This document shows positions 1-31,257 of a stretch of DNA of 31,257 nt, piece by piece. Origin of the DNA: a virus; IMG/VR virus record IMGVR_UViG_3300017776_000088, positions 1-31,257 of that record; one strand, 5' to 3'. The first letter of the stretch is position 1. Each line of letters opens with the position of its first letter. The notes under the pieces are model-generated. The model searched no databases. It was not told where the DNA came from and saw only the letters and a program-made list of their open reading frames with translations. A program made the position numbers and the translations under genes.

Positions 1-144
1 GCCCGCTCCATCAAAAAGCGTCCGGTGGAAACCGTACAAGGTGAGACGTATGACCAGTACCACGCTGGATTCTTATCACTGTACAAAGAGCGCACCAAGC
101 CAGACCGCCAGCTTTGGGATGTTCAACAAAGAGACGCCGGCTAA
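1..144 (+). CDS. C-terminal end of an unidentified protein (partial)
   Basis: The reading frame is open from the first base and ends at a TAA at 142-144, giving 47 codons (ending KPDRQLWDVQQRDAG). The tail is charged, without a membrane segment or a motif I recognise. It is followed by about 100 bp of non-coding DNA and then the early region. If the contig was opened from a circular or terminally redundant genome, this would be the last gene of the late region, where T7-like phages carry the terminase large subunit or a small gene after it. That placement is inference; the sequence alone does not identify the product. Confidence 0.5.
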   Translation, partial: ARSIKKRPVETVQGETYDQYHAGFLSLYKERTKPDRQLWDVQQRDAG

Positions 145-252
145 ACACTAGGATACGGGCCACGGACGGCCCAAGATTTACCAACTATTTTTTTTTAATT
201 TTTATTTATTTTTTTTTATTACCACTACTATCACGCTTAACGAGGTTTTATC
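145..252. other. Non-coding leader: hairpin and T-rich tract
   Basis: No gene fits here. A 5-bp GC stem (GGGCC 157-161, GGCCC 168-172, 6-nt loop) follows the upstream stop codon. From about 188 to 220 the strand is almost all T with a few A. The tract starts some 15 nt after the stem, so this is only a weak candidate for an intrinsic terminator. In T7-like genomes the terminal repeat lies between the last late gene and the first early gene, so the genome end may fall here; I see no direct proof. Confidence 0.4.
224..252 (+). repeat. Early leader repeat, copy A
   Basis: The core ACTATCACGCTTAACGAGG lies immediately before the ATG at 253. The CGAGG part serves as Shine-Dalgarno sequence at normal spacing. 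Related copies precede the genes at 1023, 1298 and 1863. Confidence 0.75.
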
Positions 253-960
253 ATGAGATTATTATCTAGAGACAGTAACACTAAATTAATAAAGACTGCA
301 AAAGGTCTGGAGAATGTTGTACTAGCTGGATTGTCTTTAATGCCATCGGCTATTCTATGCCCAAGCAGTAAAGCCGCAGATTGCTTTGATGCTTGTCTAA
401 AAGAGTCTGGACTAGCACAGGTCTATAAATCAGTTAATATTGCACGACAAAAAAAGACTGATTACTATATGCAAGACCGAGATGGATTTCTTACTCAACT
501 ACGGCGTGAATTAACAAACCTTGAGAAATATGCGGCCAAGCATAAAAAGCGAGCCATAGTTCGATTGAACGTATTGTCTGATATTACTTGGGAGATACAT
601 AACATACCACAAGAATTTCCCAATATTAGTTTTTATGATTATACAAAGAGGGCCGCTAGACTAGGCAATACGCCGGATAACTATAAACTTATGTTTAGCT
701 ATAGCGCAGCACCTAAGTATAAAAAGCAAGTAGATATTGCACTAACTACAGATGCGCCAATAACTGTGGTTTTTAAAAATGGATTACCACCGTCTTATAT
801 GGGGCGTGAAGTTATCGACGGCGATAAAAGCGATATAGATAACTTGGAAGCAAAAGGTAAAATAGTAGGCTTGCGGGTCAAGGGCAACAGCGCCAAACGA
901 TCAGACTCGCCCTTTATTGTAGACTCTAACATTATTTCAACTGATAGGATGGCGGCTTAA
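253..960 (+). CDS. Conserved phage hypothetical, Gene 88/DUF7227-like
   Basis: A 235-residue soluble protein and the largest gene of the early region. It has three closely spaced cysteines (C36, C44, C48) after an NVVLAGLSLMPS segment, a VRLNVLSDITWE stretch near residue 104-115 and FYDYTKR near 126. This pattern matches my memory of an uncharacterised family in phages and plasmids, related to mycobacteriophage Gene 88-type proteins, whose members conserve the cysteine cluster, RLNxxSDIxWE and FYDYTKR. The cysteines could bind metal, but no activity is known to me. The start at 253 follows leader repeat copy A. Family assignment is from memory and moderate; function unknown. Confidence 0.7.
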   Translation: MRLLSRDSNTKLIKTAKGLENVVLAGLSLMPSAILCPSSKAADCFDACLKESGLAQVYKSVNIARQKKTDYYMQDRDGFLTQLRRELTNLEKYAAKHKKRAIVRLNVLSDITWEIHNIPQEFPNISFYDYTKRAARLGNTPDNYKLMFSYSAAPKYKKQVDIALTTDAPITVVFKNGLPPSYMGREVIDGDKSDIDNLEAKGKIVGLRVKGNSAKRSDSPFIVDSNIISTDRMAA

Positions 961-979
961 AAACCGTCAACCTAAAATT

Positions 980-1022
980 ACTATCACGCTTAACGAGCTT
1001 TTCACTTAACGAGGTTTTTAAA
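980..1022 (+). repeat. Early leader repeat, copy B (partly duplicated)
   Basis: This copy has a full ACTATCACGCTTAACGAG core followed by a second partial unit, CACTTAACGAGG, at about 1003-1014, as if the 3' part had duplicated in tandem. The distal CGAGG is correctly spaced for the ATG at 1023. Confidence 0.75.
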
Positions 1023-1265
1023 ATGGAAATTAAATTAGATTATCACGAAGTTATGCAAGCAGTACAGGAATACTTAGACGACACTCACGGTGTGAAAATT
1101 GACGTAGAGAATAATATAGACTTCCCTTGGGTTCACACCTATGAGCACTCATATGGGTACACAGTAGATGATGAGGGTAAAAAGGTAAGAGACCCTGCAA
1201 AAGACAGCACCACAGAAAAGCAGTATCAGTTTGGAGATGGTGATTCATTTAGTTTTTATGTCTAA
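1023..1265 (+). CDS. Early hypothetical protein, 80 residues
   Basis: Small acidic soluble protein beginning MEIKLDYHEVMQAVQEYLDD, with an amphipathic N-terminal helix and an aromatic-rich C-terminal half. No known domain recognised. It starts directly after leader repeat copy B and ends a few bases before copy C, so gene plus leader looks like a cassette. By position in the host-transcribed early region it may act on the host, but nothing in the sequence says how. Confidence 0.7.
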   Translation: MEIKLDYHEVMQAVQEYLDDTHGVKIDVENNIDFPWVHTYEHSYGYTVDDEGKKVRDPAKDSTTEKQYQFGDGDSFSFYV

Positions 1266-1270
1266 TATTT

Positions 1271-1297
1271 ACTATCACACTTAACGAGGTTTTTAAA
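1271..1297 (+). repeat. Early leader repeat, copy C
   Basis: ACTATCACACTTAACGAGG followed by TTTTTAAA and the ATG at 1298. It differs from copy A by one base within the 19-nt core. Confidence 0.75.
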
Positions 1298-1438
1298 ATG
1301 TACACTCATATAGACGATGCAAAACTTATACCCTTAATTTTAGAACTGGGGTGGCAGGTTAAAAATAACACTTGGACAGACATGCCACAGCGAGCCTACG
1401 ACAGTTTTAAAGAACACCAAGAGAGGTTTTTAAAATGA
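1298..1438 (+). CDS. Early hypothetical small protein, 46 residues
   Basis: Begins MYTHIDDAKLIPLILELGWQ and ends RFLK. It is soluble, with no recognised domain. The start is supported by leader repeat copy C with its CGAGG ribosome binding site. The stop overlaps the next start as ATGA at 1435-1438, indicating translational coupling. The last 14 bases of this gene (GAGGTTTTTAAA then ATG) copy the 3' end of the leader repeat and double as the ribosome binding site of the next gene. Confidence 0.65.
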   Translation: MYTHIDDAKLIPLILELGWQVKNNTWTDMPQRAYDSFKEHQERFLK

Positions 1439-1704
1439 ACGTAATACATAACGTAATATCAGTTGAACTGTCAGGCCCTGACTGTTACACTTTATACTTC
1501 CAAGATGACGATGGGAATAACTCAGAACACATCTGCCATGTGTACGGGAGAGATAACGCTATCGAGGTAGCCAAGCGCATCTCACACCAGCAGGTTGAGT
1601 ATATAAAGTATCCCATGGAAACAATGACTCACGCTGAGTTTGAAAAAGCAATAGAACAGCACAACAAACGACACAACAAACATTTTTCACGGAGTAATAA
1701 CTAA
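1435..1704 (+). CDS. Early hypothetical protein, 89 residues
   Basis: Soluble protein of 89 residues beginning MNVIHNVISVELSGPDCYTLYFQDDD. The alternating hydrophobic/polar N-terminal half suggests beta strands; the C-terminal half (from about residue 60) is helical and basic, ending in a His/Lys/Asn-rich tail. No family recognised. Coupled to the upstream gene by ATGA and to the downstream gene by TAATG. Confidence 0.65.
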   Translation: MNVIHNVISVELSGPDCYTLYFQDDDGNNSEHICHVYGRDNAIEVAKRISHQQVEYIKYPMETMTHAEFEKAIEQHNKRHNKHFSRSNN

Positions 1705-1832
1705 TGAATAAAGAACTAGACTATAGACTATGCGTACAACATGCAGTTACACTTGCAGAACTTCACAGCTTACCAAAAAAAGAATTGGAAGCGTTACGAG
1801 CAGACTTATTATTTAAGCTTGCTAACCTGTAA
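1704..1832 (+). CDS. Early hypothetical small protein, 42 residues
   Basis: Begins MNKELDYRLCVQHAVTLAEL and is predicted almost entirely helical (LPKKELEALRADLLFKLANL at the C-terminus). Its start overlaps the upstream stop as TAATG, and GGAG at 1691-1694 supplies a ribosome binding site. Too short to assign. Confidence 0.55.
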   Translation: MNKELDYRLCVQHAVTLAELHSLPKKELEALRADLLFKLANL

Positions 1833-1833
1833 A

Positions 1834-1862
1834 ACTACTATCACGACTAACGAGGTTTAGAC
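1834..1862 (+). repeat. Early leader repeat, copy D
   Basis: ACTACTATCACGACTAACGAGG followed by TTTAGAC and the ATG at 1863. It matches copy A except for two substitutions in the core. Confidence 0.75.
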
Positions 1863-2063
1863 ATGTTCCCTAGATTTAGAGAGTACACCCGAAGAAAGTA
1901 TATTGACAATGTAGATGAGCGGCTTGCGTTCGGTGAACCCATCTTACAGTACAAAGAATACTTAGACCTTAACGGTGAGTTTCTTACAGACTTATACGAA
2001 GAAGAGTTGCAGGAATGGTACTTTAACTTAGACAACGACAGCAAAGGTGATCCAGATGCTTGA
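1863..2063 (+). CDS. Early hypothetical protein, 66 residues
   Basis: Acidic, aromatic-rich protein beginning MFPRFREYTRRKYIDNVDER and containing EEELQEWYFNLDNDSKGDPDA at the C-terminus. No family recognised. Starts after leader repeat copy D and overlaps the next gene by 8 bases. Confidence 0.65.
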   Translation: MFPRFREYTRRKYIDNVDERLAFGEPILQYKEYLDLNGEFLTDLYEEELQEWYFNLDNDSKGDPDA

Positions 2064-2223
2064 AGCAAACCCAGTATTAGAAGCAGAGCTAGAATGTATT
2101 AACGTAGCCATACGTAAAGAGAGAGCACGCTTATGGGACTATGATATAGAGGATTCCTACTACCTGAATTACCTAGAATCTGAGAAGGAACGAGGTGTAG
2201 AAGCAGTAGTAACTAACTTTTGA
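2056..2223 (+). CDS. Early hypothetical protein, 55 residues
   Basis: Begins MLEANPVLEAELECINVAIR and is predicted to form one long charged helix or helical hairpin, with many Glu, Arg and Tyr residues. The upstream AAAGGTGA at 2043-2050 is a fair ribosome binding site. It overlaps the end of the previous gene and is followed after 8 bases by the next start. No function can be given. Confidence 0.6.
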   Translation: MLEANPVLEAELECINVAIRKERARLWDYDIEDSYYLNYLESEKERGVEAVVTNF

Positions 2224-2231
2224 GGTGACTT

Positions 2232-2501
2232 ATGTGGATAGACAGCGAGACAACTAACGAGATCAGAGAGTTTGTGCAGGGTGTCTTTGCAGGCATAGCA
2301 ATAGCCGGTAAAACTAGAGAAGATGTCTGGTCTAAAACTAACAACGAGTACCGATTTAACTGGAACAGTGTGATTGATATTCTAGTGTATAAGGATGACT
2401 ATACAAAAGACTGGTGTGTCATTGCACACCAATGCAACGATTACAGTCAGTTCAACGGTAACGAGCACAGGCATATAATTTTAGGAGACAAGTGGACATG
2501 A
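2232..2501 (+). CDS. Early hypothetical protein, 89 residues
   Basis: Begins MWIDSETTNEIREFVQGVFA and carries several Trp, Tyr and His residues (a DWCVIAHQCND stretch near 65). GAGGTGA at 2222-2228 is a good ribosome binding site. Helical at the start, probably beta-rich later. No family recognised. Its stop overlaps the next start (ATGA at 2498-2501). Confidence 0.65.
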   Translation: MWIDSETTNEIREFVQGVFAGIAIAGKTREDVWSKTNNEYRFNWNSVIDILVYKDDYTKDWCVIAHQCNDYSQFNGNEHRHIILGDKWT

Positions 2502-2671
2502 AAGCGGACATGGCTGGGGCAACGCATGGGGGCAAGGGAAGCCGACAACGTAAAGGAGACATCAAGAAATTTCATGATAACTATGATAAGATATTTGGCA
2601 AGAAGGAGAAGTTATCCCCAGAGAAATTAGATTCAGGATTCAAGTCAAGTAAAAAAAGTGATTCAAAGTGA
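2498..2671 (+). CDS. Early hypothetical basic protein, 57 residues
   Basis: Starts MKADMAGATHGGKGSRQRKG and is strongly basic (about a quarter Lys), with a KFHDNYDKIFGKKEKLS core and a Lys/Ser-rich end. It is probably flexible and may bind nucleic acid, an inference from composition only. Coupled to the upstream gene by ATGA and the last gene before the lysogeny promoter. Confidence 0.6.
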   Translation: MKADMAGATHGGKGSRQRKGDIKKFHDNYDKIFGKKEKLSPEKLDSGFKSSKKSDSK

Positions 2672-2681
2672 ATCGATTTAG

Positions 2682-2709
2682 TTGACAAACAGTGTTATAT
2701 TATTACATA
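2682..2709 (+). promoter_or_regulatory. Candidate sigma70 promoter of the lysogeny module
   Basis: A perfect -35 hexamer TTGACA at 2682-2687 is followed 16 bases later by TACATA (2704-2709), four of six matches to the -10 consensus. It lies in the gap after the early genes and just before the regulator-integrase block. Confidence 0.45.
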
Positions 2710-2723
2710 CGCTACCGTAATAA
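2700..2723. promoter_or_regulatory. Palindrome overlapping the lysogeny promoter (candidate operator)
   Basis: TTATTAC at 2700-2706 and its exact complement GTAATAA at 2717-2723 are separated by 10 bases. The half-site centres lie about 17 bp apart and cover the putative -10 and transcription start. This geometry suits a dimeric winged-helix repressor, such as the MarR-like protein encoded 150 bp downstream. Autoregulation is inference. Confidence 0.4.
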
Positions 2724-2741
2724 CTTGACAGGAGGTGTATA

Positions 2742-2933
2742 ATGCTAGTAAGGTTCTTTAGAAATGAGGTTTCTATAGGAAAGTGTTTATACGATTGGTT
2801 TTTATTACCAAGAGTAGCGTTTAGAAACAAAAGGACTGATTGGAATTTACTTATCAGTTGGTTAGGGGGGTGTCTTGTCTGGTCGAGACTTAAAAGAACA
2901 CATAAGAATACTGACGGAGTTCAGAAAGATTGA
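2742..2933 (+). CDS. Small hydrophobic/basic protein, 63 residues
   Basis: Begins MLVRFFRNEVSIGKCLYDWF and is preceded by the strongest Shine-Dalgarno sequence of the region, AGGAGGTGT, immediately upstream. Two hydrophobic stretches (about residues 14-27 and 34-48, LLISWLGGCLVW) alternate with Arg/Lys-rich segments, so it may associate with the membrane. Its last 59 bases overlap the MarR-like gene in another frame. It may be real, or mainly a translated leader that couples expression of the regulator. No homologue recognised. Confidence 0.5.
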   Translation: MLVRFFRNEVSIGKCLYDWFLLPRVAFRNKRTDWNLLISWLGGCLVWSRLKRTHKNTDGVQKD

Positions 2934-3186
2934 CGCTTGGATGCACATTCAAACTGTGTATGCTTTTGTAATTATCGCTCAACGTACTTTTGTTAATGCA
3001 GAAACGCTGAGAGTTAGGGATGTTGGTGAGTTCATGGATACATCCAGTGCTAGTGCAAGTAGAAACTTACGAGTGCTAGTAGATCACGACTTAATTAAAC
3101 TTTACGAGAATCCCGATAGACGTATTGAGAAGTTTATTGAGGTAACAAAGCGAGGCAGAGCCTTGGCAAGGAGGATTAGATTATGA
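2875..3186 (+). CDS. MarR-like winged-helix regulator
   Basis: 103-residue DNA-binding protein. An N-terminal helix (RILTEFRKIDAWMHIQTVYA) leads into a winged helix-turn-helix: VRDVGEFMDTSSASASRNLR (about residues 46-65) is the recognition unit, LVDHDLIKLYENPDRRIEKF the wing, and VTKRGRALARRI the final helix. This is the layout of MarR-type regulators, though shorter than stand-alone members (about 140). The frame opens with TTG at 2875, with GGGGGG a few bases upstream as ribosome binding site; no ATG is available. Next to the integrase and behind a palindrome-bearing promoter, it is the best candidate for the lysogeny regulator. Stop overlaps the next start (ATGA). Confidence 0.75.
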   Translation: MSGRDLKEHIRILTEFRKIDAWMHIQTVYAFVIIAQRTFVNAETLRVRDVGEFMDTSSASASRNLRVLVDHDLIKLYENPDRRIEKFIEVTKRGRALARRIRL

Positions 3187-3275
3187 GTAAAATAGCTTTT
3201 GAAACTTTTATATTCACACTATCATGCTTTATCATCGGTAGTGTACTTACTACTATACTGGAGGTATACGTATGA
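3183..3275 (+). CDS. Single-pass membrane micropeptide, 30 residues
   Basis: The product, MSKIAFETFIFTLSCFIIGS then VLTTILEVYV, is one hydrophobic helix with a short charged N-terminus. It is joined to both neighbours by ATGA overlaps (3183-3186 and 3272-3275), so it is probably translated between the regulator and the integrase. Alternatively the frame exists only to couple translation into int; its 3' end carries the GGAGG-like ribosome binding site of int. Confidence 0.5.
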   Translation: MSKIAFETFIFTLSCFIIGSVLTTILEVYV

Positions 3276-4279
3276 GTGTTAAGCCAAGAGGTGCCGGTTG
3301 GGAAGTTTACGTAACCCACAAAGGTAAAAAGTTTAGACAAACTCTCTCCACTAAAGAAGATGCTACACTACTGGAGGCTAAGTGGAGACATGCTCTAGCT
3401 GTAGGGCAAGACCCGCTAAAGATGGAGGTTAACCAAGAAACAGGAGCAGCGTCAGGTTGTACGCTAGACCATGCTATGACTAAAACTTATGACAAGTATT
3501 GGTCTGGCAGCAAGAACGAACAGGCTGTAATTAATCTAATGAAAGCTATTCGTACTTACTGGGGTAAAAACATAGCTATTAACCGTGTTACTACTACAGC
3601 TATTGAGTCGTGGGTTGCTGAGATGAGAACAGATAAAGCTAACGCTACTATCAACAGGCACTTAGCTATTATATCCAAGACTTTAAAGTGGGCTTACAGG
3701 AATGATCTACTAACTAAGCTGCCACATGTTGAACGATTGTCTGAAGTAGGTACTGAGCGAATAGATTACTTCTCTAAAGCAGAAGAAGAAGCTATTTTGT
3801 CTAAGTTCAAAGAGCTAGGCGCAGACTACCTGCATGACTATGCCATAGTCGCCGTAGATACGGGTATGAGGGCTTCTGAGGTGTTAAAGTATGATCCAGA
3901 GCTTAAACCAGTAAAAGCTCTTAGGAAGGACGGGAGCAGGGTACATGCCGTACAGGTTAACGTACGTAAGAATGGTAAGCCGCTTGTAGTCCCTTTGACT
4001 AAGAGAGCGGAAGACATACTACGAAAGCGTAGTTTCGACGTTACCGTACACGATTATAAGTACCGCAAGACATGGGATAAGGTACGTAAGGATTTAAACC
4101 TTATGCCTAAATGCTGGCACACTTGGAGGCACACATGTGCTGCTAGGTTAGTTCAGCAGGGTATGGACGTAGCACGTATACAGAAATGGATGGGGCACTC
4201 GACTATTGCAACTACCATGAAATATGTTAAATTAGGCGCAGACGATCTAGTTCAAGGCGTCGATTTATTGGAGGAATAG
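3272..4279 (+). CDS. int: Tyrosine integrase
   Basis: 335-residue site-specific recombinase. Residues 1-45 form an AP2-like arm-binding domain (GWEVYVTHKGKKFRQTLSTK), about 65-165 the SAM-like core-binding domain, and 170-335 the catalytic domain. The catalytic set is visible: R200 in DTGMRASEV, a beta-hairpin Lys near 233-236, H283-x-x-R286 in WHTWRH, H309 in MGHST and the nucleophile Y318 in MKYVKL. It would exchange strands between the attP just downstream and a host tRNA-Leu gene. The ATG overlaps the preceding micropeptide stop; GGAGG lies about 6 bases upstream. Placement between early genes and RNA polymerase, followed by attP, matches the marine podophage arrangement known from P-SSP7. 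Confidence 0.96.
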   Translation: MSVKPRGAGWEVYVTHKGKKFRQTLSTKEDATLLEAKWRHALAVGQDPLKMEVNQETGAASGCTLDHAMTKTYDKYWSGSKNEQAVINLMKAIRTYWGKNIAINRVTTTAIESWVAEMRTDKANATINRHLAIISKTLKWAYRNDLLTKLPHVERLSEVGTERIDYFSKAEEEAILSKFKELGADYLHDYAIVAVDTGMRASEVLKYDPELKPVKALRKDGSRVHAVQVNVRKNGKPLVVPLTKRAEDILRKRSFDVTVHDYKYRKTWDKVRKDLNLMPKCWHTWRHTCAARLVQQGMDVARIQKWMGHSTIATTMKYVKLGADDLVQGVDLLEE

Positions 4280-4281
4280 TG

Positions 4282-4308
4282 GTGTCCTGTTGTGTCCTAA
4301 AGTGTCCT
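4282..4308 (+). repeat. Three GTGTCCT repeats at exact 10-bp spacing
   Basis: GTGTCCT occurs at 4282-4288, 4292-4298 and 4302-4308, each start 10 bp after the last, so all three present the same face of the helix. They lie just after the int stop and 56 bp before the attP core. Phased repeats here are expected of integrase arm-type sites or accessory-factor sites. Confidence 0.6.
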
Positions 4309-4363
4309 ACACGAGAGCATTTTCAGCACTCTGTTTTCCAAAAAATCGCAGAAAACTGGGAAT

Positions 4364-4401
4364 GGCCTCGTGGTGGAATGGTAGACACAAAGGACTTAAA
4401 A
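4364..4401 (+). other. attP core: 5' half of a tRNA-Leu(UAA) gene
   Basis: Bases 4364-4401 read as the first half of a leucine tRNA: 7-nt acceptor strand GGCCTCG, TG at positions 8-9, D-arm GTGGAATGGTAGACAC, then anticodon stem AAGGA and loop with TAA. After TTAAAA the sequence departs from a tRNA (GCCGTT instead of the complement TCCTT), and no variable arm, T-arm or acceptor complement follows. The strand exchange region would be the anticodon loop. Position directly after int supports attP. Most tRNA-targeting phages carry the 3' half; this one carries the 5' half. Confidence 0.8.
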
Positions 4402-4480
4402 GCCGTTCTAACCTTACTTCATATCCGTAGTAACTTTTAAATTAAATGAGGAAAACTAACATAAAACAATTAGTCCTTTG
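4388..4480. repeat. Inverted repeat around the attP core edge
   Basis: CAAAGGACT at 4388-4396, inside the tRNA-like core, has an exact inverted copy AGTCCTTTG at 4472-4480. Between and beyond lie two near-identical direct repeats, CGTAGTAACTT (4426-4436) and CGTAGTAAGTT (4490-4500). These could be recombinase or accessory protein sites on the P' arm; function unproven. Apart from them, 4402-4500 holds no gene I can support. Confidence 0.4.
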
Positions 4481-4551
4481 CTCCGCTAACGTAGTAAGTT
4501 ATGAGTAAAGCCACCACAACATTAATATGTGTCCCAAAACGAGGTGACGGT

Positions 4552-5334
4552 ATGGCAACACTGCAAGAACAGATTGACTTAGAGTATCAGATGGTGCGGT
4601 CAGGCATCGACAGGTACAACAGGCAACTGTCGGACTTATTGGAAAAAGATTTAGGTTCTAAAACTAAACACGGGCGTACTATCATAAAAGGAATTATTGA
4701 CCCAGTACAAGAGCAGATAGAGTTGCTCTGTGTGAAAGATAGGGATCAAAACAAAAGTATATCAAAGAACATCATAAAGGATATGGATGCAGGTACAGTA
4801 GCATACTTAGCTCTTATATGTTTGATTGATAACTTAGTTAAACGTAACACACTACTTGCTGTAGCCAGAGCTATTGGCATACAGATAGAAACACAAAAGA
4901 GATTAGACCTGTGGCTGACGGTGGACAAGGAGATAGCCACCAACATGATTAAAGAAGCTAACAAGAAATCTGACAAAGGGTTTAACCACAAGCGGTACGG
5001 TCTAGACCACAAGATTAATTCAGATGGTTTGGATATACCTACATGGTCAGCAAACGAACGGATCAACGTGGGGATCAAGCTTATTGATATCATCATCAAG
5101 AGCACAGGCATTGTTAAACTAGAGAAGAGGATACTTAAACGCAAGACGGTTTACCATGTGGTAGCCACACAGGAAACAGAGGATTGGGTATCGGCTTTTA
5201 ACGAGACAAACAGCATAGCGTTACCAAGGTACAGTCCTTGTATTATACAACCAAAGGATTGGGAAAGTTTCTGGGGTGGTGGTTACTACTCTAAGCATAT
5301 TAACAAGTTACCATTTGTGAGGGTTCACGCATGA
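4552..5334 (+). CDS. Phage RNA polymerase, N-terminal domain subunit (split T7 gp1)
   Basis: 260 residues matching the N-terminal domain of T7-type single-subunit RNA polymerase, the part that binds the promoter AT-rich region, opens DNA and clears the transcript. Recognisable segments: AGTVAYLALICLID (T7 PEAVAYITIKTTLACL), INVGIKLIDIIIKSTGIV (T7 IHVGVRCIEMLIESTGMV) and QPKDWESFWGGGYY then LPFVRVHA (T7 PPKPWTGITGGGYW then LALVRTHS). It stops at VRVHA, where T7 continues into the thumb. The frame opens at 4501, but ATG 4552 with GAGGTGA 5 bases upstream is the better start. The stop overlaps the next start as ATGA (5331-5334), and the catalytic body follows in the -1 frame. Confidence 0.9.
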   Translation: MATLQEQIDLEYQMVRSGIDRYNRQLSDLLEKDLGSKTKHGRTIIKGIIDPVQEQIELLCVKDRDQNKSISKNIIKDMDAGTVAYLALICLIDNLVKRNTLLAVARAIGIQIETQKRLDLWLTVDKEIATNMIKEANKKSDKGFNHKRYGLDHKINSDGLDIPTWSANERINVGIKLIDIIIKSTGIVKLEKRILKRKTVYHVVATQETEDWVSAFNETNSIALPRYSPCIIQPKDWESFWGGGYYSKHINKLPFVRVHA

Positions 5335-6989
5335 GAAAGACAGCACAAGATTATGTTAACGAGTTACAGAAGTGTGACCTATCGCTTGAGTACCAATGTG
5401 TTAACGCCTTACAACAAACACCTTGGCGTATTAACCACTTTGTCGTAGAGACTTTAAGGACTTGTTGGGATAGCGGGCAGGAGTGGAAAGGTTTACCACC
5501 AAGAGAAAACCTACCGCTGCCTAAGTATCCCTTTAGCAAGGAGCCGCAATACTTAAACGATGAAGAGAAACTAACGTTTAAAGTGTTCAAGGCAGATCGA
5601 GGTAAGATACATGGCTTTAATAACAAGAGCATGTCGAGACGTATCCAAGTAGAACGTACGATACAGCTAGCTGAAGATTACAAAGACTTAGACAGCATGT
5701 GGTATGTATGGCAGCTAGATTTCCGTGGACGTAAATATCCAGTAGAATCTTTTTTGTCTCCACAGAATGCTGATTACAGTAAAGCACTCTTAGAGTTTTC
5801 TTCTTCTGCTACTATCACGAACGACGAAGATGCTAGGTGGCTTGCTATACACGGCGCTAATGTATTTGGAGTAGACAAAGTAAGTTTAGAAGACCGTGAA
5901 CTTTGGGCGTACATGAACATACAGAATGCCAGTGACGTTTACAACGATCCTCTAGCTTCCCGCTGGTGGCAAGAAGCAGACAAGCCTTGGCAAGCACTTG
6001 CATGGTGTTATGAGTGGGCGTTATACAACGATGCTAAACAGAATGGTGAATCTTTCGAGACAAGGTTACCCTGTGCTAGTGACGGATCGTGTAACGGCTT
6101 ACAACACCTCTCAGCCATGCTTAGAGACAAGGAAGGTGGTAAGGCAGTTAATCTTATGCCTAGCGACACACCGCAAGACATCTACAAGGATGTAGCAGAG
6201 AGAGCTACAGAGTTATTGAGGGAAGAAGGAACAGTGTTAGCTACAGAGTTGCTAAACATTGGTGTATGCCGTAAACTATGTAAGCGACCAGTAATGATCG
6301 TGCCGTACAGTGGAACACAACATAGTTGCAGGGACTACATCAAGGAAGCACTTGAAGAGAAATGCAAAGGGAACAACCCTTGGGGTGATGACTTCTTTGC
6401 CCCTAGTAATTACCTAGCCAAGTTTGTCTGGCAGGCAATTAACGAAGTTATTATCTCAGCACACACCGTAATGGATTACATTAAAAACATTGCTAGACTT
6501 TACAGCCAACTGGGAAAGCCCTTTGAGTGGATAACACCGACAGGTTTATTAGTAAGGCAATCATACAGTAACACAAAGAAGTTAAGAGTTAGGACGCACT
6601 TGAGCGGTTCCTCCGTAAAGTTAAACTACAGAGAGCCGATAGAGAACTCCATTGATTCACGTAAGAGTGTTTCAGGAAGCTCCCCCAACTTTACACACTC
6701 ACTAGATGCCGCTGCTCTTACGCTGACGGTTGACAAGTGTTTGAAGGCGGGGATAACGGACTTTGCTATGGTACACGACAGCTATGGCACACACAGTCCC
6801 AACATGGTTTTACTTAACGACAAGTTAAGAGAAGCCTTTGTCGAGATGTATAGAGATAATGATGTATTACAAAATCTCTACGATTACGCAGTAACTACAC
6901 TACCGGATGGAACGGATGTGCCGCTTCCACCACAAAAGGGTGACCTAGTTATTGAGGAGGTACTAAAGAGTAATTACTTTTTTGCGTAA
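5331..6989 (+). CDS. Phage RNA polymerase, catalytic subunit (split T7 gp1)
   Basis: 552 residues covering thumb, palm and fingers of T7-type RNA polymerase. Catalytic residues are all present: D251 in ASDGSCNG (T7 D537), R314 and K318 in CRKLCKRPVM (R627, K631), Y326 (Y639), and H482-D483 in VHDSYGT (H811-D812). The region of the specificity loop is about 416-445, and the chain ends in FFA like the T7 FAFA foot. Together with the upstream ORF the pair totals about 812 residues against 883 in T7. GAGG at 5318-5321 lies 9 bases before the ATG, so independent, coupled initiation is plausible. It would transcribe from the promoters at 6991 and 15453. Confidence 0.95.
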   Translation: MRKTAQDYVNELQKCDLSLEYQCVNALQQTPWRINHFVVETLRTCWDSGQEWKGLPPRENLPLPKYPFSKEPQYLNDEEKLTFKVFKADRGKIHGFNNKSMSRRIQVERTIQLAEDYKDLDSMWYVWQLDFRGRKYPVESFLSPQNADYSKALLEFSSSATITNDEDARWLAIHGANVFGVDKVSLEDRELWAYMNIQNASDVYNDPLASRWWQEADKPWQALAWCYEWALYNDAKQNGESFETRLPCASDGSCNGLQHLSAMLRDKEGGKAVNLMPSDTPQDIYKDVAERATELLREEGTVLATELLNIGVCRKLCKRPVMIVPYSGTQHSCRDYIKEALEEKCKGNNPWGDDFFAPSNYLAKFVWQAINEVIISAHTVMDYIKNIARLYSQLGKPFEWITPTGLLVRQSYSNTKKLRVRTHLSGSSVKLNYREPIENSIDSRKSVSGSSPNFTHSLDAAALTLTVDKCLKAGITDFAMVHDSYGTHSPNMVLLNDKLREAFVEMYRDNDVLQNLYDYAVTTLPDGTDVPLPPQKGDLVIEEVLKSNYFFA

Positions 6990-7011
6990 TTCTCTATTGG
7001 CCCCCTATAGC
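6990..7011 (+). promoter_or_regulatory. Phage RNA polymerase promoter, copy 1
   Basis: CTCTATTG-G-CCCCCTATAG, with the TATAG end resembling T7-type promoters (initiating G expected near 7010). The only close copy in the window is at 15453, differing by one base. It sits right after the polymerase gene and before the single-strand binding protein, as expected for the promoter of the replication genes. Confidence 0.75.
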
Positions 7012-7049
7012 AACCCCATTAATAATTTAACTTAAACAGGAACAAAAGT

Positions 7050-7664
7050 ATGGCTAAGAATATTATCGTTTTAGAAGGCAACGCAATTTGGGCTAAAGTG
7101 TTTGAACCAGACACTAAGTTTAATCCTTTAGGTGACTACAGTATTAACCTTCAAATGACGGAAGAAAAAGCAGCGCCAATGTGTGAGCGACTAGAAGGCA
7201 TAGTCCAAGAGATGTTTAATAAAGCAATCAAAGAGAAGCCCCCTTTGAAAAACTCTCTGACCACTCAAGACGTTTGTAGTAAAGTGTATGACCGAGAAAC
7301 AGGTGACGCAACAGGTGATGTTGAGTTTAAATTCAAACTGAAAGCTAAAGTACAGAAGCGAGATGGTTCGTGGTACGAGCAGCAGCCAGTAGTTCTAGAC
7401 TCTAAAAAACAACCTATCACAGGGGAAACACTGATTGGTAACGGCTCACGGGTGAAGGTGGCCTTTGAACCAATCCCTTATGTAATGCAGAGCACTAAGA
7501 AAGCTGGTGTCTCGTTACGTTTAAAAGCTGTGCAGGTTATCGACCTTGTTGAATATGGTAACAGCGCATCAAGTGTCTTCGATGAAGAAGATGGCTTCGT
7601 AGCTACCTCCGCTAACGATGCTACTCCTCAAATGGAGGAGCTTGCTGATGTCGCTGACTTCTAG
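7050..7664 (+). CDS. Single-stranded DNA-binding protein (T7 gp2.5-like)
   Basis: 204 residues. The body is beta-rich and compatible with an OB fold (KNIIVLEGNAIWAKVFEPD at the start, GNGSRVKVAFEPIPYV and VSLRLKAVQVIDLVEY later). The C-terminal 40 residues are acidic and end EELADVADF, the acidic tail with terminal Phe by which gp2.5-type proteins contact polymerase and helicase. T7 gp2.5 is 232 residues. First gene after phage promoter 1 and followed by endonuclease I, as in T7. It should coat single-stranded DNA at the fork and promote annealing. The last 17 bases overlap the next gene. Confidence 0.85.
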   Translation: MAKNIIVLEGNAIWAKVFEPDTKFNPLGDYSINLQMTEEKAAPMCERLEGIVQEMFNKAIKEKPPLKNSLTTQDVCSKVYDRETGDATGDVEFKFKLKAKVQKRDGSWYEQQPVVLDSKKQPITGETLIGNGSRVKVAFEPIPYVMQSTKKAGVSLRLKAVQVIDLVEYGNSASSVFDEEDGFVATSANDATPQMEELADVADF

Positions 7665-8025
7665 ATCTGGACTTGAAGAACGTGTTCAAGCTGATTTAGA
7701 TTATCGTGGGGTGGCTTATGAGTATGAACCTTGTAAGCTGCCCTATACGGTGTTCCATAATTATATCCCTGACTTAAAGATAAGGGACATATATGTCGAA
7801 ATAAAAGGATATTTTCGACAAGACGCACAGCGAAAGATGCGAAGAGTTAAAGAGCAACACCCTGAACTAGATATTAGGTTTTTATTTCAGAGAAACAACA
7901 GCCCTGTACAAGGCGCTAAGAAAAGAAAGAACGGTACGAAGATGACTTGTGCAGAATGGGCAGAGAAACATAATTTTGTTTACGCAGAAGGAATGATACC
8001 AGATGAGTGGATTAACGGAGAGTGA
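7648..8025 (+). CDS. Endonuclease I, Holliday junction resolvase (T7 gp3-like)
   Basis: 125 residues. The active site of the T7 endonuclease I family is visible: E10 in SRSGLEERV, D42 in YIPDLKI, and E51-x-K53 in VEIKG (T7 E20, D55, E65, K67). EQHPELDIRFLF is shared with T7 almost word for word. It cleaves branched DNA and in T7 also degrades host DNA. The frame is open from 7618, but ATG 7648, preceded by GGAGGAG at 7634-7640, gives the N-terminus expected of the family. It overlaps the end of the binding protein gene by 17 bases. Confidence 0.93.
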   Translation: MSLTSRSGLEERVQADLDYRGVAYEYEPCKLPYTVFHNYIPDLKIRDIYVEIKGYFRQDAQRKMRRVKEQHPELDIRFLFQRNNSPVQGAKKRKNGTKMTCAEWAEKHNFVYAEGMIPDEWINGE

Positions 8026-8032
8026 ATTTATA

Positions 8033-9574
8033 ATGCACACTCCATGCAATAAGTGTGGATCATCAGATGCAAATAGCTTGTACTCTGATGGACACACTTA
8101 CTGCTTTAACTGCAACACCTACGGACAATCCCAAGAGGAGGTCAGAATGACGGATAATGTACAGAAAGTTGTACACTTTAAGACAGGTGCTTACCAACAC
8201 CTAGTAAAACGTAACCTTAATGAAAAGACATTACGTTTCTGGGACTACCAAGTGGCTGATGGTATGCACATAGCCAACTTTAAAGATGCAGAGGGTAAGA
8301 CGGTAGCGCAGAAGCTGCGTTATCCTGATAAAACCTTTGCTGTTGTAGGCGACTTAAAGAAAGCCGTGTTGTACGGTCAAGACATCTGGCGGGACGGTGG
8401 TAAGAGTTGTGTCGTTGTAGAGGGTGAGCTAGATGCCCTCTCAATGTCGCAAGCCTTTGATAACAAGTGGGCAGTAGTGTCAGTTAAAACAGGCGCAGCA
8501 GGAGCTAAGAAAGACATACAGAAGTCTATAGAATGGTTAGAGAAGTTTGACCAAGTAGTCTTTATGTTTGATCAAGACGAAGTAGGGAAGAAGGCAGCAC
8601 TGGAATGTGCACAGCAACTATCACCACGCAAAGCTAAGATTGCAAAGCTCCCACTCAAGGATGCTAGTGAGATGGTTCAGGCAGGGAGGCAAGCAGAACT
8701 TATTGATGCCTTCTGGGGAGCAAAAGAGTTTGCCCCTGACGGTATCATCAACGGTGCTGATCTATGGGAACAAGTATCAACAGATAAAGAAGTACACACA
8801 GTACCTTACCCCTACGAGGGACTTAATGATAAGATAGGCGGTTGTCGTCTAGGTGAAATTGTAACTGTAACAGCAGGTTCAGGTTTAGGTAAGTCACAAC
8901 TCACTAGAGAGTTTGCTTATCACTTCCTTAACGAAGGTTCTACGATAGGGTATGTAGCCTTAGAAGAATCAAGCAAGCGTACAGCACAGGGACTTATGTC
9001 CTTACACTTAGGTAAGCCCGTCCATCTTGAACAAGTGCCCACAGAAGAGCTTAGAGAAGCCTTTGACGCTACTCTAGGAACAGGGCGTGTGTTTATGTAT
9101 GACCATTGGGGATCGACAGAGAGTGACAACCTGCTCTCTAAGATTAGATACCTAGCAAGAGGTTGTGGTTGTGAGTATGTAATACTTGATCACATTAGTA
9201 TTGTGGTGTCCGGTATTGAAGGCGGTGACGAAAGACGCATCATAGATAACATGATGACTAACTTACGCTCCCTAGCTGAAGAGCTAAACATCGGACTGAT
9301 TGTCGTATCTCATTTACGCAGACCCAGCGGTGACAAGGGCCACGAGGAAGGTCAAGTGACTTCGCTATCTCAGCTTAGAGGTTCAGCAGCCATCGCTCAA
9401 CTAAGTGACATTGTAATAGGATTAGAACGTAATCAACAAGACGCTGAAAACTCTAATGTAACAACCGTCCGTATCTTAAAGAACAGATGGTCAGGGGATA
9501 CAGGCGTTGCGGGACAGCTACATTACTCAACAACAACAGGGCGTATGTCAGAAGAATATGATGTACCTTTTTAA
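8033..9574 (+). CDS. Primase-helicase (T7 gp4-like)
   Basis: 513 residues. N-terminal zinc ribbon with C5, C8, C24, C27; TOPRIM primase core with E130 in VVVEGELDA and DxD near 180-182 in MFDQDEVG; C-terminal RecA-like DnaB-type helicase with Walker A AGSGLGKS (281-288), Walker B-like VILDHISIV and LRGSAAIAQLSD. Length is close to T7 gp4 (566). It unwinds the fork 5' to 3' and makes primers. ATG 8033 just after the endonuclease gene is preferred over an in-frame ATG at 8003 inside that gene because it puts the zinc ribbon at the N-terminus. An internal start at 8147 may give a second product. Confidence 0.96.
   Translation: MHTPCNKCGSSDANSLYSDGHTYCFNCNTYGQSQEEVRMTDNVQKVVHFKTGAYQHLVKRNLNEKTLRFWDYQVADGMHIANFKDAEGKTVAQKLRYPDKTFAVVGDLKKAVLYGQDIWRDGGKSCVVVEGELDALSMSQAFDNKWAVVSVKTGAAGAKKDIQKSIEWLEKFDQVVFMFDQDEVGKKAALECAQQLSPRKAKIAKLPLKDASEMVQAGRQAELIDAFWGAKEFAPDGIINGADLWEQVSTDKEVHTVPYPYEGLNDKIGGCRLGEIVTVTAGSGLGKSQLTREFAYHFLNEGSTIGYVALEESSKRTAQGLMSLHLGKPVHLEQVPTEELREAFDATLGTGRVFMYDHWGSTESDNLLSKIRYLARGCGCEYVILDHISIVVSGIEGGDERRIIDNMMTNLRSLAEELNIGLIVVSHLRRPSGDKGHEEGQVTSLSQLRGSAAIAQLSDIVIGLERNQQDAENSNVTTVRILKNRWSGDTGVAGQLHYSTTTGRMSEEYDVPF
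8136..8149 (+). promoter_or_regulatory. Internal ribosome binding site and start for a helicase-only form
   Basis: A perfect AGGAGGT (8136-8142) lies 4 bases before an in-frame ATG (8147) at codon 39 of the primase-helicase gene, just after the last zinc-ribbon cysteine. Initiation there would give a 475-residue protein without the zinc domain, the counterpart of T7 gp4B, which also starts at an internal codon. It is a stronger site than the one before 8033. Confidence 0.65.
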
Positions 9575-9595
9575 TCACTCCGACGAGAGGATACG

Positions 9596-11308
9596 ATGAA
9601 AATATTTGATATTGAAACAGACGGCTTACTAGAAGAAGTCACTAAGATACACTGCCTTGTTATGCAGGATGTCCGCACAGGCGTTACACATAAATTCTTT
9701 GGAGAGACGTTGGCAGAGGGGATTACCCTACTGAGCCAACAACCGTTAATAGGCGGGCACAATGTCATTGCCTTTGACATACCTGTCCTAGAAAAACTTT
9801 ATAACTTTGAATACACAGGAGAGGTGTTTGATACCTTAGTTGCGTCTCGTCTCATCTGGTCAAATCTAAAAGAAAAAGACCTTTTGAAAAGAACAGTCGC
9901 CAACAAACTAATTGGTTCACACTCTCTCAAGGCTTGGGGTGAAAGGCTTAACTACCATAAGGGTAGCTACGGTGAGCAAGAAGACGCTTGGGAAGAGTTC
10001 ACCCCCGCAATGTTGGAATACTGTGCACAGGATGTAGGACTTAACGTCAAACTCTACGAGATGATTGAACGTAAATGTTATCCTAAAGAACCTATGAAGC
10101 TGGAGCATGACATGGCTCGTATGTTGTTTAAACAGCAGCAGGTAGGTTTCCCCTTTGATGTTGAGGCCGCACAAAAACTTTACACTAAGTTGTCTGCTCG
10201 TAAGCAAGAGATTGAAACTAAACTTATTGAGACAATGGAACCAACCATTGTTAAGTTAAAAACAAAGACAAAAGTAATACCCTTTAATCCCGCATCACGG
10301 CAGCAGATAGCTGACAGGTTGATGAGTAAAGGTTGGGAACCACAAGAACACACGCCATCAGGAGAGCCTAAAGTTGATGAGAAGATATTGGCAAATATTA
10401 AACTACCTGAAGCGCAACTACTAACTGAGTTTCTCATGCTCAACAAACGACTAGGGCAATTAGGTAATGGTAAGCAGGCATGGCTCAAACTGGAGAAGAA
10501 TGGACGTATTCATGGTAGAGTTAATCACATGGGGGCTGTTACTTCTAGGTGTACACACTCTGACCCTAACGTTGCTCAAGTACCATCAGGAACCGCCGCC
10601 TTTGGGAAGGAATGCCGCACACTTTTCCACGCACCGAAAGGCTTTACCTTACTGGGTGCCGATGCGAGTGGTTTAGAGCTACGTTGTCTTGCACATTACA
10701 TGTCAAGGTATGACGGCGGTAAGTACGGTAAAGAAATACTAGAAGGAGATATACACACAGCGAACCAGAATGCAGCAGGACTAGCAACACGCCCGCAAGC
10801 TAAGACATTCATCTATGGGTTTCTCTACGGTGCAGGGAACGCTAAGATCGGCGAGATAATAGGTAAGGGAGCAAAAGAGGGAGGCTTAATTAAGAAAAGG
10901 TTTCTTAGTAAAACACCAGCCCTAAAAAAACTTACAGAAGCCCTTAACCAACGCCTAGAGGTTCAGTCAGGAGATAAGTCGATTAAAGGGTTAGACGGTA
11001 GAATTATTCCTATACGTCATAGCCACGCCGCTCTCAACACATTGCTTCAATCAGCAGGCGCAATCATATGCAAGCGGTGGTACGCAACCATTGAAAATAT
11101 GATAAGAGCTAAAGGCTACACTAGCGAAGAAGTTTCGATAGTGGCGTTTGTTCACGATGAAGTTCAAATTATTGTTAAGGAAGGACTGGAGGATGCCATA
11201 GGTGCAATCACTAAAGAAGCCATTAAAGAGACAGAACAACACTACATCTTCAACTGCCCTCTCGACTCAGAGTTCGATGTCGGCAGAAGTTGGGCGGAAA
11301 CTCACTAG
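9596..11308 (+). CDS. DNA polymerase, family A (T7 gp5-like)
   Basis: 570 residues with a 3'-5' proofreading domain (D5-x-E7 in FDIETDG, D61 in NVIAFDIPVL, D146 in EYCAQDV) and polymerase motifs A (D356, ADASGLELRCLAH), B (K403 to Y411, QAKTFIYGFLYG) and C (H520-D521-E522, AFVHDEVQI), aligning with T7 D475, K522, Y526 and H653-D654. It is about 134 residues shorter than T7 gp5. The stretch between the exonuclease and NPASRQ (residue 231) is much reduced, where T7 carries most of its thioredoxin-binding insert, so processivity probably does not depend on thioredoxin. ATG 9596 follows GAGAGGA. Confidence 0.96.
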   Translation: MKIFDIETDGLLEEVTKIHCLVMQDVRTGVTHKFFGETLAEGITLLSQQPLIGGHNVIAFDIPVLEKLYNFEYTGEVFDTLVASRLIWSNLKEKDLLKRTVANKLIGSHSLKAWGERLNYHKGSYGEQEDAWEEFTPAMLEYCAQDVGLNVKLYEMIERKCYPKEPMKLEHDMARMLFKQQQVGFPFDVEAAQKLYTKLSARKQEIETKLIETMEPTIVKLKTKTKVIPFNPASRQQIADRLMSKGWEPQEHTPSGEPKVDEKILANIKLPEAQLLTEFLMLNKRLGQLGNGKQAWLKLEKNGRIHGRVNHMGAVTSRCTHSDPNVAQVPSGTAAFGKECRTLFHAPKGFTLLGADASGLELRCLAHYMSRYDGGKYGKEILEGDIHTANQNAAGLATRPQAKTFIYGFLYGAGNAKIGEIIGKGAKEGGLIKKRFLSKTPALKKLTEALNQRLEVQSGDKSIKGLDGRIIPIRHSHAALNTLLQSAGAIICKRWYATIENMIRAKGYTSEEVSIVAFVHDEVQIIVKEGLEDAIGAITKEAIKETEQHYIFNCPLDSEFDVGRSWAETH

Positions 11309-11585
11309 CCCTAGTCGCCTTGGTGACGTAGCAGAACACTACGCTATCACATGGCTTTGGGATGAGGGGTTTGAAGTTTTCTACAATGCAGGCTCAACAG
11401 GTGCCGTTGATATTGTAGGAATAAAAGATGGAGAGGTTTACTTGTTTGATGTGAAGATGAATAAAGAAAGTCCAAGAGGCAGTTATGCTAGCTCACGTAC
11501 TAAAGTACAAAAAGCCCTTGGTGTTCAATACTTACTCTTTGATCCTGTATCTCGTAAACTTCGCTTACAAAAACACAGGGAGTAA
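11277..11585 (+). CDS. Small PD-(D/E)XK nuclease-like protein
   Basis: 102 residues. LGDVAEHYAITWLWDEGFEV gives the N-terminal helix, then TGAVDIVGIKDGEVYLFDVK shows the D-x(n)-D/E-x-K arrangement of PD-(D/E)XK nucleases, followed by the SRTKVQKALGVQYLLFD helix-strand unit. It resembles Holliday junction resolvase-like or VRR-type small nucleases. The frame opens at 11202, but ATG 11277 inside the end of the polymerase gene gives the natural length. Its place between polymerase and exonuclease suggests a part in replication or recombination; exact substrate unknown. Confidence 0.7.
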   Translation: MSAEVGRKLTSPSRLGDVAEHYAITWLWDEGFEVFYNAGSTGAVDIVGIKDGEVYLFDVKMNKESPRGSYASSRTKVQKALGVQYLLFDPVSRKLRLQKHRE

Positions 11586-11588
11586 CCA

Positions 11589-11768
11589 ATGGAATTTACA
11601 TTATTAAATATCGTTTTTGTTTTTAGTTTTTTCTTTGTGAGTGTGGCTTTGGGTATCAAGTGGCTAGGGGAGACGATCATACAAATCATCCTAGCAAGAC
11701 AAGGCTTGGAGATGGTCAAACAACATAGCTTTTTTGAAATAACAATGGAGGATGAAGATGAGTGGTAA
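11589..11768 (+). CDS. Small single-pass membrane protein, 59 residues
   Basis: Begins MEFTLLNIVFVFSFFFVSVA: one strongly hydrophobic helix (about residues 5-25), then an amphipathic stretch (GETIIQIILARQGLEMVKQH) and an acidic end (MEDEDEW). It starts 3 bases after the previous stop and overlaps the exonuclease start by 11 bases. A holin-like role is conceivable, but position among replication genes and a single segment do not support it. No homologue recognised. Confidence 0.6.
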   Translation: MEFTLLNIVFVFSFFFVSVALGIKWLGETIIQIILARQGLEMVKQHSFFEITMEDEDEW

Positions 11769-12492
11769 TAGAAATAAGAGAACACTTTTAGTTGACGGTG
11801 ATATTGTTGCTTACAAAGCAGCCGTAGTAGCTGAGACTCCGATTGATTGGGGCAATGGCGTATGGACGCTTCATGCTCACGAGAAAGATGTCATAGGTTC
11901 TATGGAAGAATTTATGAGTAAGATTATACAAGAGTCTGCATGTGATGAAGTTATTACATGTCTTTCAGGAGATAACCTCTACCGCAAAGATGTTGCCCCT
12001 TACTACAAAGCAAACCGCAAAGGGACACGTAAGCCAATGCTGTTAAACTTTGCCAAAGACTATTTGTACAAAGAATATAACGGCATGGTTGAAGATAAAT
12101 TAGAGGCTGATGACCTACTAGGTATTTTAGGAAGCAGAGATATCAACACCGTTATTTGGTCTGCTGATAAAGATTTATTAACCATCCCCGCTTATCACTT
12201 GCTAGAGGGTAAAGTTACTGAGGTAGATAAAGAAGAAGCTGACTACTGGTTCTTGTATCAAACGCTAGTAGGGGACTCTACGGACAACTACAAAGGGTGT
12301 CCCACAGTAGGCGCAAAGAAAGCCGATAAACTTTTACAAGATAATGGCACAACGTGGCAGACCGTAGTAGATGCTTTTGCTGAACAAGGGTTAGGCGAAG
12401 AGGTAGCAATAGAGAACGCCCGTCTTGCTCGTATCCTACGTGACGGTGAGTATAACTTTGAAACTAAAGAGGTAAAATTATGGACGGTTTAA
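11758..12492 (+). CDS. 5'-3' exonuclease (T7 gp6-like)
   Basis: 244 residues of the FEN/5' nuclease family: LLVDGDIVAYKA with metal ligands D13 and D15, YYKANRKGTRKP (the arch region), LEADDLLGILG and WSADKDLLTIP as further acidic ligands, then GDSTDNYKGCPTVGAKKADK forming the helix-three-turn-helix. The ending ARILRDGEYNFETKEVKLW matches T7 gp6 closely. It removes RNA primers and degrades host DNA in T7. ATG 11758 with GGAGG at 11747-11751 is preferred over the in-frame ATG at 11752. Overlaps the next gene by 13 bases. Confidence 0.94.
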   Translation: MSGNRNKRTLLVDGDIVAYKAAVVAETPIDWGNGVWTLHAHEKDVIGSMEEFMSKIIQESACDEVITCLSGDNLYRKDVAPYYKANRKGTRKPMLLNFAKDYLYKEYNGMVEDKLEADDLLGILGSRDINTVIWSADKDLLTIPAYHLLEGKVTEVDKEEADYWFLYQTLVGDSTDNYKGCPTVGAKKADKLLQDNGTTWQTVVDAFAEQGLGEEVAIENARLARILRDGEYNFETKEVKLWTV

Positions 12493-12791
12493 AAGGACTC
12501 GTTAAGGCGACGTTGATGCCTGCCTATGAAGACATGGCAAAAGAAGAAGCAGAAAAAGAGTTTCATAAAGTAGACAATGTACATAATCCGAAACATTATA
12601 ATACAGGCGCTGTAGAGTGTATTGATGCTATCAAATCTTCAATGTCATCAGAAGCATTCCAAGGCTACCTTAAAGGTAACTGCCTAAAATACATCTGGCG
12701 TATGTCTTACAAGGGCAAGGCGCTAGAGGATACAAAAAAAGCAAAGTGGTACTTAAACAAATTAATTGAGGAAATAGAAGACAATGGATGA
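12480..12791 (+). CDS. DUF3310 protein (T7 gp1.7 C-terminal domain-like)
   Basis: 103 residues. From about residue 33 it carries the DUF3310 signature: NPKHYNTGAVECIDAIKSSM, then YLKGNCLKYIWRMSYKGKAL and KAKWYLNKLI. This domain occurs in T7 gp1.7, a nucleotide kinase, and in many phage genomes beside nucleotide metabolism genes. The N-terminal 30 residues are helical and charged. Flanked by exonuclease and MazG with overlaps on both sides, so a part in nucleotide supply is likely; kinase activity of this short form is unproven. Confidence 0.85.
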   Translation: MDGLKGLVKATLMPAYEDMAKEEAEKEFHKVDNVHNPKHYNTGAVECIDAIKSSMSSEAFQGYLKGNCLKYIWRMSYKGKALEDTKKAKWYLNKLIEEIEDNG

Positions 12792-13155
12792 TCGTGGATT
12801 AGGTGGAGCTTCCTATGAACAGCTTACAGGAATGTTTGAAGGTTTTGATTGGTATCAGAGCAAGTGCGCTGCCACAGCAATCTTCCCCAAAGAAGTAGCC
12901 CTAGAATATTTAACCATGGGGCTGTGCTCTGAAGCTGGGGAGGTGGCCGGAAAAGTTAAGAAAAAAATTAGAGACGGCGAGCCTTACAACGTTAAAGAAC
13001 AGCTAGCCGCAGAGCTTGGTGATGTATTTTGGTATCTAGCCATGCTGACCGATGAGGCAGGTTTAAACCTTAGTGACATTGCTTTTAATAACTTAAACAA
13101 ACTTTACAGGCGTAAGATCAAGGACACCTTAAAGGGTTCAGGAGATAACCGATGA
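12784..13155 (+). CDS. mazG: MazG-like nucleotide pyrophosphohydrolase
   Basis: 123 residues, all-alpha NTP pyrophosphatase family. The metal-binding signature is E50-x-x-E53 in CSEAGEVAGKV and E77-x-x-D80 in AAELGDVFWYL, joined by KKKIRDGEPYNVKEQL. It should hydrolyse (d)NTPs to monophosphates plus pyrophosphate. In marine phages such enzymes have been linked to host stress signalling or nucleotide recycling. It overlaps DUF3310 by 8 bases and precedes the HExxH protein and ribonucleotide reductase. Confidence 0.85.
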   Translation: MDDRGLGGASYEQLTGMFEGFDWYQSKCAATAIFPKEVALEYLTMGLCSEAGEVAGKVKKKIRDGEPYNVKEQLAAELGDVFWYLAMLTDEAGLNLSDIAFNNLNKLYRRKIKDTLKGSGDNR

Positions 13156-13194
13156 GTGTGGTTTGTGTCTTCCACCTACACGAAGGAGAGAACC

Positions 13195-13545
13195 ATGATA
13201 TTTATAAAGACTAATTGGTTTATTCCCAAAAGATTTGAGGCATACAACTATGGCTTTATCACGTTGATGCGGCCAGAGGTTTACCACGACGAACCGTTAC
13301 GAGAACACGAGAGGACACACTTTCGCCAGTTCCTACGTAGCCCGCTTACACACTCTTTTAAATATACATTTAATAAGGAGTATCGTTTTCAAGCGGAAGC
13401 GGAAGCGTTCAGCGAGCAGTTAAAATATTATAAGGTAGGTAAGTACAAAACAGCCAAGGCTCGTTTCGCTAAGTTCTTACACGCTAACTACGGCCTCGAC
13501 AAAACACTATCACAATGCTCAAACGCAATTAAGGATTTACGCTAA
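13195..13545 (+). CDS. HExxH-containing protein, possible zinc peptidase
   Basis: 116 residues. R36-E37-H38-E39-R40-T41-H42 forms a perfect HExxH zinc motif, and about 25 residues on RFQAEAEAF (E68, E70) could supply the third ligand. This spacing recalls a group of small phage and bacterial proteins with HExxH followed by EAEAY/F, loosely peptidase-like. There is no signal peptide; the N-terminus MIFIKTNWFIPKRFEAYNYG is only moderately hydrophobic. The frame is open from 13156, but ATG 13195 follows GAAGGAGAG at ideal spacing. The stop overlaps the reductase start (TAATG). Substrate unknown. Confidence 0.7.
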   Translation: MIFIKTNWFIPKRFEAYNYGFITLMRPEVYHDEPLREHERTHFRQFLRSPLTHSFKYTFNKEYRFQAEAEAFSEQLKYYKVGKYKTAKARFAKFLHANYGLDKTLSQCSNAIKDLR

Positions 13546-15431
13546 TGGATTCATATCAACAATACATACACAAGTCTCGCTATGCCCGATGGAGAGAAGA
13601 AGACAACAGACGGGAAACATGGAAAGAAACAGTTGAGCGTTACATAAGATTCTTTAAAGACCGTGGGCAACTAGAAGATGACTTGGCCATAGAATTATTT
13701 GATGCCATCTATAATTTAGAAGTGATGCCCAGTATGCGATGCTTAATGACGGCAGGCAAAGCATTGGATAGAGATAACATGGCAGGGTTTAACTGCTCTT
13801 ATGTCGCCGTTGACAACCCTAGAGTGTTCGATGAGATTCTATACGTCCTTATGTGTGGTACTGGTGTAGGCTTCTCCGTTGAGCGTCAATCCGTAAATCA
13901 ATTACCCGTGGTGGCAGAGGAATTTCATGACACAGATACTACAATCGTTGTACAAGACAGTAAGATTGGCTGGGCTAAAGCTTTCCGTGAACTGGTTAGT
14001 CTTTTATACTCAGGGCAAACTCCGTCTTGGGATGTTTCAAAACTTCGTGGCAAGGGTGAACGACTCAAAACTTTTGGGGGACGTTCTAGTGGTGCTGACC
14101 CCCTTGTTGCTTTATTTAATTTTACCGTTGCTACTTTTAAAGGTGCTTGTGGGCGGAAGCTTACTAGCTTAGAATGCCATGACATTGTATGCAAGGTTGC
14201 TGAAATTGTGGTTGTGGGGGGTGTGCGTCGTTCCGCTCTTATTTCTCTTTCTAATTTGTCTGACGATAGGATGCGTCATGCAAAGTCTGGAAATTGGTGG
14301 GAGACGCAAACCCAACGAGCATTAGCAAATAACAGTGCTGTCTATAATGACAAACCTGATTATGAAACCTTCCTCGACGAGTGGGTTGCTATGTATAAGT
14401 CAAAGGCGGGTGAGCGTGGTATCTTCTCTCGTACAGCAGCAAAGAAGCAAGCAGCTAAGAACGGGCGGCGGGATGTAGACCATGACTTTGGTACTAACCC
14501 CTGCTCTGAGATTATCCTAAGATCTGCACAGGTTTGTAATTTGTCAGAAGTTGTTATCAGGAGTACCGATACACCTCAAACTTTAAACCGTAAGGTTGAG
14601 CTTGCGGCTATCTTAGGAACACTACAAAGCTCTTTAACAAACTTTCGTTATGTCCGCAGCAGCTGGACAAAGAACACGAAAGAAGAGTGTCTGCTAGGGG
14701 TGAGCATGACAGGCATCATGGATAATAAAATCCTGTCAGGGCAGTCCCACACCCCTGAACAATTAGGCAAGTTGTTAGAAAACCTAAAGCAGGTGGCTGT
14801 CAATATGAATAAGGAGTACGCAGCTAAACTAGGTATTAATCAATCAACCGCTATTACTGCTGTGAAACCAAGCGGTACTGTTTCCCAGTTGGTAGACAGC
14901 GCCTCTGGTATCCATGCCCGCTTCTCGCCTTATTATATAAGACGGGTACGTAGTGATGGTAAAGACCCTATTAGTGAGTTCCTTAAAAGTGCAGGCGTTC
15001 CTTGGGAACGTGACGTAATGAATAATGACAACTATGTCTTTTCATTCCCTGTCAAAGCCCCTGAAGGAGCAAAGAGTGTTGATGATCAGAATGTACGAGA
15101 GCAGTTAGACTTATGGGAAATCTACCAGAACCATTGGTGTGAGCATAAGCCTAGTGTAACCATCTACTACTCTGATGATGAGTTCTTAGCGGCTGGTCAA
15201 TGGTTATGGAAGCGTTTAGACTCCTGTTCTGGCATTAGCTTTCTACCTAGAACCGATCATGTCTATCAACAAGCGCCCTACGAAGCTATTACAAAAGAGC
15301 AGTATCAAGCGTTGAAACGAGAGATGCCTACTAACATTGACTGGGAGAGATTAGGAGACTTTGAGAAAGAAGATACAACTACAGGAACACAAGAATTGGC
15401 TTGTTCAGCAGGCTCTTGTGAGATTGTGTAA
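13545..15431 (+). CDS. nrdJ: Class II (B12-dependent) ribonucleotide reductase
   Basis: 628 residues of the monomeric adenosylcobalamin-dependent type (Lactobacillus leichmannii enzyme, 739). The catalytic loop N318-P-C320-S-E322 carries the thiyl radical cysteine and its Asn/Glu partners; C331, 11 residues on, pairs with C84 in FNCSYV as the reducible disulfide, matching C419 and C119 of the reference. MPSMRCLMTAG and GGVRRSALISLS are further landmarks. The C-terminal ACSAGSC (C620, C625) is the swinging thiol pair that restores the active site. It makes deoxyribonucleotides without oxygen or a second subunit, provided the host has B12. Last gene before phage promoter 2. Confidence 0.93.
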   Translation: MDSYQQYIHKSRYARWREEDNRRETWKETVERYIRFFKDRGQLEDDLAIELFDAIYNLEVMPSMRCLMTAGKALDRDNMAGFNCSYVAVDNPRVFDEILYVLMCGTGVGFSVERQSVNQLPVVAEEFHDTDTTIVVQDSKIGWAKAFRELVSLLYSGQTPSWDVSKLRGKGERLKTFGGRSSGADPLVALFNFTVATFKGACGRKLTSLECHDIVCKVAEIVVVGGVRRSALISLSNLSDDRMRHAKSGNWWETQTQRALANNSAVYNDKPDYETFLDEWVAMYKSKAGERGIFSRTAAKKQAAKNGRRDVDHDFGTNPCSEIILRSAQVCNLSEVVIRSTDTPQTLNRKVELAAILGTLQSSLTNFRYVRSSWTKNTKEECLLGVSMTGIMDNKILSGQSHTPEQLGKLLENLKQVAVNMNKEYAAKLGINQSTAITAVKPSGTVSQLVDSASGIHARFSPYYIRRVRSDGKDPISEFLKSAGVPWERDVMNNDNYVFSFPVKAPEGAKSVDDQNVREQLDLWEIYQNHWCEHKPSVTIYYSDDEFLAAGQWLWKRLDSCSGISFLPRTDHVYQQAPYEAITKEQYQALKREMPTNIDWERLGDFEKEDTTTGTQELACSAGSCEIV

Positions 15432-15451
15432 GCTGTTGATTTGAATCAAGT

Positions 15452-15474
15452 TTCTCTATTGTCCCCCTATAGAG
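15452..15474 (+). promoter_or_regulatory. Phage RNA polymerase promoter, copy 2
   Basis: CTCTATTG-T-CCCCCTATAG, identical to copy 1 except for the single T in place of G; expected start at G 15472. It lies in the gap between the reductase and the virion genes and would drive the structural operon, the class III position in T7. Confidence 0.75.
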
Positions 15475-15481
15475 AGTAACT

Positions 15482-15661
15482 ATGAAGAAAAACATATTCA
15501 TAAGTAACGAATTAATTGAACACTTTAAGCGTTTGTTCCCCAACATCCTTCCAAGGAGTCGGGGTTCTACGCCTGAAGATATAGCCTTTTTACAAGGACA
15601 ACAATCTGTCATTGATCGTATGGTAATGATTTACGAAGATGACCAGCCAGATGAGAGTTAA
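15482..15661 (+). CDS. Small hypothetical protein before virion genes, 59 residues
   Basis: Begins MKKNIFISNELIEHFKRLFP and has PEDIAFLQGQQSVIDRMVMI in its second half, ending acidic (YEDDQPDES). Similar short proteins with a LxGQQSVIDR-type helix occur ahead of portal genes in T7-like phages, but no role is known to me. It is the first gene after phage promoter 2 (about 10 bases from the expected start site) and is separated by 2 bases from the next gene. Confidence 0.65.
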   Translation: MKKNIFISNELIEHFKRLFPNILPRSRGSTPEDIAFLQGQQSVIDRMVMIYEDDQPDES

Positions 15662-15663
15662 CT

Positions 15664-15882
15664 ATGTGTCTACCCACACCTAAAGCACCACCACCACCCC
15701 CTACAGTTGCACCCCCACCACCACCAGAGAAGGCTCCTTCTGAGCTTGAAGATGCTGTTGATTCAAATGCTTCAGCACTCAGGAAAAAGAAGAGAGGAGC
15801 TAGAGGCCAATTAGGTCGAGGTAGTTCAGGTGCACAGTACAAAGGGTCAGGCAGTGGTTCTGGTTTAAAAATAAAATCATAA
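15664..15882 (+). CDS. Small virion/tail assembly protein, T7 gp7.3-like
   Basis: 72 residues. The N-terminus is Cys- and Pro-rich (MCLPTPKAPPPPPTVAPPPP), the middle acidic, and the end basic and glycine-rich: LRKKKRGARGQLGRGS then GSGSGSGLKIKS. T7 gp7.3, a virion protein needed for tail assembly, has the same plan (low-complexity body ending in RKKARAGGKKS...SSGGGINI) and the same position directly before the portal gene. Assignment rests on position and C-terminal resemblance, not on a domain. Confidence 0.65.
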   Translation: MCLPTPKAPPPPPTVAPPPPPEKAPSELEDAVDSNASALRKKKRGARGQLGRGSSGAQYKGSGSGSGLKIKS

Positions 15883-15893
15883 AGGATTAAAAC

Positions 15894-17450
15894 ATGAACG
15901 ATCTATCCATAGCTAAAGTCTATGAGAACATGGTTACAGATCGTGATGCTTTTCTTTCAAGAGCTAGAGCTTGTGCAGAATTGACAATACCCACACTCAT
16001 GCCCCCTGAAGGGCATAACGGGTCAAGTCATTACGACACACCTTATCAATCAGTAGGGGCTAGAGGAGTTAACAACCTAGCCTCAAAACTGTTGATGACG
16101 CTTCTTCCCCCTAACCAAGCCTTCTTCCGTTTAACCATTGATGACTATGATTTAGTTGAGTTGGGCGGAGACGCTAGAGGTAAGGCTGAAGAAGCTTTAG
16201 CCCGTATAGAAAGATCAGCAACACAGGTAGTGGAATCAAAAGCGATTCGTGTACCAACCTTTGAAGCCCTCAAACAACTTATAGTAGCAGGCAACGCTTT
16301 AGTACACATGCCCACCAAAGGCGGTATGAAAGTTTTTAGGTTAGACCGTTATGTCGTACAACGTGATACGATGGGCAATATCTTAAAGATTATCACTAAA
16401 GAAACTATTGCCTATGAAGCCCTTCCTAAAGAAGTACAGGAAGCTCTTTTAGAAAACCCCGAATACCAGTCTGACGTTAACAAGAAAGAGTGTGACTTAT
16501 ACACCTGTGTTAAACGTGACGGTAAGAAGTTCGAGGTACATCAAGAAGTCAGCGGTGTTCCCGTACCTTCCAGTCAAGGCTCTTATCCTGAAGACAGACT
16601 CCCATGGTTAGCCCTACGCTTTATTGCTGTAGATGGCAGTGACTACGGACGTTCTTTTGTCGAAGAGATAAGCGGTGACTTGAAATCTTTAGAAGCACTC
16701 ACTCGCTCTATTGTCGAAGGCAGTGCCGCTAGTGCCAAACTTTTGTTTATGGTACGACCCAACGGCACCACGAAGATGCGTAGTATAGCAGACTCACCTA
16801 ACGGTGCTATTGTGTCTGGTGATGCTAACGATGTTACAACGCTGCAAGCAAACAAGTTTAACGACTTCCGTGTAGCGCAAGAAACAATGAACACTATCAC
16901 GCAGCGCATGTCGTACGCTTTCTTACTTAATAACTCTGTGCAGCGGAATGCAGAGAGAGTAACAGCCGAAGAAGTTCGCTTCATGGCACAAGAGCTAGAG
17001 ACTGCCCTTGGTGGTATCTACTCTGTCCTATCGCAAGAGTTCCAAGTTCCCCTCGTTAACCTTCTTCTCAATAAGATGCAGAAAGAAGGTAAGATGCCTA
17101 AGTTTCCTAAAGACACGTTGAAACCTCAAATTGTTACAGGACTAGAAGCATTAGGCCGTGGTCAGGACTTGAATAAATTATCCGCTTTCCTCCAATACTT
17201 ACAACCGCTAGGTCAACAAGTAATTGCTCAAGAAATAAACATTGACGATTACATTGACAGGTTAGGCGCTTCTCTTGGTATTGATACGCAAGGCTTAGTT
17301 AAAAGCATGGAGCAAAAACAACAAGAGCAAGAACAGCAGCAGCAGATGATGCAACAACAGCAGATGATGCAGATGGCTGAGAAAGGCGTAGGGCCAGCTA
17401 TTAAAGGTATGGCAGATGCCGCTCAACAGCAAGGAGCAGAGGAGCAATGA
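15894..17450 (+). CDS. Portal protein (head-tail connector, T7 gp8-like)
   Basis: 518 residues (T7 gp8: 536). The opening MNDLSIAKVYENMVTDRDAF, then PYQSVGARGVNNLASKLLMTLLPPNQAFFRL, is the classic start of T7-type portals. SYAFLLNNSVQRNAERVTAEEVRFMAQELE and LGGIYSVLSQEFQVPLVNLLL near residues 340-390 are conserved stem/wing regions. The C-terminus is low-complexity Gln/Met (residues about 470-500). Twelve copies form the channel vertex for packaging and for attachment of the tail tube. The stop overlaps the next start (ATGA). Confidence 0.95.
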   Translation: MNDLSIAKVYENMVTDRDAFLSRARACAELTIPTLMPPEGHNGSSHYDTPYQSVGARGVNNLASKLLMTLLPPNQAFFRLTIDDYDLVELGGDARGKAEEALARIERSATQVVESKAIRVPTFEALKQLIVAGNALVHMPTKGGMKVFRLDRYVVQRDTMGNILKIITKETIAYEALPKEVQEALLENPEYQSDVNKKECDLYTCVKRDGKKFEVHQEVSGVPVPSSQGSYPEDRLPWLALRFIAVDGSDYGRSFVEEISGDLKSLEALTRSIVEGSAASAKLLFMVRPNGTTKMRSIADSPNGAIVSGDANDVTTLQANKFNDFRVAQETMNTITQRMSYAFLLNNSVQRNAERVTAEEVRFMAQELETALGGIYSVLSQEFQVPLVNLLLNKMQKEGKMPKFPKDTLKPQIVTGLEALGRGQDLNKLSAFLQYLQPLGQQVIAQEINIDDYIDRLGASLGIDTQGLVKSMEQKQQEQEQQQQMMQQQQMMQMAEKGVGPAIKGMADAAQQQGAEEQ

Positions 17451-17596
17451 AGATAATTAAGAATGGTGTCTTGTACACCGTCCCTGATCCTGTGAAAGTT
17501 GAAGTTAAAGCGAAGGTTACTGAAAGTAAACCCAAAGCTAAACAAAAGGCTACTGCAAGTAAACCTAAAACTAAGCAGGTAAAAAAGAAAGGTTAA
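17447..17596 (+). CDS. Lysine-rich small protein between portal and scaffold, 49 residues
   Basis: Begins MKIIKNGVLYTVPDPVKVEV; the second half is an imperfect repeat of ESKPKAKQKATA / SKPKTKQVKK, nearly one third Lys. It is coupled to portal by ATGA and precedes the scaffold by 19 bases. The composition suggests a flexible nucleic-acid-contacting or head-assembly peptide; no homologue recognised. Confidence 0.6.
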   Translation: MKIIKNGVLYTVPDPVKVEVKAKVTESKPKAKQKATASKPKTKQVKKKG

Positions 17597-17615
17597 GTTT
17601 AAAAAGAGACTATAT

Positions 17616-18413
17616 ATGAGTGAAGAAACTATAAACACACATGAAGAACAAGGCGAAACTCAAGAGCACGTAGATGCTATGATCGCTAAAGGTGAAGAGC
17701 TAGAGCGCAACAATAATCCTAATCAAGAGGAGCGTCCTGACTGGTTACCTGAGAAATTTAAATCTGTAGAAGACATGGCTAGTGCCTACAACAATCTAGA
17801 AAAGAAGTTGGGCAGTAAGCATGAAGAAGCTACAGAAGAAGAAGTAGAAAACACAGAAGAACCTGAAGAAAAAGTATCTGAGACAGAAGCAAGCGAAGTA
17901 GAACAAGTGCTTGATAAGGCAGGTATAGATTTCAACGGTCTTCAAAATGAGTTCAACGAACAGGGTAGTCTATCTGAAGGAGCTTATGAAGCACTTCAAC
18001 AAGCAGGCTTCCCACAAAATTTGGTAGATTCTTGGATACAAGGGCAACAAGCTCTTAACAATAATTACCAAAACTCCGTCCACGAAATCGTAGGAGGAGC
18101 CGAAGCTTACCAAGAAATGATCGGATGGGCAGGAGACAACCTCAGTGAATCTGAAATCTCTGCTTATGATCGTGCGGTAAGTTCGGGAGACATTGATATG
18201 GTTAAGTTGGCAGTAGCTGGGCTACGTACTAAATATCAAACTGTAGAAGGCGCAGACCCATCTTTATTAGGTGGACAATCTACATCTTCATCAGGCGGTA
18301 CTTATAGCTCATGGGCAGAAGTGACCAACGCTATGAGGGATTCCCGATATGAGAGTGATCCATCGTACCGTCAACAAGTTGCCTCTAAGTTAGAGCGCAG
18401 CAACATACAATAG
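17616..18413 (+). CDS. Scaffolding (capsid assembly) protein, T7 gp9-like
   Basis: 265 residues, very acidic and helical. RPDWLPEKFKSVEDMASAYNNLEKKLG (about 39-65) is the signature seen in T7-type assembly proteins. A Glu-rich linker follows, then helices (VLDKAGIDFNGLQNEFNEQG; AYQEMIGWAGDNLSESE) and a C-terminal Ser/Gly linker ending in SWAEVTNAMRDSRY...QVASKLERS, the part that contacts the shell. It drives prohead formation and leaves before maturation. Located between portal and major capsid as in T7, and followed by a terminator. Confidence 0.92.
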   Translation: MSEETINTHEEQGETQEHVDAMIAKGEELERNNNPNQEERPDWLPEKFKSVEDMASAYNNLEKKLGSKHEEATEEEVENTEEPEEKVSETEASEVEQVLDKAGIDFNGLQNEFNEQGSLSEGAYEALQQAGFPQNLVDSWIQGQQALNNNYQNSVHEIVGGAEAYQEMIGWAGDNLSESEISAYDRAVSSGDIDMVKLAVAGLRTKYQTVEGADPSLLGGQSTSSSGGTYSSWAEVTNAMRDSRYESDPSYRQQVASKLERSNIQ

Positions 18414-18422
18414 TCTCTTTTT

Positions 18423-18441
18423 GCCCCTTCGGGGGCTTTTT
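18423..18441 (+). terminator. Intrinsic terminator between scaffold and capsid
   Basis: GCCCC, TTCG tetraloop, GGGGC (18423-18436) followed by TTTTT. A five-pair GC stem closed by a UUCG loop and U run is a textbook rho-independent terminator. It lies 10 bases after the scaffold stop. Confidence 0.85.
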
Positions 18442-18580
18442 AAATTCTATAAGAAACGACAACACAAAATTCTAAATACCTTTGACCCTTGCGAGGACAA
18501 TCTCAGAGAACAGATTGAGTGTTAAGTGACTGAAGAATAGACAATCAATCATTTAAACATTTAACAAAAGGTAAATTAAC
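18442..18580. other. Capsid gene leader with small hairpin
   Basis: 139 bp without a gene between the UUCG terminator and the capsid ATG. It contains a 6-bp stem CAATCT (18498-18503) / AGATTG (18512-18517) with an 8-nt loop. I see no copy of the phage promoter here. The hairpin could be an RNA processing or stabilising element for capsid mRNA, as T7 uses RNase III sites, but that is speculation. Confidence 0.35.
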
Positions 18581-19612
18581 ATGGCTTGGAATAGCACAAC
18601 TGAAGCGAGTGTATCTCGTTTAGGTAAAGGATCAGGTTCGGATAACCGAGCATTATTTCTAAAACAGTTCTCTGGAGAAGTTTTAACAGCTTTTCAAGAG
18701 TCTAACATTGCGATGCCTCTTCACAGAGTTCGCACAATCTCTAGCGGTAAGTCTGCTCAGTTCCCTTCAATCGGAACTACCACTGCTGCTTACCACTCAG
18801 CAGGCCAAACCATCTATGGTGGTTCAGTACCTGCCAGTGAAATCACTGTAACCGTAGATGATCTTTTGGTTTCTAGCGCATTCGTACCACGAATCGACGA
18901 AGCAATGAACCACTACGAAGTTCGTTCCACTTACTCAAAAGAGATGGGTAACGCTCTAGCAAACGCTGCTGACCGTAACATCTTCTCCACTATCTACAGT
19001 GCTGCTGTAGGTGCAGGTAATGGCGACCAACAAGCTCAGTGGGCTAACGGCGACTTCGCTAATCTGTCTAACGGCTCTACTGGTGCTAAAGGTAAGATTG
19101 ACATTACTACTGTTGCTGCTGAAGGCACTGCCGGTACTACTGCTCAGAACATCGTTGATGGCATCATCAATGGTCTCATGACTTTCGACAAGCATGACGT
19201 TACTGGTGAAAAGTATTGTGTACTTAACCCAGAAATGTACTACTTGCTGCTTGGCGCTGACTCTACAGCTATCAACCGTGACCAAGGCGGTAACGGTAGT
19301 GTTGCTACTGGTCAGGTTCCTACTGTTGGCGGTGTTAAGATTTATATGTCTAACCACCTTCCAATCGGCGCACAGTCAACCCCAACACCTTCTGGTGCTA
19401 ACGAAGCCAATCGTGCTGGCGCATACGCTGACCGTGACGCAGACCTGAAAGGTTTGTTGTTCACTAAAGATGCGGCTGCTACTGTTAAGCTTCTTGATCT
19501 AGGCGTTGAGTCTGATTATCAGATCGAACGTCAAGGTACTTTGATGGTTGCTAAATACGCAATGGGTCACAACGTACTACGTAACAAATCAGCTATTGCT
19601 CTTGTAGCATAA
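18581..19612 (+). CDS. Major capsid protein (T7 gp10A-like)
   Basis: 343 residues (T7 gp10A: 344). SDNRALFLKQFSGEVLTAFQESNIAMPLHRVRTISSGKSAQFP is the conserved start of T7-type capsid proteins, with the HK97-like fold. VDDLLVSSAFVPRIDEAMNHYEVR and YCVLNPEMYYLLL are later landmarks, and the C-terminus YAMGHNVLRNKSAIALVA is also typical. It builds the icosahedral shell. Flanked on both sides by intrinsic terminators. I see no evidence for a frameshifted gp10B form. Confidence 0.96.
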   Translation: MAWNSTTEASVSRLGKGSGSDNRALFLKQFSGEVLTAFQESNIAMPLHRVRTISSGKSAQFPSIGTTTAAYHSAGQTIYGGSVPASEITVTVDDLLVSSAFVPRIDEAMNHYEVRSTYSKEMGNALANAADRNIFSTIYSAAVGAGNGDQQAQWANGDFANLSNGSTGAKGKIDITTVAAEGTAGTTAQNIVDGIINGLMTFDKHDVTGEKYCVLNPEMYYLLLGADSTAINRDQGGNGSVATGQVPTVGGVKIYMSNHLPIGAQSTPTPSGANEANRAGAYADRDADLKGLLFTKDAAATVKLLDLGVESDYQIERQGTLMVAKYAMGHNVLRNKSAIALVA

Positions 19613-19619
19613 GCTATCT

Positions 19620-19648
19620 AGGGGCATCTTTCGGGGTGTCCCTTTTTT
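19620..19648 (+). terminator. Intrinsic terminator after capsid gene (T7 T-phi position)
   Basis: GGGGCATC, loop TTTCGG, GGTGTCCC (with two G-U pairs) followed by seven T. It lies just after the capsid stop, the place of the T-phi terminator in T7. Partial termination here would leave tail genes at lower levels than capsid. Confidence 0.85.
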
Positions 19649-19669
19649 TCATTTTTCATTGAGGTAATT

Positions 19670-20293
19670 ATGACAACTCCAACAACAAAGCTGGCGGCTG
19701 TAAACTCGATGCTCTCCACTATAGGTGAAGCGCCAGTCAACAGTCTAACTTCAGGACTTGTTGATGCTGAAACTGCTGAAACAATACTCAATGAAGTATC
19801 TCGCAGTGTTCAAGCATCGGGATGGAATTTTAATTCAGAATCTAATTATTCAGTAGCGGCTGACACAGACGGTAATGTCGTGCTCCCTATTGAAATTATA
19901 CGAGCTGACTTAGCTAACTCTGTTACTAAGTTTAGAAGCTCTAAGAATGAGTACGTCCAACGTGGTAACAAGATGTACGACAAAGTAAACCACACATTTA
20001 ATATAGGTAAAAGTCTACTCCTAGACATTGTTGTCTTACTAGACTTTGAGCTACTCCCTGAAGTAGCAAGACGCTATATAACAGTTTTCTCTGCACGTCT
20101 CTTTCAAGAGCGTGTTGTAGGTAGTGACACACTATCTGCTTTTAATAGGAATGATGAACAAGCAGCTTTATTTGCCTTACGAGAGATGGAAGGCGATAAC
20201 GCAGACTATAACATCTTCGATGATAACAGCACGTACAGTGTGTTAGATCGAGGAATAGGCGCAAAGGTGATCAACAATGGCTCTAGTTTCTAG
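19670..20293 (+). CDS. Tail tubular protein A (T7 gp11-like)
   Basis: 207 residues (T7 gp11: 196). KLAAVNSMLSTIGEAPVNSL, ETAETILNEVSRSVQASGWNFN and the helix VARRYITVFSARLFQERVVGS are the usual landmarks of this adaptor. It forms the ring between portal and nozzle of the short tail. ATG 19670 follows GAGG. The stop TAG (20291-20293) lies 14 bases inside the start of tail tube B and in the same frame as most of that gene. Confidence 0.92.
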   Translation: MTTPTTKLAAVNSMLSTIGEAPVNSLTSGLVDAETAETILNEVSRSVQASGWNFNSESNYSVAADTDGNVVLPIEIIRADLANSVTKFRSSKNEYVQRGNKMYDKVNHTFNIGKSLLLDIVVLLDFELLPEVARRYITVFSARLFQERVVGSDTLSAFNRNDEQAALFALREMEGDNADYNIFDDNSTYSVLDRGIGAKVINNGSSF

Positions 20294-22768
20294 AACATAC
20301 CCAATCTAATTAATGGTATTTCCCAACAGCCTGCCGCTCTACGCTTAGACTCACAAGGTGAGGAACAGGAAAATGGGTTTAGTGATGTAGTGGAAGGTTT
20401 AAAGAAACGCCCACCCTCACAGTTCATAAAGAAACTTGTGTATGTTCTAAACACTTGGAGTACAAGCAACCCTGCATTAACAACTAACAACACACAGCCG
20501 TTATCACCAACAGAGTTGGCCACAGCTTTCTTTCACACTTATAAAAGGAGCGGTGAAGAGCAATACACTGTTGTTGTTTTACCCCTGTCAAGCCCTGCTA
20601 AAGTAATTGTCTATGATGTTGGCGGCAACCTTAGATACCAGTCAGGCAAAGCTAGTTTTTATGCAAATGGCGCTTACATAAATAATTCAGAAAACTCAGA
20701 CAGTACACTTTATTTTCAAAACAGTGCCAACAGTAACCTAACAGCTACTTCTGTTGCAGATGCCACGTTCATTGTAAACAAAACAAAAACAGTGAGTATG
20801 GACACATCGCTTGCACCTACATCTACAGGTTTCTCATCACTTGTTTATTTAAAGTCTATCAACTACGGTAGAGATTATCAAGTAACGATAAAAAGAAAAT
20901 CAAACAACAGTCAAGTATCAAGAACAAAGTCTACTCCACAGTCTATTACGTCTACAACCAGTAACAGCCAAACTATAAACAGTAACCAACTAAAGGTTTC
21001 TAATGTCATAAGCTACGTGCGAGACATTACATCTAGTACTAGCGGCTTAACAAGGGAACCAACTTCCTACAACGATGAGCCTTTCTTTATTGTAAAGGCT
21101 GACGCTACTTACGGTGATTTTGATATTGATGTTACGGACGATGACGGTGGTGTTAATTTTAAAGCCTTTAAAGATGTTGCTAAGTCTTTCACAGATTTGC
21201 CTAACCAATGTATTGATGGATTTCGTTTAGGTGTTGTGGGAGATAACCAAAAGAAAGAAGATGACTTCCATGTTGTCTACGTTGGTGGTGCAGGTTCAGG
21301 CTACTGGAAAGAAACAGTTAAAGCTAACCAACAGAATAATTTTAATTTAGCAACAATGCCTCACCAGATACGCCAGAACGCTAATTTAAGTTTTACGTTT
21401 GGACAAGGTACATGGAACGAAAGAAAAGCAGGGGACGATAACACTAACCCTGCCCCTAGTTTTGTTGGAGGGGAGATTAACGATATCTTCTTCCACAGGA
21501 ACCGTTTAGGTATTCTATCGGATGAGAATGTAATCTTTAGTGAGGCCAGCGGTTACTACAACTTCTGGCGTACAACAGTTAGAACACTTTTGGATTCTGA
21601 TCCTATTGATGTTGCTGTAAGCCAGAACGAAGTATCGGAATTGAAAGCAGCTATACCTATTCAGGATAACTTACTTCTCTTCTCTGAACTAAACCAGTTC
21701 ACCTTATCGGCTTCACAGCTTCTGACACCTTCTGAAATTACTATTGATCAGTCAACAAAGTTTCAGTGTGATCTCACAGCCTCACCTGTAGGTGCAGGTA
21801 CAAGTGTATTCTTTGCCACAACAAGTGGACAGTACGCTGGTGTAAGAGAGTTTTACACTGTCTCTGACACAGAAGTAAAAGATGCGGTGTCTATTACATC
21901 TCATGTTCCTCAATATTTAGATGGTAACATTAGAGCAATGACGGCCTCTTCAAACGAAGATATGCTGGTGGCACTAACGTCAACAAACAAGAAAGAGTGC
22001 TACGTGTACAAGTGGTACAACCAAGGACAGGAAAGATTACAAAGCTCGTGGTCTAAGTGGGTGTTTGATACAGACATTGCCCATGTTGCCTTTAACAATG
22101 CAACCTTAAATATCATCTTTGCAGACGGTAGATTTGAAAGATTAGACACCAGCCCTTCACTCCCTGTTATAGGTTCTGTCACACACCCCCACCCTGTACT
22201 GTTAGACCACCTTGTTATCTTTGAAGGGGATACTAACTTTGATGCTAATGATTTAGTTGGGTACGGGTTAACGCACGCTACACAATACGTTACAAAAGAG
22301 GGTGTTCTTCTTGATACGACACCTTCTGGTGGCTCACCTAATACCGTTAATGTTGTTAACTATCTAGCAGCAAGCGCAAGTAACTATGTGTTTGCAGGGA
22401 TTGGTTATAACTTTAAGTACAAGCTATCTGAACAAATCTTTAAGCCTGAAAAAGGGGACTCTACTAAGCTTAGTCGTTTACAACTAAGAAAACTATTGGT
22501 GAACTATAGTGACACAGGTCACTTTAAAGTAACGGTAGATTCTAGTGGTCGACCTAGTAAAGCAACAACCTTTACAGGACGTATTGTCGGGCAAGCGAAC
22601 AACACCCTAAACTCTATTGGTATCGTGAAAGAAGGTTACCAAGAAGTAGGTGTACAATCGCAAGCAGAACAGACAGCCATAACAATAGAAAATAACACAC
22701 ATCTCCCTTGCATTTTCCAAAGTGCTGAGTGGGAGGGTTTCATAACTTTAAGAAATACAAGGATATAA
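20277..22768 (+). CDS. Tail tubular protein B (T7 gp12-like), frameshifted near its start
   Basis: The nozzle protein of the tail. From the expected ATG at 20277 the frame reads MALVSRTYP and hits a stop at 20307-20309; shifted by -1 at about 20300, it continues as NLINGISQQPAALRLDSQ and runs open to 22768, giving about 830 residues (T7: 794). The joined N-terminus matches the family (T7 MALISQS...GGISQQP). VEGLKKRPPSQF, NDIFFHRNRLGILSDENVIFSE and SWSKWVFDTDIAHVAF are further landmarks. One extra C in the CCC at 20300-20302 would restore the gene, so a base-calling error or real lesion is likely. Starting at GTG 20390 would lose 38 conserved residues. Confidence 0.88.
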
Positions 22769-22770
22769 TT

Positions 22771-23232
22771 ATGCCACACCATTACAGACCCGCAAGCTTT
22801 GCAGATTGTCGTGATCTGGCTCCTAGATTGCGTTCTCAGGACGCTAAAGAAGTCATGGCTAGTAGTGGGTTCAACCCTTACGAGGCTCTTGCAGAAAGCT
22901 ATAAGATGTCTTGTGAGACCTTTACTATTATCCACGATGACGGTGAGATTGTAGGGATGTTTGGTGTTGCTGATTGTGGGCATTTCGCAAGTCCTTGGTT
23001 ATTAGGTTCTGACAAGCTACCTGAAACAAAAAGAGTTATGCTTCCAGTTTCCGCAGAGTGGGTAGAGGAAAAGATAAACCAATACTCACTTCTGCTTAAC
23101 TACGTACACGCCGATAACACCGTGTCAATGAAGTGGTTAAAATCATTAGGATTTAAATTTATAAAATTAATAGAAGAATACGGAGTAGGGGGTGAACCCT
23201 TCTACCAGTTCGTGAGGATAAAAGATGTGTGA
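22771..23232 (+). CDS. Internal virion protein A / GNAT-like (T7 gp13-like)
   Basis: 153 residues beginning MPHHYRPASFADCRDLAPRL. The chain has the acetyltransferase-like layout of the DUF2833 family: helix 1-2, EALAESYKMSCETFTIIHDDGEIVGMFGVAD (strands), then LLLNYVHADNTVSMKWLKSLGFKF at the C-terminus. T7 gp13, needed for virion assembly, holds this position after gp12. Whether it has acetyltransferase activity is unknown. ATG 22771 is preferred over the frame opening at 22729, which lies inside gp12. Overlaps the next gene by 8 bases. Confidence 0.85.
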   Translation: MPHHYRPASFADCRDLAPRLRSQDAKEVMASSGFNPYEALAESYKMSCETFTIIHDDGEIVGMFGVADCGHFASPWLLGSDKLPETKRVMLPVSAEWVEEKINQYSLLLNYVHADNTVSMKWLKSLGFKFIKLIEEYGVGGEPFYQFVRIKDV

Positions 23233-23713
23233 TCCAGTAACCCTAGCCGCTACTGCTGCTGCTATGCAAATAGTAGGTGCCCAACAAGGACACCAAGCCC
23301 AAAAAGCTAAATACCATGCAAACAAGCAATCAGCTTTACAAGCGCAAGCTGATGAACAACGACAAATTAATCTACAACAAGCACAAGAACAAGAAAAGGG
23401 TGCTCAACAGAAGATACAAACAGATTTAGAAACAAGACAAGTAGCCTCTAGAGTGCAAGCTACAGACACAGGTGCAAGCCTTAATAACAATGCTGTTATT
23501 CAAGACATCATGCGACAAGGTTTAGTATCTAACACAGGCGTATCACAAAACCTTGAGCGTAGTGAAGCACAGTTAAATGAAGAAAGATTGGGCGCAAAGT
23601 CAAGAGCACAGTCACGCATAAACTCAGTGTCTCTCCCTAGTTCTACTGCTACAGGATTACAGATAGGCAGCGCCATTGTTGGCGGCATGAAAGATTCAGG
23701 TAAATTTGATTAA
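23225..23713 (+). CDS. Internal virion protein B (T7 gp14-like)
   Basis: 162 residues (T7 gp14: 196). The hydrophobic opening MCDPVTLAATAAAMQIVGAQ is followed by a long Gln/Ala-rich helix (residues 25-75), then TGASLNNNAVIQDIMRQGLVSNTGVSQNLERSEAQLN and a glycine-bearing hydrophobic end. This is typical of gp14, which is ejected first and forms the outer-membrane part of the DNA channel. Gene order gp13-14-15-16 is kept. Confidence 0.88.
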   Translation: MCDPVTLAATAAAMQIVGAQQGHQAQKAKYHANKQSALQAQADEQRQINLQQAQEQEKGAQQKIQTDLETRQVASRVQATDTGASLNNNAVIQDIMRQGLVSNTGVSQNLERSEAQLNEERLGAKSRAQSRINSVSLPSSTATGLQIGSAIVGGMKDSGKFD

Positions 23714-23732
23714 ACAATAACAGGAAACGTAA

Positions 23733-25664
23733 ATGGCAAACTCCATAGATAAATCAACGAATTGGCGTAATGCTGCGGCAGCGCCTGATTATCAAGTTGC
23801 AGCTAGGCGTGTGGACACAATGGTTCAAACACCTACAAACACTAAAGGTGATCAAATAGCTGCGGCTCTTAATCAAGCCTCTGGTGTAGTTAGTTCTGTT
23901 GGTAAACAACAACTACAAAAGAAAAGAGAGCTACAAGTAGCAGAGTTGGAAACAACAACAGCTAAGATACAGCAAGAATTAAGTGATGGGACAATCGCTA
24001 GAATTACAGACAGTAATGACTACCAAGTTCTCCCTGAAGTTTTAAGAATAAGAGTAGCACAGTCTATTGGTAAAACAGACGGCGATGCACAATACAATGA
24101 AATGTTGTCTGCTTACGAGGCTGATCCCAACACTGCCCTGACTGATGAAAGCTTAGAAGCATTCCTTGGTCAGTATCAAGTAGAGGTTGATGGCTTAGAC
24201 GGTTACAACATACACCGCCAAGCAGCACAGCTTGAAGCGTTAAATGCTAATAAAACAAAGTTACGGGGTGATGCACTAATTAAACGCTCTGCTTATAACA
24301 AAACGTTGTTAACAGACACCCTAACTAAAGAAGTAACGGCTGTCTTTGGCGACACGACCTTAACGGCCGAAGAAAAGTGGGATAAGGTTTCAGAGTTAGA
24401 TGCGGAAACAACAGGACTTGTAAATACAGATAAGAATGTTGTCTATTTTGAAACGGCTAAACTGGTAGCACAGACAACAGGTAATACGGATATACTACAA
24501 GACCACAACATTAAAAACACGGCCTTCAAAAACCCTTTATTCTATATTGTAAACCAACAGATTACACAGCAGGTAGAAAAAGATGCGAGGTCTGCTAAGT
24601 CTTTTGAAAATTCAATAAAGCTTCATAATAGAAATGAGGAACAGTATCAAGCCAAAGTAACTGCCTTAGAAAGTATGATTACTGGCACTACCATTGATAT
24701 GCAAACGATCACTGACCCTGAAGTACGAGATTATATCATACGGGCTAGAGAGCAAGGTTTTGTGACGGATACGGTTTCTAGCACGACTGCCAGTAACCTA
24801 GAGTCTTCTATAACAGACAGCATTTTAGCAGGGAAACCCTTAAAGATAGGATCAAAAGTTTTTCCTAATAGCACTCAAGGCATTAACAACTATATTGTTG
24901 AGCATGGTAATTTAAACCCATCAGATATTAGAAAATTACAAGCCAAGGCAGGGGACTGGGCCGACACAGGCAACATTGAAAACATTGAAGTGTACAAAAA
25001 CTTGTTTGGTACGAACAGCATTATACCTAAGATACTGGCCAAAGACTCTTACACGATGTTAAAAGGTGACGCTGACGTCTGGCAAGCAGAAACAACGCTC
25101 CAATTAAAAAGAGAATTAATGCAGCTTTATTCAGAAAGAAAAGCTGACGGTGGTTTCAGTCATAAAGATACGCAAGATGTTGAAAAGATTATGATCGAGA
25201 GAGCTAAGACGCTTACAGCAAGAGTGGGCGGCGCTGGTCAGTCAGGCGATGATGTAGATAACGCTATGATCAACTTTACCTTTAATGACGATGATGGTAG
25301 TTCTGAGGATACTCCTGATGGTAGTTCTGAGGATACTCCTGACGTTGTTGTACCTGAAGACAGCGATGCAAAGTTAATTAAAAACTTAACAACAGACTTG
25401 CAAGTAAAGAACAACCCATCAGTCACCTCTAACAAGAACAGCAAAACAGCTAAAGAGGCAGCAGCAGAACTTAAAGACATAGCCCCTGAAGTTAGAGAAG
25501 CAGCTATCAACGACTACGCAGAGAATGCTATAGAAAAGCTGCAAGCAAAGATACCTACTTTAGATTACACGTTTCGGGCTGACGCTAGAGAATTCTTACA
25601 AAGAATTAGAGAAAACCCTGAAGTTGCTTTTGAGGATAATAAATACAAAAGATACTACGATTAA
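23733..25664 (+). CDS. Internal virion protein C (T7 gp15-like)
   Basis: 643 residues (T7 gp15: 747), largely alpha-helical and soluble, beginning MANSIDKSTNWRNAAAAPDY. Together with gp16 it builds the core stack in the head and the periplasmic channel during ejection. The identification rests mainly on position, size and helical character. Near residue 520 is a two-copy acidic repeat GSSEDTPD within a low-complexity linker, encoded by a 24-bp tandem duplication. GGAAA upstream of ATG 23733 is a weak ribosome binding site. Confidence 0.85.
   Translation: MANSIDKSTNWRNAAAAPDYQVAARRVDTMVQTPTNTKGDQIAAALNQASGVVSSVGKQQLQKKRELQVAELETTTAKIQQELSDGTIARITDSNDYQVLPEVLRIRVAQSIGKTDGDAQYNEMLSAYEADPNTALTDESLEAFLGQYQVEVDGLDGYNIHRQAAQLEALNANKTKLRGDALIKRSAYNKTLLTDTLTKEVTAVFGDTTLTAEEKWDKVSELDAETTGLVNTDKNVVYFETAKLVAQTTGNTDILQDHNIKNTAFKNPLFYIVNQQITQQVEKDARSAKSFENSIKLHNRNEEQYQAKVTALESMITGTTIDMQTITDPEVRDYIIRAREQGFVTDTVSSTTASNLESSITDSILAGKPLKIGSKVFPNSTQGINNYIVEHGNLNPSDIRKLQAKAGDWADTGNIENIEVYKNLFGTNSIIPKILAKDSYTMLKGDADVWQAETTLQLKRELMQLYSERKADGGFSHKDTQDVEKIMIERAKTLTARVGGAGQSGDDVDNAMINFTFNDDDGSSEDTPDGSSEDTPDVVVPEDSDAKLIKNLTTDLQVKNNPSVTSNKNSKTAKEAAAELKDIAPEVREAAINDYAENAIEKLQAKIPTLDYTFRADAREFLQRIRENPEVAFEDNKYKRYYD
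25293..25340 (+). repeat. 24-bp tandem duplication in internal virion protein C
   Basis: Two perfect copies of a 24-bp unit (25293-25316 and 25317-25340), each encoding DGSSEDTP. Perfect identity suggests recent slippage in a linker that tolerates length change. Confidence 0.9.
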
Positions 25665-25676
25665 TAGGAGCTAGGT

Positions 25677-28600
25677 ATGGCTGATTACACACAATTTGGT
25701 ATAGTACAGGAAGACATAGACCATACGGAGCTTCATAAGAAAAGGCACTGGGTAGAAGGCTCGCTTAGACTTTATAAAGCAAACCACAACGCTCTTCCCA
25801 CAGAAGATGATTTGTCTTCTTATGAAGGCGCTACCTTTCAAGAAAAGATTGCTGATTATGGTTTGAAGCAGATGGCAGGCTTTAACTACAACATTACCGA
25901 CCAAGCTGTTGACACGTATACTATCACGCAAAAAGGTGATCAAAAAACTAAAGAAGCTTTTGTCTATATGTTAGATCAGTATGACGAAGTTAACTCTAGT
26001 TGGCACACAGCAAAGCAAGCCGGTTGGGAGATGGCTACTGACTTGACCAACTGGTTGGGTATAGCAACAGTGGGCGCTGGTACGATTGTTTCACAAGCCT
26101 CTAAGCTTGCAGGTAAACAACTTGTTAAGAAGACCCTAAAGCAACAGATAAATAAGTCTGCCGGTAGAACCGCAATGGTCGCTGGTTTAGAAGGTGCGGC
26201 GCATGGTGCTGCTTATGACACAATGGATCAAGCTGTTAGAGTTGATGCAGGATCACAAGCAGAATTCTCTGGTGCACAAACATTGGCTAGTGCTGGTGTT
26301 GGTTTTGCTGCCGGAGCCTTGGCAGGTACAGCCCTTGACTTTGTAGGCGCTAAACTAGGCTCAAGGAAAGCCCGTAAAGCTTTTGAAAAGAAAGCCGAAG
26401 AAGATGCCTTTGTTGCAGAACAGATGGCAAAGGAAGCGGCGGAAGAAGCCAAGGCAAACCCTAAACCAAAAGTTAAGGATGAGCCAGAGGTTACTCCACA
26501 ACCAAAGGACGTTACTCCACAACCAAAGGACGTTACTCCTGAAGCACTTCCCGCTCCTGTTAAGGATCAATTCACCGGACAGAAGTTTGGCTCTCTTGTT
26601 TTACGAGATGCTAGAGATTTAGTTAACATTAAAGTTGACAACATCATTGAAGAAGTAAACGTCAATCCTGACTTTGCTGATGATGTGCTATCTAGGTTTG
26701 AAGGTTTAGAGCTTAGTCGTAAAGAGTTTAGTCAGCTTGTAGTAGACTTTAACAATGCTGAAAGATACTTTGGTGATGTTGCCCTTAAGCTGGATGCCAT
26801 CGTTAATGATGCAAGCAAGTCACCGTATGAAAGAGCCATGGCGAAGAAAGCTTATGAAGAAAACCTTCCTAAGTTCTTACAGTCAAGTGCAGGGGCAACC
26901 CATGTAAACTCCTACAGTGGTCTTGATCTAAACAATGCTAAACTACGTGCACAACTAAAGCCTGACGCTAAGACAGGAGAGGTAACACCAGAAGCATTAC
27001 AAATTGCACATGAGAAGGTACAACTTAAAAACCTAGCAGAGGTTCACGAGAAGTATGACCCTGAGATTAATAGGTTGCTCAACAGTAACGATCCTAAAGA
27101 TCAAGCTAAAGCTTTTGATATGTTCCGTGTAAGGGATGAAGAGGCAGCGGTAATAAAAGCTAACATTAGAGAAGGGCAAGTAAACACAACGTATGATAAA
27201 ATTAATAGGGTTGCGGAGAAGTATGTAGAAGCGTCTATTAGTGGTGTGTTTAGTCCCTCTACGGTCGCTATTAACACTGTCTTCCCAATGTTGAAGAACT
27301 ACACCTACCCTTTACTTGACCAATTAATATCCAGCCCTTTGTCTATGACGAAGTGGAAGAGAATGGTCAGAGTGTACGGTCACATGTTTGCGGCACAGAA
27401 AGCGGCAAGAAACTCTTTTAAAGCTGCTTGGGAATTTGAGCAAACACTCCTTACTAAAGACATCTCAAGGTTCCTTGGTGAGGGCATTAAGAACAAGGGT
27501 AAGTTGGCTGCGTACATGCGCACCTTCCCCAGACTTCTAGGCTCTACGGATGCGTACAACCAAGAGGTAGCTGCCGCAGGGTATATTGCGGGAGAAGCCT
27601 TTGACCGTCTCTTAACAAAAGGGATGCAGGATAACCTCAAGGGAAGTAAGCTCAAGAAATTCATTGACGACAACATGCGAGCGGAAGTTAATAAAAGCTA
27701 TGATGAAAAGTTAACTGTTGATGCACTAGCTCCTATCTATGAAAAAGGCAGAGCCTTAAATTTAGAAGGAGATGCGCTGACTAAGTACGTAGCAAAGAAT
27801 GTTGAGAAGTTTGGATCAAAAACTTTTAGACGGCTTGGTGACGATACAAGGATTAAGGAACTAAACATCGAAGCGGAAGAACTTGTTGAAGCTAGTAAGA
27901 AGATTACAGATAAGAAGCTGAAGCAAGCGAAACGTGATGAGGCAGCAGCCTTATTTAAAGAAGCTTCTGATCTAAGTAAGCGTAGTGCGGATGCTAAAGA
28001 TTATGTTGAAACCCTTCTCTACAAGAAAGAATTTGAGACTGGTAAGACAGGACTAGCAGGGGCCATGGAAAGCGGTGCAAAGAAAATTGAAGAGTTGCAC
28101 AAGAACCACCCTATTGCTAAAATCTTTGGACAGTTATTCTTTAGAACACCAGCTTGGGTATTTCATGAGTCGGCTCGTTTAACACCTGCTATTAACCTAA
28201 TGCTCCCTCAGTTTAGAAATGACCTTGCCGGTAAGAATGGTTTAGGTCGGCAAGCACGAGCACAGACAGAAGCTACACTTGCTTTTTCTTTAATGATGTA
28301 CGTAACGACTAAGTGGGCACAAGGGGAGATTACAGGTAGTGCTAACAGAGACTACACCATGACGGGTGAACAAGAGACAGATGGTCTTGGCCCTTTGAGT
28401 ATCTCCATTGGTAACGATGGTAAGACTGTTGACTACAAACGCTTTGAGCCTTTACGTATTCCAATGACTATTATGGTCAATGCCCTAGACGGTGTTGTTG
28501 CCACAAGAGATCAGGAGAACTTTAACGAAAGAGATGGCGATGTTGATGACAGACTGTTAGCAGCAGGCGGTATTGCAATGGCTACTTTTATTAGTGCCTT

Positions 28601-29414
28601 CCAAGACTCTGCCCTGTTCACAGGTATTGTTGATACTTTTACAGCAGGCTCACGTATGACAGGTGCTTTTACATCGGATGATTTAGATGCAAGAGAGGAC
28701 GCTTGGAACGTAGCTAAAGACATGGCTGCAAAGAAAGCCTTAATGATTATACCTAGCACAATTAAGAAGTCACAGATTGCTGCTGGTAAGAATGAACTAA
28801 CAGCTCCTGTAAATATTAAACAACGGGTGCTAGCTAGTTTTGCTCCTAACCATGAATCAATTCCTCGTAAGTATGACATCTTCGGAAACATACGAGAGAT
28901 AGATAACCCAATGGCTGTTATGAATCCTTTTTGGTATTCTACACAAGAGCAGAGGGCAGCAGACAGGTCTCCAAAAGAGCTTGCTGTTAACGATTGGATT
29001 AATGAACTTGAGCAATCTGGTTACGGTAACTTCACAAGAGCTAAATACAAAACAAGTGATATTGAAGTTAATGACCTCAGAGAGATACAGATTATACATC
29101 AAGGTATCGAAGTGAGTGTCTATGATGCTATGATGGCGGAGGTAAACAAACCTCGCATTAAAAAGCGTCTTGTTAACACTCTTTACAATCTTAGTGTTTC
29201 ACCTTTGTCTTTGGGGAATCCCTCAGAGCCACAGCTTCACGGAGAACCCGTTAAGGAAGCTAAGAAAGCTATATCCGAGGCTAAGAAAGTAGCCTTAGAG
29301 ATTGTACTGAAAACAAACAACAGCAAAGTCATAGGAACAGACAAGACACTTAGAGACATGATGCTCGAAAGACAGCTTAAAATTGAGAACGCTCAACGAG
29401 GCATATTTAACTAA
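25677..29414 (+). CDS. Internal virion protein D (T7 gp16-like), no lysozyme domain seen
   Basis: 1245 residues (T7 gp16: 1318). It is mostly helical, with a glycine/alanine-rich hydrophobic segment near 200-225 (TLASAGVGFAAGALAGTALD), a Pro/Glu/Lys linker with VTPQPKD repeats near 270-290, and the conserved region PIAKIFGQLFFRTPAWVFHE around 805-825. T7 gp16 begins with a lytic transglycosylase domain; here the N-terminus MADYTQFGIVQEDIDHTELH shows no such motif. The protein would form the inner-membrane part of the DNA ejection channel. ATG 25677 follows AGGAGC; last gene before the tail fibre. Confidence 0.9.
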   Translation: MADYTQFGIVQEDIDHTELHKKRHWVEGSLRLYKANHNALPTEDDLSSYEGATFQEKIADYGLKQMAGFNYNITDQAVDTYTITQKGDQKTKEAFVYMLDQYDEVNSSWHTAKQAGWEMATDLTNWLGIATVGAGTIVSQASKLAGKQLVKKTLKQQINKSAGRTAMVAGLEGAAHGAAYDTMDQAVRVDAGSQAEFSGAQTLASAGVGFAAGALAGTALDFVGAKLGSRKARKAFEKKAEEDAFVAEQMAKEAAEEAKANPKPKVKDEPEVTPQPKDVTPQPKDVTPEALPAPVKDQFTGQKFGSLVLRDARDLVNIKVDNIIEEVNVNPDFADDVLSRFEGLELSRKEFSQLVVDFNNAERYFGDVALKLDAIVNDASKSPYERAMAKKAYEENLPKFLQSSAGATHVNSYSGLDLNNAKLRAQLKPDAKTGEVTPEALQIAHEKVQLKNLAEVHEKYDPEINRLLNSNDPKDQAKAFDMFRVRDEEAAVIKANIREGQVNTTYDKINRVAEKYVEASISGVFSPSTVAINTVFPMLKNYTYPLLDQLISSPLSMTKWKRMVRVYGHMFAAQKAARNSFKAAWEFEQTLLTKDISRFLGEGIKNKGKLAAYMRTFPRLLGSTDAYNQEVAAAGYIAGEAFDRLLTKGMQDNLKGSKLKKFIDDNMRAEVNKSYDEKLTVDALAPIYEKGRALNLEGDALTKYVAKNVEKFGSKTFRRLGDDTRIKELNIEAEELVEASKKITDKKLKQAKRDEAAALFKEASDLSKRSADAKDYVETLLYKKEFETGKTGLAGAMESGAKKIEELHKNHPIAKIFGQLFFRTPAWVFHESARLTPAINLMLPQFRNDLAGKNGLGRQARAQTEATLAFSLMMYVTTKWAQGEITGSANRDYTMTGEQETDGLGPLSISIGNDGKTVDYKRFEPLRIPMTIMVNALDGVVATRDQENFNERDGDVDDRLLAAGGIAMATFISAFQDSALFTGIVDTFTAGSRMTGAFTSDDLDAREDAWNVAKDMAAKKALMIIPSTIKKSQIAAGKNELTAPVNIKQRVLASFAPNHESIPRKYDIFGNIREIDNPMAVMNPFWYSTQEQRAADRSPKELAVNDWINELEQSGYGNFTRAKYKTSDIEVNDLREIQIIHQGIEVSVYDAMMAEVNKPRIKKRLVNTLYNLSVSPLSLGNPSEPQLHGEPVKEAKKAISEAKKVALEIVLKTNNSKVIGTDKTLRDMMLERQLKIENAQRGIFN
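26490..26539 (+). repeat. 21-bp tandem repeat in internal virion protein D
   Basis: Two perfect 21-bp copies (26490-26510, 26511-26531) and an 8-base partial third, encoding VTPQPKD, VTPQPKD, VTP. It sits in a flexible linker after the hydrophobic segment. Confidence 0.88.
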
Positions 29415-29426
29415 TAGGAAAAATAA

Positions 29427-31257
29427 ATGGCAAATACAATTAAAGACTACGTAGCAAGCAGTGTTACGGCCAGTTCCGTATTTACTACCCCTTCCTACCT
29501 AACGGGTAGGGGGGCAACAGATATACAGGTAGCTGTGGACGGAGCAGTAAAAACCTTAACAACAGATTATGTATTCACTGGAACAGACAGTGCTGCTATA
29601 ACTTTTGTAGCGGGGAAACTACCTACAGATGGTCAGAAGATACGCATTACTCGTAGCTCTAGCCAAAACACAAGACTTACCGATTACACAGACGGCGCTC
29701 TTTTAACGGCTGATGCACTTGATGCAGATGCTAACCAATTATTCTACGTGGCTCAAGAAGCCATTGACGTAGCGTCTGAGACAAACCTTGCAGCAGGTAC
29801 ATTCTACTATTCGCAAGGTACAGCACCCTCTACACCAGTAGCAGGGACTCTCTGGTACGATACTACAACTTCCCCTAACGTCCTTAAAGTTTACAACGGG
29901 ACAGGTTGGGAACTTACAGCGCCTACTAGAGCTACAGCTACCTTTGGTCAGAGTGACTTCACTGCTTACTCAGGTTCTACGCTACACCAGAGAGCAAACA
30001 CTGGGTATAACAACACTACTTTAGTATTCTTAAACGGCGTTAAGCTCGTTAAAGCTGCTAGTGCAGGCGCCATACCCGCTAACGGTGATTACTTTTACGA
30101 AGCTAGTACAGACAGACTGTGGCTACAAGCCCTGCCTACTAATGGTGTACTAACTCTAGAGACCTATGGTGGTTCCTTCAGTTCCGCAGTATCTACGTCT
30201 GAGGCGAATGCCGCTGCCAGCGCAACTGCTGCATCGAACAGTGCATCTACGGCTTCTGGTTGGGCATCTACTGCGGGTACTAAAGCTACTCAAGCCGCTG
30301 CAAGTGCAACTTCAGCTTCAGGATCAGCTTCTTCTGCTCAAAGCTTTGCCACAAATGCTTCTTCAAGTGCGTCTTCAGCTTCAGGCGCAGCTTCTGCTGC
30401 CTCTACATCTGCAAACACCGCTACTGCTGCCGCTTCTACAGCTACCACTAAGGCAACTGAAGCCGCTAACAGTGCAACTGCTGCTGCCACTGCTGCTACT
30501 AACGCAACGAATACTGTAAACACAGTGTCTGCCGATGTCGCAACTGTAGCTGGTATTTCTTCTGAGGTATCAACTGTAGCTAACGCAACCTATAAAGCTA
30601 AAGTTGAAGCCGTTGCTGGTGACGCAACAGATATAGGAACCGTAGCCACTAACATTACTAACGTAAATGCTGTTGCTGGTGTTTCTTCTGACGTAGCAAC
30701 CGTAGCTAACTCTACTTATAAAACTAAAGTAGAAACAGTAGCTGATGATCTGAATGGCTCTAACACTATTGGTGCCGCTGTAACAAGCGCATCCAATGCT
30801 GCTTCTAGTGCCGCTCTGTCTGCTACTAATGCAAACAATGCTGCTGGGAGTGCTGGTACAGCATCTACTAGAGCCAACCAAGCGGCTGCTAGTGCAACTG
30901 CTGCTGCTGCTTCAGCTTCTACTGCTACTATTCAAGCATCGACGGCTACTGCACAAGCATCTAGTGCTTCAGGATCAGCTTCCACAGCTACTTCTGAAAA
31001 GGCTGCGGCTATTGCTGCAAACAACGCTGCCGTTACTGCTAAGAATGAAGCTGTTACTGCTAAGAACGAAGCGGTTACTGCTAAAGACTTGGCGGTTACT
31101 TCTAAGAATAATGCTGCAACTTCAGCAAGCAACGCAGCAACTTCAGAGACTAACGCAGCCTCTAGTGCCTCTGCCGCTGCTTCAAGTGCAACCAACGCAG
31201 CAGCTAGTGCAACTGAAATAAAATCAATAACTGCTGCTACAGGTGCAGCAGGTTCTA
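29427..31257 (+). CDS. Tail fibre protein (T7 gp17 N-terminal domain), partial
   Basis: Open from ATG 29427 to the window end without a stop (610 codons seen). Residues 1-115 (MANTIKDYVASSVTASSVFT, TTDYVFTGTDSAAITF, RLTDYTDGALLTADALDADA) match the T7 tail fibre N-terminal domain that docks to the tail. Residues about 115-255 form a probable linking domain, containing SQGTAPSTPVAGTLWYD. From about 255 on the chain is a long Ala/Ser/Thr-rich rod with heptad-like repeats, expected to be a trimeric coiled coil or fibrous shaft. The receptor-binding tip lies beyond the window. GGAAAAA precedes the ATG. Confidence 0.9.
   Translation, partial: MANTIKDYVASSVTASSVFTTPSYLTGRGATDIQVAVDGAVKTLTTDYVFTGTDSAAITFVAGKLPTDGQKIRITRSSSQNTRLTDYTDGALLTADALDADANQLFYVAQEAIDVASETNLAAGTFYYSQGTAPSTPVAGTLWYDTTTSPNVLKVYNGTGWELTAPTRATATFGQSDFTAYSGSTLHQRANTGYNNTTLVFLNGVKLVKAASAGAIPANGDYFYEASTDRLWLQALPTNGVLTLETYGGSFSSAVSTSEANAAASATAASNSASTASGWASTAGTKATQAAASATSASGSASSAQSFATNASSSASSASGAASAASTSANTATAAASTATTKATEAANSATAAATAATNATNTVNTVSADVATVAGISSEVSTVANATYKAKVEAVAGDATDIGTVATNITNVNAVAGVSSDVATVANSTYKTKVETVADDLNGSNTIGAAVTSASNAASSAALSATNANNAAGSAGTASTRANQAAASATAAAASASTATIQASTATAQASSASGSASTATSEKAAAIAANNAAVTAKNEAVTAKNEAVTAKDLAVTSKNNAATSASNAATSETNAASSASAAASSATNAAASATEIKSITAATGAAGS
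30558..30749 (+). repeat. Divergent repeat in the fibre shaft
   Basis: Two 66-bp units, at 30558-30623 and 30684-30749 (126 bp apart), encode SSEVSTVANATYKAKVEAVA and SSDVATVANSTYKTKVETVA. Differences are mostly at third positions, so the duplication is old and kept for its protein. Confidence 0.75.
31029..31112 (+). repeat. Four coiled-coil heptads in the fibre shaft
   Basis: Four 21-bp units encode AVTAKNE, AVTAKNE, AVTAKDL, AVTSKNN. A strict 7-residue period with hydrophobic Val fits a coiled-coil fibre shaft. Confidence 0.75.

Follow-up and report, generated by a model that had tools for sequence, protein, structure and literature searches.

Every cyanophage attP motif reported by Shitrit et al. 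2022 matches the first half of tRNA-Leu, and integration at such a site was shown by PCR for P-SSP7 and S-TIP37 (PMC8776855). T7-like cyanophages with this tRNA 5′-half arrangement integrate without forming stable lysogens (PMC8776855). The integrases of the archaeal pTN3 type also use the 5′ half of a tRNA gene, and the rebuilt tRNA is parted from its own promoter and is said to be driven by that of the integrase (PMC8371274, PMC5495485); use of a 5′ half in this manner is said to be seldom met in bacteria (PMC8371274). Among the 3919 islands catalogued by Islander, 3760 carry 3′ fragments and 159 (~4%) carry 5′ fragments (PMC4383910). In tRNA-dependent lysogeny, which is known from mycobacteriophages (PMC10865867) and from HTVC019P-group SAR11 phages at tRNA-Leu(TAG) (PMC6811365), the host tRNA is destroyed, only a short core is common to phage and host, and a full replacement tRNA is carried elsewhere in the phage. 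Transcriptional coupling between an element and a tRNA promoter has been suggested earlier (PMC2951348).

The stretch of DNA analysed here (the window) comprises 31,257 nucleotides of IMG/VR virus record IMGVR_UViG_3300017776_000088 and is a fragment of a phage genome. Its genes for a MarR-like regulator, a tyrosine integrase (int) and a T7-type RNA polymerase are consecutive and all on the + strand, with the regulator upstream of int, the polymerase directly 3′ of int, and a tRNA-identical attP between int and the polymerase. In our judgement, with a probability of roughly 85%, positions 4282–4535 represent the attP of a T7-like temperate podophage whose integrase exchanges strands in the anticodon loop of tRNA-Leu(UAA) in SAR11-type bacteria. 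The features of the region are as follows.

2682–2726, + strand: candidate promoter of the MarR-like/int operon, with TTGACA at 2682, placed as in most relatives
2716–2726, + strand: putative operator-like repeat CGTAATAACTT; a CGTAR-like repeat is likewise placed in most relatives
2875–3186, + strand: small MarR/winged-helix-like regulator, 103 aa (Pfam MarR_2, E=1.4e-4; phrog_9665, E=1e-9)
3272–4279, + strand: tyrosine integrase, 335 aa (PF00589, E=9e-15; phrog_1, E=6e-40)
4282–4308, + strand: three arm-type repeats GTGTCCT, at 4282, 4292 and 4302, with exact 10-bp spacing and at the same positions in relatives
4364–4401, + strand: attP core GGCCTCGTGGTGGAATGGTAGACACAAAGGACTTAAAA, the 5′ half (nt 1–38) of tRNA-Leu(UAA)
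4395–4401, + strand: predicted 7-bp strand-exchange overlap CTTAAAA (anticodon loop), the same 7-bp block that is common to a host and a prophage at the same tRNA
4426–4436, + strand: operator-like repeat CGTAGTAACTT, an exact copy of CGTARTAASTT
4474–4494, + strand: block TCCTTTGCTCCGCTAACGTAG ahead of the polymerase, strongly conserved in close relatives
4490–4500, + strand: operator-like repeat CGTAGTAAGTT, a copy of CGTARTAASTT
4529–4535, + strand: downstream arm-type repeat GTGTCCC, which changes together with the upstream copies
4554–5334, + strand: T7-type RNA polymerase, N-terminal part (PF14700 RPOL_N, phrog_414)
5331–6989, + strand: T7-type RNA polymerase, C-terminal part, a separate overlapping ORF (PF00940, E=3e-105)

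The MarR_2 hit of the regulator is below the Pfam gathering cut-off, phrog_9665 is annotated as a transcriptional regulator, and the gene is kept in relatives. The N-terminal polymerase ORF has an alternative start at 4501; the ATG at 4554 is conserved and is preceded by GAGG. The polymerase region (4501–6989) thus consists of two ORFs with an ATGA overlap at 5331–5334, a split that appears in relatives too and that is also known from HTVC019P group III phages (PMC6811365). Two near-identical T7-type phage promoters, TTCTCTATTG(G/T)CCCCCTATAG, are present at 6990–7010 and 15452–15472 of the window.

The attP core is identical at 38/38 positions to nt 1–38 of the SAR11 (Pelagibacterales) tRNA-Leu(UAA), from the first base of the tRNA to the end of its 7-nt anticodon loop, and identity breaks right after nt 38, where the host reads TCCTTGC and the phage GCCGTTC. 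The identity of the attP with the tRNA thus runs from the tRNA 5′ end to the predicted crossover and no further, as an earlier note on this DNA had claimed. When about 85,000 genomes of bacteria and archaea were searched for exact copies of the inner 29 bp of the core, 94 stretches were recovered, 79 of which contain the full 38-mer. The records of these 79 SAR11-type loci have a GC content of 23.6–30.9% and are all titled (uncultured) Alphaproteobacteria, Pelagibacteraceae or Pelagibacterales. The 38-mer is followed by the native tRNA 3′ half in 75/79, by a phage or scar junction in 3/79, and by the end of the contig in 1/79. In all 75 genes with a readable 3′ side the match stops at nt 38; a host match extending through the tRNA 3′ half, which the earlier note had named as contrary to its proposal, was found in none of them. 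The 38/38 identity, its end at the anticodon loop, the flanking int and T7-type RNA polymerase genes, and the recurrence of the arrangement in related contigs argue that the match is not due to chance.

The layout of int, tRNA half and polymerase is found in 13 other IMG/VR contigs and in one near-identical contig; the order in relatives is MarR-like gene, int, tRNA 5′ half and RNA polymerase, with the regulator upstream of int in the 13 IMG/VR contigs wherever the contig extends so far. Relative to the core, the arm heptamers lie at −82, −72, −62 and +165, positions that are kept in 11 of the 12 relatives compared, and the upstream set is displaced by 12 bp in one subclade. All four copies read GTGGCG(T/C) in two relatives (L106 and L099), and the arm repeats are absent from a distant relative (L109). 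Such co-change of the repeats on both sides of the core is the behaviour expected of arm-type integrase sites. The core itself is invariant save for its first base in two relatives, though the integrases have diverged to 55–68% identity. Together these comparisons indicate that 4282–4535 is a real attP, in which the core has three Int arm sites on its upstream side and a single one on its downstream side. At its 5′ end, the conserved block TCCTTTGCTCCGCTAACGTAG repeats the anticodon-stem strand CAAAGGA in inverted orientation. Pairing of the half-tRNA (CAAAGGACT) with AGTCCTTTG ahead of the polymerase in an RNA hairpin was considered and rejected, as overall folding is no better than that of shuffled sequences (z −0.33).

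When the window was recombined in silico with a SAR11 genome, an intact tRNA-Leu(taa) was called at the int side (attR), so that the restored tRNA lies downstream of int as the earlier note had predicted. No tRNA was called at attP or at the polymerase side (attL), where a bare host 5′ half stands before the polymerase. The polymerase-side junction predicted for the window phage is displayed directly by a 36.5-kb T7-like prophage in the tRNA-Leu(UAA) gene of the SAR11 single-cell genome AG-914-F14 (G001; CACIXR010000005.1, C5:61649–98560). At the left end of this prophage the host upstream flank and host 5′ half are followed by phage sequence (GACTAGCC...), with an intact 851-aa polymerase ORF ~155 bp on, the placement of the phage polymerase behind the host tRNA promoter that the earlier note had anticipated. 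Its right end consists of int, a complete phage tRNA-Leu(UAA) that differs slightly from that of the host, a phage-like stretch of somewhat less than 200 bp, and GTAGTCCTTAAAA; the native 3′ half of the host tRNA (TCCTTGCCC) adjoins it after CTTAAAA. The only sequence common to phage and host is CTTAAAA, and the phage arms TAGTC/GACTA mimic the anticodon stem; since nothing but these 7 bp is common, strand exchange is placed in the anticodon loop, in agreement with the earlier note. With its full spare tRNA and 7-bp core this prophage resembles the elements of tRNA-dependent lysogeny, and in this it differs from the window phage.

Three further SAR11 genomes (G002, G003 and G027) carry scars. 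Each has a G001-type left junction, then ~200 bp that resemble phage DNA and a second copy of the 5′ half, which an intron-like insertion in the anticodon loop separates from the native 3′ half. The native 3′ half is thereby paired with the phage-side 5′ half, and the displaced 5′ half of the host carries a mutation in G027. Displacement of a 5′ fragment to the opposite end of the prophage is seen in the G001 prophage and in the three scars, but not for the window's clade. The prophage and the scars provide empirical evidence for crossover in the anticodon loop, and represent two solutions to the same disrupted tRNA. A ~200-nt group-I-like intron occurs in the tRNA-Leu(UAA) anticodon loop of four SAR11 genomes (L129, L130, L158 and L160), at the position of phage integration, and a phage scar is present in three of the four (L129, L130 and L158), not in L160. 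The group-I-like reading is from motifs only, and Rfam does not report the intron as group I. An intron in the anticodon loop could affect phage integration.

We suggest that the window phage integrates, with strand exchange by its Int taking place within the 7-bp anticodon loop of a SAR11-type tRNA-Leu(UAA) gene. At the int side, the phage 5′ half and the host 3′ half would together rebuild an intact tRNA; on the other side, the phage RNA polymerase would come to lie behind the host promoter and an orphan host 5′ half. The SAR11 tRNA-Leu(UAA) gene is presumably single-copy and essential, judging from small tRNA sets (31 tRNAs in Fonsibacter; PMC6811365) and a single core match per genome. The rebuilt tRNA would probably be made by read-through from the MarR-int operon, for which 2682–2726 is the candidate promoter, because no terminator or local promoter was detected between. 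Specifically, there is no terminator-like site on the + strand at 4280–4560, and no phage-type promoter upstream of the tRNA half, the phage promoters of the window being those at 6990 and 15452 only. Sigma-70 promoter scores upstream of the tRNA half were not above those of shuffles, in a weak scan that did not clearly find the host tRNA promoter either.

The window contains exactly three copies of the motif CGTARTAASTT (2716, 4426 and 4490), all in the switch region, as compared with a mean of 0.075 copies in letter shuffles, a difference whose significance is overstated because the motif was defined after its copies had been seen. As these operator-like repeats are common to the MarR-int promoter and to the gap between core and polymerase, the phage may control its polymerase separately, and the three copies fit published proposals of polymerase control by a MarR-like repressor in phages of this kind (PMC10134795). 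In a lysogen, the polymerase would then be held down by the MarR-like protein at these repeats, and the repeats suggest that control is not by the host tRNA promoter alone. Coupling between the expression of the host tRNA and that of the phage polymerase is plausible from the gene arrangement. In its strict form, in which an essential host tRNA is made solely from the repressor-integrase operon and the phage polymerase depends on the host tRNA promoter, such coupling is doubtful. If true, the upkeep of lysogeny would be linked to host translation, and the phage could be triggered through the growth-rate control of the tRNA promoter.

A related possibility is that integration acts as a transcriptional switch, placing the polymerase under the host tRNA promoter and leading to lysis, that is, to integration without lysogeny. 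The gap between core and polymerase lacks a terminator, the intact polymerase of the G001 prophage lies directly behind a host tRNA half, and T7-like cyanophages integrate and form no lysogens. The G001 contig and the scars, however, are integrated states that persisted, and the operator-like repeats ahead of the polymerase speak for repression, so this reading appears unlikely. The promoter swap between host tRNA gene and phage polymerase provides a testable reason for the integration of T7-like cyanophages without stable lysogens.

The G001 prophage, at the same tRNA with a 7-bp common loop and a full tRNA-Leu(UAA) by int, also raises the question of tRNA-dependent lysogeny in the window phage. 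This we regard as highly improbable: the 38-bp core rebuilds the tRNA exactly and is not a short, non-rebuilding core, and neither ARAGORN nor Rfam detects a complete tRNA within the 31-kb window, a fragment beyond which a tRNA could lie. A search of phage records with the full tRNA returned mostly ordinary phage tRNA-Leu genes.

The least probable reading, that the tRNA half is a relic of past imprecise excision in a phage that no longer integrates, is in keeping with the failure to find window-clade lysogens and with the integration of T7-like cyanophages without stable lysogeny, but the constant core and the co-changing arm sites of fixed spacing point to selection on a working site.

With regard to the proposed attP and its host, a search of 162 SAR11 genomes by attL pattern and integrase protein, and a search among viral contigs, recovered no lysogens of the window's clade; the genomes yielded only distant prophages or unrelated integrases. 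Prophages integrated elsewhere, the other observation that the earlier note had named as contrary, were not found for the window's clade, but no prophage of this clade was found anywhere. One match to the attL pattern (G148) was rejected as a tRNA-like relic on the chromosome with phage genes absent nearby. At G148:C1:130224–130248 (L136, L140), two degenerate sequences resembling a tRNA-Leu 5′ half lie ~330 bp apart on a SAR11-order chromosome. The tRNA match is the one line of evidence that points to SAR11 as host. The GC content of the window is 42.5% (41–46% in its clade) and that of SAR11 is ~29%, a gap that may mean that the host is another lineage bearing the same tRNA half. As the T7-like cyanophages with this arrangement gave no stable lysogens, the window phage may have no lysogenic state at all.

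In comparison with known systems, P-SSP7, which the earlier note rightly cited as a precedent, has the same order of MarR-like gene, int, tRNA-Leu first-half attP and RNA polymerase, as seen in its sequence and in Shitrit et al. 2022. P-SSP7 and S-TIP37 differ from the window phage in host and integrase, and P-SSP7 has its polymerase in one ORF rather than two and a promoter-like TTGTTA-16-TATAAT immediately ahead of its tRNA half, where none was detected in the window. The isolated pelagiphages HTVC105P and HTVC109P share in their sequences the order MarR, int, tRNA-Leu 5′ half and RNA polymerase, with a nearly identical tRNA region whose match extends a few bases past that of the window (CTTAAAATCC), whereas the HTVC105P integrase shows about 31% identity across 76% of the query. 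The displaced-5′-tDNA islands of Islander have the same geometry, as a catalogue class of mixed elements and not a family. Elements of the pTN3 type are unrelated and belong to another host domain, and their attP is located within int, a gene that integration splits. Fionnbharth and uv-Fonsiphage-EPL likewise integrate in tRNA genes with a core at or near the anticodon region, but pair a short core with a complete phage tRNA, whereas the window phage would rebuild the host tRNA. The suggestion that carriage of the 5′ half reverses the usual logic is therefore not borne out as a novelty, given the cyanophages, HTVC105P and HTVC109P, ~4% of islands, and archaeal pTN3. The 5′-half arrangement is real and in the minority; it has been described before in related phages of the ocean, constitutes no new type of site, and turns up repeatedly among the marine T7-like phages that infect cyanobacteria and SAR11.
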